DNA from: Neisseria arctica
Lineage (GTDB): Bacteria; Pseudomonadota; Gammaproteobacteria; Burkholderiales; Neisseriaceae
DNA length: 64,000 nt
Reading direction: 5' to 3'
Assembly: GCF_022870905.1 (NCBI RefSeq)
Contig: NZ_CP091510.1
Span: forward strand, 1,302,001 to 1,366,000
Every line of letters begins with the position of its first letter. The stretch's first letter is position 1. Below the pieces are notes generated by a model. It was not told where the DNA came from and did not search any database. It saw nothing but the letters and a program-made list of their open reading frames with translations. Positions 1 through 64,000 of the stretch are shown here, piece after piece. A program made the translations under genes and the position numbers.

Positions 1-80
1 CCGAAATAAAGAATCGTAATCATTGTGTTCAAACCATTATCGTATTATTTGTAACCACGGTATTTACAACCGCATTACAA

Positions 81-90
81 GCCGTCTGAA
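81..90 (+). repeat. DNA uptake sequence (DUS), single copy
   Basis: Exact 10-base core GCCGTCTGAA. The same word or its complement recurs about 40 times in the window, mostly between genes. In Neisseriaceae it is bound by the minor pilin ComP and marks DNA for natural transformation. Both the AT- and AG-prefixed 12-base dialect forms occur here. This copy is unpaired, so it is not a terminator. Positions 1-253 otherwise show no convincing gene. Confidence 0.9.
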
Positions 91-253
91 ACGCCTTGCC
101 TGTACCGTTTCCTACCGTGTTATGGAAATATTGTCAGAATTTTACCGCAAAACCCATCTTCATAAGGCTAAAGCGGCATCCTCCCTTTGGCGGATTGCAG
201 CCCGCTTCTTACGGTGATAGGGTATCCATCATTTTTACCAACCTGCCTTATCC

Positions 254-2167
254 ATGAATCTGATTGCACGGTTCCGCCGAAAATACACCGCCAGTTTATC
301 CGGGCGACTTAAACTGCTTACCTGTTTGTGGGTAGGCGCGGCTTTGTTTTCCATCGCTTTCACGCTGGTACTTTCATGGCGGCTGGAAGGCGCAGGGGCA
401 GCTATCAACGAGGCGGGCAGCCTGCGTATGCGTACCTACCGTTTGGCTTATCTGGCCGAGCGCCAAGCAGATTATGCGGTGATCGAAGCCCAACTGCAAT
501 CTTTCGAAGATGCACTGCATACCATTGAAAAAGGTGACCCCAAACGCCCGCTGTTTCTGCCCGATACACCGCAAATCCACCAAAATATGCATAATATGCA
601 GCAACATTGGTATCAGAATATCAAGCCGAAAATTCAGGCAGGCACCGTACCCGATGCCGCGCAACTCAAACAATTCGTCGGTATTATTGATGACTTTGTT
701 CTTTCGGTAGAAAAAATCAATACCCGCAATACCGAATGGCTCCGCCTTTTTCAGACGGCCTTGATGGTCATGGTATTGGTTGGTGCCGGTGTGATGGTGG
801 TATTACTGTATTTATGGGTAATCCGTCCGATTGATATTTTACGCGAAGGGGTAAGTGCCATCCGCAAAGGCCATTTCGGCACCCGCGTTGCCACCGGCAC
901 CGTTGCCGAATTTGACCAATTGGGCAAAGGCTTCAATCAGATGAGCGCACACCTGCAAACTCTCTATACCGACCTTGAAGGCCAAGTGGCTTTGCAAACG
1001 CGCAATCTCGAATTAAAAAACCACGAATTGGAAACGCTGTACCAAACCTCAAGCGAACTACACCAATCACAAACCTCCGTAAAAGCCGCCGATAATTTTC
1101 TCAATAAAGTATTACCTCAGCTACCGGCTTCGGCAGCCAGTATCCGGCTGCTTGATTTCGATAGGCAACGGATGGATTTAGTTGCCAGCAGTGGCTTGCC
1201 TCAAACAATGCAGAATGCTGAGCAATGCGAACATCTTGAAGACTGCCTTTGCGGAAAATCTGCCGCGCGTACAGACGGCTATCCCGTACAGTTTTACGAT
1301 ACGCATCAAAAGGTATCCGGTGAAAATATCGCAAAAACCTTATGCGAGCGTGTCGGCTTTGATGATATCGCTGTTTTCCAGATCCGCTACCAAGAGCAAA
1401 AAATCGGTATTCTCACACTGTATTTTTCAGGCGGCCTCAAACTATCCAACCAAGAGACCGCCCTACTCAAAGCACTGTGCGACCAACTCGGCGTAACCAT
1501 CGCCAATATCCGATTAGTAGAAGAAAGCCGACAATTAGCCGTATTACAAGAGCGTAACCTGATGGCACAAGGCCTGCACGATAGCATTGCCCAAACACTC
1601 ACCTTTCTCAACCTGCAAGTGCAAATGCTTGAAAGCGCCATGCAGCGCCAAGAACAAGAGCAAGCCGAAGAAAATCTGCGCTTTATCAAAGACGGCGTAC
1701 AAGAATGCTATGATGACGTACGCGAACTACTACTCAATTTCCGTACCAAAATCAGCCGTAAAGAATTTCCCGAAGCCGTGCATACTCTAATAAAACGCTT
1801 CGAACAACAAACCCAGATTCCCGCCGATATCCGTTGGCAGGGAGAAGGCTTTCCCCTTAGCAGCGACGAACAACTTCAAGTGATTTTCATCCTGCAAGAG
1901 AGTTTGTCGAACATCCGCAAACATGCCCAAGCCCGACATGTCGACATCCAGATTATCAACGAGCAAGATTTCATACTACGCATCCGCGACAACGGCATCG
2001 GTTTTGATACCGCCCGCCTCAAACAAATTTCCGGCGAGCACGTCGGACTGGGCATTATGCACGAGCGCGCACGTCGCATTCATGCAGAACTTAACATACA
2101 ATCCGGGGTAACCGAAGGTACTGAAATCACCCTTACCCTGCCACATCACGAAAGAACCGTAACATGA
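254..2167 (+). CDS. narQ: Nitrate/nitrite sensor histidine kinase NarQ/NarX type
   Basis: Inner-membrane sensor kinase that detects nitrate or nitrite in the periplasm and phosphorylates the partner regulator encoded next to it. Seen: transmembrane segments near residues 21-42 and 167-190; a periplasmic P-box just after the first segment (about 50-67, with AGSLRMRTYRLA), which is the ligand-binding signature of NarX/NarQ; a HAMP linker; a GAF-like central region with a cysteine cluster near 324-333; the HisKA_3 H-box GLHDSIAQ with the phospho-accepting His near 441; and the N- and G-boxes of the ATPase near 547 and 578. At 637 residues it is somewhat longer than E. coli NarQ. Its last codon overlaps the start of the regulator gene (ATGA), so the two are translationally coupled. 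In Neisseria this pair is called NarQ/NarP; assignment to NarQ rather than NarX is by lineage. Confidence 0.93.
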   Translation: MNLIARFRRKYTASLSGRLKLLTCLWVGAALFSIAFTLVLSWRLEGAGAAINEAGSLRMRTYRLAYLAERQADYAVIEAQLQSFEDALHTIEKGDPKRPLFLPDTPQIHQNMHNMQQHWYQNIKPKIQAGTVPDAAQLKQFVGIIDDFVLSVEKINTRNTEWLRLFQTALMVMVLVGAGVMVVLLYLWVIRPIDILREGVSAIRKGHFGTRVATGTVAEFDQLGKGFNQMSAHLQTLYTDLEGQVALQTRNLELKNHELETLYQTSSELHQSQTSVKAADNFLNKVLPQLPASAASIRLLDFDRQRMDLVASSGLPQTMQNAEQCEHLEDCLCGKSAARTDGYPVQFYDTHQKVSGENIAKTLCERVGFDDIAVFQIRYQEQKIGILTLYFSGGLKLSNQETALLKALCDQLGVTIANIRLVEESRQLAVLQERNLMAQGLHDSIAQTLTFLNLQVQMLESAMQRQEQEQAEENLRFIKDGVQECYDDVRELLLNFRTKISRKEFPEAVHTLIKRFEQQTQIPADIRWQGEGFPLSSDEQLQVIFILQESLSNIRKHAQARHVDIQIINEQDFILRIRDNGIGFDTARLKQISGEHVGLGIMHERARRIHAELNIQSGVTEGTEITLTLPHHERTVT

Positions 2168-2817
2168 GCCATATTAAAATTGCATTAATCGATGACCACA
2201 CACTATTTCGCAGCGGAATCAAAGCATTGCTTTCAAGACAGAACGATTTTGAAATCGTCGGCGAAGCTGCCGATGGCCTAGCCGGAGTCAAGTTGGTAGA
2301 GCAGGTGTGTCCCGACATTGTACTACTGGATTTGGATATGCCCGTAATGAACGGCCGCGAAGCCTTGGCACAAATCCTTAGTGCCAAGCCCGAACAAACC
2401 GTAGTGATGCTGACCGTATCGGAAGACAGCGACGATCTCACCGAATGTATGCGTATCGGCGCACGCGGCTTTCTGCTGAAAAATATCAATGCCGACTTTT
2501 TACTTGAAAGCATCCGCAAAGCCGTAGACGGTGATAACGTTTTTTCGCCCGAAATGACGGCACGCCTGGTTCAATCGCTGATTTCCCCCACCACTCCGCC
2601 AAAAAACCAAGAATTAGCCAGCCTAACACCTAGGGAAATGGAAATTCTCGGCCACTTGGCCGCGGGCCACAGTAATAAAGTGATTGCCCGCCATTTGGAT
2701 TTAGCCGAATCCACTATTAAAGTACACGTGCAAAATATCTTACGTAAACTTGAGCTAACCAGCCGAGTACAGGCAGCCGTATATGCCGTACAGCACAACG
2801 TACCGCAACCGGACTAG
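2164..2817 (+). CDS. narP: Nitrate/nitrite response regulator NarP/NarL family
   Basis: DNA-binding response regulator phosphorylated by the kinase encoded immediately upstream. In Neisseria this system controls denitrification genes such as aniA and norB (established knowledge). Seen: an N-terminal receiver domain with the acidic pair at residues 10-11, the phospho-acceptor Asp near 56 in VLLDLDMP and the conserved Lys near 106; a C-terminal LuxR/GerE helix-turn-helix from about 153 to 210 (LTPREMEIL, then AESTIKVHVQNILRKL). The length of 217 residues is usual. The start overlaps the end of the kinase gene by four bases. The gene ends before a strong bidirectional terminator. Confidence 0.93.
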   Translation: MSHIKIALIDDHTLFRSGIKALLSRQNDFEIVGEAADGLAGVKLVEQVCPDIVLLDLDMPVMNGREALAQILSAKPEQTVVMLTVSEDSDDLTECMRIGARGFLLKNINADFLLESIRKAVDGDNVFSPEMTARLVQSLISPTTPPKNQELASLTPREMEILGHLAAGHSNKVIARHLDLAESTIKVHVQNILRKLELTSRVQAAVYAVQHNVPQPD

Positions 2818-2892
2818 AAAACATAGCCGAGCACAAAAATGAAGCGGTAAGCCCGTTTCACTTTCCTTGTATTCGGGTAAATCAACCTTAAA

Positions 2893-2918
2893 AAAAGAGA
2901 CCCTTCCGGGTCTCTTTT
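2893..2918. terminator. Bidirectional intrinsic terminator between narP and MHS transporter
   Basis: Perfect 11-base inverted repeat (arms 2893-2903 and 2908-2918, loop TTCC) with A-rich and T-rich outer arms, so it can end transcripts from both convergent genes. An inverted DUS overlaps its right edge (ending near 2927). Confidence 0.9.
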
Positions 2919-2932
2919 CAGACGGCATTATT

Positions 2933-4288
2933 TCAATTGCGGCTCACTTTCACCAAACTAACATCTTTTGTCTCGTGTACGCTCCATAATGCCAATAACG
3001 ATAAAATACCGTTTACGGCCAAATAAACGCCTACACCCATTAAACCGTAATTTTCATTCAATTTAATCGCCACAATAGTTGCAATCGACGCTCCGACAAT
3101 AGCGGCAAAATTATATGCAAGCGATGCGCCCGAATAGCGTACTTCAGTAGGGAAAAGCTCAGGCAACAAAGCGGCCATCGGGCCGAAAGTACAACCCATC
3201 AACACCATACCGACCAAAATAAAAGCCAAAACACTGACAGGTGTACCGTTCAGCAGAAACAAGGGCATCGCCAAACCGAAAATAATAATAAGCAAGGTTA
3301 TGCCGATCAACCAAGCACGGCGGCCGATTTTATCTGCAAAAATACCTGAAATACTGGTAAAAATACCAAACACCACCGCTCCGATCATCAAAAATCCGGT
3401 AAAGGTATTTGCCGCGATACCCAAACCCGTAGGATGTCCTGACGGCGACAAAGCCACAGGGCTTTTAGAATAAACCTGCACAAATGCCGTCATCACATAA
3501 AACAGCACATACGTTGCAGTCATGATAAACGTACCCTGCAGAATCGGCTTGATATGCTTCACCATCACCTCTTTTACCGGCGCATCCACTTTCAAACCTT
3601 TATCTTCAACTTCTTTAAAGACATGGCTTTCATGCAGCGTCAGGCGCATATAAAGACCGATTAACACCAAAACAATCGAAATTAGAAAAGGAATACGCCA
3701 AGCCCATTCAACCAACGCATCGGCACCAAAAATCGCACTCACGCCGAAAAAGGCACCGTTAGCCAATAACAGACCGATGGGTGCTCCCAATTGCGGAAAT
3801 GTACCGAACCAGGCACGCTTGCCCTCGGGAGCGTTTTCCGTAGCAACCAGAGCCGCACCGCCCCATTCTCCGCCTAAGCCAAGCCCCTGCCCGATACGGC
3901 AGATACACAAAAACAAAGGTGCCCAAATACCGATACTTTGATAAGTGGGCAACAAACCGATGGCAACGGTAGAAATCCCCATAGTTAGCAAAGAAGCCAC
4001 TAAAGTTTTCTTACGGCCAATTTTATCGCCGAAATGTCCGAAAAGTGCCGATCCCAAAGGGCGGGCAAAAAAAGCCAAAGCCAATGTGGAAAGTGAAAGC
4101 AAAATAGCAACGCCGGGGTTGCTTTTGTCGAAGAACTGGGTATTGAACACCAGCACAGCTGCTGCCGCATAGATATAGTAATCGTAAAATTCGATAGCCG
4201 TACCGATCATTGAGGCAACCGCCACTTTGTACGGATCGTTGCGCAACACGGCCTCTTGCCCGTCTGCACCCCGGGTAATATTACTCAT
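2933..4288 (-). CDS. MHS-family (metabolite:H+ symporter) MFS transporter
   Basis: Twelve-helix major facilitator transporter of the ProP/ShiA/KgtP/YhjE group, predicted to import a small organic acid or osmolyte with protons. Seen: the first helix motif GTAIEFYDYYIY; loop signature RPLGSALFGHFGDKIGRKK between helices 2 and 3; R-rich G-x-G-GEWGG sequence after helix 4 (GLGLGGEWGGAAL); repeated FADKIGRR in the second half. I place the start at the ATG at 4286-4288, giving 451 residues. The reading frame continues 85 codons upstream, but that part is not family-like and runs into a DUS. The substrate cannot be told from the sequence. The gene stands alone and is divergent from glnD. Confidence 0.85.
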   Translation of the reverse strand: MSNITRGADGQEAVLRNDPYKVAVASMIGTAIEFYDYYIYAAAAVLVFNTQFFDKSNPGVAILLSLSTLALAFFARPLGSALFGHFGDKIGRKKTLVASLLTMGISTVAIGLLPTYQSIGIWAPLFLCICRIGQGLGLGGEWGGAALVATENAPEGKRAWFGTFPQLGAPIGLLLANGAFFGVSAIFGADALVEWAWRIPFLISIVLVLIGLYMRLTLHESHVFKEVEDKGLKVDAPVKEVMVKHIKPILQGTFIMTATYVLFYVMTAFVQVYSKSPVALSPSGHPTGLGIAANTFTGFLMIGAVVFGIFTSISGIFADKIGRRAWLIGITLLIIIFGLAMPLFLLNGTPVSVLAFILVGMVLMGCTFGPMAALLPELFPTEVRYSGASLAYNFAAIVGASIATIVAIKLNENYGLMGVGVYLAVNGILSLLALWSVHETKDVSLVKVSRN

Positions 4289-4680
4289 TTTCAGATGCAC
4301 TCCAAAATATTGTCTGTTAAATAAACACCGCTTATTTGCCGTCGGATAGACAGTTAACCCGGAGTTGTGCATCTGTGCTTTGTGAGCGAGATATCCCTCG
4401 GAATAAGCATATGGTAGTGCGTTCTTCAGGCCAATCAGGTTTTGCGGCAGTATCGTACCCAATATAGCAAGTTTACAAAAAACCATCAATTGTAAACTTA
4501 GGTAACTCCGGAGCCATTCATGCCGTCTGAAAATTTTCGGCATTGCGGTGGTTGTTTTTCTCTAAAACAATACCTCACCGGTGCAGCCAAACCATTTTTT
4601 TTATGGCATGATTCAACAGTTCACCCTTTTCCGCCGGGTTCGATAACACCCGCGCTATGCGCCATATCGGAAGATTTATT
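4289..4680. other. Divergent intergenic region with one DUS
   Basis: About 390 bases between the transporter and glnD start codons. It must hold both promoters but I cannot assign them. It contains one ATGCCGTCTGAA uptake sequence at 4520-4531 and no recognisable gene. Confidence 0.6.
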
Positions 4681-7239
4681 ATGCAAACCCTTATTCAATC
4701 CGTTCAGCAGGAACTGCGTCTAAAAAAGCAGCAAGCCGTAGACGCCTACCGTGAGAATCGTCAGCCCAATCTTTTTTTCGAACGATACGGCAATGCGCTA
4801 GATACTGCATTGGGTACGCTATGGGCTGAATTTTTTGCAGGCAGGCCTTTATGTTTGCTGGCAACCGGCGGTTACGGACGCGGCGAAATGTATCCCTTTT
4901 CAGATTTGGATTTAGCTATTGTTTCCGAAGAGGCGCTTACCGAAGGCGAACAAGAAAATATCGCTCTGTTTATACAAACCTTATGGGATATGCAACTGGC
5001 TCCGGCTGTAAAAGCCGGTAGTATCAACGAATTATGCGCAAGCGCCGCCGAAGATATTACGGGCGATACTGCTTTTTTAGAAGCGCGTTTTTTATGCGGT
5101 AGCCATCTCGTAGCTGAAAAAATGTTTATCCATTTGGGCTTCCAACGAGATACCGCCACTTTTATCGAAGCCAAATTAGTAGAAATGCAGCAAAGGCACG
5201 ATAAATCCCAAGGCTCCGGCGCTGTCTTAGAACCCAACGTCAAAACGTGCCCGGGCGGGCTGCGCGACATTCATACAATGCTATGGCTAGCTAAAGTACA
5301 AGGCTTGGAAGCCGATATTCATACCCTGATCAGCCAAGGCATTATTACCCGCACCGAAGCGGGTATGCTGATGAACAGCCATAAACAGCTGGCTAAAATA
5401 CGTATCGACCTGCACCTGACAGCAGGACGGGAAGAAGACCGGCTGATTTTCGACCTGCAAACCCAAGTGGCCGCTAATCAAGGGCTGCAAGACGACAAGC
5501 GAAATATCAAAAGTGAGAAACTGATGCGGGCGCTTTACCGTGCCACCAAGACAGTCAAACAGCTCAACGGCATTCTACTACCCATGTTGCGCGGTCGCGT
5601 ATATTCTCGCCTGCCGCGAATCGTTTACGATATCGATGAAGACTATTATCAAGTGGGCAACCAAATCGCTGCCAAAGATAAAAAATTATTTATCAAAAAG
5701 CCTACCCATATTTTCAAAATCATCCAGCTTTTGCAAAGCCGCAACGATCTCACCGACATTGCCCCGCAAACCCTGCGTGCTTGGTGGGCTGCCTCACAAC
5801 GTATCAATGAAGACTTTTACCAAAATCGGGTCAACCGCGAACGTTTTATCAGTTTTTTCAAACAAGGCAGCGGCCTTACCCACGTTGCCCGTTTTCTGAA
5901 CCTGTATGGCGTGCTAGGACGTTACCTGCCTGCCTGGGGAAAAATCGTCGGGCTATTACAGCATGATTTGTTTCACATCTATCCGGTAGACGACCATATT
6001 CTGATGGTTTTGCGCAACATGAGGCGGCTGGCTATGGATGCCCACAGTCATGAGCTCCCATTTGCATCAGCCCTGATGAATTCTTTCGAGCACAAATATA
6101 TCTTATATTTGGCTGCTGTTTTTCATGATATCGCCAAAGGCCGGGGCGGCGATCATTCCGAACAAGGTATGGCGGATGCCCGCGACTTCGCCCGCGACCA
6201 CTTTATGCCCGAAACAGACAGTGATTTGCTGGTGTGGTTAGTAGAAAACCACCTGCTGATGTCTGCTACCGCTCAAAAAGAAGATATCCAAGATCCCGAC
6301 GTCATCGCTCGTTTTTGCAGTAAGGTTCAATCCCAAGAACGGCTGAATGCCCTTTACTTGCTTACCGTAGCCGATATTCGCGGCACTAATCCCAAATTGT
6401 GGAATGACTGGAAAGCCAATCTTCTACAAAACCTCTTTCACGCTGCTGCCCGACATTTTGCAGGTGAAACCCGAGACCGTTCGGTCATTGTCAGCCGCCG
6501 CCAAAAAAGTGCGCAAGAACTACTCTCCCACACCGGTACGCCTGAAAAACAACAAAAAAAATTGTGGCAGGTACTCGGCCCTGCCTATTTCGTGCGCCAC
6601 GAATCACAAGAAATTTTGTGGCACTGCGCCAATCTCGTTCATAACATAGAAACCGCACAAGCACGCAGCCGCATATCGCCCGATGGCAATACTTTGCAGG
6701 TGATGGTATTTATGCCCAATGCCGCCCGTGTATTTGCCCGCTTGTGCCGTATTTTCAGCCATCATGGCCTCAATATTCTTTCGGCCCGTGCCTATGTAAC
6801 CGAACATAATTATCTGCTCGATACTTTCATCGTACAAATACCCGCCCGCCACCAAAGCAGCGATTATCCCTATATACAAAGTGCCCTCGAAGCCGAACTG
6901 AACAACTTCATCCACGGTTTTCATACCGAAGACGACGCTACCTGCGGTATCCGTAGTCGCCGCAGCCGCCATCTGCCGATAGCACCGCATATCGTTTTAA
7001 CACCCGAGGAAAACCGCCCCGGCTGGTACACGCTGGAGCTTATTGCCGTTAACCGGCCTTATTTGTTGGCCAATATCGCCGAAGTCTTGTCCGACCAAAA
7101 CATCAGTTTGCGCTATGCCAAAATCACCACGCTGGATGAGCGCGTGGAAGACAGCTTCGTGCTTTATTGCCCGCATTTGGAAAACCCCAAAAACCAATTG
7201 GAACTCAAGCGCGCCCTGTTGGAACAGTTAAGTAATTAA
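4681..7239 (+). CDS. glnD: [Protein-PII] uridylyltransferase / uridylyl-removing enzyme
   Basis: Bifunctional sensor of glutamine that adds UMP to, or removes it from, the PII protein and so sets nitrogen assimilation. Seen: nucleotidyltransferase motif GGYGRGE followed by SDLDLA around residues 60-80; GlnE/GlnD linker; HD phosphohydrolase motif [16 protein letters not shown] near 480, the removing activity; two C-terminal ACT domains near 670 and 780 that bind glutamine. The start is taken at 4681 because GGAAG lies seven to eight bases upstream; an ATG eight codons earlier lacks a good site. The resulting 852 residues match the family. It is followed by a DUS-pair terminator and appears to be monocistronic. 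Confidence 0.95.
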
Positions 7240-7280
7240 TCCAAGGCCGTCTGAAAATATTCAAAACTTTCCGCCAAAAT

Positions 7281-7316
7281 AAAATGCCGTCTGAAAATAT
7301 TTTCAGACGGCATTTT
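7281..7316. terminator. DUS-pair terminator, glnD/dusC
   Basis: Perfect 36-base palindrome made of two inverted uptake sequences flanked by A and T runs, between the convergent glnD and dusC genes. It can act in both directions. A single DUS also lies at 7245-7254. Confidence 0.92.
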
Positions 7317-8300
7317 TCAAATAAAAATCGCTTTATCTGTATATTCAAACTGCGACAAAGCCTGTTCAAGTACTTCTGCCTCTTTAATAGTACGAATATG
7401 CTCAAACAATAATTGAGCTTCCGGATAAACCTTACGCAGCATCCCCAACCATTGCTTCAACCGTGCTACCGGATATTTATTGTTCGCCTCTTTTTTCAAA
7501 CACAAATCAAAAAACAAGCGTATCCAATCCATCACTTCTGAAAATTGTGCTTCTACTACCGTTGTTCCATGCTCATATTGTGCGATTTGTCTGGCCAAAT
7601 CAGGCCTCATCACCGCACCGCGCCCAAGCATAATGCTGTCGCATCCGCTTTCAGCCTTAATGCCGATATAATCGTTTAAGGTGAAAACATCACCGTTGGC
7701 CGTTACCGGAATATTAACCGTATCACGTATTTTCCTTACCCAGCGCCAATGTGCCGGCGGTTCGTAGCCTTCTACTTTGGTACGGGCATGAACGGTTAGC
7801 GCACATGCCCCTCCTTCGGCAATCGCACAAGCATTTTCTAAAGCCAGTGATTTGTCTTCGAAACCCAACCTCATTTTTGCAGTGAGCGGGATGTGCGGCG
7901 GCAATGCAGAACGTAAAGTCTGCACAATATGCTGGATAAGCTCAGGCTCTTTCAAAAGCACCGCCCCGCCCTTGTGCTTGTTCACCGTAGGCGCCGGGCA
8001 GCCGAAATTAAGATCAATTTTATCCACGCCTAAGCGAACCGCTGCCAAAGCGTTTACAGCCATGTTCTCAGCATCACTACCCAATAATTGGACGGTACAA
8101 GGCACCCCTGCATAAGTACGGTTGCCATTAGCAATTTCAGGAACATATTTCAACCAGGTTTGGCGGGAATGAACCGTATGGGTGATGCGTACAAATTCAC
8201 TAACACATTCATCAAAGCCACCGATACGGGTAAGCAGGTCCCGCATTACATCATCACAAAGCCCCTGCATCGGAGCCAGAACCAAACGGTGAGTGTTCAT
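7317..8300 (-). CDS. dusC: tRNA-dihydrouridine synthase C
   Basis: Flavin enzyme that reduces a specific uridine in tRNA to dihydrouridine (position 16 for DusC, family knowledge). Seen: N-terminal LAPMQGLCD typical of Dus proteins; the DusC-like FDECVSEFVRI segment; NFGCPAPTVNKHKGG with the catalytic Cys near residue 97; KMRLGFED and HARTKVEGY; flavin-phosphate motif GDVFTLNDY and GRGAVMRPDL. The ATG at 8298-8300 gives 327 residues, close to the usual size; a TTG one codon earlier is less likely. The stop codon abuts the DUS terminator. A hairpin just upstream separates it from the lipoprotein gene, so it probably has its own promoter. Confidence 0.92.
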   Translation of the reverse strand: MNTHRLVLAPMQGLCDDVMRDLLTRIGGFDECVSEFVRITHTVHSRQTWLKYVPEIANGNRTYAGVPCTVQLLGSDAENMAVNALAAVRLGVDKIDLNFGCPAPTVNKHKGGAVLLKEPELIQHIVQTLRSALPPHIPLTAKMRLGFEDKSLALENACAIAEGGACALTVHARTKVEGYEPPAHWRWVRKIRDTVNIPVTANGDVFTLNDYIGIKAESGCDSIMLGRGAVMRPDLARQIAQYEHGTTVVEAQFSEVMDWIRLFFDLCLKKEANNKYPVARLKQWLGMLRKVYPEAQLLFEHIRTIKEAEVLEQALSQFEYTDKAIFI

Positions 8301-8329
8301 CAAGATATACCAAAATATTAAAAAATATC

Positions 8330-8356
8330 AGCGGGTTTGAATCTTTCAAACCCGCT
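8330..8356 (-). terminator. Terminator downstream of the lipoprotein gene
   Basis: Perfect 12-base stem (8330-8341 with 8345-8356) and three-base loop. On the minus strand it is followed by a T-rich stretch. It lies between the end of the lipoprotein gene and the start of dusC. Confidence 0.82.
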
Positions 8357-8380
8357 GCTTCAACAGCCCATAAGTTTATT

Positions 8381-9814
8381 TTAGCGGCGGTGGTACTTTT
8401 TGACTACCGGTTTGCGAACTTCATCCGACTTTTCAAGCAAATCTGCCGACTCTGATTGATACCCGATATCATGTCCTTCGTCTTTCGCTGATTGTTTACT
8501 TTTTTCATTCCACATAAATGCTTCGGAAAGATCGGTAAAAGTAATCACATCTTGACGATTACGGTCTAAAGTGAAAACAGGCTTTCCATAACGATAAACC
8601 AAATTGGCATCAATATTCAAAACATGCTGCTCGGCATTAACTTGGGCATAGTTGCGTACTCCCAAAACCCGCCCGTTTCGGTTTAGATAAAAACTTGTAT
8701 AGTAATCGCTGCCAAAGTATTTTTTGAAATCGAATTCTGCCATTGCTTTTGACAATTTTTCAGCAGAATCGCGCGCCTCTTCGATTTTCTGCTCATCTAT
8801 ATTTTGCTCGGGCAAAGTTTTTTGCAAATAATCAAAATGCTGCCTGTATGCTTTTATAAAAGCATCGGCATAGGCAGTTTTTGTCGGCTTGTCCCACCGG
8901 ATTTCCAAGCGGTATTTAGCGCCTAATTCTTTGGCAAACTCGTCTTTCTCTGCCAATCGATAAGTTTCCGCAGGCAATGAGCCGTATGCGCTATACGATG
9001 CCAATACCCATGCCCTAAAAATATTCCGTAACGGTATGTCATCCAAAGTACCTTTCGGTAAGGTGAAACGGAATGGTTCGTTTAACATACGCAAACGCAT
9101 CGGAGAAGCAACGAAAAAATCCAATATTGCCGTAATACTGCCCGGAGCTTCCATAGTAAGGCTCAGATTTTTCAAATCAAATAAAAGCGGCAGTTTCATA
9201 CTGCTATATTCATTACGTCCCCGCATAAGCAATTCGGGCGTTAACTCCAACAATTCTTCGCGTAAATCAACCGCTCCCGCATATTTCAGACGGCCACTTT
9301 CCAAATATTGGGTTAGATTGGGATATTGTTCTAAAGCTCGCGTCGCTAATACACCTACATTCTCACTTTCCTCGGATGAACCAAGTATGGTTGACAACAA
9401 ATCTCCCTCTGCTGCATTTTCATCAGCTCCGCTTACAGACTCATCCGCCAACGACAATGTGGCTGTTTCATTGTTTCCTGTATCTTCCCCATCCGGCAGC
9501 TTACTTTCCTTATCTGCAGACTTCATAGGTAAAACACCTTCATATCCGTCTGTCTGTCCTGCTTTTTCAGTATCGCCCTCTTTCAAAGCAATTTTACGGC
9601 TCTTTTCAAAAGCCTGGGAATCAGAGGGCACTCCCTTATTTTTCTCACTTAAGAAAATACGCATTTCACCGCTGAAATTGTAGCTGCTATCCTGCTTTGT
9701 ACTACGCTCCATCGCGATTTTCATCATATCTTGCGGAGATTTTCCGTTTAATGTACCGCAAGCACTTAAACCAAAGACAACAGGCAGCAATACCGCCAAT
9801 ACAGTCCTCCTCAT
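8381..9814 (-). CDS. Conserved Neisseria-type outer lipoprotein, function unknown
   Basis: I do not recognise a functional family. Seen: a lipoprotein signal peptide with lipobox LSAC (Cys at residue 19), so the mature protein is lipid-anchored; a Ser/Glu/Asp-rich disordered stretch about residues 70-150; then a folded region of some 300 residues; and a lysine-rich tail ending KKYHRR. There is no transmembrane helix after the signal. The start is well supported by AAGGAAAAGGAT directly upstream. It is followed by its own terminator and is divergent from the reductase gene. The charged tail and low-complexity region suggest an envelope-associated structural or assembly role, but this is inference. 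Confidence 0.75.
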   Translation of the reverse strand: MRRTVLAVLLPVVFGLSACGTLNGKSPQDMMKIAMERSTKQDSSYNFSGEMRIFLSEKNKGVPSDSQAFEKSRKIALKEGDTEKAGQTDGYEGVLPMKSADKESKLPDGEDTGNNETATLSLADESVSGADENAAEGDLLSTILGSSEESENVGVLATRALEQYPNLTQYLESGRLKYAGAVDLREELLELTPELLMRGRNEYSSMKLPLLFDLKNLSLTMEAPGSITAILDFFVASPMRLRMLNEPFRFTLPKGTLDDIPLRNIFRAWVLASYSAYGSLPAETYRLAEKDEFAKELGAKYRLEIRWDKPTKTAYADAFIKAYRQHFDYLQKTLPEQNIDEQKIEEARDSAEKLSKAMAEFDFKKYFGSDYYTSFYLNRNGRVLGVRNYAQVNAEQHVLNIDANLVYRYGKPVFTLDRNRQDVITFTDLSEAFMWNEKSKQSAKDEGHDIGYQSESADLLEKSDEVRKPVVKKYHRR

Positions 9815-9982
9815 ATCCTTTTCCTTTTAAAATATAAAATTTATTCAATATTCTAAACAAATTCTTAACAATCTCCAATACAAAAAAGGTCATTAACCAA
9901 TATCGCCCATCGTTGGCATATGCAGTATCATGTACAAAATCACTATTTATCATCTACGCCTTCAACACCACCCGTCATTATT

Positions 9983-10996
9983 ATGCCTTACACCGTTACT
10001 CTCTCACCGGACAATACCGAATTCCCCATTAACGATAACGAACCGATTCTGGCTGCAGCAAAGCGCTATGGCCTTAATTTGCCGCACTCGTGCCAAAATG
10101 GCATTTGCGGACAGTGCAAAGCAGAAATTCTCGAAGGGGAAATCATTCAAGGTCCTCATGCCGAGCTGGCATTAAGCAGCGAAGAAACCGTACACGGTAA
10201 AATCCTAATGTGCTGTTGTGGCGTAAAAAGCAATATCCACCTCAAAGTACCTGCGTATAACGGCATCAAAGCACCACCCGTTAAAACCCTGCCCACCCGT
10301 ATAACCGCCATTGAAATCAGAAATCACACTGCCATTGTGACACTGACCCTCCCCAAAGCGCCTCCGTTTATTTTCCATCCCGGCCAATACATTGATATTT
10401 TATTACCCAACAACCAAACCCGCAGTTATTCGATTGCGAATAACCCACAATATACTGAATGGCTGGAACTACATATCCGAAAACATGACAACGGCTTATT
10501 TAGTAATATGATTTTTAACGATAAGCCTACCGTTCAACCCAAAAGCATTTTACGTATCAGAGGCCCTCTGGGTACATTTTCCCTAAGAGAGGGACAAAAA
10601 CCGATTATCTTTTTAGCTGCCGGTACGGGTTTTGCCCCCATCCAAAGTATGCTGCATCATCTTATCAACATAGATAGCATACGCCCTATTCACTTATATT
10701 GGGGTATGCGTACGATACAAGACTTTTATGCTTTGGATACCGCAGAAAACTTAATCGCACAGCTACCGAATGCGCGCTTTACTCCGGTTCTCTCCCGTGC
10801 AAATAGTGATTGGCACGGTGCGCGGGGTTATGTTCAAGACCACGTTATCCAAGACTACCCAGATCTGTCCGGTTACGAAGTTTATACCTGTGGCTCTCCT
10901 CAAATGATTCAAGCTGCCAAAACGGTTTTATCAGAAAGATGCAGGCTACCCGAACATGCTTTTTTTTCAGACATCTTCCTACCGGCATCAACCTAA
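9983..10996 (+). CDS. 2Fe-2S ferredoxin-NAD(P)H:flavin reductase (AscD/DdhD-like)
   Basis: Electron-transfer protein combining a plant-type ferredoxin with an FAD/NAD(P)H reductase. Seen: cluster ligands in CQNGICGQC (Cys 37, 42, 45) plus a fourth Cys in MCCCG near 76; FAD-binding RSYSIAN near 150; pyridine-nucleotide motif AAGTGFAPIQSML; C-terminal YTCGSPQMIQAA. Relatives are often labelled CDP-6-deoxy-glucoseen reductase, but no dideoxysugar genes are nearby, so the partner is unknown here. The start at 9983 begins exactly at the ferredoxin domain and gives 337 residues; a longer frame from 9920 adds 21 residues with no domain. Confidence 0.85.
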   Translation: MPYTVTLSPDNTEFPINDNEPILAAAKRYGLNLPHSCQNGICGQCKAEILEGEIIQGPHAELALSSEETVHGKILMCCCGVKSNIHLKVPAYNGIKAPPVKTLPTRITAIEIRNHTAIVTLTLPKAPPFIFHPGQYIDILLPNNQTRSYSIANNPQYTEWLELHIRKHDNGLFSNMIFNDKPTVQPKSILRIRGPLGTFSLREGQKPIIFLAAGTGFAPIQSMLHHLINIDSIRPIHLYWGMRTIQDFYALDTAENLIAQLPNARFTPVLSRANSDWHGARGYVQDHVIQDYPDLSGYEVYTCGSPQMIQAAKTVLSERCRLPEHAFFSDIFLPAST

Positions 10997-11107
10997 ACCA
11001 TAAAAGCATACGGCCTTCCATAACTGGTAGCCGTTTTACTTTTACTTCAGGTAGCTAGGCAATACAAAATACAAATATTCCCGATTTAACAACCAACTCT
11101 CCCAACC

Positions 11108-11148
11108 TTGACTTGCATCAAAGACCTTGCTCGGATTTTCCCTATAAT
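11108..11148 (+). promoter_or_regulatory. FNR-type anaerobic promoter of the DUF3149 gene
   Basis: TTGAC-TTGC-ATCAA at 11108-11121 matches the FNR half-sites TTGAT-N4-ATCAA with one mismatch. A perfect -10 hexamer TATAAT lies at 11143-11148. If transcription starts near 11156, the FNR box is centred 41.5 bases upstream, the class II activator position, and there is no sigma-70 -35 box. The geometry is seen directly; FNR control is inferred. Confidence 0.75.
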
Positions 11149-11203
11149 GCCTAATAACAAAGCCTAAAAACTGAATTTCATAATTTAACTAACGGTGAAA
11201 ACT

Positions 11204-11338
11204 ATGGAACTCTTTAAAGAATTATTTGCATCTCCGGTAGGTATTTTGTCTTTTATTACGATTGCTGTAGTGATTGTTATTGCAACATTTTTATTTTTCT
11301 GGGTTAAAAAGCAAGCAGACAATAGTTCTCAACGCTGA
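11204..11338 (+). CDS. DUF3149 small membrane protein
   Basis: A 44-residue protein starting MELFKELFASPVG, with one hydrophobic helix (about residues 13-33), then WVKKQ and a polar end. Length, the opening ELFKELF and the single helix fit the DUF3149 family of tiny proteobacterial membrane proteins with no established function. Support for it being real: it starts about 48 bases after the predicted start site of an FNR-type promoter and is followed by a clean intrinsic terminator, forming a complete one-gene transcription unit. The ribosome binding site (GGTGAAA) is weak. The oxygen-responsive promoter suggests a role in anaerobic or microaerobic respiration, which is inference. Confidence 0.82.
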   Translation: MELFKELFASPVGILSFITIAVVIVIATFLFFWVKKQADNSSQR

Positions 11339-11371
11339 CGTTTCTTTTCCTCTTGATGTGTGTGTGTTTAG

Positions 11372-11399
11372 GGTGTGGCTGGTGTCACACCTTTTTTTT
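11372..11399 (+). terminator. Intrinsic terminator of the DUF3149 gene
   Basis: GGTGTG (11372-11377) pairs with CACACC (11386-11391), followed directly by eight T residues. Confidence 0.88.
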
Positions 11400-11961
11400 G
11401 TTTATGCTAACAGTTTTATCAAATTTATTTCCAAATAACTATTTTTGAATAAAAAATTTAGTTCACAATATTTAAAATACGATATATTAAAACTATTAAC
11501 AATTAATTAAACTATCCAAATCTTAGATATAATAACTGGTTATTTAGAAAATTATAAATAGTTCCCATTATAAAAGTTAAATAAAGTAAATAAAATACAT
11601 TGCTATCCAGATAAAAACAATTCTTTACATACCCATTAAAAAATGAATTTAAAAGTATAAAAATATCAAAATAAACTACTTATAAAAATAGTTAATTTTT
11701 TCAAAACAAATAGATAAAAAGCTCTATAAATAATTTAAAAAATAAAAATAAAACAATAATTTAAACAATACAAAACAATCATATACAAGTAATTTATTTA
11801 TAAAATTTATTATTTGTATCCGATTAAATACATTTTTAATATTATTCCGTGAAATACCGAAAAGAAAGGTAAAACGATAACTTTAAAGTTAAATAGCCGC
11901 CTATGATATATCTATGGTAACCGCCTTAATCAAGGCAGTCTTTTGAAGAAAGTATATTAAA
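11400..11961. other. Long AT-rich gap before aqpZ
   Basis: About 560 bases; 11400-11870 is extremely AT-rich, far above the neighbouring genes, with no open frame of note. The final 90 bases regain normal composition and contain a possible -10 (TATGAT, 11902-11907) and a small hairpin GCCTT/AAGGC at 11923-11936 just before the aqpZ start. No gene is supported. Confidence 0.6.
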
Positions 11962-12654
11962 ATGAAAAAATATTTTGCCGAATTTTTTGGTACCTTTTGG
12001 TTGGTATTAGGCGGTTGCGGCAGCGCAGTATTGGCCGCTGCTTTTCCTGAATTGGGTATCGGCTTTGCAGGCGTAGCGCTCGCATTCGGTTTAACCGTAC
12101 TGACTATGGCTTATGCCGTAGGCCATATTTCAGGCGGCCACTTTAATCCGGCAGTTTCCGTCGGATTGTTTATAGGTGGCCGTTTTAACGGTAAAGATTT
12201 GCTGCCCTATATTGCAGCCCAAGTAATCGGCGCCATTGCCGCCGCTGCCGTGCTTTACTGCATTGCATCAGGCAAAGTCGGCTTTGATGCCGCTGCATCA
12301 GGCTTTGCCAGTAACGGCTTCGGCGAACACTCTCCCGGCAATTACAGCATGATGTCGGCTTTGGTTATCGAAGTTGTTCTGACTGCGTTTTTCCTGATTA
12401 TCATCATGGGTGCCACCGACAAGCGCGCACCAGCCGGATTCGCACCGATTGCCATCGGCTTGGGCTTAACATTGATCCACTTGATCAGCATCCCAGTAAC
12501 CAATACTTCTGTTAACCCCGCCCGCTCTACCGGTGTCGCATTATTCCAAGGCGGTTGGGCTGTCGATCAACTATGGCTCTTTTGGGTAGCACCGATTATC
12601 GGCGGTGCCATCGGTGCGGCAATTTACCGTTATTTGTTAAGCGACAACGACTAA
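11962..12654 (+). CDS. aqpZ: Aquaporin Z water channel
   Basis: Inner-membrane MIP-family channel for water. Seen: six transmembrane helices and two half-helices carrying both signature motifs, HFNPAVSVG near residue 63 and SVNPARSTG near 182. The protein starts [22 protein letters not shown], typical of AqpZ rather than GlpF. The length of 230 residues is normal. A GAAGAAAG sequence precedes the ATG. It is a single gene ended by a strong terminator. A small hairpin in the leader could modulate expression, but this is speculative. Confidence 0.94.
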
Positions 12655-12691
12655 CATACAAGATTGAACCTTTGTGCGGTTACCAAAGCAA

Positions 12692-12720
12692 ATGCAGCCT
12701 GATTTCAGGCTGCATTTTTT
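12692..12720 (+). terminator. Intrinsic terminator of aqpZ
   Basis: Perfect 11-base stem (12692-12702 with 12705-12715), two-base loop, followed by a T run. Confidence 0.92.
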
Positions 12721-12743
12721 ATTACAACATTGAAGCACACATA

Positions 12744-14768
12744 CTATTCTGCCGCACCAAACAGCAAGCCTTCTTTAATCCCCCGAATCTTATCGCGCAA
12801 TACCGCCGCTTCTTCAAACTGCAAATCACGGGCGGCTTGCTGCATGGCTTTTTCGAGTTTGGCAATCTCTTTCAAAGCATCTTCTTCGGTGTGGATTTCA
12901 CCCACTTTTACCGATTTTCCTTTCAGACGGCCTTTATTATTTTCTTCATGATACACGCCGTCGATAATGTCTTTTACCTGTTTGGTAATTTGTGTGGGTG
13001 TGATTCCGTGCTCTTCGTTAAACTTGATTTGCTTCTCACGACGGCGTTCGGTTTCTTCGATGGCTGCTTTCATCGAATCGGTTATTTTATCGGCATAAAG
13101 AATCGCAACGCCGTTTACGTTACGGGCAGCCCGACCTATGGTTTGGATTAAGCTGCGGTGGCTACGCAAAAAACCCTCTTTATCGGCATCCAAAATCGCC
13201 ACCAGAGAAACCTCGGGAATATCCAAGCCTTCGCGTAATAAGTTGATGCCTACTAACACATCAAACAATCCCAAACGCAAATCACGAATGATTTCCACGC
13301 GCTCAACGGTATCAATATCACTATGGAGATAGCGTACTTTAACTCCCAATTCACTGTAATAGTCGGTCAGCTGCTCAGCCATACGCTTGGTGAGCGTGGT
13401 TACCAACACCCGCTCGCCTTTGGCAATCCGGTCGTTGATTTCACTTAGTAAATCATCCACCTGTGTAACCACCGGACGGATAATGATTTGCGGATCAACC
13501 AAACCTGTGGGACGAACCACCTGCTCGACAACTTGACCTGCATGTTCGGACTCATACTGGGCAGGAGTTGCCGATACAAAAACGGTTTGCGGCATGATTT
13601 TTTCAAATTCATGAAACTTCAGCGGACGGTTATCGCGGGCAGACGGCAAGCGGAAACCGTAATCCACCAAATTTTGCTTACGGCTGGCATCTCCTTTATA
13701 CATACCACCGATTTGGCCGATGGTAACATGGCTTTCATCAATAAACATGATGGTATTTTTCGGCAGATAATCCATCAACGTGGGCGGTGGCTCCCCCTCT
13801 TTTTTACCGGAAAAGTGGCGGGAATAGTTTTCAATGCCTTTGCAAAAACCCATTTCATAGAGCATTTCCAAATCGAAACGGGTACGCTGTTCGATGCGCT
13901 GTTGCTCGACATGGCGCATTTCTTTGGCAAAAAATTCGATACGCTCGCGCAATTCTTCTTTGATTCCCTCGCAAGCGCGCAAAACCGTATCACGGGGGGT
14001 AACGTAATGGCTGGAAGGAAACACGGTATAGCGGCCTACCCGCTGAATACTGCCGCCCGTTAACGGATCAAACAAATCCAAGCGGTCAATCTCATCATCA
14101 AACAAACTGATTCGCAAGGCATTATCCGAACTTTCGGCCGGGTAAACATCTATCACATCGCCCCGTACTCGGAAAGAGCCGCGTTTGAAGTCCATATCGC
14201 CGCGTTCGTATTGCATGGCAACCAAAGTAGCGATGATGTCGCGCTGCGACAAAGTATCGCCCTCTTTGACCGACAGCACCATTTGCTGGTATTCAGTAGG
14301 ATCACCGATACCGTAAATTGCGGAAACGGTAGCAATGATAATCACGTCATTGCGCGTCATCAGGTTTTTGGTGGCAGAAAGGCGCATTTGCTCGATATGT
14401 TCGTTAATCGCCGAATCTTTTTCGATAAACAAATCACGGCTAGGTACATACGCCTCAGGTTGATAATAGTCGTAATACGATACAAAATATTCCACCGCAT
14501 TTTCAGGGAAAAATTCGCGCATCTCGGCATACAGCTGCGCTGCCAGCGTTTTATTGTGCGCCATAATGATTGCCGGCCTGCCGCTGCGGGCAATCACATT
14601 GGCCATGGTATAGGTTTTTCCCGAACCGGTTACGCCCAACAGCGTTTGATATGCCAGGCCGTCTGAAAGACCTTCCAGCAAACATTCTATCGCCGTTGGC
14701 TGGTCTCCTGCCGGCGGAAACGGCTGATGGAGAATAAACGGACTGTCGGGGTATCGTATCACTTCCAT
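12744..14768 (-). CDS. uvrB: UvrABC excision nuclease subunit B
   Basis: DNA damage recognition helicase-like subunit of nucleotide excision repair; receives the lesion from UvrA and recruits UvrC. Seen: Walker A GVTGSGKT near residue 45; the damage-verifying beta-hairpin [13 protein letters not shown] near 92; helicase motif [12 protein letters not shown] near 341; motif [11 protein letters not shown] near 543; C-terminal UVR coiled coil that binds UvrC from about 633. The length of 674 residues is standard. An uptake sequence lies inside the coding region at about 12923 and another near 14657. Confidence 0.97.
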
Positions 14769-14950
14769 AATGAATGCAGACTCTTAACTAAGTACAGACT
14801 GTTTATCATACCAAAAAAGCCTATGGCCGTCTGAATCCGACTATCTGTATATAACAAAATCGCATTTAATTAAAACCAAGCATTCTTTCCCTTTTTCAGA
14901 CGGCATGGGCTAAAGTAACGCCATACGGAACGAAATAATAAGGAACACCT

Positions 14951-16717
14951 ATGCCCTCCCAAGATCCGCGTGCCAAACTGCCTGATACACCGCTCTCCGA
15001 CAACGAGCGCCTGAAAGACCACAGCGACTACCTTCGCGGTACGATCGCTTCGGATCTTTCAGACGGCCTCACAGGCGGCTTCAACGGTGATAATTTCCAA
15101 TTAATCCGCTTTCACGGCATGTACGAACAAGACGACCGCGATATCCGTGTCGAACGTATCGAACAAAAATTGGAACCGCTGAAAAACGTCATGCTGCGCT
15201 GCCGTCTGCCCGGCGGCATTATCAGCCCCAAACAATGGCTGGGTATTGATGAATTTGCCACCGAACATACCCTATACGGCTCTATCCGCCTGACCAACCG
15301 TCAAACTTTCCAATTCCACGGCGTATTGAAAGACAACATCAAGCCCATGCACCAATGGCTAAATGCGCTTGGGCTTGATTCTATTGCCACCGCTGGCGAT
15401 GTAAACCGCAATGTTTTATGCACCAGTAATCCGGTCGAGTCGTCACTGCACCGCGAAGCATACGAGTGGGCAAAAAAAATCAGCGAACACCTGCTGCCTC
15501 AAACCCGTGCCTATGCCGATATCTGGCTTGACGGCGAAAAACTGCACTCAACCGAAGATTTAACCGCCGCACCGCTGGTTACAGGCGCAAACAGCGGCGA
15601 CTCCACAGAGCCCGTATTGGGCAAAACCTACCTGCCGCGCAAATTCAAAACCACCGTTGTTATCCCGCCGCATAACGATGTCGACTTACACGCCAACGAC
15701 CTTAACTTCGTCGCCATAGGTGAAAACGGCAAGCTCGTCGGCTTTAACGTTTTGGTAGGCGGCGGCCTCTCTATGGAACACGGCAATACCAAAACCTATC
15801 CCAACACCGCCAGAGAATTCGGCTTTATACCGCTTGAAAAAACCCTAGATGCCGCCGCCGCCGTGGTGTCGGTACAGCGCGATTGGGGCAACCGCTCCGA
15901 CCGTAAAAATGCCAAAACGCGCTACACCCTCGAGCGTGTCGGCGTACAAACCTTTATCGAAGAAGTCGAAAACCGCATGGGTGCGAAATTCGAGCCTGTC
16001 CGTCCTTACAGCTTCACCACACGGGGCGACCGCATCAGCTGGGTGGAAGGCGAAGACGGCAAATGGCACCTCACCTTATTTATAGAAAACGGCCGCTTAC
16101 TCGATTATCCGAACCGGCCATTAAAAACAGGCGTGCGTGAAATAGCCAAAATCCACAAAGGCGATTTCCGTCTCACCGCCAACCAAAACCTGATTGTGGC
16201 TGGCGTCAGCCAAAACGATAAAGCCGAAATCGAAAAGATTGCCCGCGACTACGGCCTAATCAGTGACAGTACCACTGCACAGCGCGAGCATTCGATGGCT
16301 TGTGTTTCCCTGCCCACCTGCCCGCTGGCAATGGCCGAAGCCGAACGCTTCTTGCCCCAATTTACCGATAAAATCGATGCCCTGCTGGCACGCCACCAAC
16401 TCAGCCAAGAACATATCGTCCTACGAATCACCGGCTGCCCTAACGGTTGCGGCCGCGCCATGCTGGCCGAAATCGGTTTGGTCGGCAAAGCCATAGGCCG
16501 GTACAATCTTTATACTGGCGGCAACCGCGAAGGCACACGTATTCCGCGCTTGTTTAAAGAAAACATTACCGAGGCGGAAATTCTCGAAATTATCGATAGC
16601 TGGCTGGCCGCCTGGGCTGCCAACCGCACCGACGGAGAAGGCTTTGGCGACTTTGCCATACGCAGCGGCATCGTCAAACCGGTATTAGATGCCCCACGCG
16701 ATTTCTGGATCAGTTAA
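14951..16717 (+). CDS. cysI: Sulfite reductase hemoprotein beta subunit
   Basis: Reduces sulfite to sulfide for cysteine synthesis, using siroheme and a 4Fe-4S cluster with electrons from the CysJ flavoprotein. Seen: the nitrite/sulfite reductase half-domains, and the cluster/siroheme cysteines in CVSLPTC near residue 452 and CPNGC near 496. The length of 588 residues is slightly above E. coli CysI (570). The start is preceded by AAGGAACACCT. No cysJ, cysH or cysG is next to it, so the partner must be elsewhere. One uptake sequence lies within the coding region near 15058. An inverted-repeat terminator follows. Confidence 0.93.
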
Positions 16718-16731
16718 GCCCTAATCCGATA

Positions 16732-16765
16732 CTGCCCGCCACCTTAGCAAGGAAACGGCGGGCAG
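16732..16765 (+). terminator. Probable terminator of cysI
   Basis: Nine-base stem CTGCCCGCC/GGCGGGCAG (16732-16740 with 16757-16765), followed by a short imperfect T stretch. Confidence 0.65.
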
Positions 16766-16863
16766 CATTTACTTAAGTAGGCCTATACCATATCCCAATG
16801 TATCGGCTTGACAACAGCGGATTTCCCAATCGTCTCACCATATCAAATATAAATAGCAAGACT

Positions 16864-16891
16864 TTGAAAATTATTACATATTTGCTATCAT
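16864..16891 (+). promoter_or_regulatory. Candidate arfA promoter
   Basis: TTGAAA at 16864-16869 and TATCAT at 16886-16891, 16 bases apart, about 50 bases before the arfA start. Reasonable sigma-70 match, not verified. Confidence 0.45.
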
Positions 16892-16940
16892 AAAACGCCT
16901 TCTGAACAAGCAAGGCAATTTTTTATAGAAAGGCATCCTA

Positions 16941-17144
16941 ATGAAAAAACGCAGTACCGAAATCAATAAAGGGCCGATTAAAGACAACGCTTTAAAAGCC
17001 CTTGTGAAATCGAATATTTTCCGGCACAAGGTTTATAAAAACAAAAAAGGTAAAGGCTCATATAGCCGAAAAGGCCGCCTAAACCACACCGAATCAGGTT
17101 TTTTGCGTATCATGCATAAACCTGATTTTTTATTGGCCGTCTGA
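16941..17144 (+). CDS. arfA: Alternative ribosome-rescue factor A
   Basis: Back-up to tmRNA: ArfA enters stalled ribosomes that lack a stop codon and recruits release factor 2. Seen: the family core [12 protein letters not shown] near residue 10 and [14 protein letters not shown] near residue 34, matching E. coli ArfA closely. An intrinsic-terminator hairpin lies inside the coding region (17092-17131), starting at about codon 51. In E. coli and other proteobacteria such a hairpin makes arfA mRNA non-stop, so full protein accumulates only when tmRNA is failing. The same logic is expected here. The stop codon TGA is supplied by a DUS (GCCGTCTGAA), and the next gene starts one base later. The last residues (HKPDFLLAV) are hydrophobic, like the degradation-prone tail of E. 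coli ArfA. Confidence 0.93.
17092..17131 (+). terminator. Intragenic terminator inside arfA
   Basis: Ten-base perfect stem AATCAGGTTT/AAACCTGATT (17092-17101 with 17118-17127) followed by T residues to 17131, upstream of the arfA stop codon. It matches the known regulatory arrangement that produces non-stop arfA transcripts. Confidence 0.85.
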
Positions 17145-17145
17145 A

Positions 17146-17784
17146 ATGCTGCTTTTAATTTTTTCTTTGTTTACCGCTCTGCTGGCGGCGGATATTTATG
17201 TCGCCCTCAAAGCACGCCGGCAAAGCTATCAAAATACCACCCGTATTCCGGCTTGCGATTTCGGCCTGATTTTAGGCACGGCAAAATTCGTCGGCAGCGG
17301 ACACGGACTAAACCGCTACTACCAATACCGTATCGATGCCGCAGTCGAACTTTGGCGTGCCGGAAAAGTAAAACAATTTGTCGTGAGCGGCAGCGGCATT
17401 GACAACAAACCTAGCGAAACCGTCTGCATGCAAGCGGATTTGGTAGCCGCCGGCGTTCCTGAAAACGTTATCTGGCAAGACCCGGCAGGGTTTCGCACAC
17501 TCGACAGTATCATCCGTTACCGCGATACTTTCCGCCAACACAGTGTCTGCATCATTTCCCAACCCTTTCACAACCAGCGCGCGCTAATCCAGGCACAAGC
17601 CTACCGTTTGAATGCCTGCGCGTATAATGCCCAAATCGTAGGCGTACGCGCAGGCTGGAAAATCCATGCGCGCGAACGCGCCGCCCGCCTACGTTTGTGG
17701 TACGACTTACTCAGCCGCGCCAAACCTGCCCGCAATACGGAGCAAACTCCTATCAAACAATATCCCACCAAACCTTGCATTTAA
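17146..17784 (+). CDS. sanA: SanA/ElyC/YdcF-family (DUF218) envelope protein
   Basis: Membrane-anchored periplasmic protein related to E. coli SanA, which affects envelope barrier function and vancomycin sensitivity. Seen: an N-terminal hydrophobic anchor (residues 1-18), then the DUF218 core with LILGTAK near 44, YYQYRIDAAVELWRAGK near 64, FVVSGSG near 83 and a Q-x-F-H-x-x-RA segment near 142. The length of 212 residues is typical. It begins one base after arfA, so it shares the arfA promoter only through readthrough of the intragenic terminator. Its biochemical activity is unknown in the family. Confidence 0.82.
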   Translation: MLLLIFSLFTALLAADIYVALKARRQSYQNTTRIPACDFGLILGTAKFVGSGHGLNRYYQYRIDAAVELWRAGKVKQFVVSGSGIDNKPSETVCMQADLVAAGVPENVIWQDPAGFRTLDSIIRYRDTFRQHSVCIISQPFHNQRALIQAQAYRLNACAYNAQIVGVRAGWKIHARERAARLRLWYDLLSRAKPARNTEQTPIKQYPTKPCI

Positions 17785-17797
17785 ATTTTTCAGATTC

Positions 17798-17836
17798 AAA
17801 GGCCGTCTGAAATTAAATGTTTTCAGACGGCCTTTT
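17798..17836 (+). terminator. DUS-pair terminator after sanA
   Basis: Two inverted AGGCCGTCTGAA uptake sequences (arms 17798-17812 and 17821-17835) forming a 15-base stem with a T-rich end. Confidence 0.9.
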
Positions 17837-17889
17837 CATATAGAAATTGGTTTAAAATAACGCCCATTCCGATTTCACATCATTACTAA

Positions 17890-19197
<1,308 letters not shown>

Positions 19198-19283
19198 ACG
19201 CATCTCAATTTTGTAGCACCATCATTCAGGCCGTCTGTAAAACTCAGGCGGCCTATTCAAACAATAATGAAACGGAACCAACC

Positions 19284-19736
19284 ATGCAAACAGAAGTCGA
19301 ATTGAAAATCCTCAATGCCAAAATTGCCGACCAACTGCCCGCCTACGCGACCCCCGGCTCGGCAGGACTGGATTTGCGCGCCTGCTTAGATGAGCCCGTT
19401 ACCATCCAGCCGGGTGAAACCTATCTTGTTCCTACCGGATTAGCCATCCACTTGGCCAACCCTGCTTATGCCGCTATGCTGCTGCCCCGCTCCGGCCTCG
19501 GCCACAAGCACGGTATCGTATTGGGCAATTTGGTCGGCCTGATTGATTCAGATTATCAAGGCGAAGTAAAAGTGTCTGTATGGAACCGCGGCCACACTGC
19601 CTTTACAATCGAACCGATGGAACGTATCGCCCAAATGGTAATTGTGCCGGTAGTGCAGGCAACATTTAAAGTAGTGGACGAATTTGCCACCAGCGAACGC
19701 GGTGAAGGCGGGTTCGGCAGTACCGGTAAAGTCTGA
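19284..19736 (+). CDS. dut: dUTP diphosphatase
   Basis: Trimeric enzyme hydrolysing dUTP to dUMP, preventing uracil entering DNA and feeding dTMP synthesis. Seen: all five dUTPase motifs, including GSAGLDLRA near residue 27, [11 protein letters not shown] near 71, [13 protein letters not shown] near 88, ERIAQMVI, and the C-terminal nucleotide-closing [10 protein letters not shown]. The 150-residue length is standard. Between serS and dut there is only a degenerate uptake sequence pair (around 19229 and 19247), so the two genes may be cotranscribed. Confidence 0.96.
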
Positions 19737-19814
19737 TTACCAATCATGACTTGGTATTGGAAACCGAACAACAATATTTATACCTACTGAATTTTCTTTC
19801 ATAAAAATTAAACC

Positions 19815-19855
19815 AAACCAATGCCATCCGAAACATTTTCAGACGGCATTGGTTT
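19815..19855 (+). terminator. Terminator after dut from one intact and one decayed DUS
   Basis: Nearly perfect 19-base stem (19815-19833 with 19837-19855). The right arm holds an intact inverted uptake sequence; the left arm is its mutated partner (ATGCCATCCGAA). A further inverted repeat GCTTCCAAG/CTTGGAAGC lies at 19926-19934 and 19966-19974, of unknown role. Confidence 0.8.
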
Positions 19856-20058
19856 GAGACATTTAATATATTCTTTACAAAAAATCATACTTCGTTGAAT
19901 GGAGAATCTTAGTAAAAAATAAATAGCTTCCAAGTTCCAGTTTGCATATACAAATTACCAAGCCGCTTGGAAGCCTGTTTAAATCATATTAAAATTGAAT
20001 TTCTCGAGTAACCTGTATAATTAACAGGCTGCGTCCTTAGATATAAAAAGGAGTATTC

Positions 20059-20580
20059 ATGAATAAATATTCAATCTTGGGTCTTTTAACATCATCATGC
20101 TTTTTAGCCGCTTGCGGACAGCAAGCAGAAACAGAGGTCAAAACAGTATCTGCAGCAAGCAATGTTATCGAAGCAACCGCATCCGAAGCCAGCCAAACCG
20201 TCTCCTCTCAAGAAGCATCTGCTCCTGCAAATGATGCATCTGCCGCTTATGATGGCCCTGTAAAATCATATACCGCTTTTGGTAATACGCCCAAACCGTG
20301 GCGCATCGTTGTAACCGGCAATGCCGAATCTACCGGTAACCGATTAACCTTAGAAGGCGATGATCTGAAAGGTACGTTTGAAGCCGAACGTTCTGCTTAT
20401 GCCAAAGGCGTTGAATTTACCGGCACACAAGAGAATGTAAACTTCGGACTGAATATTAAAGGTGAAACGTGCAAAGATGATGCCGGCAACGAGCACGAAT
20501 TTACGGCAACCTTTGATTACGGCGATGTACGCTATAAAGGATGTGCCGAACGCGGTGCATTAGAGCATGCCCAAACCTAA
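20059..20580 (+). CDS. Small lipoprotein with COG3650-like C-terminal domain
   Basis: Seen: a lipoprotein signal peptide with lipobox LAAC (Cys at residue 19); an Ala/Ser/Thr/Glu-rich linker to about residue 65; then a compact domain of about 100 residues beginning SYTAFGNTPKPWRIVVTG and containing a cysteine pair, GETCKD and YKGCAE, likely disulfide-bonded in the periplasm. The layout resembles the COG3650 domain found in envelope lipoproteins of unknown function. It is preceded by a clear AAAAGGAG site and followed by a long terminator. It is a single-gene unit next to, but convergent with, the urease operon, so no functional link is implied. Confidence 0.72.
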   Translation: MNKYSILGLLTSSCFLAACGQQAETEVKTVSAASNVIEATASEASQTVSSQEASAPANDASAAYDGPVKSYTAFGNTPKPWRIVVTGNAESTGNRLTLEGDDLKGTFEAERSAYAKGVEFTGTQENVNFGLNIKGETCKDDAGNEHEFTATFDYGDVRYKGCAERGALEHAQT

Positions 20581-20692
20581 GTCTTCTATAGCCTTACAAA
20601 CACAATCTGCTTATTTACATAGCCCATGATATTAGGATTATTACCTAATTTGGCAACTTATAGTAAAGCCTAAAATTATCTGTGCAGATTGT

Positions 20693-20741
20693 ATTAAAAC
20701 CAAGCAGCCATACTTTTAAGATATGGCTGCTTGGTTTTAAT
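20693..20741. terminator. Long bidirectional terminator, lipoprotein/ureD
   Basis: Perfect 20-base stem (20693-20712 with 20722-20741) and nine-base loop, with A- and T-rich outer arms. It can end both the lipoprotein transcript and the urease operon from the other side. Confidence 0.88.
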
Positions 20742-20834
20742 TTGTAAAATCAGAAAAATACCAATCAAGTCGAGGTATTGAAATATTCAAAAATTATATC
20801 AGTATGAAATTATTGGGTTGAATTTCACCTAAGG

Positions 20835-21668
20835 CTATTTAAAAAAAACTGCACTTAATGGTGAAGCCTGCGATTGTTGCAAGATTGTAACTGTCACTTT
20901 CAATAGGTTTTGCAAACTCTGCGCCTCAGTAGATAATGCACGCAAACAAAGCGCGCAACCGGCAGCCTGACTCACACCCCACAATAAGGAGTTCATTTCA
21001 GCAGTATATTCATCAAGTTTCTCAAATATACGTTCGTTGAGTACGCGGATTTCCTCGGGACTAAGAGCAGTATGAACATAAAACAGATTCAATTGGTGGG
21101 TATATTGTTCCATTTGTCCAATAGTATCAATCTGATAGCGTTTCGGATACCATTGAATATTGTCAGTAATCAACTTATGGCCATGATAAGTGATACACAG
21201 ATGAGAAGAAAAACGTTTGAATGCGAAACGTTCGCCTCGCAAAACTCTACCTGCAGCAATGATTTCACCATAAACTAACTCGCAATCATCATCTAGTTCA
21301 ATCTCAGTGTACTGAATGAATGTGCTATTCGCATGCAAAACCAAAGGGTGTGGCAGATAACACAGGTGAGAATGTGGCTCTTGACGAATATGGGTGTGCT
21401 GTTCGGCTTGCTTTCCATCATTCATTTCCAATACACGAGTAAATGCTTGTGTATACAGAGAAAGGTGTGAATATGCGGCCAAAGTAATGCTTATTTCTAT
21501 GAGATCCCCACCCAATAGACCTGGTGAAGACGACATTTGTACCACACGCAACATACCATTAGCATCAGACGGCAAACTTATCAACTTCAGCGGAGGAGAG
21601 GTAAAGTTTTTTTGCAAACTGGTACGCCCATTGCGGACTTGAGTGGTAAGCACAAGTTGACTATACAT
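20835..21668 (-). CDS. ureD: Urease accessory protein UreD (UreH)
   Basis: Scaffold of the urease activation complex; binds apo-urease and with UreF and UreG guides nickel and carbon dioxide to the active site. Seen: MQMSSSPG-like segment (here VVQMSSSPGLLGGDLIEI), QAFTRVLEMNDG, YLPHPLVLHANS, and ELVYGEIIAAGRVLRGERFAF, which closely resemble Haemophilus UreH. I choose the ATG at 21666-21668 (277 residues); a TTG nine codons upstream is possible. It is the last gene of the urease operon, about 100 bases after ureG. Confidence 0.92.
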   Translation of the reverse strand: MYSQLVLTTQVRNGRTSLQKNFTSPPLKLISLPSDANGMLRVVQMSSSPGLLGGDLIEISITLAAYSHLSLYTQAFTRVLEMNDGKQAEQHTHIRQEPHSHLCYLPHPLVLHANSTFIQYTEIELDDDCELVYGEIIAAGRVLRGERFAFKRFSSHLCITYHGHKLITDNIQWYPKRYQIDTIGQMEQYTHQLNLFYVHTALSPEEIRVLNERIFEKLDEYTAEMNSLLWGVSQAAGCALCLRALSTEAQSLQNLLKVTVTILQQSQASPLSAVFFK

Positions 21669-21772
21669 AAAAATTGCCGAAAAAACGGTAAGCAATAAAA
21701 GAGTATTGACACCATCTGCACAATAGGAAGACAGTTCACACTTTCTCTAATGGTCTGTAAATAAACCAGATA

Positions 21773-22408
21773 TTAACGGACTAATCCCATAGGTTCTTCA
21801 ATGTTTTCCAAAAGGGCATATTTCCGAATCCAACCGATAACTGAATCTAAGTTTTCATCTTTCATAAGGTTAGTGAATAAGAAAGGCTGGCCTCCACGCA
21901 TTTTGCGTGCATCGCGCTCCATCACTTCCAAACTAGCACCGACAAATGGAGCCAAGTCAGTTTTATTGATAACCAATAAATCCGATCTAGTAATGCCCGG
22001 CCCGCCTTTACGCGGAATTTTTTCACCTTGGGCCACATCAATCACGAAAATAGTGACATCGGCCAAATCCGGGCTGAAGGTAGCCGAAAGGTTATCCCCT
22101 CCTGATTCAATAAATACAATTTGTACGTCAGGAAAACGTTCTACCATTTCATCGACAGCCTCTAAATTCATCGAGGCATCTTCACGAATAGCTGTATGTG
22201 GGCAACCGCCAGTTTCCACCCCCATAATACGTTCAGATGGTAATAAGCTGTTACGGGTTAAAAATTCAGCATCCTCACGGGTGTAGATGTCATTGGTAAT
22301 GACCGCAATACTATATTGATTGGCAATTTTACGGGTTAGGCGTTCAATCAGGGCAGTCTTACCTGCACCAACAGGGCCTGCTACCCCGATTTTGATGTAT
22401 TGGCGCAT
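21773..22408 (-). CDS. ureG: Urease accessory GTPase UreG
   Basis: SIMIBI-class GTPase that delivers nickel to urease with energy from GTP. Seen: P-loop [12 protein letters not shown] near residue 11; the metal-binding Cys-Pro-His in [17 protein letters not shown] near 66-75; [17 protein letters not shown]; and the G4 motif NKTDLA near 148. The length of 211 residues is typical. It follows the permease gene ureJ by about 90 bases and precedes ureD. Confidence 0.96.
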
Positions 22409-22495
22409 AAGTTATCCTTTTTCATTGTAAAAGTTTTTAGCTGGTTTTATTGGTAACAATTAGACTAGGGTCACAACCAACAACAGCGTTATGCA

Positions 22496-23062
22496 TCAAG
22501 CCAACAATAGATACAAACCGACCGAACCAATGGCTGTGCCGATAGTGCGGTTAATCCAAACATTTTGGTGGAAAGCAGATCCTATGAAAAAACCGACTGC
22601 GTGCAATAAAACAGTACTTATGCTGAAGCCCAACAAAAAGCTATTAATGTTACCAACCATCTCTATACTATGCGCTGCACCATGAAAAATAGCAAAGATA
22701 CCCACAACAACTATAGCAATAATAGTAGGAATATGTTTTACCCAAGCAGCGGCTAAACCAATAACCAATACCGAAGCAGCAATACCTTGTTCCATCGCAG
22801 TAACATAGATGCCGTAATTACCTAAAAAGAAACCTAACACCATCATTCCAACAAATGTAATCGGAATTACCCAACGCGTTTTGCCATTAAAAGATACCGC
22901 CCATAGACCAACCGCCAACATTGCTAAAATATGGTCAAGGCCACTAACGGGATGAAATATCCCTGCCAGCATGCCACCATCACCGTTATCGGGATGAGCA
23001 AATGCCAAAGCCGGAATACTCAACACAGCAGTCACCAAGATTTTTTTCATATCATATTTCAT
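22496..23062 (-). CDS. ureJ: HupE/UreJ-family nickel permease
   Basis: Inner-membrane protein of the HupE/UreJ family, which supplies nickel to hydrogenases and ureases. Seen: a cleavable-looking signal segment ending ALAFAHPD; the family motif FHPVSGLDHILAMLAVG with the metal-binding His and Asp in helix 1; FHGAAHSIE in a later helix; six to seven membrane segments in all. The start at 23062 is chosen for its AAAGGAACT site; the longer frame to 23152 adds an unrelated stretch. It sits between ureF and ureG, so it is clearly part of the operon. Confidence 0.9.
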   Translation of the reverse strand: MKYDMKKILVTAVLSIPALAFAHPDNGDGGMLAGIFHPVSGLDHILAMLAVGLWAVSFNGKTRWVIPITFVGMMVLGFFLGNYGIYVTAMEQGIAASVLVIGLAAAWVKHIPTIIAIVVVGIFAIFHGAAHSIEMVGNINSFLLGFSISTVLLHAVGFFIGSAFHQNVWINRTIGTAIGSVGLYLLLA

Positions 23063-23153
23063 ACTAGAAGTTCCTTTAAAACAAATCGTAAATAAGAAAG
23101 CAGGGATAAATTTGGTGAAATTGCCTAAAAAGCTGATTACTATTTCAAGCAAC

Positions 23154-23840
23154 CTAACTCATATAAAGCCTGCTATAAAGCCGTTCATGTCTCATAGCAC
23201 GGATGTCGGCTGCCGGGCTGGCAGCACCAATCCATTCAGCATCCGGCTGCATACTTTCAGCCACTGCCATATCAATCGCATCACGTAGTTCAAATAAAAT
23301 ATCTTGTCCATCGGCTTGACTCAATGGAATCAGTTTAACTCCGTTAGTGATAGTTCCAACAGCTGTGTTGTAATAAAATGCAGTCAGCGTATCTTCTTTG
23401 CTTTGTCCCATAGCTGAGGCAATCAAACCAAATACTAACGGATAAAAACCCTGTACTCGTTTGGTCATTAAAGCCGACTGAAAAGCATTGACTAGCTTAT
23501 GTTGTTCGTAACGTGCAAAAATTTTCAAGAGCCGAACCCCGAGTTTTATCGAAGCTTCACGAATTTCACGAGGTGTTTTCGCTGCGGCAATCGTCTTGTC
23601 CAGCAACTCTAGTGCTGCAATATCTCCGACCTTTACTGCATCATAAGCTATTGATACATAGGCACCATCGTTATATGTCCAATTTTGCGCCAACTGAGTT
23701 TCAACATATTTTTTCAAACAACTACTGGTATTCACCACACCTTCTTGAACGAATGTTTCCAAACCAGCGGAATGATTGAAACTACCAATCGGTAGAGTTG
23801 AATCAACTAAGTGCAGTAAAGCAGTTAGTTTAGTGCTCAT
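23154..23840 (-). CDS. ureF: Urease accessory protein UreF
   Basis: All-helical activation factor that links UreG to UreD and urease. Seen: the family opening LVDSTLPIGSFNHSAGLETFVQ; an HxLxxAF-like KLVNAFQSAL region; and VKLIPLSQADGQDIL near the C-terminus. The length of 228 residues is normal. Its start overlaps the end of ureE by 11 bases, indicating translational coupling. Confidence 0.95.
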   Translation of the reverse strand: MSTKLTALLHLVDSTLPIGSFNHSAGLETFVQEGVVNTSSCLKKYVETQLAQNWTYNDGAYVSIAYDAVKVGDIAALELLDKTIAAAKTPREIREASIKLGVRLLKIFARYEQHKLVNAFQSALMTKRVQGFYPLVFGLIASAMGQSKEDTLTAFYYNTAVGTITNGVKLIPLSQADGQDILFELRDAIDMAVAESMQPDAEWIGAASPAADIRAMRHERLYSRLYMS

Positions 23841-24360
23841 ATCTATCTATCTCACTATGAGAATGATTATGGTACTGCCTATACTCATGCTTATGTATAT
23901 GGCCCCCTCCAATACCTGGTGCAGAATTAGCCCGTAACACCTGATTCAAACGCCGTTTCTCTTGCTTCGGTGCAAAGCCTGCAGCCTGAAGCCAGAGAAA
24001 CATTGGTTTGTCATAAGGCATAACCAATTCATCACCATCAAGAAATAGCGGTGAATGCTTATTTCCGATTTCATAACAGGTACGCGCCATATCTGTTAAA
24101 GTTTTTGGTGCCATAACAATCGCATCACACAGTTTAATTTCTATACTGATAACTAAATGTTCGTCAGCAAACACAATATCCCCGTGTTGCAGCCGTTGAC
24201 CCTCATGCAATAAACGAAAGGAAATATCACGACCACTTATTGTAGTTTTACGCAAAATACGGCGGTCTGCCTCATACCATTCGAGTACAACATAATCATG
24301 CCGGGCAATCGGGCTCAAGGCTTTATCTTTGGGCAAAATTTCTTGAATAATCAGATTCAT
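23830..24360 (-). CDS. ureE: Urease accessory nickel chaperone UreE
   Basis: Dimeric nickel chaperone that hands the metal to UreG. Seen: N-terminal peptide-binding domain (SGRDISFRLLHEG, HGDIVF), the metal-binding domain with CYEIGNKHSPLF, where the His near residue 103 is the conserved dimer-interface ligand, and a His-rich C-terminal tail (GGGHIHKHEYRQYHNHSHS). The start at 24360 has AGGAACTCC upstream and gives 176 residues; an upstream in-frame start adds eight residues. Confidence 0.95.
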   Translation of the reverse strand: MNLIIQEILPKDKALSPIARHDYVVLEWYEADRRILRKTTISGRDISFRLLHEGQRLQHGDIVFADEHLVISIEIKLCDAIVMAPKTLTDMARTCYEIGNKHSPLFLDGDELVMPYDKPMFLWLQAAGFAPKQEKRRLNQVLRANSAPGIGGGHIHKHEYRQYHNHSHSEIDRYEH

Positions 24361-24433
24361 CAGTGGAGTTCCTAAAATAAGCACAAATTCAGGCAGGGAT
24401 ATATCACCAAAGCAGCTTAGCCTTAAAAAACAA

Positions 24434-26482
24434 TTAAAATAGGAAATAGCGTTGTGCTAATGGTAACTTGCCGGCTGGCTCACAAGTTACCAATTCACCC
24501 TCAACGCGCACTTCATAACGTTCCGGGTCAACCGTAATTTCCGGAGTGGCATTATTATGAATCAAGTCTTTTTTTCCAATATCTCGACAACCATGTACTG
24601 GTAATGTTTGTTTATTCAAACCATACTGTGTACGGATATCAGCCTCAACAGCAGCTTGAGAAACAAACAATACTGCCGTTTGCTCTACCGCTTTGCCCTG
24701 TGCGCCAAACATAGGGCGGTAAACTACAGGTTGCGGTGTGGGAATACTGGCATTAGGGTCACCCATTCGCGCATAGCTGATGAAGCCATTTTTAATAATC
24801 ATTTCAGGTTTCACCCCGAAAAATGCTGGCTTCCATAATACGATATCTGCCATTTTGCCTACCTCAATCGAACCAACATATTGGCTAATACCATGAGCAA
24901 TAGCCGGATTGATGGTATATTTTGCGATATAGCGTTTAATACGGAAATTATCACTACCATCAACATCCTCCGGTAATACACCGCGCTGTTGTTTCATTTT
25001 ATCGGCGGTTTGCCAGGTGCGAATAATCACCTCAGCCACTCTCCCCATTGCTTGTGAATCGGAGCTCATAATGGAAAACACACCCATATCATGCAAAATA
25101 TCTTCGGCAGCAATCGTTTCTGGTCGTATACGAGAATCAGCAAAGGCGATATCTTCTGGAATATGCTTATCAAGATGATGACAAACCATCAACATATCGA
25201 GATGCTCATCAATTGTATTGATTGTGAACGGGCGCGTTGGATTAGTAGAAGCTGGCAAAATATTGGGATACATAGCAGCTTTGATAATATCGGGTGCATG
25301 TCCCCCTCCTGCACCTTCAGTATGGAATGTATGCATGACACGACCATCAATGGCCTTTATCGTATCTTCCAAAAAACCACCCTCATTGAGTGTATCGGTA
25401 TGAATAGCAACTTGAATATCCATCTCATCCGCCACCTTCAGGCTGGCATCGATAACTGCAGCAGTCGCCCCCCAGTCTTCATGAATCTTCAAACCCAATG
25501 CACCTGCACGGATTTGTTCGCGTAAAGGCTCTGTAGAAGCGCAGTTGCCTTTACCGAAAAAACCCAAATTTACCGGATAACCATCAGCAGCCTGCAACAT
25601 ACGTTGCAAGTTCCAAGCCCCAGAAGTAACGGTAGTTGCATTGGTACCGTCAGCAGGACCGGTGCCACCACCAATCATGGTAGTGATACCACTTTCAATC
25701 GCATGATAAATTTGTTGTGGGCAAATATTATGAATATGTGTATCTATACCACCGGCAGTAGCAATCAGGTGAGCACCATTATGCACTTCGGTAGCCGCAC
25801 CGATAATCATATTTGGGGTAACCCCATCCATTGTATCGGGATTACCGGCTTGGCCTATCCCAACAATTTTACCGTCACGAATACCAATATCGGCTTTAAT
25901 AATGCCGCTATGATCAATAATAAGTACATTGGTAATGGCAAAGTCGAGTACATTATTATTAGTGCGTGGCTCAGTAGCAGATTGCGCCATTCCGTCCCGT
26001 ACCGATTTACCGCCACCAAATTTACACTCTTCGCCATAAGTCAGTAAATCACGCTCAACCGTAGCAAACAGATTGGTATCGCCTAAACGCACCTTATCAC
26101 CAACAGTTGGGCCATAAGTAGTCAAATATTGAATCCTTGGGATAGTCAGCGTGGCACCGCTAATCGGATTATCTACTCTTACTGTTTTATTTATGAGATT
26201 TTGAAAACCATGAATATTTTGCCGCCCCCCGAATGCAACAAGCTCAACAGTTTTACGCTCGCCCGGTTCAAAACGTATAGCGTTACCACTAGGAATATTC
26301 AGACGGAAACCTTTAGCTTGAACTCGGTCAAATTTAAGTGCTGAATTGGTTTCATAAAAATGAAAATGCGAGCCTACCTGTATCGGGCGATCACCGATAT
26401 TCGCTACTTCTAAAATACGGGTTTCACGATTCACATTGGCAGCAATATCAGTTGAAGCCGGAAAATACTCTCCAGGATTCAT
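24434..26482 (-). CDS. ureBC: Fused urease beta-alpha subunit (UreB-UreC)
   Basis: One 682-residue frame contains the whole urease beta subunit (residues 1 to about 100, [10 protein letters not shown] to FQNLINKT), a short linker of about 11 residues, and the whole alpha subunit from [18 protein letters not shown] onward. Alpha-subunit catalytic features are intact: nickel ligands THIH; the carbamylated Lys in GLKIHEDWG; His in [11 protein letters not shown] and [12 protein letters not shown]; flap VCHHLD with the mobile Cys-His; Asp in SSDSQAMGR. The start at 26482 follows AAAGGAAG. Bacterial ureases normally have separate beta and alpha genes; Helicobacter fuses gamma to beta, and plants fuse all three. 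A single-base shift near 26150-26185 would create a stop in either other frame, but then no ATG, GTG or TTG start would exist for alpha, so a true fusion is favoured. It follows ureA by about 100 bases. Confidence 0.9.
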
Positions 26483-26586
26483 ATATTCATCTTCCTTTAC
26501 TTTAAGACTATCCAAATAGGTCGAAAAGGATAATATAGTGTATAGAGTGACCAACCAAGCACAAAACACTTGATTGCCATAACTAC

Positions 26587-26889
26587 TTAACGGATAGGCT
26601 GATGTACAGTAACCAGCTTAGTACCATCAGGAAAAGTTGCTTCAATTTGAACCTCATGTACCATTTCTGCAATTCCTTCCATTACATCATCTACTCCTAA
26701 TAAGGTAGTACCGTATTCCATCAGCTGTGCCACGCACATACCATCACGAGCAGCTTCTTGTAAATGCGACGAAATATACGCAATTGTTTCAGGGTAATTT
26801 AATTTCACCCCACGAGCTTTGCGCTTAGCGGCTAATTCTCCAGCAAGAAATAGAAGAAGTTTTTCTTGCTCTCGAGCAGTCAGATGCAT
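26587..26889 (-). CDS. ureA: Urease gamma subunit
   Basis: Smallest structural subunit of the nickel enzyme that hydrolyses urea to ammonia and carbamate. Seen: [20 protein letters not shown] opening, LNYPEAIA-like [20 protein letters not shown], and [20 protein letters not shown] end, all diagnostic. The 100-residue length is exact for stand-alone UreA, so here gamma is separate while beta and alpha are fused. The start has AAGGATATTGAT before it. It is the first gene of the operon, which runs ureA, ureBC, ureE, ureF, ureJ, ureG, ureD. Confidence 0.97.
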
Positions 26890-26925
26890 ATCAATATCCT
26901 TATTACATTTTAAATATAAGTAAAA

Positions 26926-26955
26926 TTTATTAATTTTATAAATAAAATTAATAAA
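26926..26955. promoter_or_regulatory. Perfect 14-base inverted repeat upstream of ureA
   Basis: Arms 26926-26939 and 26942-26955 separated by AA, composed only of A and T, with the nearest edge 37 bases before the ureA start. A possible operator (for example for a nickel or metal regulator) or a start-region structure. The AT-only composition raises the chance of coincidence. Confidence 0.4.
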
Positions 26956-27013
26956 AAAATTAAACAGACATCTTAAATATCGAATACCTGAATCGATTGT
27001 CTACAATCACACA

Positions 27014-27031
27014 AAAATTGTCAACAATTTT
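27014..27031. promoter_or_regulatory. AAAATTGT-CA-ACAATTTT inverted repeat
   Basis: Eight-base perfect arms with a two-base spacer, about 125 bases upstream of ureA. The half-site contains TTGT/ACAA, a common form in regulator sites. Role unknown. Confidence 0.3.
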
Positions 27032-27466
27032 ACAAATTATTCAACACAAAAGCAAAAATATGGCAACGGCATTATCAAAATCTAGAACTATGTATTTATG
27101 CGGCTTAACCGTCACCGACAAAATGATATGAGACCACGGCCCGAGCTATCAGTGCGCTCAGGTATAGCTGAGAGTCATGGTATTCTGAAATGTAATATAT
27201 AAACTATATTTGAGAATTTGCTTCAAGCTTACCGTGCATGAAGCAGGTATGGCACTTCGAAGATTTGATTAACGGTTTAAATGAAGATAATGAAGCAACA
27301 TGCTTGAAGTATTAAAAAAAACAAAACATTAACGAAATATAGGTAAAATGTCGAATAATCTGTTATTCATCAAACTGAACATGTAACAAACAAAAGTTGA
27401 ATAAAATCATTAAAGCCACTAGTGGCTAATTTTATACAAGCTATAAAATCAGAAAATTTGCCTTAA

Positions 27467-27493
27467 GCCGTCTGAAAATTATTTTTAGACGGC
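27467..27493 (-). terminator. DUS-pair terminator after gph
   Basis: GCCGTCTGAAAA pairs with a slightly mutated partner (TTTTAGACGGC), followed on the minus strand by an AT-rich stretch. It lies just downstream of gph. Confidence 0.75.
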
Positions 27494-27515
27494 CTGATTT
27501 ACATACAAGAATGAA

Positions 27516-28166
27516 TTACAGATAAGCCAATAAATCCATAGGCTGACGAATTCGGTAGTCATATAACCAAGATTCGGTATCATCGTTTTCCGCAATATAT
27601 CCCCAATCCACCAATACCGTACGCATACCGGCATCTTGCCCAGCCTGCATATCCCGCTCCGCATCGCCTACATAAATACAATGCTCCGGTGAAACGCCAA
27701 TTTGTTGGCAGGCGTAGTACATTGGCTTTGTGCTAGGCTTGGCTTCCGTACACGTATCACCGCTTACCACAACTGCCGGCGGCACGGCAAAGCCGAGCTT
27801 GGGTACCAAACGATGGGTAAATGTATGCGGTTTATTAGTAATAATGCCCCATTTGATCCCTGCTTGATCCAATACACAAATCAAATCATTAATGCCTTCG
27901 AATAATACGGTATCACAGTCAAAGCAGCGTTCGTATTCCGCCAAATATTCTTGCCGCCACTGGGTGTAATCCGGATGATCCTTACCGATACTCGCCCCTA
28001 AGAAAATCAAGCCCCTGGCCCCATGGCTCGCAACCGGGCGGATTTCAGTCATATTTTTTTCCGGCAGCCCGTACCGCCTAAGTAATGTATTGAGTGCGCC
28101 GCCCAAATCTAATGCGGTATCGGCTAAAGTTCCATCCAAATCAAATAAAACGGCTTGTGTGTTCAT
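27516..28166 (-). CDS. gph: Phosphoglycolate phosphatase (HAD family)
   Basis: Hydrolyses 2-phosphoglycolate, a by-product of repair of oxidised DNA ends. Seen: HAD motif I FDLDGTLADT with the nucleophile Asp at residue 9; cap domain; motif II region GIITNKPH near 113; motif III Lys region CTEAKPSTKPM; motif IV VGDAERDMQAGQDAG near 170. The 216-residue length is typical. Related MupP (N-acetylmuramic acid 6-phosphate phosphatase) proteins are hard to separate by eye, so the substrate could be that instead. Confidence 0.82.
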   Translation of the reverse strand: MNTQAVLFDLDGTLADTALDLGGALNTLLRRYGLPEKNMTEIRPVASHGARGLIFLGASIGKDHPDYTQWRQEYLAEYERCFDCDTVLFEGINDLICVLDQAGIKWGIITNKPHTFTHRLVPKLGFAVPPAVVVSGDTCTEAKPSTKPMYYACQQIGVSPEHCIYVGDAERDMQAGQDAGMRTVLVDWGYIAENDDTESWLYDYRIRQPMDLLAYL

Positions 28167-28187
28167 GGCTGCTTTCTATTATTTATC

Positions 28188-28217
28188 AGGCCGTCTGAAA
28201 AATATTTCAGACGGCCT
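28188..28217 (-). terminator. DUS-pair terminator after the CDF transporter
   Basis: Thirteen-base perfect stem of two inverted uptake sequences (28188-28200 with 28205-28217), between the CDF gene and gph. Confidence 0.88.
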
Positions 28218-28293
28218 TTATTTTAGCAGAATTAACGGAAAAACAAGGAGCAATCACACATATCTTAAATAGCAATACATAACCAAACGCTTA

Positions 28294-29244
28294 TTAATGC
28301 GCATGATGATGGTGCCCGCGATGGATATCGCCTATGTCACATAACAAATGATCTCCGTGATTATGTGCCCGACTTTCCGTCTGTACCGTCACGTGGCTGA
28401 TATTTTTATGCTGCAAACGGTAGGTAAGTTCATTTACAATCTGCTCGGCCTCGCTCACATGTAAATCACCGTTCACAACAATATGGCAAGACAACGCATG
28501 TATACCGCTGGTAATGGTCCAAATATGCAAATCATGTACAGCTTCGACACCTTCTGTTTCAGCAATCAACGCAGCAACTTCATCATAATCGGCATCCGTA
28601 GGCACACCTTCCATCAAAATATGTACCGTTGTTTTCAAAATACCCCAACCGCTTTTTGCAATCAGTAATGCAACTACTACACTAGCCAAAGGATCGGCCC
28701 ATTGCCAACCGAAAGCCATCATTAATATGGCTGCCGTAATTGCTCCTACCGAACCCAACAAATCACCTAAAACGTGCAAATACGCACCTTTCATATTGAT
28801 ATTATCTTCAGTATCTCCGCCTTTATGCATATACCAAGCTACAAAAAGGTTAACCAGCAACCCCAAAATACTGATGGCCAACATACCCTTAGTAGCGATT
28901 TCCGGCGGGCGGCTAAACCTACCTGCGGCTTCATAAAAAATCCAAACCGCAATTAATAACAATGTCATTCCATTTAGTGCGGCAGCTAAGATTTCAAACC
29001 GCTTGTAGCCAAAAGTTTTGCTTCTGCTGCCGGCGCGTGCGCCAAAGTGAAAAGCCGCAAGAGATAACGCCAAAGCAGCCGCATCCGAAAACATATGCCC
29101 GGCATCAGACAGCAAAGCCAAACTATTGGTTAGCAGGCCTCCTACCAACTCCACCAACATAAAAGAAACAATCAATGCCAAAGATACGCGCAAAACCCGC
29201 TTATTTGTATGATGATCGTGATGGTGGTCGTGTGTATGTGCCAT
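28294..29244 (-). CDS. zitB: Cation diffusion facilitator, zinc exporter (ZitB/CzcD type)
   Basis: Inner-membrane proton antiporter exporting zinc and possibly other divalent metals. Seen: His-rich N-terminus (THDHHHDHH) and C-terminus (GHHHHAH); helix 2 motif SDAGHMFSD near residue 46 and helix 5 motif HVLGDLLGS near 157, whose His and Asp residues make the transport site; six membrane helices; then a cytoplasmic ferredoxin-like domain with DLHIWTITSG. The length of 316 residues is normal. Zinc is inferred from the HD-HD site. It is not linked in operon to the urease nickel genes. Confidence 0.9.
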   Translation of the reverse strand: MAHTHDHHHDHHTNKRVLRVSLALIVSFMLVELVGGLLTNSLALLSDAGHMFSDAAALALSLAAFHFGARAGSRSKTFGYKRFEILAAALNGMTLLLIAVWIFYEAAGRFSRPPEIATKGMLAISILGLLVNLFVAWYMHKGGDTEDNINMKGAYLHVLGDLLGSVGAITAAILMMAFGWQWADPLASVVVALLIAKSGWGILKTTVHILMEGVPTDADYDEVAALIAETEGVEAVHDLHIWTITSGIHALSCHIVVNGDLHVSEAEQIVNELTYRLQHKNISHVTVQTESRAHNHGDHLLCDIGDIHRGHHHHAH

Positions 29245-29317
29245 AACAAATGCCTCAATGATGTGATATACATGCTCTATAGCCTGATTAAGCAGGCTGA
29301 TAACATGAGGGGCGCTT

Positions 29318-29833
29318 TCAGAATAAAATCGCCTCTTTAAAAACTTTTTTAATTAATAAATACTTTATTGCAATCCCGTAGACAAAAAAACTCACTGCAA
29401 ATAATAAAGAATGCCCAATAAAAAATGTCGGGTTATTTACTCCATCAGGCTCTATCAGAAGGTAAATGCCAATCGAAGCAGTTACAGCAACCAAAGTACT
29501 TCCAAACAAATAAATGATTCTAGGAAATTCCAATAAAGTATTATCAATAATCTTAGATAAGAAATTACTACGATCGTCAACCAATCTTTGTATAGTTGTT
29601 AAAATTCCTATGGCAAAAATTGTACCTAATAATGTCAAAAAGAATTCGCGTATAGACACGAACTTACTTTCCGAAAATTTAATCAACTCCGTGCTATTTT
29701 GAAAAAAATTTGATATCAAAACAATAACAACAAAAAGAATTAATGTTTGCATCCCAAAAGCAACCAGCTCTTCTATAAAAAATTGTATTTTTTTATTTTT
29801 TATACTTTGAATACTTAGATTATTATCTTGCAT
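29318..29833 (-). CDS. Four-helix membrane protein, unknown
   Basis: Not recognised. Seen: about 171 residues with four hydrophobic segments, near residues 27-47, 67-87, 106-126 and 137-157 from the start at 29833, separated by charged loops, including TTIQRLVDDRSNFLSKI. Base composition is more AT-rich than the flanking genes. An in-frame ATG 11 codons earlier exists. It begins within about 40 bases of the end of yejE on the same strand, at the place where the ATPase gene yejF is often found, but it carries no Walker motifs and is not an ATPase. Confidence 0.6.
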   Translation of the reverse strand: MQDNNLSIQSIKNKKIQFFIEELVAFGMQTLILFVVIVLISNFFQNSTELIKFSESKFVSIREFFLTLLGTIFAIGILTTIQRLVDDRSNFLSKIIDNTLLEFPRIIYLFGSTLVAVTASIGIYLLIEPDGVNNPTFFIGHSLLFAVSFFVYGIAIKYLLIKKVFKEAILF

Positions 29834-29874
29834 ATGCCCCATTTCAGCATTATCCCAACTATTCAAAAACTCTT

Positions 29875-30900
29875 TTACGAACGGGCACGCACATCAAATG
29901 CATACCTTAATCCCTCGCCTATCATCACCAACAGCAAGAGCATTAAAGTAAGCGTACTGACGGCAGACAGCCCTATCCACCAAGCATCAAGATTGTCTTT
30001 TCCTTGTGCCAATAATTCTCCCAAACTAGCTTGGCTTGCCGGCACGCCCAATCCGAGGAAATCAAGACTGGTTAAAGCAAGCACGGCTCCGGAAATACGA
30101 AACGGCAAAAATGCCAATACAGGCGTCAAACTATTGGGCAGAATATGCCGCCACATAATGGATCTATTCGATACGCCCATACTCTTGGCGGCTAATACAT
30201 AGTCAGCCTGGCGGTTTTTTAAAAACTCTGCCCGCACATAATCCGAAAGCCCCATCCAACCAAACAATGCCAATATAACCAATAACACTAACAAACTCGG
30301 GTTAAAAAACGAAGACAGGATGATTAAGAGGTAAAGTTCGGGCAATCCGCCCCAAATTTCCAAAAAGCGCTGCATCACCAAATCAACCTTACCGCCGAAA
30401 TAACCTTGCACCGCCCCGGCCAATACTCCGATAACGGTAGTAATCGCAGTCAGTGCCAAAGCAAATAATAAAGAATCTCGGAAACCGTAAACCAAACGGG
30501 CCAATACATCCCGGCCACGATCATCAGTTCCTAGCCAATGTTGTTTGGAGGGAGAGGCAGGGTCCGGGGCGGTATCGAAATCATTTAAAGTATTAGCGGC
30601 ATACGGGTTGGGCAGATATACGGCATAGTTACCATTTTCAGTAATATTGTAGCGAACCAACGGATCGAGATAGTCGGCCGGAGTATCAAAATCACCGCCA
30701 AACACAGTTTCATGATAGGTTTGGAACAACGGAAAATAATAATGGTCGTTGTAATGTATCCATAAAGGCTTATCATTGCTCCAGAGAGGAGCCAGCAAAG
30801 AAATTGAGAAAAGTGCGGCCAGCAGACGCAAAGCCAGCCAGCCGCGCTTGTGTTGTTTGAATGCCTGCCATGCTGAGGCTGTAGGTGTATTTGGCTGCAT
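29875..30900 (-). CDS. yejE: Peptide/microcin-C-type ABC transporter permease YejE
   Basis: Second permease subunit of the Yej-type oligopeptide importer. Seen: N-terminal helix; a large periplasmic domain with YNDHYYFPLFQTYHETVFGGDFDTPADY-type sequence characteristic of YejE (about residues 48-85); HWLGTDDRGRDVLARLVYG; five further helices; and the coupling-loop sequence AAKSMGVSNRSIMWRHILPNS near residue 242 that contacts the ATPase. The length of 341 residues is standard. It is downstream of yejB with one uptake sequence between. No ATPase or binding-protein gene is adjacent. Confidence 0.9.
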   Translation of the reverse strand: MQPNTPTASAWQAFKQHKRGWLALRLLAALFSISLLAPLWSNDKPLWIHYNDHYYFPLFQTYHETVFGGDFDTPADYLDPLVRYNITENGNYAVYLPNPYAANTLNDFDTAPDPASPSKQHWLGTDDRGRDVLARLVYGFRDSLLFALALTAITTVIGVLAGAVQGYFGGKVDLVMQRFLEIWGGLPELYLLIILSSFFNPSLLVLLVILALFGWMGLSDYVRAEFLKNRQADYVLAAKSMGVSNRSIMWRHILPNSLTPVLAFLPFRISGAVLALTSLDFLGLGVPASQASLGELLAQGKDNLDAWWIGLSAVSTLTLMLLLLVMIGEGLRYAFDVRARS

Positions 30901-30974
30901 AAATATGGTTTTTATTTCCCAATGCCGTCTGAAAATTGATTATCCGATATGAATTGATATTTGGCTGCCTACGT

Positions 30975-32036
30975 TTATTTCTGTCCATCGAAATGAATGC
31001 GCGGGTCTATCCAAGAATAAGAAATATCCGACAATAATTTTGCCAGCAATCCCATCAATGTAAAAATATACAGTGTTCCCATCACAACAGGATAATCACG
31101 CTTCATCACCGCCTCATACGAAAGCAAGCCGAGGCCGTCGAGTGAGAATAGGGTTTCAATTAAAAGGCTGCCTGTAAAAAACGCACCGATAAAAGCAGCG
31201 GGGAACCCGGTAATGAGCGGTATCATGGCATTACGAAACACATGCTTCCATAAAATTTGCCGCTCCGGCAGCCCTTTTGCACGGGCTGTATAAACGTATT
31301 GTCGGCGGATTTCTTCAAGAAATACGTTTTTGGTCAATACCGTCATCAAGGCCAGATTACCTGCCACAGATGCCGTAACGGGTAAAGCCATATGCCAGAG
31401 GTAATCTTGTATTTTCGCCGGCCACGGCATTCCTTGCCAGTTATCACTCACCAACCCACCCTGCGGAAACCATGCAAAAAAGCTGCCGCCGCCGAATAAA
31501 ACCAGCAACACGAGCCCCAATACAAAGGGAGGAATCGTGTAGCCCAATAAAATTACAATGCCGGTAGCCGCATCAAACCGCGTGCCGTCTCGCACGGCTT
31601 TGGCAATGCCCAATGGAATGCAAATAAGATAAGTTAGAAAAAACGTCCACAAGCCCAAACTCATTGAAACAGGCATTTTTTCTTTCACTAATTCAAATAC
31701 AGTTTGATGATGAAAAAAGCTTTCACCCAAATCAAAGCGAATAAAACGGCCTACCATCTCGATAAAGCGAGTAAACGGGGGCTTATCGAAACCATATAAC
31801 GCATTTAATGCCGCCAAATCTTCACTACTCAAGTTTCCTTTGGCATGGTTCATCCCTTGCCCGGAAAATGTTACGGTTTCTCCTGCACCGCCAGCGTTTC
31901 CGCTTAGCTGTTGTACCATCTGCTCAACCGGGCCACCAGGTACGAATTGGATAATGGCAAACGTAACTGCCAAAATACCTAGTAAAGTAGGAACCAACAA
32001 CAACAAGCGTTTCAAAATATAATGCCACATACCCAC
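30975..32036 (-). CDS. yejB: Peptide/microcin-C-type ABC transporter permease YejB
   Basis: First permease subunit of a Yej-type peptide importer. Seen: opening MWHYILKRLLLLVPTLLGIL; long periplasmic insert with PGGPVEQMVQQL and DLAALNALYGFDKPP; six helices; coupling loop YTARAKGLPERQILWKHVFRNA near residue 252; C-terminal SYSWIDPRIHF. Length 353 residues, typical. In E. coli the order is yejA-yejB-yejE-yejF; here only the two permeases are present, so the binding protein and ATPase must come from another locus. Confidence 0.92.
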   Translation of the reverse strand: MGMWHYILKRLLLLVPTLLGILAVTFAIIQFVPGGPVEQMVQQLSGNAGGAGETVTFSGQGMNHAKGNLSSEDLAALNALYGFDKPPFTRFIEMVGRFIRFDLGESFFHHQTVFELVKEKMPVSMSLGLWTFFLTYLICIPLGIAKAVRDGTRFDAATGIVILLGYTIPPFVLGLVLLVLFGGGSFFAWFPQGGLVSDNWQGMPWPAKIQDYLWHMALPVTASVAGNLALMTVLTKNVFLEEIRRQYVYTARAKGLPERQILWKHVFRNAMIPLITGFPAAFIGAFFTGSLLIETLFSLDGLGLLSYEAVMKRDYPVVMGTLYIFTLMGLLAKLLSDISYSWIDPRIHFDGQK

Positions 32037-32076
32037 AACCTTAAATATACCGATACACTTATGCCGGATAACAAAA

Positions 32077-32108
32077 GCCGTCTGAACACAAGATTCGATC
32101 CAGACGGC
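32077..32108 (-). terminator. DUS-derived terminator after the DUF2788 gene
   Basis: GCCGTCTG/CAGACGGC stem (32077-32084 with 32101-32108), followed on the minus strand by TTTTG. One arm is a full uptake sequence. Confidence 0.7.
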
Positions 32109-32123
32109 CTAAATAGTTGCGGC

Positions 32124-32330
32124 TTATTTTGACAAAATAAAAAATTCAATCAATACGTTTTTAAAGATAAAGCCGAATACACCCAATCCCAATACCAAAA
32201 ATAAAATAAAGGTGCCGAATTTTCCGGCCTTTGATTCTTTACCCAAATTCCAAACAATGAAACCCAAAAAAACGATTAATACGCCCAAACAAATTTTGAG
32301 CGCCCATGCCGAAAATACTGCCTCATCCAT
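32124..32330 (-). CDS. DUF2788 small membrane protein
   Basis: A 68-residue protein starting MDEAVFSAWALKICLGVL with two hydrophobic helices joined by a short basic loop, GKESKAGKFGTF. This arrangement and sequence fit the DUF2788 family of proteobacterial inner-membrane proteins of unknown function. The start at 32330 is chosen because AAGGA lies nine to ten bases upstream; earlier in-frame starts add up to 21 residues. A terminator follows, so it appears to be its own unit. Confidence 0.75.
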   Translation of the reverse strand: MDEAVFSAWALKICLGVLIVFLGFIVWNLGKESKAGKFGTFILFLVLGLGVFGFIFKNVLIEFFILSK

Positions 32331-32462
32331 TTTTAGCATCCTTTTTTTCCGATAAATTATTACCTCATATGAAAATCTGGTAAAACAAATCATATACTTA
32401 TCGGTTCTAACCTACCGATCTATTTTCAGACGGCCACAAGCGGGCCACCAGCCATATGTGTA

Positions 32463-33632
32463 TCAGACCATGGCCTGGCGCAGATCCTCAATCAGGTCGT
32501 CTGCATACTCCAAACCGACCGATAAACGTACCAAGCCCGGCCGGATACCTGCTTCCAATTTGGCTTCGGCGGCCATTCTTCCGTGTGTAGTCGTCCACGG
32601 ATGAGTAATGGTCGAACGAACATCCCCCAAATTGGCCGTACGTGAAAAAATATTGACACTGTCGATAACTTTCCATGCGGCATCTTGCCCGCCGTCCAGT
32701 TCGAATGCTACGACGATACCGCCTGCAGTTTGCTGTTTGCGAACCAAATCGGCCTGAGGATGATCCTCAAAACCCGCATGGTATACATTAAGCACTTGCG
32801 GCTGCCCGCGTAACCAAGCAGCAATTTTATCGGCATTCTCACATTGAGCCTGCATACGCACCGCCATGGTCTCTACACCGCTTAACAATACCCAAGCATG
32901 AAAAGGCGACATCGAAATACCGGCAGAGTTCATAAACATCTGTACCTGTTTCATCAACTCGGTATTGCCAATCACCACCCCTCCTTGCACCCGCCCCTGC
33001 CCATCGATGGCTTTGGTTGCGGACTGTACCGACAAATCAGCACCAAAACGCAGCGGCTGCTGCAAAACAGGCGTACAGAAACTGTTATCCACCACCAATA
33101 ATGCACCTGCGGCATGGGCAATATCCGCCAAAGCTTCCAAATCAGCCACTTCATTCAGAGGGTTAGAAGGTGTTTCTAAGAAAAACATCTTGGTATTAGG
33201 GCGTACGGCGGCACGCCACTCGGCCAAATCGGTTTGCGAAACCAAAGTTACCTCAATACCGAAACGGGTAACATGATTCATGATGAAACCCATGGTCGTA
33301 CCAAACAGGCTGCGGCTGCATACCAAATGATCACCCGCACTTAAAAAAGTCAGCAATGCCGCCTGAATAGCAGACATCCCGGTTGAAGTAGCAACCGCCT
33401 GCTCACCTGCTTCCAATATAGCGATACGCTTGGCAAATGCAGCAGTAGTCGGATTGGCGGTACGACTGTAAGTATAACCCTCTTTCTGTCCGGCAAATAC
33501 CGCTGCACCATCAGCTGCCGTATCCCACATAAAACTACTGGTAATGAATAAAGCCTGATTGTGTTCATTAAATTCGGTTTGCTCTTTGGCACCGCGAATG
33601 GCAAGTGTTTGCGGATGTAAAGGCTTAGTCAT
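32463..33632 (-). CDS. metZ: O-succinylhomoserine sulfhydrylase
   Basis: PLP enzyme making homocysteine from O-succinylhomoserine and sulfide, the direct sulfhydrylation route to methionine. Seen: Cys/Met-metabolism fold with YTYSRTANPTT near residue 53, ATSTGMSAIQAALL near 81, PSNPLNEV near 155, PLP Lys in SATKAIDGQGRVQGG near 205, and C-terminal RLSVGLEYADDLIEDL. The 389-residue length fits MetZ rather than MetB. It lies next to purF, the same order as folC-dedD-cvpA-purF-metZ of Pseudomonas. Together with cysI in this window it completes sulfite to methionine sulfur flow. Confidence 0.92.
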   Translation of the reverse strand: MTKPLHPQTLAIRGAKEQTEFNEHNQALFITSSFMWDTAADGAAVFAGQKEGYTYSRTANPTTAAFAKRIAILEAGEQAVATSTGMSAIQAALLTFLSAGDHLVCSRSLFGTTMGFIMNHVTRFGIEVTLVSQTDLAEWRAAVRPNTKMFFLETPSNPLNEVADLEALADIAHAAGALLVVDNSFCTPVLQQPLRFGADLSVQSATKAIDGQGRVQGGVVIGNTELMKQVQMFMNSAGISMSPFHAWVLLSGVETMAVRMQAQCENADKIAAWLRGQPQVLNVYHAGFEDHPQADLVRKQQTAGGIVVAFELDGGQDAAWKVIDSVNIFSRTANLGDVRSTITHPWTTTHGRMAAEAKLEAGIRPGLVRLSVGLEYADDLIEDLRQAMV

Positions 33633-33819
33633 AATATTGCCCTATCAATAAAATAATCGGTTGGCATACTTTAAAACAGGAAATCGGCACAGCCTAGGCA
33701 GTTTACCGAATACCAAATCAAACCGGTAAAATACTAAACTGCATTATTTCTTCCAACCTTTTCACTATACACTAAAAATATTTTCAGCCGGCCTGAGAAT
33801 GCCGTCTGAAATATTATGT

Positions 33820-35364
33820 TTATTCATCTTCGTCATCATTATCACTAATGCGTATACTATGCTCGACTTGGCTGGGTTGCACTTGTGCGGCGGCTACCGA
33901 AGACTTACTTGCAGACAGTTTCTGCAAATAAGATTCATCAATATCACCGGTGAGATAGCAGCCGCTAAAACATGAAGTATCAAATGATTCGATTGCCGGA
34001 TTTAATACACGCACGACTTCTTCCAAATCGGCCAAATCTTGAAACACACAACCATCTGCGCTGATTTCTTTGGCAATTTCGTCTGCAGTACGGCCATTTG
34101 CAATCAACTCGTCCCGCGTTGGCATATCAATGCCGTAAACGTTCGGAAAACGCACTTCGGGAGCCGCCGAAGCAAAATATACCTTGCGTGCCCCAGCATC
34201 TCTCGCCATTTCTACAATTTCACGGCTGGTCGTACCCCTTACGATAGAGTCGTCTACCAATAAAACGCTCTTTCCTGCAAATTCGCAATTCATGGGATTC
34301 AGTTTTTGACGCACTGATTTTTTACGGGTTGCCTGCCCCGGCATAATAAAAGTCCGACCAATATAACGGTTTTTAATCAATCCCTCACGGTAAGGTTTTC
34401 CTAAATGGTGCGCTAATTCCATCGCACTCGGGCGGCTGGTATCCGGAATCGGCATAACCACATCAATATCATCCAGTGGCAAACTGCGTTTCACTTTTTC
34501 AGCCAGTGTCACGCCCATATTCATCCTGGCTTGGTATACCGACACACCATCTATTACAGAATCCGGGCGGGCAAAATATACATATTCAAAAAGACATGGG
34601 CTTAACTTCGGCGACTCAGCACATTGCCTAGTATAAAGTTTACCGTCAAAAGTGACTACAACAGCCTCGCCGGGTGCAATATCCCTTTCCAAATGGAAAG
34701 CCAAGCTGTTAAACACAACAGATTCAGATGCTACACAATAAGTAGTTTTGCCGTTGTTATCCGTATGCGTTCCCAGTGCCAACGGACGGATACCCAAAGG
34801 ATCACGAAATGCCACCATGCCGTAACCCGCGATCAGTGCTACTACGCCGTAAGCACCGCGCACACGTTTATGCAAGTGGGAAACTGCATTAAAAACATGA
34901 TCAACATTCAATACTGCATCACCCATCGCCGTTACTTCCCGACGCAGCTCATGAGCAAATACGTTCAGTAATACTTCTGAGTCAGAGCGTGTGTTGATAT
35001 GACGTAAGTGTTTATTACACACGCTTTCATAGAGTTCCTCGGTATTAGTAAGATTACCATTGTGCGCCAATACAATACCGAAAGGCGAACTGACATAAAA
35101 CGGTTGTGCCTCTGCACTGCTGCCCGCATTTCCCGCCGTAGGATAGCGCACATGTGCGATTCCGGCATTGCCGACCAAATCACGCATATTGCGGGTACGG
35201 AATACATCACGCACCATGCCCTTGCCTTTGTGCATATGAAACATACTGCCCTCGGCAGTTACAATCCCCGCGGCATCCTGTCCCCGATGCTGAAGCATCT
35301 GCAAGCCGTCATATAGCAACTGGTTAACCGGCTCATGAGCAACTAATCCTAATACACCACACAT
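33820..35364 (-). CDS. purF: Amidophosphoribosyltransferase
   Basis: First committed step of purine synthesis: PRPP and glutamine give 5-phosphoribosylamine. Seen: MCGVLGLV with the glutaminase nucleophile Cys2 exposed after Met removal; HRGQDAAGI near residue 27; HVRYPTAG near 72; the PRPP loop VLLVDDSIVRGTT near 365; CFSGCYLTGDI near the end. The 514-residue length is normal; the acidic tail (DNDDEDE) is Neisseria-like. It is the last gene of folC-dedD-cvpA-purF, 17 bases after cvpA. Confidence 0.96.
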   Translation of the reverse strand: MCGVLGLVAHEPVNQLLYDGLQMLQHRGQDAAGIVTAEGSMFHMHKGKGMVRDVFRTRNMRDLVGNAGIAHVRYPTAGNAGSSAEAQPFYVSSPFGIVLAHNGNLTNTEELYESVCNKHLRHINTRSDSEVLLNVFAHELRREVTAMGDAVLNVDHVFNAVSHLHKRVRGAYGVVALIAGYGMVAFRDPLGIRPLALGTHTDNNGKTTYCVASESVVFNSLAFHLERDIAPGEAVVVTFDGKLYTRQCAESPKLSPCLFEYVYFARPDSVIDGVSVYQARMNMGVTLAEKVKRSLPLDDIDVVMPIPDTSRPSAMELAHHLGKPYREGLIKNRYIGRTFIMPGQATRKKSVRQKLNPMNCEFAGKSVLLVDDSIVRGTTSREIVEMARDAGARKVYFASAAPEVRFPNVYGIDMPTRDELIANGRTADEIAKEISADGCVFQDLADLEEVVRVLNPAIESFDTSCFSGCYLTGDIDESYLQKLSASKSSVAAAQVQPSQVEHSIRISDNDDEDE

Positions 35365-35381
35365 TGCGTTTTCTCCAAATT

Positions 35382-35879
35382 TTAAAGCGTCGGATACCGC
35401 ACCTGTCCACCAATAAACGGTGGAAGATAAGGAACGGCCAACTGGGCGAGACTTTCAAAATAAACAGCGCTAAATGACTGCCGCCAACCTTCTGTTTGCG
35501 GCAAATCGGTAAAGGCACAAACTAATACAACCAGCGTTACGATCAAAACGCCCTTTACCGCCCCAAACAAACCGCCGAGGATACGGTTTATCCCCCCCAA
35601 ACCTACGGCAGTTACCGCCGCCGTAAGCAGCGAACGTAAAAAATGCTGCACCAACCATGCAGCGATAAAAAGTAAAATAAAGCCGGCAACCACCGCCAAC
35701 TCAGGAGGTTGGATACTACTTAACGCCAGCTCGGCAAATGGAACGGCAAACATTTTTGCCACGACAAAAGCAATAATCCAAGTCACCAAAGAAGTAACTT
35801 CGGCAATCACCCCGCGTATCATAGAGACAATCATACTGATTGCCACTACGGCCAAAGCCAATATATCAAACACCGCCAT
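35382..35879 (-). CDS. cvpA: Colicin V production family membrane protein CvpA
   Basis: Inner-membrane protein with four to five helices, required for colicin V production in E. coli and implicated in envelope homeostasis. Seen: opening MAVFDILALAVVAISMIVSMIRGVIAEV, then helices near residues 30-47, 64-82 and 102-122, with the conserved LGGINRILGGLFGAVKG loop. The length of 165 residues is typical. It is located immediately upstream of purF, the conserved position. Confidence 0.93.
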   Translation of the reverse strand: MAVFDILALAVVAISMIVSMIRGVIAEVTSLVTWIIAFVVAKMFAVPFAELALSSIQPPELAVVAGFILLFIAAWLVQHFLRSLLTAAVTAVGLGGINRILGGLFGAVKGVLIVTLVVLVCAFTDLPQTEGWRQSFSAVYFESLAQLAVPYLPPFIGGQVRYPTL

Positions 35880-35883
35880 ATTG

Positions 35884-37017
35884 TTACTGCCCGATTACCA
35901 TTCCGTCTACACCTTGCTGGCGGATTTTTGCCAGAGCTTGATTGGCTGCATCACGGCTCGGGTAGCTGCCGGTACGCACTCGATAAACCGTACCTTTACT
36001 GGTTTGTGCCTCGCTGATGTAAGCGCTTACTCCCGCATTAGCCAACTTCTGCTGGATTTGATGGGCCTGTGCGCTACTGCTGTATGCACCTGCCTGAATC
36101 AATGCCCGGCCACCGCCACTTCGCCCTTCTAAAATTGCTTGGGGATTGGCGGTTGACTGAGACTTCTTAGCTGCTTGATTATTAAGAATTTGCTGTGCAC
36201 TTAATTTTTGATCGGCTTGTTTTTTAGCTGTTTGCTGCTGTTGGCGCTTTTGTGCCGCCTGCTTCGCTTCAACCTGTTTTTTTAATTCAACCTGTTTTTT
36301 CAATTCTGCTTGTTTTTTTAAATCCGCCTGTTTTTTAGCCTCTGCGTTTTTTGACTGTTGAGCTTGGGCTTCTTTCAACTGTTGGCTATCACGCTCTTTT
36401 TTTACCGTATTTTTTGCTATGGCTGGCTGTTCTACGACTTTTCTTTCTGCTCCGGCTTTATTTATCTGGGCATCAGTCGCTTTATTATTGATCACTACAA
36501 CCGGCGGAGGCGCATCTTCGATAGCTTGTTTGGGCATTGCAGATTTTTGAGCCTGTGCTGGAAGCTCAGCTTTGGCAGGGGCAGGTTTGGCAACTGCAGC
36601 TACAGATGGTTCTTTTGTTACGGTTTGATCCGTCGTATCGGTTGTATTATTTTCTGCTTTTTCGGCCGGAGGATTCAACAAAGGATTATCCAACTCGGTT
36701 ACCCGAGTACGACCATCTTCTTCAGGAACCGGCTCCAACACTGCCGAAGGAGCTAAGTCAGATGCATCATCTGTAAGAGCCGTTTGATTATTTACCGAAA
36801 TTACGGGAGCGGTTTCCGAGGTTGCCTGAATATCAGAAACTGCACCTTCCATATTCACAGTCTGTACCGTTTCATCATCGGTATTGTTTTGATTGAGTAC
36901 GGTGGCTAACAAACCGCCAGCCAATACGACCAAAACAGAAGCACCCACCAAACGGCGTCGGTTTTTACGCTTTAATTGCTCGTAGTCATTCAAAGGGTTG
37001 AAGCGGTTGTTTGTCAT
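35884..37017 (-). CDS. dedD: SPOR-domain cell-division protein (DedD/FtsN-like)
   Basis: Bitopic inner-membrane protein whose C-terminal SPOR domain binds denuded peptidoglycan at the septum. Seen: short basic cytoplasmic start; one helix at about residues 24-42; long low-complexity periplasmic region; a Lys/Gln/Ala coiled-coil-like stretch with tandem KKQAELKKQVELKKQ repeats around 225-270; SPOR domain from about 300 to 376 (LIQAGAYSSSAQAHQI to VDGMVIGQ). The place between folC and cvpA is that of E. coli dedD. At 377 residues it is longer than DedD (220) because of the linker. Four bases separate it from cvpA. Confidence 0.88.
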   Translation of the reverse strand: MTNNRFNPLNDYEQLKRKNRRRLVGASVLVVLAGGLLATVLNQNNTDDETVQTVNMEGAVSDIQATSETAPVISVNNQTALTDDASDLAPSAVLEPVPEEDGRTRVTELDNPLLNPPAEKAENNTTDTTDQTVTKEPSVAAVAKPAPAKAELPAQAQKSAMPKQAIEDAPPPVVVINNKATDAQINKAGAERKVVEQPAIAKNTVKKERDSQQLKEAQAQQSKNAEAKKQADLKKQAELKKQVELKKQVEAKQAAQKRQQQQTAKKQADQKLSAQQILNNQAAKKSQSTANPQAILEGRSGGGRALIQAGAYSSSAQAHQIQQKLANAGVSAYISEAQTSKGTVYRVRTGSYPSRDAANQALAKIRQQGVDGMVIGQ

Positions 37018-37030
37018 TCCTGGATTCCTG

Positions 37031-38305
37031 TTACAACATTTTCATCACTTCGGCCACCGTATGAAAAGAGCCGAAAACGGTAATTCTATCATTTTCCGAT
37101 GCTGCCGCCAAAGCAGCTTGGTATGCAGCTTGTATGCTTTCAAAAGCTTTTATATTTCCAATACCGTGCGTCTGAATTTTTTCTTGTAAAGCTTCTGTAG
37201 ACATACCACGTGGCAAGTTAAGCGGAGCAATATACCAATAATCAAATTGCTCTTTAACCAATTCTAAAACCGTATCGATATCTTTATCTGCCAACATACT
37301 GAAAACCGCTATACGGTTTTCTGCAAAGGGCAGCGCCATGAGCCCTTGCTTTAATGCTTTAGCCGCATGAGGATTATGACACACATCTAAAATCACTAAT
37401 GGTCTGCCCGGCAGCACCTGAAAACGTCCGGGGTTATTCACCAATAATAAGCCCCGCTTAATCGAACCTATATCAATCGGCAGCTTATGGTTCAAGCATT
37501 CGATAACGGCTAACGCACAAGCGGCATTATTCAATTGATATGCTCCCCGTAAGGCTGGAATCGGTAAAGCGTTACGGTTGCGTTTTTGTCCCTCCGCACC
37601 ACCGGGATGGAAATGAAAAGACCATTGCTGCTGTTCTAGTTTGCTGAAATCAAAATCCTGCTTAATCACTAAAAGGTCGGCATGAATATCTTGTGCATGT
37701 CGACGCAACGACTCAGTCGGTGGATTTTGTCCGCAAATAGCCGGTTTGCCGCCACGGAAAATGCCTGCCTTTTCAAACCCGACCTTCTCTATCGTATCGC
37801 CTAAGAAAGCTTCGTGATCCAAATCTACGCTCGTTACAACCGCACAATCGGCGTCAAATACGTTGACGGCATCCAAACGTCCGCCCAAGCCGACTTCCAA
37901 TACCATAACATCAACATTTGCGCACATAAAAATATCTACAGCCGCAAGTGTATTGAATTCAAAATAGGTGAGGGAAATTTCTTTTCTTGCCGTCTCTATA
38001 CGCTCGAAAGAAGCTGTAATCACATCATCACTTACAGGTTCGCCATCGATAGCAATTCGCTCATTAAATTTTAAAAGATGCGGGCTTGTAAGCGTGCCGA
38101 CTTTAAAACCGGCCTGCTTATAAATTTGGGTAAGAAAAGCACATACGGAACCTTTGCCATTGGTGCCGGCCACGATTACAACCGGACATGCCGGAACCAA
38201 ACCCATTCGCTCTTTTACCTCGCCTACCCGGGTCAGCCCCATATCAATCAAGCCCGCGCTATGGGCAGTTTCCAAATAGCTAAGCCAATCATTTAATGTT
38301 TTCAT
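37031..38305 (-). CDS. folC: Bifunctional folylpolyglutamate/dihydrofolate synthase
   Basis: Adds glutamate to dihydropteroate and to folates. Seen: P-loop VAGTNGKGSVCAFL near residue 46; TSPHLLKFNERI near 73; Mur-ligase-type central domain with EVGLGGRLDAVNVFD near 136 and VTSVDLDHEAFLG; C-terminal DVCHNPHAAKAL. The ATG at 38305 gives 424 residues; a TTG three codons upstream is possible. First gene of folC-dedD-cvpA-purF; one uptake sequence lies just upstream (near 38322). Confidence 0.95.
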   Translation of the reverse strand: MKTLNDWLSYLETAHSAGLIDMGLTRVGEVKERMGLVPACPVVIVAGTNGKGSVCAFLTQIYKQAGFKVGTLTSPHLLKFNERIAIDGEPVSDDVITASFERIETARKEISLTYFEFNTLAAVDIFMCANVDVMVLEVGLGGRLDAVNVFDADCAVVTSVDLDHEAFLGDTIEKVGFEKAGIFRGGKPAICGQNPPTESLRRHAQDIHADLLVIKQDFDFSKLEQQQWSFHFHPGGAEGQKRNRNALPIPALRGAYQLNNAACALAVIECLNHKLPIDIGSIKRGLLLVNNPGRFQVLPGRPLVILDVCHNPHAAKALKQGLMALPFAENRIAVFSMLADKDIDTVLELVKEQFDYWYIAPLNLPRGMSTEALQEKIQTHGIGNIKAFESIQAAYQAALAAASENDRITVFGSFHTVAEVMKML

Positions 38306-38347
38306 AAATTTCAATATTCAAGGCCGTCTGAAATATACTGAGCAGTG

Positions 38348-38773
38348 CTAGTTTCCACTCTGCCCCCACTGTACCCAAACTTGCAAACGGCGGTAACTTT
38401 CATCATCTGTCATATCAGGTAAAACACAATGACTGAATCTCCGGCCTTGTGTCTCCCATTGCAAAAATAAAGCTTTTCGGGTCACCATACTTCCCGGTCG
38501 GAGGGAAGCTTGAAAAGCCGTTTCATCGGAACCGACAAATACTGCCGCCCTTCCCTGTGCGTCAATGGCAATTTTACGTATCGCCGATTTTTCGCATAGT
38601 CTTTGTTTTTTCCATGCAAAATAAAAGCTTGCAATTAATAAAATCAAGCCTAACCAACACATCCAACCATAAAAGGCCTGGCAACAAACCACTACCGCAA
38701 CCACATGCAGTAATACAACCGCCATACAAGTAATTCTAGAAGGCCTGAATACGGCTTGAAACGGCTGCATCAT
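38348..38773 (-). CDS. YgfX-like small membrane protein
   Basis: A 141-residue protein with a basic start, two adjacent helices (about residues 17-34 and 37-52), then a cytoplasmic beta-rich part ending VLPDMTDDESYRRLQVWVQW. This two-helix plus C-terminal layout, and the PD-x5-ESYRRLQVW ending, resemble the YgfX/CptA family, described in E. coli as a partner of SdhE and as a toxin-like inhibitor of cell shape proteins. Here the upstream gene is not sdhE, so the assignment is by pattern only. It starts five bases after the end of the upstream gene. Confidence 0.6.
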   Translation of the reverse strand: MMQPFQAVFRPSRITCMAVVLLHVVAVVVCCQAFYGWMCWLGLILLIASFYFAWKKQRLCEKSAIRKIAIDAQGRAAVFVGSDETAFQASLRPGSMVTRKALFLQWETQGRRFSHCVLPDMTDDESYRRLQVWVQWGQSGN

Positions 38774-38778
38774 AGTGT

Positions 38779-39138
38779 TTACATCATGTTATCGAAAACA
38801 GGGCTAGCGCTCATATCCGCATCTTCCATATCCAATACCATGTCGTGTATTTCGATATCGAAATACTCCCAAAAAGCTTTCAGGCTCATATCTTCAGGCC
38901 ATTTGCTTTTAGGCACATCCCAGGCGGCAACCTCTGCTTGGAAAATTTCTTGGTAACGCTCGTCAAAATAAGCAACCGCAGCTTCCGGTTCGTCAAACTC
39001 GGGAATCAAATATACGGAACAATTCGTACGCAATTGATCCAGTGTCAAATCAGGCATATCCTCATCCGAAGCTTTCAACCAAGCCAAGAATTGCGCGGTA
39101 GGTTTTAAAACTACCGCGGTGCGGTCTACAAAATACAT
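38779..39138 (-). CDS. Conserved hypothetical acidic protein
   Basis: Family not recognised. Seen: 119 residues, strongly acidic, with no signal or membrane segment, so cytoplasmic. It begins MYFVDRTAVVLKPTAQFLAW and has a Trp/Phe/Glu-rich C-terminal half (LKAFWEYFDIEIHDMVLDM). The opening resembles a nucleotide- or protein-binding small domain conserved in Neisseriaceae, but I cannot name it. It forms a two-gene unit with the YgfX-like protein (five-base gap), which hints that it could be a soluble partner, in the position sdhE occupies in enterobacteria. That link is inference. Confidence 0.65.
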   Translation of the reverse strand: MYFVDRTAVVLKPTAQFLAWLKASDEDMPDLTLDQLRTNCSVYLIPEFDEPEAAVAYFDERYQEIFQAEVAAWDVPKSKWPEDMSLKAFWEYFDIEIHDMVLDMEDADMSASPVFDNMM

Positions 39139-39181
39139 AATTAATCCTTTATCGTTTTTCAGACGGCATTGTACTAAAGAA

Positions 39182-39227
39182 AAAGGCCGTCTGAAACGAT
39201 TTTTAGCTTCGTTTTCAGACGGCCTTT
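39182..39227 (-). terminator. DUS-pair terminator after actP
   Basis: Two inverted AGGCCGTCTGAA sequences around a 15-base loop region, flanked by A/T runs, just downstream of actP. A further single uptake sequence lies at about 39157. Confidence 0.85.
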
Positions 39228-39249
39228 GTTGTTTTTCAACTATTAGTAC

Positions 39250-40929
39250 TTAGTGGTCAGATGCCTCTTCCGCTCCGATACCGGTCATAGAGCGAACGTA
39301 TTGCGCTTCATAACCTGCACGGTCTTGTTTGGCACGCTCTGAATTATCGGTAATAGAGCCCAACCAAGCCATAATGAATGCGGCGGGAATACTCACAATC
39401 GCCGGGTTACCATACGGGAAAATCGGAGCTTCATGATGCAATACTTGTACCCATACGCTCGGGCCGAGAACAATCAACACCAATGCCAAAATCAAACCTG
39501 AGAAACCACCGATAACCGCACCACGGGTTGTCAAGCCTTTCCAGAACATCGATAGCATTAAGATAGGGAAGTTTGCAGAAGCAGCAACGGCAAATGCCAA
39601 ACCTACCATGAACGCAATGTTTTGGTTTTCAAAGATCAAACCAAACAAGATAGCCAAAACACCCAAAGACAATACTGTAATACGCGATACACGCATTTCT
39701 TCTTGAGAAGTGGCTTGGCCTTTACGGATTACAGAAGCATAGATATCGTGGCTTACAGCAGAGGCACCGGAAAGGGTCAAACCTGCCACTACCGCCAAAA
39801 TGGTTGCAAATGCCACGGCAGAGATAAAGCCCAAGAACAAGTTACCACCTAATGCTTCAGACAAATGAACCGCAGCCATATTGGTGCCACCGATCATTTC
39901 CACTACAGTTTTGCCTTCTTTCACCATGGTTTGGAAGAACTCGGGATTATCCTTGGTTACAAAAATAATGGCACCGAAACCGATAATGAAAGTCAAAATA
40001 TAGAAGTAACCGATGAAACCTGTAGCTACGAACACAGATTTACGTGCTTGTTTTGCATCAGGTACGGTAAAGAAGCGCATCAAAATATGGGGCAAACCGG
40101 CTGTACCAAACATCAAAGCCAAGCCTAAAGAAAGCGCATCGATCGGGTCTTTTACCAACCCGCCGGGCTCCATAATCGAAATGCCTTTTTCATGAATGCT
40201 GGTTGCCTTAACGAACATTTGCTCCATGCTGAAGCCGGAAGCTTTCATAATCATAAAAGCCATGAAAGTCGCACCGCTCAACAGCAATACCGCTTTAATC
40301 ATTTGTACCCAAGTCGTTGCCAGCATACCGCCGAACAATACATAGGCCACCATCAAAATACCCACAATAATTACTGCGGAGAGATAATTCATACCGAAAA
40401 GTAATTGAATCAGTTTGCCCGCACCTACAACTTGGGCAATCAGATACAAAATTACCACCAAAATCGAGCCTGACGCAGCAAACAAACGAACTGGGGTTTG
40501 TTGCAGGCGGTAAGCCACTACATCGGCAAAGGTAAATTTACCTAAGTTGCGCAAACGCTCGGCAACAAGGAACAATACCAGCGGCCAACCTACCAAGAAA
40601 CCGGTTGAGTAAATCAAACCATCATAACCGCGTGTAAATACCATTGCGGAAATACCCAAAAACGAAGCGGCAGACATATAATCGCCCGCAATCGCCAAAC
40701 CGTTTTGGAATCCGGAAATACCACCGCCGGCAGTATAGAAATCTTTAGAAGACTTATTCTGTTTGGCTGCCCATTTAGTAATGTAAAGAGTGGCTCCAAC
40801 AAAAATAAAGAACATCACCACTGCGGCAATATTCAACGGGCGCTGTTGCACCTCACCTGCAATTGCATCCGCTGCCCAAGCACCGTTGGCCATTGCCAAA
40901 CCGGCTAAAGCAAAAAATAATTTATTCAT
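39250..40929 (-). CDS. actP: Cation/acetate symporter ActP
   Basis: Sodium:solute symporter family permease importing acetate and other short monocarboxylates. Seen: signal-like first helix; the ActP pattern [21 protein letters not shown] and [15 protein letters not shown] near residues 40-75; about 13 membrane helices; [19 protein letters not shown] near 133; C-terminal [21 protein letters not shown]. The length of 559 residues is usual. It overlaps the upstream DUF485 gene by four bases (ATGA), the conserved yjcH-actP arrangement. A divergent LysR gene may regulate it. Confidence 0.95.
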
Positions 40930-41246
40930 TTTTCCACTCCCATTACTTCTCGCACAACTTCTTGCGTAGCCTGTTCAAATTTACCGTTGGCCACATAAAC
41001 ATACACACCCGTGATGGCAATGGAGAACAAGATAACAAACAGGCCGATATAAATACCCCAAGTCGTCACACTTCCTTCCGATACAGGTGTACCAAAAGTA
41101 TGGGGGTCAATACCAATAAATAAAATATAAATCACATACACAGCAAACATTATGGCAGAGAACGTCCAACCTAAAATAGATTTTTGTTTGGCCATCGTTT
41201 GAAATTTGGGATGTGAAAGCACTCTTTCTGCAGTCTGCTTGTCCAT
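40926..41246 (-). CDS. yjcH: DUF485 membrane protein (YjcH)
   Basis: Small inner-membrane protein with two helices (about residues 24-45 and 60-82) that is regularly encoded with ActP and is thought to assist it. Seen: [29 protein letters not shown] and [14 protein letters not shown], typical of DUF485. The start at 41246 has AGGAGAAACC upstream and gives 106 residues; an earlier in-frame start is not needed. It overlaps actP by four bases. Confidence 0.92.
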
Positions 41247-41606
41247 CTGGGTTTCTCCTAATTCTTCTTTAAATATCAAGCCGAGATTACGGCGATTCGA
41301 TTAAAATATTTTCCCAAACCTTTGGCTAATTTTATTTTTTGATGCCCGCCATCTGCAAAACTGATAGCTATTAATGAATAAATTGATTTCTAACAAAAAA
41401 TTAGAGCAAAACCACTTTTAATCAATTTGAAAATATGTTAAAAAGTGATAAGGAAGTTAGCGTATTAACGGCCTGACACAAGAGTTGGCTAGAGCATAAA
41501 AACGTACAACATGCATTATGGCAAGACATGCCGTCCAGCTCCCAAAGGAAAATAGAGCTACGCTATTATTATATTTACGATAGCAAATTAAAACTTTGAG
41601 AAACTC
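41247..41606. other. Divergent regulatory region yjcH-actP / lysR
   Basis: About 360 bases between divergent start codons, AT-rich in the middle. Divergent LysR genes commonly regulate across such a space. I see no gene and no unambiguous operator. Confidence 0.5.
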
Positions 41607-42536
41607 ATGGATTACACCCAGCTGAAAACTTTTACGGCAGTCGCCCATCTAGGCAATCTCACTCAGGCAGCCGAACGCCTGCATCTTTCACAACCTGCTG
41701 TCTCCGCACAAATCAAAGCACTCGAAAAACAGCTTGACGTACTTCTTTTTTACCGCAATACAAATGGTATGAGTTTAACGCCTGCCGGAGAAGTTTTACT
41801 TCCTGAAGCCGAGTCCCTTTTGCAACACCATCATAAGCTTGATCGCTTTTCCAAAACACTATCTACGCAATATGTGGAACATGCCGAATTAGGACTAATA
41901 CATCCTGCGGATCCGGTTAAAATTACCCGTCTCACCACAGAAATCCTGCAAAATGATCCAGATATCCAACTACATATTCAATACGGCATGAGCGGGGAAA
42001 TTGAACAACGTGTTTTAGACAAAAACCTTCACGGCGGTTTTTTCCTCGGCCCGGTTACCCACCGCAGTTTACGTTCTGTATTTCTTGAAAATATCCACTA
42101 CTCTCTGATTTGTGCTGCCGATCAAGCTCAAGATATACAAAAAAACTTACCAAAAAGCCTTAATCAATACGCTTGGATTGAAATGTCTGCCACTTCAGGC
42201 AGCAGGAAAAATCTCCAACAATTTTGGCGTAAACATAAAATCACCCCAAAGCGTCAAATTATCTGCGATTTTCCACAAACTATTATTGATTTAGTATGTG
42301 AAGGCCTCGGCGTTGCCATGGTTCCGTCACACAAAGCAGAATCTGCTTGGACTGATGGAAAACCGATTTGCATCTTAGACGAATATCGCCAAGCATTACC
42401 CCTTAGCTTTATATATCTTAACGAATATGAAGAAGACCCTTCCTTGAAGCTTTTGAAAAAATGTGTTGAGAGCATTTGGAGCGACGAGCAACCATTTGAA
42501 ATACCTGCTATAAAAACCGAACCTAATACCGATTAA
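41607..42536 (+). CDS. LysR-family transcriptional regulator
   Basis: DNA-binding regulator with an N-terminal winged helix-turn-helix (residues 1-60: FTAVAHLGNLTQAAERLHLSQPAVSAQIKALEKQL) and a C-terminal periplasmic-binding-like effector domain from about 90 on. The length of 309 residues is normal. The target and effector are unknown. Its divergent position suggests yjcH-actP as a target, with acetate or a related metabolite as effector, which is inference. Followed by a DUS-pair terminator. Confidence 0.9.
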   Translation: MDYTQLKTFTAVAHLGNLTQAAERLHLSQPAVSAQIKALEKQLDVLLFYRNTNGMSLTPAGEVLLPEAESLLQHHHKLDRFSKTLSTQYVEHAELGLIHPADPVKITRLTTEILQNDPDIQLHIQYGMSGEIEQRVLDKNLHGGFFLGPVTHRSLRSVFLENIHYSLICAADQAQDIQKNLPKSLNQYAWIEMSATSGSRKNLQQFWRKHKITPKRQIICDFPQTIIDLVCEGLGVAMVPSHKAESAWTDGKPICILDEYRQALPLSFIYLNEYEEDPSLKLLKKCVESIWSDEQPFEIPAIKTEPNTD

Positions 42537-42545
42537 TAAGTATAA

Positions 42546-42576
42546 AAAGGCCGTCTGAATTTTTCAGACGGCCTTT
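42546..42576. terminator. DUS-pair terminator after lysR
   Basis: Fourteen-base stem AAAGGCCGTCTGAA/TTCAGACGGCCTTT with a three-base loop, between the convergent lysR and yqjK-like genes. Confidence 0.92.
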
Positions 42577-42611
42577 CGACTTTTGTCAACATACAACTAC
42601 AAATAAAAAGC

Positions 42612-42908
42612 TTACTTCACGCGATCTCGGAATAACTGCCAAAGCACTAAAGCCGCTCCGGCTAAAATCCGGTAACGCCAACGCACAGGCAACATCAAAC
42701 CATTCCAAAGCAATCTACTTGAAGGTAAACCTTTGGTTAAACCAAACGCTGTTTTAGTTATGCCTAAAGCTTGATTAAATCCAGCATCTACACGCTGCTG
42801 CTCTCTGGCCAACTTTTGTTTTTTCAAATACTCTGCTGCGATTCTCAAACGTACTAGCTGAGCTTCCAGCTCCAAAAGAGCTATCTTTTCTTTATTGGAA
42901 AGACCCAT
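42612..42908 (-). CDS. YqjK-like small protein
   Basis: A 98-residue basic protein: an N-terminal helical part rich in Leu, Glu and Lys (KEKIALLELEAQLVRLRIAAEYLKKQKL), then a possible amphipathic or single membrane segment near residues 78-92 (ILAGAALVLWQLF). Sequence family is not certain. Its position directly after a YqjE-type gene, which itself follows a DUF883/YqjD gene, matches the E. coli yqjD-yqjE-yqjK set, so I call it YqjK-like on context. Those proteins are inner-membrane components linked to stress and stationary phase. Confidence 0.6.
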   Translation of the reverse strand: MGLSNKEKIALLELEAQLVRLRIAAEYLKKQKLAREQQRVDAGFNQALGITKTAFGLTKGLPSSRLLWNGLMLPVRWRYRILAGAALVLWQLFRDRVK

Positions 42909-42910
42909 AT

Positions 42911-43318
42911 TTACTCCTTATCTTTAGAAACCGAGTTGCGCCCCATACGTCCTCTCAAATATGCAAAATCTTGCTGCATATCTTGAAGAGTACCCAGCAA
43001 TTGGCCACCTTGATTTTTCCAACTTGATATGCACCAAAATAACAATCCAATAACTGTAAGAAACAGAACAGCAGCAAAACCAAAAAAGAACCAAATCCTA
43101 GCCTGAGGTTCTAAAATACTGTTTAAACCAAACAACAAACTGATTAAGCATACCAATAACAACACCGCGGCAAATATAATCACAGCAATAACTTTTACTG
43201 CATTACCGGCTTGGGCATTAAGCTCCAAAGCCAAAATACGTAAACGCAATAACAACAGCTCACTGCCCTGATTCAATAGCGTTTTGAAATGCTCCAGATT
43301 TCTTCCCAAGCTGCTCAT
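42911..43318 (-). CDS. yqjE: YqjE/DUF1469 (phage-holin-like fold) membrane protein
   Basis: A 135-residue inner-membrane protein with two helices (about residues 40-64 and 72-96), flanked by basic amphipathic ends. Layout and sequence resemble the YqjE/DUF1469 family (Pfam name putative actinobacterial holin-X / YqjE), with no lysis context here. It is followed two bases later by the YqjK-like gene. Upstream by 300 bases is the DUF883 gene. Confidence 0.75.
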   Translation of the reverse strand: MSSLGRNLEHFKTLLNQGSELLLLRLRILALELNAQAGNAVKVIAVIIFAAVLLLVCLISLLFGLNSILEPQARIWFFFGFAAVLFLTVIGLLFWCISSWKNQGGQLLGTLQDMQQDFAYLRGRMGRNSVSKDKE

Positions 43319-43619
43319 GCGGACTCCCTTAATTTTTCACGGCAAGGCGAGTTTAAATAATTACAGCGTATTTCCATTGGTTAGTATATTTCCCCAAATA
43401 AAAAATACAGCATTAAATAATTACTTAAATAACATAAAATATTAAAGATAATGCGCTTTATATTTCTTACCCACCTTGAAAATATAAAGCCGCCCTATGC
43501 AAAACGGCATTCGGGCGGCAGACTTCCAAATTGTGCTGTCTTTAATAAACACTTACATAACAACATTCACAAACTGTTTATTGAAGTATGCATGAAAAAG
43601 CCAGCAACCATCCGAAGCA
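43319..43619 (-). other. Spacer between DUF883 and yqjE genes with a hairpin
   Basis: About 300 bases, mostly AT-rich. It contains GCCGCCC (43489-43495) paired with GGGCGGC (43513-43519), followed on the minus strand by TTTATATTTTC, a plausible terminator or attenuator after the DUF883 gene. No gene is supported. Confidence 0.5.
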
Positions 43620-44024
43620 TTAACGACGGTTTAACAAAATACCGACTACCAAACCCGCCAATGCAGCAAATCCCATTGCATAGTAGGGTTTGTCTTGAAT
43701 CATTTCATCTGTTTGTCGGGCAATACCGCGGGCACGATCTGAAGCATAACAACCTGCTTCTCGGGCACGTTCAGCGGTATTATAAGCAGCATCACGTACA
43801 CGATCTGCTGCATCACGCGCTTTTTCAGCTGCAGAAGCCTCAAAGTCAGCAAACTGAGCCTTAACTTTGCTCAACTGCTCCTTAGCTTTTTCTTTCATAG
43901 CTTTAGCTTCTTCGGTACCATTTTCAACGCTAGTTTCATACAAGCTTTCCACTTCTTGCAATACTTCACGCACTTCTTTCATCAAAACTTCTTTTTGGCT
44001 ATCAAAGTCACGGTCTTTTCTCAT
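43620..44024 (-). CDS. yqjD: DUF883 (ElaB/YqjD-type) ribosome-associated membrane protein
   Basis: C-tail-anchored protein: acidic/basic coiled-coil body with Ala-rich heptads (AAEKARDAADRVRDAAYNTAERARE) and one C-terminal helix followed by NRR (YYAMGFAALAGLVVGILLNRR), the diagnostic DUF883 ending. E. coli members tether ribosomes to the membrane in stationary phase. The start at 44024 has CAGGAGAC upstream (134 residues); an in-frame start eight codons earlier lacks one. Confidence 0.88.
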   Translation of the reverse strand: MRKDRDFDSQKEVLMKEVREVLQEVESLYETSVENGTEEAKAMKEKAKEQLSKVKAQFADFEASAAEKARDAADRVRDAAYNTAERAREAGCYASDRARGIARQTDEMIQDKPYYAMGFAALAGLVVGILLNRR

Positions 44025-44411
44025 TATTTTGTCTCCTGAAAAATTCAAACAAAGAAATCGACAGAAGTGCCAAGTTCTGCCTCTATTCAGTTTTCAATAT
44101 GGACTATTTTTTAAAAAAAAACAAGTAACTTTAGTATCTTTAACCAAATAATTTTCAATTCAAACAATATTTTATGATAGCCAAGAAATTACTAACACAA
44201 CTCAACTAATATATTAAAAAATTACCAAATACAGATAAACCAATATTTAGCAAACTATCTTTCTTTATAAGAACCCTCAAAACAACAACTATCTCAATAA
44301 ATTTTTATTTACGCACAATATCTTGCAGATCACAGGCCAAATCTATCGTGCCTATGCCATCAAATAAAGGCTAGCTAAAAACTTCAGAAACTCTAAAGTC
44401 AACTTTTAAAG
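44025..44411. other. AT-rich spacer at the left edge of the T4SS remnant
   Basis: About 390 bases, strongly AT-rich from 44150. No gene, terminator or repeat recognised apart from a direct repeat AAAGTCAACTTT near 44395-44416 (AAAGTCAACTTTTAAAGTCAACTTT), at the very end of the fragment gene. Confidence 0.5.
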
Positions 44412-44711
44412 TCAACTTTGCATTATTTTTAATACTAGAATATCTACTTTACCCAACAAACGCTTCTTAAATACTTTTTCTTCATAATAACGAATCTTGT
44501 CGCACAGTACAGGGTATTCTAAACCTTCATAAATAAAAATTTCTTTATTATTAGGCATTGCTTTAAAGCGAGAAGGATCAATTTTTTCTCCTTGCTTATT
44601 TGCATACCGTCCTGCCAAATCATGTCTGCCGTATTCATGAGTAGCTTTTGAAAAGTTTGCTTCTGCAAAATCAATAATTCGCTGATTTTGCCGCTCCTGA
44701 ATTTCTGCCAT
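44412..44711 (-). pseudogene. VirD4/TraG-like C-terminal fragment
   Basis: A 99-residue frame whose second half (FKAMPNNKEIFIYEGLEY, then VLCDKIRYYEE and FKKRLL) resembles the extreme C-terminus of type IV coupling proteins, in which a glycine-rich EG-x-P-x-x-x-KI-x-YY motif closes the ATPase domain. No Walker motifs or membrane part are present, so this is only a tail. The first 45 residues (MAEIQERQNQRIIDFAEANF) are polar and charged. The frame has its own good binding site (GAGGAG) and an upstream stop, so it may be expressed as a small protein. Fragment status is inferred from family length (500-700 residues). Confidence 0.5.
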
Positions 44712-44741
44712 TCTCCACTCCTCTTCTATATTTATTAAAAG

Positions 44742-45215
44742 TCAATCTGCAAAAAAACGGATTGCTTCTGCTTTAATCCAACCAGTTGCACAGACACCTG
44801 TTGCAACAACAAAAATTTGGTCCTTATCTATTGTACTAGTTAGCCTACATTCAGCACCTACCGGTTTTTCAACTCTCCATTTAGTCTGAAAATCGGCTAT
44901 TGGAACGCATTTTTCTGAATTTGTATTATTACAAACAGCCTCATCGCTTATTAACGGTACTTTTTTAACCAATACCCACCTTTCAGATATAGGAGCATCC
45001 GCCACAACACAGAGATATTGGTTCGATTTCAATTTCATAACCGTCCGAGCCCAACTTTGCGGCTTCTCTTTCAACAAAGCTCCTTTTTTTGCCTCCACAT
45101 AAACTTGATTACTACATGCAACAGATTGATTATGAGATATCCCTGTCAGATTTATTGAATTAGCATAAATATTTGCCGAAGCAAATAACATTAAAGGTAG
45201 AATAATTTTTCTCAT
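44742..45215 (-). CDS. Secreted protein of the T4SS remnant, unknown
   Basis: Not recognised. Seen: signal peptide MRKIILPLMLFASANIYANS, so exported; mature part of about 138 residues with six cysteines (SVACSNQ, YLCVVAD, AVCNNT, KCVPIAD, ECRLTS, GVCATGW), suggesting disulfides; a stretch with KKGALLKEKPQSWARTVMKLKSNQYLCVV that looks like a bacterial SH3-type (SH3b) fold. The start at 45215 is chosen at the signal peptide; the frame extends 19 codons upstream. It sits between the coupling-protein fragment and a DUF4189 gene, which are probably co-inherited. Confidence 0.6.
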   Translation of the reverse strand: MRKIILPLMLFASANIYANSINLTGISHNQSVACSNQVYVEAKKGALLKEKPQSWARTVMKLKSNQYLCVVADAPISERWVLVKKVPLISDEAVCNNTNSEKCVPIADFQTKWRVEKPVGAECRLTSTIDKDQIFVVATGVCATGWIKAEAIRFFAD

Positions 45216-45355
45216 AAATAAGAACTTTTCATCATAAGGTTTATTTAACCGAAACCATCTGAAAAACTTCAAACTTCCCCACGAATTAGCCGTTTACTCA
45301 TAAACATAAATTTAAACCAAGTAGAAAAGTGTATTACTCCACTTCTCAGTCTGAT

Positions 45356-45859
45356 TCAATACATATCGTAACGCGGGTCTTTGTTACAGTGAGAATAGTA
45401 AATCTTACATTCCGTTGCATCTAAAGATCTACAATCTTCCCTAATTATTGATTGCGCCTCTTCAATTGTCGAAGCTCCTCTAATCCGAAGAAAAGTTAGA
45501 CCATCTTTCTTAGTAGCCGTCCCGTAGGCAATACAGCTATTTCTTACAAAACCATAAACCTTGCAATTTACACCACCCTGATCTTTACAAGCCTGTAGCG
45601 CCTGTTTTTTAGCCGCCCGCTTACCTTTCAAAACATTTTCCGAAACGCCTATGATACCTTTCTCAAGGTCAGCCGCCACCATTCCCCAATGAGTAGGAAT
45701 ATTAATCACTATTCTTGGTTGTCGACTACTACCCCCTCTACAGGAATCTGGGTAATACATGCAAGGATTTTGCTCTAATGTCTGTTCTGCATTGGCAAAA
45801 TTAAAAAATACCAGAAAAGAAAAACAACCCAACACGCCTAAAATATAACTTATTCTCAT
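45356..45859 (-). CDS. DUF4189-domain secreted protein
   Basis: Exported protein with signal peptide ending NFANAEQ and one C-terminal DUF4189 domain (WGMVAADLEKGIIGVSENVLKGKRAAKKQALQACKDQG-type pattern, about residues 57-160) holding several cysteines, which in this family form disulfides. The start at 45859 follows an excellent GGAGGTG site and gives 167 residues. DUF4189 proteins have no established function; they are common, often in multiple copies, near secretion loci in Neisseriaceae and relatives (my recollection). A decayed second copy lies just upstream at 46065-46546, sharing very similar 3' sequence. Confidence 0.8.
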   Translation of the reverse strand: MRISYILGVLGCFSFLVFFNFANAEQTLEQNPCMYYPDSCRGGSSRQPRIVINIPTHWGMVAADLEKGIIGVSENVLKGKRAAKKQALQACKDQGGVNCKVYGFVRNSCIAYGTATKKDGLTFLRIRGASTIEEAQSIIREDCRSLDATECKIYYSHCNKDPRYDMY

Positions 45860-46064
45860 GCGGCACCTCCAGCCGTAATTTTTGTTATTTATATCCATTC
45901 CAGTTTGACCTGCTAAATATCTTCTATCTATGAACATTTCATATTCAGTCGATACAATGCCATGCTGTATACCAACACAATCTTCACTCCTACCATATAA
46001 ACCACCATTACTTTGTCCCCCCCAATCGCTTAAGGCCGTCTGAAAAACTATTTGCTATCCTGAT

Positions 46065-46546
46065 TCAATACATATCGTAACGCGGATCTTTGTTACAGTG
46101 AGAATAGTAAATCTTACATTCCATTGCATCTAAAGATCTACAATCTTCCCTAATTATTGATTGCGCCTCTTCAATTGTTGAAGCTCCTCTAACCCGAAGA
46201 ACGATTACACCATCTTTCTTAGTAACTGTCCCGTAGGCAATGCAGCCATTTCTTACAAAACCATAAACCTCGTAATTTACCTGTAGCGCCTGCTTTTTAG
46301 CCGCCCGCTCACCTTATCAAAACATTTTCCAAAACACCTACGATACCTTCCTCAGAGTCAACCGCCACCACTCACCAATGAAATGAGTAGAAATATTAAT
46401 CACTCTTCTAGATGCCTGTTACCTATTCTGACTACCATTCCCATAATAGTGCCGAAGGGAATTTTCATATCCATTACCCAAATATTCATTAGGAGCAGAA
46501 TAAGCACTCGAATAAAAAAAGCTAAATAATATCAATATTATTTTCT
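46065..46546 (-). pseudogene. Decayed tandem copy of the DUF4189 gene
   Basis: From 46060 rightward the sequence repeats that of 45351 rightward with high identity over at least 250 bases, including the same stop codon context. It is broken: 21 bases are missing near 46281 relative to the intact copy, one base is inserted near 46315 (ACCTTAT versus ACCTTT), and further indels follow near 46385. A separate signal-peptide-like stretch (ILILFSFFYSSAYSAPNEY) can be read near 46480-46540 without a proper start codon. An uptake sequence at about 46033 separates the copies. Confidence 0.8.
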
Positions 46547-46962
46547 CACACCGTACTTCCTGATGTCTTGGATTTATTTGTCTGCACTACAGCTTTAGCT
46601 GTCGAATATTGCTGCTTAACCGCAACTGAATCATCTCCTATGCCATAACCTGAAATATTTGATGAACTAACATGATTTGCAGCTAATCCATGAGTAGAAT
46701 TATCTGCTGCTTTGACATTATCAAAATTCTTCATGATATGGGATGAGGGTAAACCATTTGAATTTACAATAACAGGAGAAGTCGGTCTTCCATCGTTTTT
46801 TAGCTCGTTTACCTTATTTATCTGAGCAGGTTTCCCATCTAATGGATTTCCATTAGCATCACGCTGCTGATTGGTAAACGAATTATACGAAGTAAATACC
46901 CCCATAGCCCCACTCAATAATCCAGCTGCCATCTGTGGCACCGTTATTATCAAGGTACTCAT
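46546..46962 (-). CDS. Small T4SS-locus protein with hydrophobic N-terminus
   Basis: Not recognised. Seen: 138 residues; the first 25 (LIITVPQMAAGLLSGAMGVFTSY) are hydrophobic and could be a membrane segment; the rest is polar, Asn/Ser/Lys-rich and probably disordered. The start overlaps the end of the VirB6 gene by four bases, so the two are translationally coupled, and it may serve with VirB6 in the membrane. It could be a degenerate or lineage-specific component taking the place of VirB7, but it has no lipobox. Confidence 0.55.
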   Translation of the reverse strand: MSTLIITVPQMAAGLLSGAMGVFTSYNSFTNQQRDANGNPLDGKPAQINKVNELKNDGRPTSPVIVNSNGLPSSHIMKNFDNVKAADNSTHGLAANHVSSSNISGYGIGDDSVAVKQQYSTAKAVVQTNKSKTSGSTV

Positions 46963-47753
46963 CTCAAACCTAAACCACCCTGCATCATTGTCGTTTGAGC
47001 TATACCTTCAGTGGAAGACTCTAAAAATCTGAGCACCTCGTATTTCGCCAATACTGCACTACTATATACCAATACGATCTTCAAACAAATCGTAACCATC
47101 GCCGTCAATACCGCCAAAGTCAGCAATGCGCTTAGGGTAAATTTCAACCAACCTTGGAAGTATCCTTTGGTCGGTTCGTATAAAAGTGCCAAAATAAAGG
47201 CCGGAGCTGTCATCAAGCTTAAGGAAATAGCTACTTGATTCAACAACAGTAATGAGCCTGCCACCACTGCAGGTGCACCTTGGCTAATGCCGCTCATGCT
47301 TATAAAATTAGCCATCGAATTACCCTGTTCAGGATTAACCGTCGCATGTATCTGACCGAACGTAGCCATCACCAGCTGCATAATCAGTAAAGTAGCATCA
47401 ACCATAGATTCAGGGGAACCATATTCATTGCCAACGATTACTGTGGTAATGGCATCTTTGATATTATCGTTAAACCATTCTCGGATTTCGCCCGTATTAC
47501 CCATTATCCAGCCTGCAATAGTGGTAATTACTACTACCTTACCCACCTTCCAAAATACTGCTGTCAGTGGTTCCCTAGTTTGGCCGTTCAGAATACGGTA
47601 GCCCTCCAGCATCACCCATACACTCACCATTACGCCTACAGCCGGCATAAATACCGCTGATACTGCTTGCAAGCCTTTATCACCGAACTGCGTAATCAAT
47701 TTCTCCATATAAAGCTTGATAAATATAAACAATCCAATGCTATCGCTAGACAT
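46959..47753 (-). CDS. virB6: Type IV secretion inner-membrane protein VirB6/TrbL
   Basis: Polytopic inner-membrane channel component of type IV secretion. Seen: 264 residues with about six helices; periplasmic loop region near residues 95-140; the family-like sequence FVPAVGVMVSVWVMLEGYRILNG-type (AVFMPAVGVMVSVWVMLEGYRILNGQTREPL) near 33; and a conserved Trp region LYEPTKGYFQGWLKFTLSALL near 190. It is 17 bases after the VirB5-like gene, the usual order. The frame is intact, although the rest of the locus is damaged. Confidence 0.85.
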   Translation of the reverse strand: MSSDSIGLFIFIKLYMEKLITQFGDKGLQAVSAVFMPAVGVMVSVWVMLEGYRILNGQTREPLTAVFWKVGKVVVITTIAGWIMGNTGEIREWFNDNIKDAITTVIVGNEYGSPESMVDATLLIMQLVMATFGQIHATVNPEQGNSMANFISMSGISQGAPAVVAGSLLLLNQVAISLSLMTAPAFILALLYEPTKGYFQGWLKFTLSALLTLAVLTAMVTICLKIVLVYSSAVLAKYEVLRFLESSTEGIAQTTMMQGGLGLR

Positions 47754-47770
47754 ATTTTTGCTTTCTTAAA

Positions 47771-48784
47771 TTAAGAAACACCGAGCTTTTCTTTTAATTC
47801 GTCGTAAACACGGGAAACGGCTTGAAGAATCTTATCTAGGATATTTGATCCTGCGTCACTCTCCAAACCTGTTGCAACTGCTGCTCCGGCAGCCATTCCT
47901 GCTAATGAGCTTACGCCGCCTCCGGAAATATTTTCAATTTTCTGTACCGCTTGTGTGGCTGACGAAAGCGAGTTCTTCTCGGCACGCTTGCCATAAATAA
48001 GGGTATGAGAAGATTCCGCAAAAATCTGATTGTAATATTTGGCCTTTGTGTCGTATGCAGCTAAAGCGGCCTGAAGCCGTGCCATATCGTTTTGAATCAA
48101 TGCCTGCATTACGCCGATTTGATATTGGCGCTTTTGAAGCTGCCCGGAATCTGAATAATTTTCGGTCAGATAGCTCTGTAAGGCAGTATTACGACGCTCT
48201 AAAACAGTCATTGCGTTACGGATATCATACAATTGCATAGCTAAGATATTACGCGCACTATTACACACTTGCGCCATGCGTATTTCGGGATCGCTGTCTT
48301 CTTCGAATGCTTCGTAACTCGACACACCGAATACCTTCGATACAGCATTCTTAACCGTGCTACTTACCTTTGATTTAGCTTTTGCCATCAAATCGTTTTG
48401 GATACTAATCTGGTTGCATGCAGCACTGCCGTTTGTACCGTAAAACATCTGCACCGCGGAGCTATTGATATGCGCGCCGGCAAAATCGGAATTTAAGGTA
48501 ATATTACGCGAATCGGTTTCATATTTACCAAAACTGCTACCAGTAATGGATGACATAGCTTCCGACAAACCCAACCCAGATGAGTTTTTTAAAGCATTGC
48601 TTTCACCAGCTCCAAAAAATTGGTTTAGCTGTCTCAGGTATTCTGAAATCTGCTTGGTATTACTAATAACATCTTGGTCATTTACCGGTACACTTTGGGA
48701 AGTACCGCCGGTCATTGCCATAGCCGGATTCTCCGATGCCAATGCCAATACAAACAAAACAACAGATAATTTACGGTTTAGCAT
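47771..48784 (-). CDS. VirB5-like periplasmic T4SS protein
   Basis: Signal peptide MLNRKLSVVLFVLALASENPAMAM, then about 310 residues, largely helical, with NILAMQLYDIRNAMTVLERRNTALQSYL and QKRQYQIGVMQALIQNDMARLQ, i.e. long amphipathic helices as in VirB5/TraC-type minor pilins. A Gly/Ala-rich hydrophobic stretch (SLAGMAAGAAVATG) near residue 295 is possibly membrane-interacting. Position directly between virB4 and virB6 supports VirB5. No direct family motif is strong enough to be certain. Confidence 0.6.
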   Translation of the reverse strand: MLNRKLSVVLFVLALASENPAMAMTGGTSQSVPVNDQDVISNTKQISEYLRQLNQFFGAGESNALKNSSGLGLSEAMSSITGSSFGKYETDSRNITLNSDFAGAHINSSAVQMFYGTNGSAACNQISIQNDLMAKAKSKVSSTVKNAVSKVFGVSSYEAFEEDSDPEIRMAQVCNSARNILAMQLYDIRNAMTVLERRNTALQSYLTENYSDSGQLQKRQYQIGVMQALIQNDMARLQAALAAYDTKAKYYNQIFAESSHTLIYGKRAEKNSLSSATQAVQKIENISGGGVSSLAGMAAGAAVATGLESDAGSNILDKILQAVSRVYDELKEKLGVS

Positions 48785-48826
48785 ATTTTTTGTCTTAATA
48801 AGATAAGTTTAATTGGTATTTTTCAT

Positions 48827-49279
48827 TTATGTCTGCTTGCTGCGCGAACCTTTGCGTTGATCGTAAAAATCTTGCAACCATTGCTCTGGGGTAATTTGGT
48901 TAACCGAAATACCCAGTCTGGAAGCATTTTCCCGAATAATGCGCTGCATAATTTCAATATTGTCGGTACTCGCAGAAATTACTGACAATACATCGTCCAT
49001 ACCCCGCAAATTCAACTGGCATACAGCGGAACTATGTCCCTGCTTAACTAAGAAACAACGAGATCTTTCGTCTAAATTAACGATAACGTTAAATTCTGCT
49101 TCGGTCAGCTTCAACCCTTCTATATAGTCTTTTTTGTCTGCATTTGGATTGGGTAGTAAAATCATAGTGGCTGTTTGCTCAATCAATGCCGCAGAAATAT
49201 CACTACGCAGAGCATCTTCTGGCGACTGAGTTGCAAAGATACCCACGATTCCGTATTTATTTTTATAGCTATCAAATAC
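48827..49279 (-). pseudogene. virB4 C-terminal fragment
   Basis: The readable frame encodes the last 150 residues or so of the VirB4 ATPase: KYGIVGIFATQSPEDALRSDISAALIEQT, LPNPNADKKDYIEGLKLTE, FLVKQGHSSAVCQLNLRG, all characteristic of the end of VirB4. The full protein is about 800 residues, with Walker A and B upstream; none of that is present. An in-frame TGA at 49280-49282 and AT-rich, non-coding sequence to its right mark the break. A GTG at 49244-49246 could start translation of a small piece, but function is not expected. Confidence 0.85.
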
Positions 49280-49980
49280 TCAAATTAAATTACATTTTAA
49301 CCATACCTAACTATTTAAATAATCTTACACTCCCATCTTCTCATGATCAATCTCTTGCCATAAGGCCCATTTACCACCAAGCATAAGTTTTTCCTATAAA
49401 ATTCAATTTTATAATCAACAAAATCAACCTGTTTACACAATATATTTTTTGTATCTCATAGACTTACTTTCTAACTCATATAAATTCCTTTACTATAAAT
49501 TCAATATAAGCTTTTCAAGCTTTATGGAATTTATCACATTCATATAGATATCAAAGAGATTATCAAAAATCTAATATAGCTATGTAACCTATTATTTAAA
49601 AACTATATGCTTGCCTTCGTTGAAAAAATAAACCCCATCTTCTCTAAAGATAACTCAAATAAATTATCACAAACCTTATTAAAAAAATGCAAGAATTATT
49701 TAATTAATAGCTAACCATCAAGAATAGATTTATTATCAATTAGTAACTTAGCAAGCTAAACACATTATAGCTATAATATTAAAGAAAAAATTTTAATAGA
49801 AAAATAAGATCTCATAATTGGCATTCAATATACAATCAAAAATATAATTTATTTTTTATCGCCACTCTAACATTAGAGTAAAAGTAGATAAAATTCATCA
49901 TTAAAACTAGTAGCAGCCACCAGTTAATATAATTTCTCTTATCAAGAATTGATACCAAATAGATTATACAAAATAGATAT
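49280..49980. other. AT-rich junction between T4SS remnant and tRNA genes
   Basis: About 700 bases, very AT-rich, with no supported gene. It lies between the truncated virB4 and the tRNA-Glu/tRNA-Arg pair, a typical place for the edge of an integrated element. I could not find a repeat of the tRNA 3' end to mark an attachment site. Confidence 0.5.
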
Positions 49981-50016
49981 AAATAAGGCCTTGCCAAAAT
50001 TGGCAAGGCCTTATTT
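49981..50016 (-). terminator. Terminator of the tRNA operon
   Basis: Perfect 17-base stem (49981-49997 with 50000-50016) and two-base loop, eight bases beyond the tRNA-Glu gene, with a TTATTTATATC tail on the minus strand. Confidence 0.9.
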
Positions 50017-50023
50017 ATCAAAC

Positions 50024-50098
50024 TGGCACGCCCACGGGGAATCGAACCCCGGTTACCGCCGTGAAAGGGCGATGTCCTAACCGCTAGACGATGGGCGC
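50024..50098 (-). tRNA. tRNA-Glu (anticodon TTC)
   Basis: Minus-strand cloverleaf: acceptor GCGCCCA pairs with TGGGCGT (one G-U), anticodon loop CCCTTTCACGG with anticodon TTC, T-loop GGTTCGATTCC, CCA encoded at 50024-50026. It is the second gene of a two-tRNA operon. Confidence 0.96.
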
Positions 50099-50113
50099 AT
50101 TAGAAAATCTTGA

Positions 50114-50190
50114 TGGCGCACCCGGAGCGATTCGAACGCCCGACCCTCTGGTTCGTAGCCAGATACTCTATCCAACTGAGCTACGGGTGC
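50114..50190 (-). tRNA. tRNA-Arg (anticodon ACG)
   Basis: Minus-strand cloverleaf of 77 bases: acceptor GCACCCG pairs with CGGGTGC, D-arm AGCTCAGTTGGATAGAG, anticodon loop CTACGAA with anticodon ACG, T-loop TTCGAAT, CCA encoded at 50114-50116. First gene of the pair, 15 bases before tRNA-Glu. Confidence 0.97.
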
Positions 50191-50236
50191 GTTTTACTCA
50201 TCAGCTCTTCTTAGTGCTGTGAATCAAGAGACCCAA

Positions 50237-50265
50237 ATCATATAGAAATAATTAAACCATGTCTA
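50237..50265 (-). promoter_or_regulatory. Promoter of the tRNA operon
   Basis: On the minus strand TAGACA (50260-50265) and TATGAT (50237-50242) are 17 bases apart, a good sigma-70 match, about 45 bases upstream of tRNA-Arg. Confidence 0.65.
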
Positions 50266-50337
50266 GCATTTTAGATAAATATTTTTAAAAAATAAAATAA
50301 ACAATTGAAATAAATAAATTTATTTTTATAACCATTT

Positions 50338-51690
50338 TTATATCATACCAGTACCGGAAAGCTCTCTAGCCATACGGGCAGCTGCATTATCGGTCATTCC
50401 TCCTACAAAATCCAATATCTTCATATAAGCTTCATATAAAGAATCTTTAGTAGTAATAGGATTTTCGTGATTCAACAACTCCAAAACCAAAGATTGGCGG
50501 ACACCTACCCTGCCTTCTGTAATCAACGTATGAGCAGCCGGCACTAATAAGTCTAAAACAGAACCCAGGCATGGAAATGCTGCAATTTCAGTTCTCAATT
50601 TACTCTGATGGCGAAAAATGCGTGTACGTGCCAAATCTTTGGCCTTCTCCAGGGTATTTTGGACTTCAGGACTACACAATGCCAATAAATCCTTACCCTG
50701 AAATTCACCTTTCAATAAATCTGATTGGTGCGACATAAAAGTATGGGCAACATCATCAATCGCTCTACCAATAGCGATACCACGTAACATTGCGCAACGT
50801 TGGCGACTAGATTGAGCGTGCCATGTATTTTCAACAAATGTCAGCTCTGATAATACACTTTCGACCTCCGCATCTGCCAACAATCCAATTTCTACGGCAT
50901 CTTCCAAATCCAATAAGGCATAACAGATATCATCTGCCGCTTCCATTAAGTAAGACAACGGATGGCGGATCCAGCGGTCTTGCCCTTGTTGGATCAATCC
51001 CAATTCTTCGGCAATACGGCGTATATAAGGTAATTCGGTTTGATAAATATTGAATTTCCGGCAACCTTCCGGAGCAAGTGTTGTCCACGGGTATTTTAAT
51101 AGGGTTCCTATGGTGGCAGCAGTCAACCGCATTCCGCCGCGATTGCAATACATTTCCAATGTTGCCAACAAACGCAAACTGTGGGCATTACCTTCATAAG
51201 TTTGTACATCCAAACGCTCTGCCTCACTGAGTTTTTCAAGATAATATTGATTTTTCGGATTGCGAAACCAATCCCTCAAAGCCTCTTCCCCCGTATGTCC
51301 GAACGGCGGATTACCCAAATCATGCGCCAAACACGCCACCTGAACCACTGCACCAATATCATTAGGCGTATTTCCTAGCGGAAGAAACTCGCCGGCCTGA
51401 AGCATTACTCCAACCCGATTTCCCAAACTGCGCCCAACACTGGCCACCTCTACGCTATGCGTTAGGCGGTTATGAGTATGATCATGCTCGGCAAAAGGAT
51501 GAACTTGTGTTTTACGCCCCAAACGGCGGAAAGCCCCTGAAAATACCACCCGGTCATAATCGATATGAAAATCGGTACGTAAAGCATCAACTCCCTCTTG
51601 GGTTGAGGGCGTACTAGTCGGAATAATTTCCCCGTCTTTAGCGCGAAACCGTTGTGTACTCAATAACTGCTGCCAATTCATTTTATCCAT
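50338..51690 (-). CDS. dgt: Deoxyguanosinetriphosphate triphosphohydrolase-like protein
   Basis: HD-domain dNTP triphosphohydrolase that releases tripolyphosphate and so trims dNTP pools. Seen: RRLGRKTQVHPF near residue 56; HD-domain ligands in HTHNRLTHSVEV near 72 and CLAHDLGNPPFGHTGEEAL near 119; a further metal ligand region MEAADDICYALLDLEDA near 250. The length of 450 residues fits the dGTPase type 2 group rather than E. coli Dgt. The ATG at 51690 has GGAAT upstream; a second ATG three codons on is possible. Confidence 0.9.
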   Translation of the reverse strand: MDKMNWQQLLSTQRFRAKDGEIIPTSTPSTQEGVDALRTDFHIDYDRVVFSGAFRRLGRKTQVHPFAEHDHTHNRLTHSVEVASVGRSLGNRVGVMLQAGEFLPLGNTPNDIGAVVQVACLAHDLGNPPFGHTGEEALRDWFRNPKNQYYLEKLSEAERLDVQTYEGNAHSLRLLATLEMYCNRGGMRLTAATIGTLLKYPWTTLAPEGCRKFNIYQTELPYIRRIAEELGLIQQGQDRWIRHPLSYLMEAADDICYALLDLEDAVEIGLLADAEVESVLSELTFVENTWHAQSSRQRCAMLRGIAIGRAIDDVAHTFMSHQSDLLKGEFQGKDLLALCSPEVQNTLEKAKDLARTRIFRHQSKLRTEIAAFPCLGSVLDLLVPAAHTLITEGRVGVRQSLVLELLNHENPITTKDSLYEAYMKILDFVGGMTDNAAARMARELSGTGMI

Positions 51691-51833
51691 GCTTGATTCC
51701 GTAAACTAAAATTTCCCAAATATTTTTATTTATTTTACTCTTTATAATATTTCATACCGATAATCCGACTCGCTCTATTTTCCGGACAAGCCCAAACTCA
51801 TATTGGGCAAATATATCCTTCAGATAATATAGA

Positions 51834-51870
51834 AGCAGGCCGTCTGAAACAATAGTTCAGACGGCCTGCT
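51834..51870 (-). terminator. DUS-pair terminator after the DUF465 gene
   Basis: AGCAGGCCGTCTGAA pairs with TTCAGACGGCCTGCT (51834-51848 with 51856-51870), just downstream of the ydcH-type gene. Confidence 0.88.
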
Positions 51871-51897
51871 ATGTTTTAGCCAGTCACATATACCAAA

Positions 51898-52119
51898 TTA
51901 AGCTTCTTCGGAGGCTTTTTTCAAGATAACGTACAATTGATCCTTCAATTGCAGTTTTTGTTTTTTCAATTCTTCAATTTCATCCAAACCACTGGTTACA
52001 GGATTATTTACCAAGCCTGTAATCTTATCATCCAGCTTATTATGTTCGTCGAACAGACGAGCAAAGTGTGCATCTTCTTGTTTCAGTTTTGAAATCAAAT
52101 CACGATATTCAGGAAACAT
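51898..52119 (-). CDS. ydcH: DUF465 / YdcH-family small coiled-coil protein
   Basis: A 73-residue cytoplasmic protein, MFPEYRDLISKLKQEDAHFARLFDEHNKLDDKI, then a short break and a second helix ELKKQKLQLKDQLYVILKKA. Two-helix coiled coil with the H-x3-LFDEHN-x-LD pattern of DUF465/YdcH. Function is unknown in the family. It is a single gene with its own terminator. GAGGATG precedes the ATG. Confidence 0.9.
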   Translation of the reverse strand: MFPEYRDLISKLKQEDAHFARLFDEHNKLDDKITGLVNNPVTSGLDEIEELKKQKLQLKDQLYVILKKASEEA

Positions 52120-52397
52120 AGTTCATCCTCTTAATTAAAAAGTGTACAACAGTTAAAAATCAAGCGCTTTATTATTCGCTTTCTTCGGTTTTATTATAGC
52201 AAAGGCGGCCTCCCGATACAGCCTTATTTACATCGCCCTGCATCCTTTCTTAACCTTTTTTGACAAAAAGCAATCTCTTTTACCACCGCATCTATAGCCT
52301 AATACCATAAGCTGGACGCCGATACCGACAACTCTTACAATCATAAAAGAATACTCAGCTTCCCACATGCAGACACCACTATTGAAGGACCTCAGAT

Positions 52398-53141
52398 ATG
52401 TCTCAAAATGCTGTACAAACTATCTTAAATCATCGCACATATCGCCACTTTAAAACTGGAGTGCCATTGCCGGCAAACCACTTACAAACCATTATCGATT
52501 GCGCACGTCAAGCGCCCTCTTGGATGAACGGACAACATTACAGCATTATAAATATCACCGACCCCAATCTGCGGGAACAGATTGTTGCACTTCAACCTTC
52601 TAACCCTCAAATCGGTACTTGCAGTACATATTTGCTTTTCATTGCCGACCTTCACCGTGCGGATTTATCCAGTCAGGCTTACGAAGGTAATTTTACTGCT
52701 GCAGGTGATCCGGACAGCCTGATTACTGCGATTACAGATACCGCATTAGCTGCACAAAATGCCGTAATCGCTGCCGAAAGCCTCGGCTATGCTACCTGCT
52801 TTACCGGTGGTATCCGCTTGATTGCTCCTCAACTGACAGAACTTTTATCATTGCCCAAAAATACTTTTCCTATTGTCGGTCTCTGTATCGGCACACCCGA
52901 TATCCAAATGCCGCTTAAACCGCGTCTGCCCAAGGAAACAGTTTATTCCGAGAACCACTATCCCGATGATGAAACCCTTTCAGATGGCCTCGAACAATAC
53001 GAAAAAACTATGACTGCATTTGGTGAAGCACGGGAAAAGTTTCCTTTCCGTGAAAAATTTGCCCGTTACTATAGCAATACTTACGCACCGGAAAATATCC
53101 CATTGTTAAAGAAACAAGGCTGGCTAAACAATCTGAAATAA
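52398..53141 (+). CDS. nfsA: NADPH-dependent nitroreductase (NfsA/FRP type)
   Basis: FMN-binding oxidoreductase that reduces nitroaromatics, quinones or flavin. Seen: NTR fold opening ILNHRTYRHFKTG with FMN phosphate contact HRTYR near residue 13; APSWMNGQHYSI near 39; ESLGYATCFTGGIR near 127; PIVGLCIGTP near 155; C-terminal REKFARYYSNTYAPENIP. The length of 247 residues matches NfsA (240). The physiological substrate is unknown. An AAGGACCTCAG site precedes the start. A hypothetical gene follows 29 bases later, probably cotranscribed. Confidence 0.88.
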   Translation: MSQNAVQTILNHRTYRHFKTGVPLPANHLQTIIDCARQAPSWMNGQHYSIINITDPNLREQIVALQPSNPQIGTCSTYLLFIADLHRADLSSQAYEGNFTAAGDPDSLITAITDTALAAQNAVIAAESLGYATCFTGGIRLIAPQLTELLSLPKNTFPIVGLCIGTPDIQMPLKPRLPKETVYSENHYPDDETLSDGLEQYEKTMTAFGEAREKFPFREKFARYYSNTYAPENIPLLKKQGWLNNLK

Positions 53142-53170
53142 ATTATTTTACATTGTGCAGAGGATATGTG

Positions 53171-53524
53171 ATGTCCAGGCATTATCACCATATCTGGGGA
53201 GTAAGCGGACAGTTTGTCCGATTAGAAGGCCGCTATGACTGGTGGCCTCTTAATGATCCCTTGTGGGTAAGCGAGGATGCCACCAACCTAGATTTTTATT
53301 TTTCTCCCGAAACATCCTATCTTGCAAATACAGAAAAAACGCCATCACCAGAAAAATTACTGGCGTTTTCCCAAGCTGCGCGGGAAATCGCCCGTAAAAA
53401 ACTTGATGCGGTTGCCAAACTGGCCGTTGCACAAAATTTACGTGCCTCGCAAGAAGCCTATGATTTGGAACGCTTGATTGCCTCCATCGACCATTTTATG
53501 CGGCAAGACGACCTCTACCGCTAA
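53171..53524 (+). CDS. Conserved hypothetical protein after nfsA
   Basis: Not recognised. Seen: 117 residues from an ATG with AGAGGAT upstream; N-terminal half rich in Trp, Tyr and His (RHYHHIWGVSGQFVRLEGRYDWW), C-terminal half a long amphipathic helix (AAREIARKKLDAVAKLAVAQN). No signal or membrane segment, so cytoplasmic. It is likely in operon with nfsA. A weak inverted repeat ACGTTGCA/TGCAACGT (53542-53549, 53582-53589) lies downstream. Confidence 0.65.
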   Translation: MSRHYHHIWGVSGQFVRLEGRYDWWPLNDPLWVSEDATNLDFYFSPETSYLANTEKTPSPEKLLAFSQAAREIARKKLDAVAKLAVAQNLRASQEAYDLERLIASIDHFMRQDDLYR

Positions 53525-53708
53525 TCCCTCTTTACCTCGCTACGTTGCAATATTTTTTATGAATAAAACTTTCATTCTGCCTGCAACGTTTTCATAACAC
53601 CCGCTTTTAATTTCGGTTACAATACCGCTTCATCTTCTTTGCTTTCGGCGCGGCCATTTATGGGGCCGTCTGAAAACCTTTACTCCACCCCACTCAAAGG
53701 ATTTCTGC

Positions 53709-54959
53709 ATGTTCTCAAAAAGCATAACCATCGAAAAATATGATCCCGAATTGGCTGCGGCAATTGCTGCCGAAGTACAGCGCCAACAAGATCACGTTGA
53801 ATTGATTGCCTCTGAAAACTATGTCAGCTGCGCCGTAATGGAAGCCCAAGGCTCCCAACTCACGAACAAATATGCCGAAGGTTATCCCGGCAAGCGCTAT
53901 TACGGCGGCTGTGAACATGTTGACGTAGCCGAACAGCTGGCCATCGACCGTGTGAAAGAACTTTTTGGTGCTGCTTATGCCAACGTACAACCGCACTCAG
54001 GCTCGCAAGCCAACCAGGCGGTATATGCAAGCGTGTTAAAACCGGGCGATACCATTCTCGGCATGAGCCTCGCACACGGCGGCCACCTCACCCACGGTGC
54101 ATCAGTTAATATTTCCGGCAAATTGTATAACGCCATCACCTATGGCTTGGATGAAAACGAAGTGCTGGATTACGCCGAAGTAGAAAGATTGGCCTTGGAA
54201 CACAAACCAAAAATGATTGTAGCCGGTGCCTCTGCCTATGCTCTGCAGATCGACTGGGCCAAATTCCGTGAAATCGCCGATAAAGTAGGTGCTTATCTTT
54301 TTGTCGATATGGCCCACTATGCCGGTTTGGTCGCTGGGGGCGAATACCCGAACCCCGTTCCTTTTGCCGATTTCGTAACCACCACCACCCACAAAACCCT
54401 GCGCGGCCCCCGCGGCGGTGTGATTTTATGCCGAGACAACACTCACGAAAAAGCACTGAATTCGGCTATTTTCCCCAGCCTGCAAGGCGGCCCTCTGATG
54501 CATGTGATTGCAGCCAAAGCAGTGGCTTTTAAAGAAGCCCTGCAACCTGAATTCAAAGAATATGCGAAACAGGTTAAGGTAAATGCTGCCGCAATGGCCG
54601 AAGAACTTGTAAAACGCGGTTTGCGCATTATTTCAGGCAGAACAGAAAGCCATGTATTCTTGGTCGACCTGCGCGCCAAAAACATTACCGGTAAAGCGGC
54701 TGAAGAAGCCTTAGGCAAAGCGCACATTACCGTTAATAAAAACGCCATTCCCAATGACCCTGAAAAACCCTTTGTTACTTCAGGTATCCGTATCGGCACC
54801 TCTGCGATCACCACCCGCGGTTTCAGTGAAGCTGATGCCCGCGAGTTGGCCAACTTGGTAGCAGACGTTTTGGAAAATCCTGAAGATACGGCCACACTCG
54901 AAAGAGTAGCCAAGGCAGCTACCGCATTATGTGAAAAAAATCCGGTTTACGGCGCATAA
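53709..54959 (+). CDS. glyA: Serine hydroxymethyltransferase
   Basis: PLP enzyme interconverting serine and glycine with tetrahydrofolate; main source of one-carbon units. Seen: LIASENYVS near residue 33; [18 protein letters not shown] near 55; [12 protein letters not shown] near 120; PLP Lys in [15 protein letters not shown] near 229; [14 protein letters not shown] near 361. The length of 416 residues is standard. An uptake sequence lies about 45 bases upstream and a DUS-pair terminator follows. Together with folC and metZ in the window it covers folate and sulfur amino-acid metabolism. Confidence 0.97.
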
Positions 54960-55027
54960 ATTTTCGGAATTTCCGTTACATTGATTGTTATTTTTAAATA
55001 AATAATGTAGCCTAAATTCTGATAATT

Positions 55028-55063
55028 AAAGGCCGTCTGAAAAATTGTTTTCAGACGGCCTTT
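55028..55063 (+). terminator. DUS-pair terminator after glyA
   Basis: Sixteen-base perfect stem of inverted AGGCCGTCTGAA sequences (55028-55043 with 55048-55063). Confidence 0.92.
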
Positions 55064-55100
55064 ATATAAATTCACACCTTATCCAAATATTTCAAACCCT

Positions 55101-55418
55101 ATGGTCAACGCTCAAATACTCGCTACGAAAATCAGCAATGCCGACTACCGCCAGCTGATTACCCGTAACACAGCAAACTTCAGCCCTGCCGAGCTAGATT
55201 TACTAAACGACATCCTAGCCGCTTTCGAATTTGATGTCGTACAAGAGCAGGCTTTGGCACAAGCTGTGATGCAACAGGCCAAATTTGATCCTAATGCTTT
55301 ACACATCGAAGAAGATGACGAAGACATCACCGGCGTATGTCCTCACTGCCTTAATCCGCCCGTACCACCCTTACGCGATTACCAAATGTGGCGTGAAACA
55401 AGGAAAAATACCGCCTGA
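55101..55418 (+). CDS. Conserved hypothetical protein with CPHC motif
   Basis: Not recognised. Seen: 105 residues, acidic, mainly helical (FSPAELDLLNDILAAFEFDVVQEQALAQAVMQQAKF), then an acidic stretch EEDDEDITG and a C-terminal CPHCLNPPVPPL, which could bind one metal or form a dimer site with a partner cysteine pair. No membrane segment. Its stop codon lies inside the stem of a small terminator hairpin. No operon partner on the same strand. Confidence 0.65.
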   Translation: MVNAQILATKISNADYRQLITRNTANFSPAELDLLNDILAAFEFDVVQEQALAQAVMQQAKFDPNALHIEEDDEDITGVCPHCLNPPVPPLRDYQMWRETRKNTA

Positions 55419-55433
55419 TAATCAGACGGTATT
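55407..55433. terminator. Terminator overlapping the end of the CPHC gene
   Basis: AATACCGCCTGA pairs with TCAGACGGTATT (one mismatch pair), followed by TTTC. It includes the TGA stop codon and a decayed uptake sequence. It can serve both converging genes. Confidence 0.7.
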
Positions 55434-55454
55434 TTCAGAAAACATTACTTCTTA

Positions 55455-55877
55455 TTACTTCACTAAATTTTTCAACACCAGCGAAGCCAAATCATCCAAA
55501 CCGAAGCCGTCTACCTCTTGGGCATTACCGTTAGGCGTAGCCGTATCAATCAAATTGGGCAGATGCTGTGCTAACAAATCACCGGCCTGCTGCCCGTTCA
55601 TACCGAACTTAGCTGCAATTTGCTCTATCACACCGTTACCTAAGGCAGACTGTAAATCACCTCCGGATACATTCTGATTGGCGCTACTGGAAGAAATCCA
55701 GCTTTGCAGCGCACCACCCAAGCCGCCTTGTTGCAATTGATTAATCAAATTACCCACACCACCACTTTGGTGCACAAGCTCCATTACCATAGATATTGCC
55801 GTACCCTGTTGGCCGCCCTGCGTATTTTGGTTTAATGCCGAAGCGGCTGCATTAAGCAAAGAATCCATTAAAGCCAT
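55455..55877 (-). CDS. yidB: YidB-family (DUF937) protein
   Basis: A 140-residue cytoplasmic protein rich in Gln, Gly and Asn: LLNAAASALNQNTQGGQQG, GGVGNLINQLQQGGLGGALQSWI, then VSGGDLQSALGNGVIEQIAAKFGMNGQQAGDLLAQHLPNLID, the repeat-like helical pattern of YidB/DUF937. Function is unknown in the family. GAGAG precedes the start. It is a single gene, convergent with the CPHC protein. Confidence 0.85.
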   Translation of the reverse strand: MALMDSLLNAAASALNQNTQGGQQGTAISMVMELVHQSGGVGNLINQLQQGGLGGALQSWISSSSANQNVSGGDLQSALGNGVIEQIAAKFGMNGQQAGDLLAQHLPNLIDTATPNGNAQEVDGFGLDDLASLVLKNLVK

Positions 55878-57916
<2,039 letters not shown>

Positions 57917-57928
57917 GTACCCAAAACA

Positions 57929-57953
57929 AAAGCTCCCCTTGCGGGAGCTTTTT
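57929..57953 (+). terminator. Intrinsic terminator of pyrG
   Basis: AAAGCTCCC (57929-57937) pairs with GGGAGCTTT (57943-57951), five-base loop, followed by T residues. Confidence 0.92.
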
Positions 57954-58061
57954 ATCTCATAACCTTACAATTGCCGAATTGCAACAACGCTTCATCAAAC
58001 GGATGACAATCCGCCCGTCAAGAGCTACCATTAATCGTTTTTGTCAATCCACACCTACGCC

Positions 58062-59567
58062 ATGAACAATCCAAATATTCTCGCTTCAGTCGATTTAGGC
58101 TCCAACAGCTTCCGCCTCCAAATATGCGAAAACCATAACGGCCAATTGAAAGTTATCGACTCTTTCAAACAAATGGTTCGGTTTGCGGCCGGTTTGGACG
58201 AACATAAAAACCTTGACCGCGAATCACAGGAGCGCGCATTACTCTGCCTAGCCCGCTTTGGCGAACGTTTGAAAAACTTCCGCCCTGACCAAGTACGTGT
58301 GGTGGCAACCAATACTTTCCGCGTTGCTAAAAATATCGACCAGTTCATACCCCGTGCCGAAGCAGCTTTGGGCTTTCCGATCGAAGTAATCGCAGGTCGC
58401 GAAGAAGCCCGCCTGATCTATACCGGTGTTGTGCATACCCTGCCGCCCAAAGGCGAAAGAATGTTGGTAATCGATATCGGCGGCGGTTCAACCGAATTCG
58501 TCATCGGCTCCGATTTACAACCTACCAATACCGAAAGCCTGCCGCTGGGCTGTGTGACATACAGCATTCGCTTTTTCAGCGGCAATAAAATCACTCAAAA
58601 AGATTTTCAGGCGGCTATATCCGCGGCGCAAAACGAAATCCAGCGCATCAGCAAATCCCTGAAACATACCGGCTGGGATTTTGCCGTCGGCACATCCGGA
58701 TCCGCCAAAGCCATTCGAGACGTTATTGCCGCCGAATACGGTGAGGACGAAGAAATCACCTATAAAGGTATGCAGCAAATCGCCGAACGTATCGTTGCGG
58801 CGGGAAATACCAAAAAAGCCAAATTTGCCGGTCTCAAGCCAGACCGCATCGAAGTATTTGCCGGCGGCTTGGCAGTGATGATGGCCGCTTTTGAAGAGCT
58901 GAAAATCCAAAAAATGATTGTGACCGAAGCGGCATTGCGCGACGGTGTGTTTTATGATTTGATTGGTCGCCAGCTCAATGAAGATATGCGCAATCAGACT
59001 ACCGAACAGTTCCAAAAGCGCTATCATGTCAGCCCTAATCAAGCGGCACGTGTAGCAGAAGCCGCGCAGATGTTTATGGAAAGCATCTGCCACGCCTACA
59101 ACACCCCCGTACAAGAGCTGGCCTATTGGCAGCAATATGTCCGCTGGGCCGGCCTGCTTCATGAAATCGGTATCGATATCGCCCACACCGGCTATCACAA
59201 ACACTCTTCCTATATTCTTGAAAATGCGGATATGCCCGGCTTTTCTCGTAAAGAGCAGCATATTCTTTCCCTGTTGGTACTCGGACACCGAGGCGATCTG
59301 CGTAAGATGACCGATTTGGTGGGAGACAACCAAATCATGTGGTTTGCCATTCTCTCATTGCGTTTGGCCGCGCTATTCTGCCGTGCCCGCCTACCGCTGG
59401 AGCTTCCTCCTTTTACCCAACTGCGCCTTCAAGAAGACGGAAAAGGCTTTTTGCTCCGCATCAGCCAAAGCTGGCTCGACGAGCATCCCTTGGTGACCGG
59501 TGCTCTCGATTATGAAAGTGAACAATGGCGTAAAATCAATATGCCTTTTGCCGTACAACCGCAATAA
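58062..59567 (+). CDS. ppx: Exopolyphosphatase
   Basis: Degrades long polyphosphate chains from their ends; paralogue of pppGpp phosphatase GppA. Seen: ASHKA-fold phosphate loop ASVDLGSNSFRLQ near residue 8; second loop VIDIGGGSTEFVIG near 140; GTSGSAKAIRDV near 213; C-terminal HD-like domain with HEIGIDIAHTGYHKHSSYILENADM near 370. The ATG at 58062 gives 501 residues; a TTG seven codons upstream is less likely. The sequence is very close to meningococcal Ppx as I remember it. A DUS-pair terminator follows. Confidence 0.95.
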   Translation: MNNPNILASVDLGSNSFRLQICENHNGQLKVIDSFKQMVRFAAGLDEHKNLDRESQERALLCLARFGERLKNFRPDQVRVVATNTFRVAKNIDQFIPRAEAALGFPIEVIAGREEARLIYTGVVHTLPPKGERMLVIDIGGGSTEFVIGSDLQPTNTESLPLGCVTYSIRFFSGNKITQKDFQAAISAAQNEIQRISKSLKHTGWDFAVGTSGSAKAIRDVIAAEYGEDEEITYKGMQQIAERIVAAGNTKKAKFAGLKPDRIEVFAGGLAVMMAAFEELKIQKMIVTEAALRDGVFYDLIGRQLNEDMRNQTTEQFQKRYHVSPNQAARVAEAAQMFMESICHAYNTPVQELAYWQQYVRWAGLLHEIGIDIAHTGYHKHSSYILENADMPGFSRKEQHILSLLVLGHRGDLRKMTDLVGDNQIMWFAILSLRLAALFCRARLPLELPPFTQLRLQEDGKGFLLRISQSWLDEHPLVTGALDYESEQWRKINMPFAVQPQ

Positions 59568-59573
59568 TATTTT

Positions 59574-59604
59574 AAGGCTGTCTGAAAATATTTCAGACGG
59601 CCTT
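59574..59604 (+). terminator. DUS-pair terminator after ppx
   Basis: A slightly mutated uptake sequence (GCTGTCTGAA) paired with an intact inverted one, 14-base stem with one G-T pair, three-base loop. Confidence 0.85.
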
Positions 59605-59628
59605 TACGACTTTTTATTCTTATAATCC

Positions 59629-60729
59629 ATGTCGAATACTCTACCCGTTTCCACGGCTTTAGACGAACACTCGCTAACGCGTACCGATGTCAGCCATGTG
59701 CCGCTTCATGCCATCCACCAAACCATATATTCAGCCGATACATTTTTTCAAACCGACTATATCCCCAGCGAAGATAATAGTTTTTTATACACGGAAAACA
59801 ACCCTTTACAACCGGCAGCACCGCACAATGCATCATCCGGAGAAGTTAACTGGCTACATTTCGTAGGTATTCATAATCCCGAATTATTAAAAAAAGTATT
59901 GGCGCCCTACGGCATACACGAGCTGGTAATCGAAGATATACTCAGTCCAAAGCAACGCCCGAAAGTAGAAGACTACGGCGATTATCTGTTTATCGCCACA
60001 CGCGTTTACCAATACAATGCAGGCAAGCTCTCTTCCGACCAGGTATATCTGATTCTAGGCAATGATTTTGTTCTAACCTTCCAGCAGCGCCCTCTCGGCC
60101 TTTTCAGCAGTATCCGCGAACATTTGGCCGACCCGCGTTACGGTATCCGCCAAAAAAACGCTTCCTTCTTAGCATACCGCTTTATCGACCGCTTGATAGA
60201 CGACTATTTTATCACCCTCGATCAATACAACCATAAAGTCGAGTCTATCGATAAAACCTTATTTTCAGACGGCGTTGCAGGAGATAGTGATCTTCTCGGC
60301 CGAATCCACCGCCTGAAAAGAGATTCAGTCCGCCTGCGCCGCACTTTGCAGCCGTTGCGCGAAGTATTACTGCAACTTACCCGGGGCGAATTTGCCACTT
60401 TCCACGGTGAATCCAATATTTACTTAAGAGATGCCTACGACCACGTTTTACAATTACTTGAATCTCTCGATGCCTCGCGCGATATGGTAATGAGCATGAT
60501 GGATATCCACTTGTCTTTCCAATCCAATCGGCTCAACCAGCAAATGCGCGTTTTAACCGTTATCACCTTACTGTTTATGCCGCTTACCGTGATTACCGGT
60601 ATCTACGGTATGAATTTCGATAATATGCCCGAACTGCACTGGCATTACGGATACTTTATGGTTCTCGGGCTGATGGTGTCTGTTGTCGTCGGCCTACTGG
60701 TGTTTTTCTACAAACGAAAATGGCTCTAA
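59629..60729 (+). CDS. corA: Magnesium/cobalt transporter CorA
   Basis: Pentameric inner-membrane channel for magnesium. Seen: large N-terminal cytoplasmic alpha/beta domain (HFVGIHNPELLKKVLAPYGIHELVIEDILSPKQRPKVEDYGDYLFI); long stalk helix; two C-terminal helices (about residues 305-325 and 340-360) with the selectivity signature YGMNF between them, then a basic tail KRKWL. The length of 366 residues is typical. One uptake sequence lies within the coding region near 60262. Confidence 0.96.
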   Translation: MSNTLPVSTALDEHSLTRTDVSHVPLHAIHQTIYSADTFFQTDYIPSEDNSFLYTENNPLQPAAPHNASSGEVNWLHFVGIHNPELLKKVLAPYGIHELVIEDILSPKQRPKVEDYGDYLFIATRVYQYNAGKLSSDQVYLILGNDFVLTFQQRPLGLFSSIREHLADPRYGIRQKNASFLAYRFIDRLIDDYFITLDQYNHKVESIDKTLFSDGVAGDSDLLGRIHRLKRDSVRLRRTLQPLREVLLQLTRGEFATFHGESNIYLRDAYDHVLQLLESLDASRDMVMSMMDIHLSFQSNRLNQQMRVLTVITLLFMPLTVITGIYGMNFDNMPELHWHYGYFMVLGLMVSVVVGLLVFFYKRKWL

Positions 60730-60767
60730 ACCATTAGATATCCGCAAACACAATCAAAGATATACAT

Positions 60768-61247
60768 ATGAATACCCCCACCGAAATACATTCCGAAAAC
60801 CAAGCACAACACCAATTACAAATGAGCGTACTGATGACGCCCGATATGGCCAACTTTACCGGCAACGTACACGGCGGCGACCTCCTCAAATTATTGGACC
60901 AAGTCGCCTACGCCTGTGCCAGTCGCTATAGCGGCTATTATTGCGTCACACTATCTGTTGACCGCGTTACCTTCAAAGAGCCGATTTACGTCGGTGAACT
61001 GGTAACGTTTTACGCCAGCGTAAACCATGTAGGCCGCACCTCAATGGAAATCGGGATACGCGTAGAATCACAAAATATACGTACCCAAAGCGTTCGCCAT
61101 ACCAACAGCTGCTATTTCACTATGGTAGCCATTGACGAAGGCAAACCGGTTACAGTAGCGCCCCTCAAGCTGGAAAGTGAAGCACAGCGGCGTAGGTTTG
61201 AAGCTGCCGAACGCCGTAAGGCTCTGCGCCTGCAAGAGCCGGAATAA
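60768..61247 (+). CDS. Hotdog-fold acyl-CoA thioesterase (YciA/NmACT type)
   Basis: Hydrolyses acyl-CoA thioesters. Seen: MTPDMANFTGNVHGGDLLKLLDQVAYACASRYSG, the diagnostic hotdog helix with catalytic Asn24-like and Asp residues (Asn and Gly in GNVHGG, Asp in KLLDQVA); VDRVTFKEPIYVGELVTF; HTNSCYFTMVAIDE; a charged helical C-terminal extension (AQRRRFEAAERRKALRLQEPE). The length of 159 residues fits the meningococcal thioesterase regulated by CoA and GDP. In E. coli the homologue is YciA. Located 38 bases after corA. Confidence 0.9.
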   Translation: MNTPTEIHSENQAQHQLQMSVLMTPDMANFTGNVHGGDLLKLLDQVAYACASRYSGYYCVTLSVDRVTFKEPIYVGELVTFYASVNHVGRTSMEIGIRVESQNIRTQSVRHTNSCYFTMVAIDEGKPVTVAPLKLESEAQRRRFEAAERRKALRLQEPE

Positions 61248-61319
61248 ACAAACCGCTACTGCTTACGGTTAAGTGCTACAATAGCTGGCTTTCAAACACA
61301 TTATCCACGTAGAGAATTC

Positions 61320-61928
61320 ATGTTTACAGGTATCGTACAAGGCACAGGGATCGTGACATCCATCACTCAACCCTCACCAGATTTCCGCACACATACCATC
61401 GAACTCCCCCTTCACATGGCCGATAACTTACAAATAGGCGCATCCGTTGCCCATAACGGCTGCTGCCTGACCATTACCGACTTTAACGGCAGGGAAGCCA
61501 GCTTCGATTTAATGGGCGAAACTTTAGCCAAAACCAATCTCGGCACACTTAAAACAGGCGACCGTGTCAATCTCGAACGTGCCGCACGCTTCGGAGACGA
61601 AATCGGCGGACATGTAATGAGCGGCCATATCATCGCCACCACCGCCATTACCCGTATTGACCAAAGCGAGCACAACCGGACTATCTGGTTCGCACTGCCG
61701 CAAGATTTAAAACCCTATATCCTCACTAAAGGATTTATCGGTCTGGACGGTTGCAGCCTCACGATCGGAGAAGTGAATAACGACGAATTTAATGTCCACC
61801 TCATTCCCGAAACCCTCACCCGCACTCTTTTCGGCAACAGACAGGTTGGCGACATCATCAATGTCGAAATTGACCCTCAAACACAAGCAGTGGTCGATAC
61901 CGTTGCCCGTATCCTTGCCGCCCGATAA
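61320..61928 (+). CDS. ribE: Riboflavin synthase alpha chain
   Basis: Last step of riboflavin synthesis: dismutation of two 6,7-dimethyl-8-ribityllumazines. Seen: the invariant opening [12 protein letters not shown]; two lumazine-binding repeats, residues 1-90 ([24 protein letters not shown]) and 98-190 ([29 protein letters not shown]). The length of 202 residues is normal. The acyltransferase gene begins 23 bases later, and the riboflavin gene ribB lies 0.8 kb downstream. No FMN riboswitch is visible upstream. Confidence 0.96.
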
Positions 61929-61951
61929 TCATAATAATTAAGGCACTCACT

Positions 61952-62569
61952 ATGCTCTTCAGTTACCGCCATTTGGTGGGGAAATCCGTTCCCCGCCGCA
62001 ACAATCCCGTAACAGCCTTTTTAGGCGGCTTATTTCTCAAAGTGCTTGGCTGGAAAATATGCGGCAGTCTGCCCGATTTGCCGAAAGCCGTTGTAGTTGC
62101 AGCACCCCACACCAGCAATTTCGATGGTGTTGTCGCACTTCCCGCTCTTTTGGCCCTCGACTTAAAAGGCAACCTGATGGCCAAAGCAAGCCTGTTCCAG
62201 CCACCCTTTGGTAAGCTGATGCGTTGGTTCGGTCTGATTCCTGTAACCCGGAATGCAGCCGGCGGATTAGTAGTAAGTGCTGTAAACGCTTTTAACAACA
62301 ATTCCCAACTTTGGCTGGGCATCGCTCCCGAAGGTACGCGCCACAACGCAGAGCAATGGAAAACCGGGTTTCACCGTATCGCATTGGCCGCACAAGTTCC
62401 CATTGTGCCTGTCGCTTGGAACTATGCCGACAAAACCATTGTTTTGGGCGATCCTTTTATGCCCGGAGAAGACCTGCAAGCCGATTTAAACCGTCTCTAC
62501 GCTTTTTACCAAGACAAACAACCTAAGCATCTGCAACGATTATCCCAACCTCTGAAATCAAACCGCTGA
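61952..62569 (+). CDS. PlsC-type 1-acyl-glycerophosphate acyltransferase-like protein
   Basis: Membrane-associated acyltransferase of the PlsC/LPLAT family. Seen: catalytic HTSNFDG near residue 52 (H-x4-D); PVTRNAAGGLV near 96; substrate motif IAPEGTRHNAEQWKTGF near 123; PIVPVAWNY near 150. The length of 205 residues is at the short end of the family. It is not the main PlsC, which is usually about 250 residues; it may act in lipid remodelling or on a secondary acceptor. Forms an operon with ribE (23-base gap), followed by a DUS-pair terminator. Confidence 0.85.
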   Translation: MLFSYRHLVGKSVPRRNNPVTAFLGGLFLKVLGWKICGSLPDLPKAVVVAAPHTSNFDGVVALPALLALDLKGNLMAKASLFQPPFGKLMRWFGLIPVTRNAAGGLVVSAVNAFNNNSQLWLGIAPEGTRHNAEQWKTGFHRIALAAQVPIVPVAWNYADKTIVLGDPFMPGEDLQADLNRLYAFYQDKQPKHLQRLSQPLKSNR

Positions 62570-62589
62570 TTTTTATATTCCGCCGACAC

Positions 62590-62620
62590 AGGCCGTCTGA
62601 AAACCGTTTTCAGACGGCCT
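62590..62620 (+). terminator. DUS-pair terminator after the acyltransferase gene
   Basis: Inverted AGGCCGTCTGAAAA pair with a short CCG loop, followed by TTATTTTTA. Confidence 0.92.
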
Positions 62621-62668
62621 TATTTTTAATATTTACTAAAAAGTAATTAAATCAAGCCAATTTAAAAT

Positions 62669-62697
62669 TTGCCTTTTGGTAAACTCAAGCATACAAT
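62669..62697 (+). promoter_or_regulatory. Promoter of the HTH-ribB gene
   Basis: TTGCCT (62669-62674) and TACAAT (62692-62697) are 17 bases apart, a good sigma-70 match. A transcript starting near 62704 would have a leader of only about 25 bases before the ATG at 62729, which has AGGAA just upstream. No room for a riboswitch. Confidence 0.65.
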
Positions 62698-62728
62698 CTT
62701 CTGCAACGTTAATCCCCACAGGAACCGT

Positions 62729-64000
62729 ATGGACACCACCACCCTCAGACGGCACAACCTGCGCCAATGGATACAGCAACAATACGGCGGCCAGCAATCG
62801 GCTTTTGCCGCCGCCGCCCAAATCAACCAAGGCGAGTTATCCTCATTGTTAAAAAACAAATCATTCGGCGAAAAAAAAGCCCGTAAAATCGAACAAGCCG
62901 TTGGTATGCCTAATATGTGGCTCGACCAAAACCACGGTTTACATACTTCATCTGTCTCTCCACTCCCCACATCAGAAACGAACTACAATATGAGCGAAAT
63001 TTCCCCCATCAGCGATATTCTGGCCGACATCCGCGCCGGAAAAATGGTGATTATTACCGATGCCGAAGACCGTGAAAACGAAGGCGACCTGGTTATGGCC
63101 GCCCAATTCGTTACCCCGCAGGCAATCAACTTTATGATCAAACACGCACGCGGCTTGGTTTGCCTACCGATGAACGACGAACTTGTCGACCGCCTGCACC
63201 TGCCGCAGATGACTCAAAAAAACGGTGCTCAATACGGTACAAATTTCACCGTTTCCATTGAAGCCGCCGAAGGCATTTCCACCGGGATTTCCGCTGCCGA
63301 CCGCGCCCATACTATCCTGACTGCCGTTTCTCCCACTGTTAAAGCCGAAGATATCGTACAGCCCGGCCATATCTTTCCCCTTCGCGCGCAAAAAGGCGGT
63401 GTATTGGTGCGCGCAGGCCATACCGAGGCAGCGGTAGACCTTGCCCAAATGAGCGGTTTGATTCCCGCCGGCGTGATTTGCGAAATTCTGAATGACGACG
63501 GCACCATGGCGCGTATGCCCGAACTGATTCAATTCGCCAAAGAACACGACATTAAAATCGGTACGATTGCCGATCTCATCGAATATCGCAGCCGCAACGA
63601 AAGCCTGCTCGAGGAAATGGGCGACACACTCGTCCAAACCCCTTGGGGGTCGTTCCAACAGCATGTATATGTAGACAAACTGTCGGGCGAAACCCATCTT
63701 GCACTAGTAAAAGGCAATCCCGAAACAGCCGCAGAAACACTGGTTCGCGTTCACGAACCATTCAGTGTGATGGATTTTCTGCAAGCCGACCCCAACCATA
63801 GCTGGCCGTTGCCCGAAGCACTTACCCACATTCAAAACGCTGAAGCGGGTGTGGTTATCCTGTTGCACCGTACCGAAGACGGCAGTGCCCTACTTGAACG
63901 GACCCTGCCAAAAAACGCATTCCAAGTCAAAAAGTGGGACAGAAAAACCTACGGTATCGGCGCACAAATTCTGGCCGGGCTGAATGTAAAAAAAATGCGT
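62729..64000 (+). CDS. ribB: HTH-fused 3,4-dihydroxy-2-butanone-4-phosphate synthase (RibB), partial at right end
   Basis: One open frame from 62729 to the window end. Residues 1-65 are a lambda-repressor-type helix-turn-helix ([57 protein letters not shown]). After a short Ser/Pro/Thr linker, residue 88 is the Met (62990) that would start ordinary Rib[57 protein letters not shown], all active-site segments present. The C-terminal part (from about residue 310) looks like GTP cyclohydrolase II but has [11 protein letters not shown] where the zinc cysteines should be, so it is the inactive RibX type. A promoter and AGGAA site support starting at 62729. Internal start at 62990 has no clear site. 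The gene continues beyond the window. Confidence 0.85.

Follow-up and report, generated by a model that had tools for sequence, protein, structure and literature searches.

Here we report a putative self-repressing riboflavin enzyme from Neisseria arctica, encoded at the end of a 64,000-nucleotide stretch of DNA (hereafter the window), in which a helix-turn-helix (HTH) of the phage CI/XRE type is read in frame with RibBX. Sequence comparison makes it very probable that the HTH, most likely together with the promoter and its operators, was taken from a prophage CI/S24-type repressor whose S24 domain RibBX has replaced, and that HTH-RibBX most likely switches down its own gene. An initial annotation of this DNA had described the fusion and proposed that the enzyme may bind its own promoter; the phage origin of the HTH and, most likely, of the operators, moved together, was not foreseen there.

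The fused frame and its conservation

An ATG at position 62729 of the forward strand, on which all features of the locus lie, opens a single frame that is stop-free to the end of the window; the ribBX gene continues beyond it, and the product encoded in the genome is 450 amino acids long. Residues 1-66 (62729..62926) form the N-terminal HTH, in which NQGELSSLL falls where the recognition helix is expected, and residues 67-90 (62927..62998) form a linker that varies in length and sequence. The internal ATG at 62990..62992, the ordinary RibB start, is residue 88, and the initial annotation was exact in placing 87 codons before it in the same frame with no stop. The predicted product is a DNA-binding domain and an enzyme in one polypeptide, read from one open frame.

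The RibB (3,4-dihydroxy-2-butanone-4-phosphate synthase) domain at 63002..63592 is intact, with a Pfam match to PF00926 at E 2e-86, a TIGR00506 score of 251 bits against a cut-off of 177, and matches to PDB 6mnz and 1g57. The degenerate GTP cyclohydrolase II-like domain that follows (RibX, 63617..64000, running past the window end) matches PF00925 at E 5e-27 in Pfam and scores 31 bits with TIGR00505 against a cut-off of 206. RibX contains no cysteine, the separate RibA of the same genome (G000:C1:815130) contains four, and the enzyme body is therefore identified as RibBX.

The HTH lies below the Pfam cut-off (HTH_3, E 0.042 for the piece searched alone). It matches PHROG families of phage transcriptional repressors (best 3.6e-9), PDB 8c3l, ‘Phage repressor protein CI’ (E 7e-4, when the window protein was the sole query), and PDB 5d50, ‘Repressor’, at E 6e-11 when the query was profile A1, which was built with phage HTHs and other fused HTHs included; the PHROG and PDB matches bear out the lambda-repressor-type domain named in the initial annotation. 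A search with residues 1-95 returned 298 homologues at E<=1e-3, with the RibB Pfam domain present in all 120 among the matches listed. The C-terminal S24 domain is absent from the window protein; Pfam gives RibB and GTP cyclohydrolase II in that position, and we consequently regard the protein as derived from the CI/S24 repressor family rather than as a member of it.

The family scan covered 83 genomes, 79 of them with RibBX. An HTH of the window's type was found in 39 of these 79 (37 in frame, two broken), another HTH in four and none in 36; within the window's genus (46 genomes) there were 34 in-frame fusions, two broken ones, eight genomes without HTH and two without a RibBX match. Records bearing the fusion are labelled Neisseria wadsworthii, elongata, sicca, polysaccharea, bergeri, viridiae and iguanae, among others, and the fusion also occurs in records labelled Neisseria gonorrhoeae DSM 9188 and Bergeriella denitrificans. 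In the same scan genomes G036, G040 and G069 gave RibA-like matches only, with no RibBX, and G073 gave no match.

Median dN/dS over the 37 in-frame loci (Nei-Gojobori, pairs with a synonymous difference between 0.02 and 0.7) was 0.187 for the HTH, a near-neutral 1.06 for the linker (residues 67-89, 513 pairs), 0.078 for RibB and 0.130 for RibX. By these ratios the HTH is a conserved domain and the linker evolves freely. Stop codons or frameshifts in relatives had been named in the initial annotation as evidence that would count against the fusion; the frame is open in 37 of the 39 HTH loci, and both breaks fall in the linker. At the two broken loci (L058 in G021 and L059 in G050) the HTH and ribBX are each open in different frames, through mutation or sequencing error, and the HTH and the upstream motif described below are still kept. 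L059 shares its contig with the Neisseria weixii locus L095.

Palindromes before ribB and before viral-contig repressors

Between the upstream gene and ribB lies a terminator-like inverted repeat (62590..62620), followed by a sigma-70-like promoter, TTGCCT-17-TACAAT (62669-62697), which matches at 9 of 12 positions where shuffles yield 0.3 such promoters per region. Its -35 hexamer occupies 62669..62674 and its -10 hexamer, which recurs in the alignment of HTH loci, 62692..62697. An AGGAA ribosome-binding site of the fused frame follows at 62720..62724 (duplex of -4.3 kcal/mol in the window's own genome), so that both the 17-base-spaced promoter and the AGGAA site of the initial annotation are located.

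Alignment of the regions upstream of HTH loci revealed one 14-bp palindrome in two inverted copies. In the window these are a putative operator O1 (TTACTAAAAAGTAA, 62633..62646), a TTAC-N6-GTAA palindrome, and a putative operator O2 (TTGCCTTTTGGTAA, 62669..62682), which nearly repeats O1 in inverted form and overlies the -35 box; O1 starts 36 bp upstream of the start of O2. The pattern TTRC-N6-GYAA occurs upstream in 37 of the 39 HTH loci, all except L016 and L044, with 60 sites where shuffles predict 0.74; in the 20 of these ribB loci that have a pair of sites, the two lie 35-42 bp apart. It was found at none of the 36 HTH-less ribB loci (23 and 13 in two scans) and at none of four loci with HTH_B, a different phage-type HTH discussed below.

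Because this pattern was derived from the same HTH loci in which it was counted, two further checks were made, one with a motif-free half-site scan and one with an independent set of viral contigs. The unbiased scan, which ran every 4-base half-site with gaps of 0-12 against 20 shuffles, ranked TTAC-N6-GTAA first in the HTH ribB loci (27/39, shuffle maximum 7), whereas in 23 HTH-less loci the top count of 5 equalled the shuffle maximum and nothing rose above shuffles.

For the second check we used 50 IMG/VR loci with a homologous HTH, of which 46 were left after dropping three with duplicate upstream DNA and L160. The latter, an 11-kb contig filed as viral (IMGVR_UViG_2879694896_000001), encodes an HTH-RibB frame of 443 amino acids and is probably bacterial DNA in the viral collection. 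The loose form of the motif stands upstream of 44 of the 46 repressor genes (L134 and L181 are without it) and the strict form upstream of 43; restricting the set to 35 representatives with less than 85 percent HTH identity leaves 33 and 32, and shuffle maxima in the viral-contig motif scans were 4 and 6. The unbiased scan again placed TTAC-N6-GTAA first (43/46, shuffle maximum 4). Two strict copies are present in 34 of these loci, 39-41 bp apart in all but one of them (33/34). Pfam recognised Peptidase_S24 in 9 of 13 such repressors (2/3 and 7/10 in two runs), the 13 being 12 of the 46 plus L075. Among relatives from whole genomes, L075 has one site and L193 two sites 39 bp apart. The motif is absent at 13 more distant standalone frames of repressor length (L205-L211, L197-L200, L076 and L077), which ties it to this HTH subfamily and not to repressors at large.

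Within its own genome the exact sequence TTACYAAAAAGTAA of O1 occurs once, at ribB. Allowing up to two mismatches from the O1 consensus gave 70 sites, fewer than the 138 of the backwards control, and we therefore claim no target beyond ribB; among the frames near the six one-mismatch sites in this genome, no riboflavin gene was recognised by eye. Across the 46 genomes of the genus the exact consensus occurs 13 times, 12 of them directly upstream of ribB (backwards control, 2). Across all 83 family genomes there are 19 exact sites, 12 at ribB and seven elsewhere with neighbours assessed by eye, against 23 for the backwards control, so that what is special is the position at ribB and not the number of sites. 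On the RibBX tree, fusion and motif changed together in four of four independent pairs under most random pairings and in three of four under a few, giving p 0.125, with too few independent pairs to reach significance.

Proposed autorepression and rival readings

We propose that a prophage CI/S24-type repressor gene donated its DNA-binding domain to ribBX, that a promoter with two operators was most likely captured along with it, and that RibBX replaced the repressor's C-terminal S24 domain; the occurrence of the same sites before ribB fusions and before viral-contig repressors is what makes HTH and operators look captured together. RibB is dimeric in known enzymes, and the fused protein could thus present two HTHs to a palindrome. 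Once enough protein had been made, dimers would bind O2 and O1, perhaps cooperatively, and would block RNA polymerase, as the positions of the sites suggest, O2 lying on the -35 box and O1 starting 36 bp further upstream. Transcription would then settle at a set enzyme level, in a homeostatic loop in which enzyme is made, binds and shuts its promoter. Sequence comparison gives good support to the initial annotation's suggestion that the enzyme may bind its own promoter, since the palindromes accompany the fusion, are missing without it and also stand before the viral-contig repressors.

The initial annotation had further proposed that the HTH replaces an FMN riboswitch. As it had noted, none is seen: Rfam gave no match to the FMN riboswitch (RF00050) in the window, and Infernal with stricter filters gave none in the 46 genomes of the genus. 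Rfam did match the 5' ureB small RNA family elsewhere in the window, at 25702-25986 on the forward strand (57.6 bits against a cut-off of 40). Riboswitch matches number 0 of 43 in genomes with an HTH and 7 of 36 in HTH-less genomes, five of the seven above the cut-off. This distribution fits a replacement, but replacement itself is not established, as most HTH-less genomes are also without the riboswitch.

That riboswitch and HTH were never found together (0/43) also fits a sensor of the BirA or RbkR kind, in which the same autorepressor has its DNA binding switched by a ligand, so that riboflavin demand sets ribB transcription; candidate ligands are ribulose-5-phosphate, the RibB product, and FMN or riboflavin in RibX. 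RibX, the candidate sensor, is conserved (dN/dS 0.13) although cysteine-free, and according to PMC10012899 the X domain in Shewanella regulates the activity of RibB by a mechanism left unexplained. However, RibX is kept without the HTH as well, the RibBX match extending to residue 424 in 35 of the 36 HTH-less genomes (the remaining match ends early), which argues that RibX is not there for ligand-sensing repression. The ligand is hypothetical and constant negative feedback by enzyme amount would explain the sequences equally well, and we regard ligand control as possible, if somewhat doubtful.

It is improbable, in our estimation, that the palindromes serve mainly against phages, with HTH-RibBX an immunity factor and autoregulation a side effect. 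O1 and O2 do match the sites found before 44 of the 46 repressor genes that carry this HTH on viral contigs, and among the matches listed the sole standalone frame more than 50 percent identical to the window HTH sits in an HTH-less genome, G006. Against this, the absence of such prophages rests on that one positive genome among the matches listed, and it is at the ribB promoter itself that the sites are retained, none being present at loci that lack the HTH.

The internal ATG was also considered. All 37 in-frame fusions preserve a start codon at the RibB start despite a freely evolving linker, and this retention suggests that a second, HTH-less product may also be made from it. An internal start with a Shine-Dalgarno sequence is not supported for the window's HTH type, as there is no enrichment at the internal ATG (median -1.1 against a background of -1.7 kcal/mol; +0.1 in the window); at the four HTH_B loci the internal-start Shine-Dalgarno is strong (-5.4 kcal/mol). 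That translation in practice begins at 62990, with an ordinary RibBX as the enzyme and an HTH that is vestigial or made as a peptide of its own, is very improbable: the retained ATG, the two loci where HTH and ribBX differ in frame and the weakness of the ribosome-binding site ahead of the HTH start in many relatives (median of -0.7 kcal/mol for 37 loci) speak for it, but the HTH is under constraint (dN/dS 0.19) with its frame open in 37 of 39 loci, the internal ATG is without Shine-Dalgarno enrichment, and a relic would not be expected to retain its sites.

Parallel fusions and known systems

A single clade of fused RibBX was rejected (AU p 0.0002 on 65 rows, L074 being omitted), which calls for losses or transfer; resolution in the HTH tree is poor, and that tree is compatible with a single capture. 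At the HTH-less loci L052, L054, L055, L056 and L073 the ribE match ends 49-233 bp before ribB, and at L001 and L022 an acyltransferase gene lies between ribE and ribB.

In one sister genus, four of seven genomes (G064, G059, G058 and G061; loci L046-L049 / L201-L204) carry HTH_B fused to RibBX. HTH_B is 31 percent like the window HTH, and its likeness to L216, a frame of 253 aa that stands alone in the same genus, is 73 percent, so that it looks like a separate capture; no relative of it was found in the viral scan. Its promoters carry TTGT-N6-ACAA palindromes (TTGTTATATAACAA and TTGTTATAATACAA, the latter covering a TATAAT), while the palindrome of L216 has the half TGTTAT and differs in spacing from the HTH_B sites. 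The loci number only four and are near-alike, three further palindromes equal TTGT-N6-ACAA at 4/4, and the HTH_B operator is accordingly weaker than that of the window HTH.

A related HTH also occurs on another enzyme. The order scan matched 30 of 399 genomes, three of which carry it in frame with DAHP synthase (L194, L195 and L196 in the Leeia-type genomes G095, G142 and G185, L195 and L196 on the reverse strand; PF00793 at E 9e-96 for L194), and the fusion is present in 3/3 genomes examined of that family. In 3/3 genomes the promoter carries a pair of TTACC-N5-GGTAA palindromes with a spacing of 55-56 bp. Residues 1-75 gave no match at E<=1e-3 in the protein database, and a full-length search returned three proteins of 455-459 amino acids, one of them the query's own sequence. 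The class scan with profile A1 matched 32 of 369 genomes; besides the own ribB, the frames listed are 91-265 amino acids long, with six further frames of 362-395. That a CI head with paired operators has been captured repeatedly by biosynthetic enzymes (twice by RibBX within one family, and by DAHP synthase in Leeia), making metabolite-sensing self-repressors, is a conjecture to which we give slightly less than an even chance.

The name RibBX denotes a RibB joined to a RibA-like domain that has no catalytic function (Brutinel et al. 2013, as cited in PMC10012899), and the window protein agrees in having RibB with a cysteine-free GTP cyclohydrolase II-like domain and a separate RibA in the genome. 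In contrast, RibBX is described without a DNA-binding domain in the passages of PMC10012899 concerned with it, and the window protein adds a phage-type HTH and its sites. Phage and prophage CI-like S24 repressors (for example L075 and L140; PDB 5d50) share a homologous HTH and, by comparison of sequences only, TTAC-N6-GTAA sites, mostly paired, upstream of their own genes; unlike them, the window protein has no S24 domain, having RibBX in its place, and is the product of a chromosomal biosynthetic gene.

RbkR is an archaeal HTH-riboflavin kinase. It is listed as both gene regulator and enzyme in PMC8305020. Like the window protein it is a riboflavin-pathway enzyme with an N-terminal HTH, although it is another enzyme in another domain of life, likened here by description and not by sequence. 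Group II BirA biotin ligases are N-terminal HTH enzymes that repress biotin genes according to biotin supply. The window protein resembles BirA in outline, as an N-terminal HTH enzyme that would also act as a repressor, and differs in that its only exact site in its own genome is at ribB. An open literature search of titles and abstract openings found no report of an HTH-RibB fusion among the matches listed.

The proposed autorepression is a candidate answer to the question of how riboflavin synthesis may be regulated in Neisseria in the absence of an FMN riboswitch. It points to a phage repressor whose reader and site were domesticated together, as one functional unit, in a biosynthetic enzyme, and the parallel fusions suggest a general route by which enzymes may gain transcriptional feedback. 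If true, this would be a modular route from a lysogeny switch to feedback control of vitamin or amino-acid synthesis.
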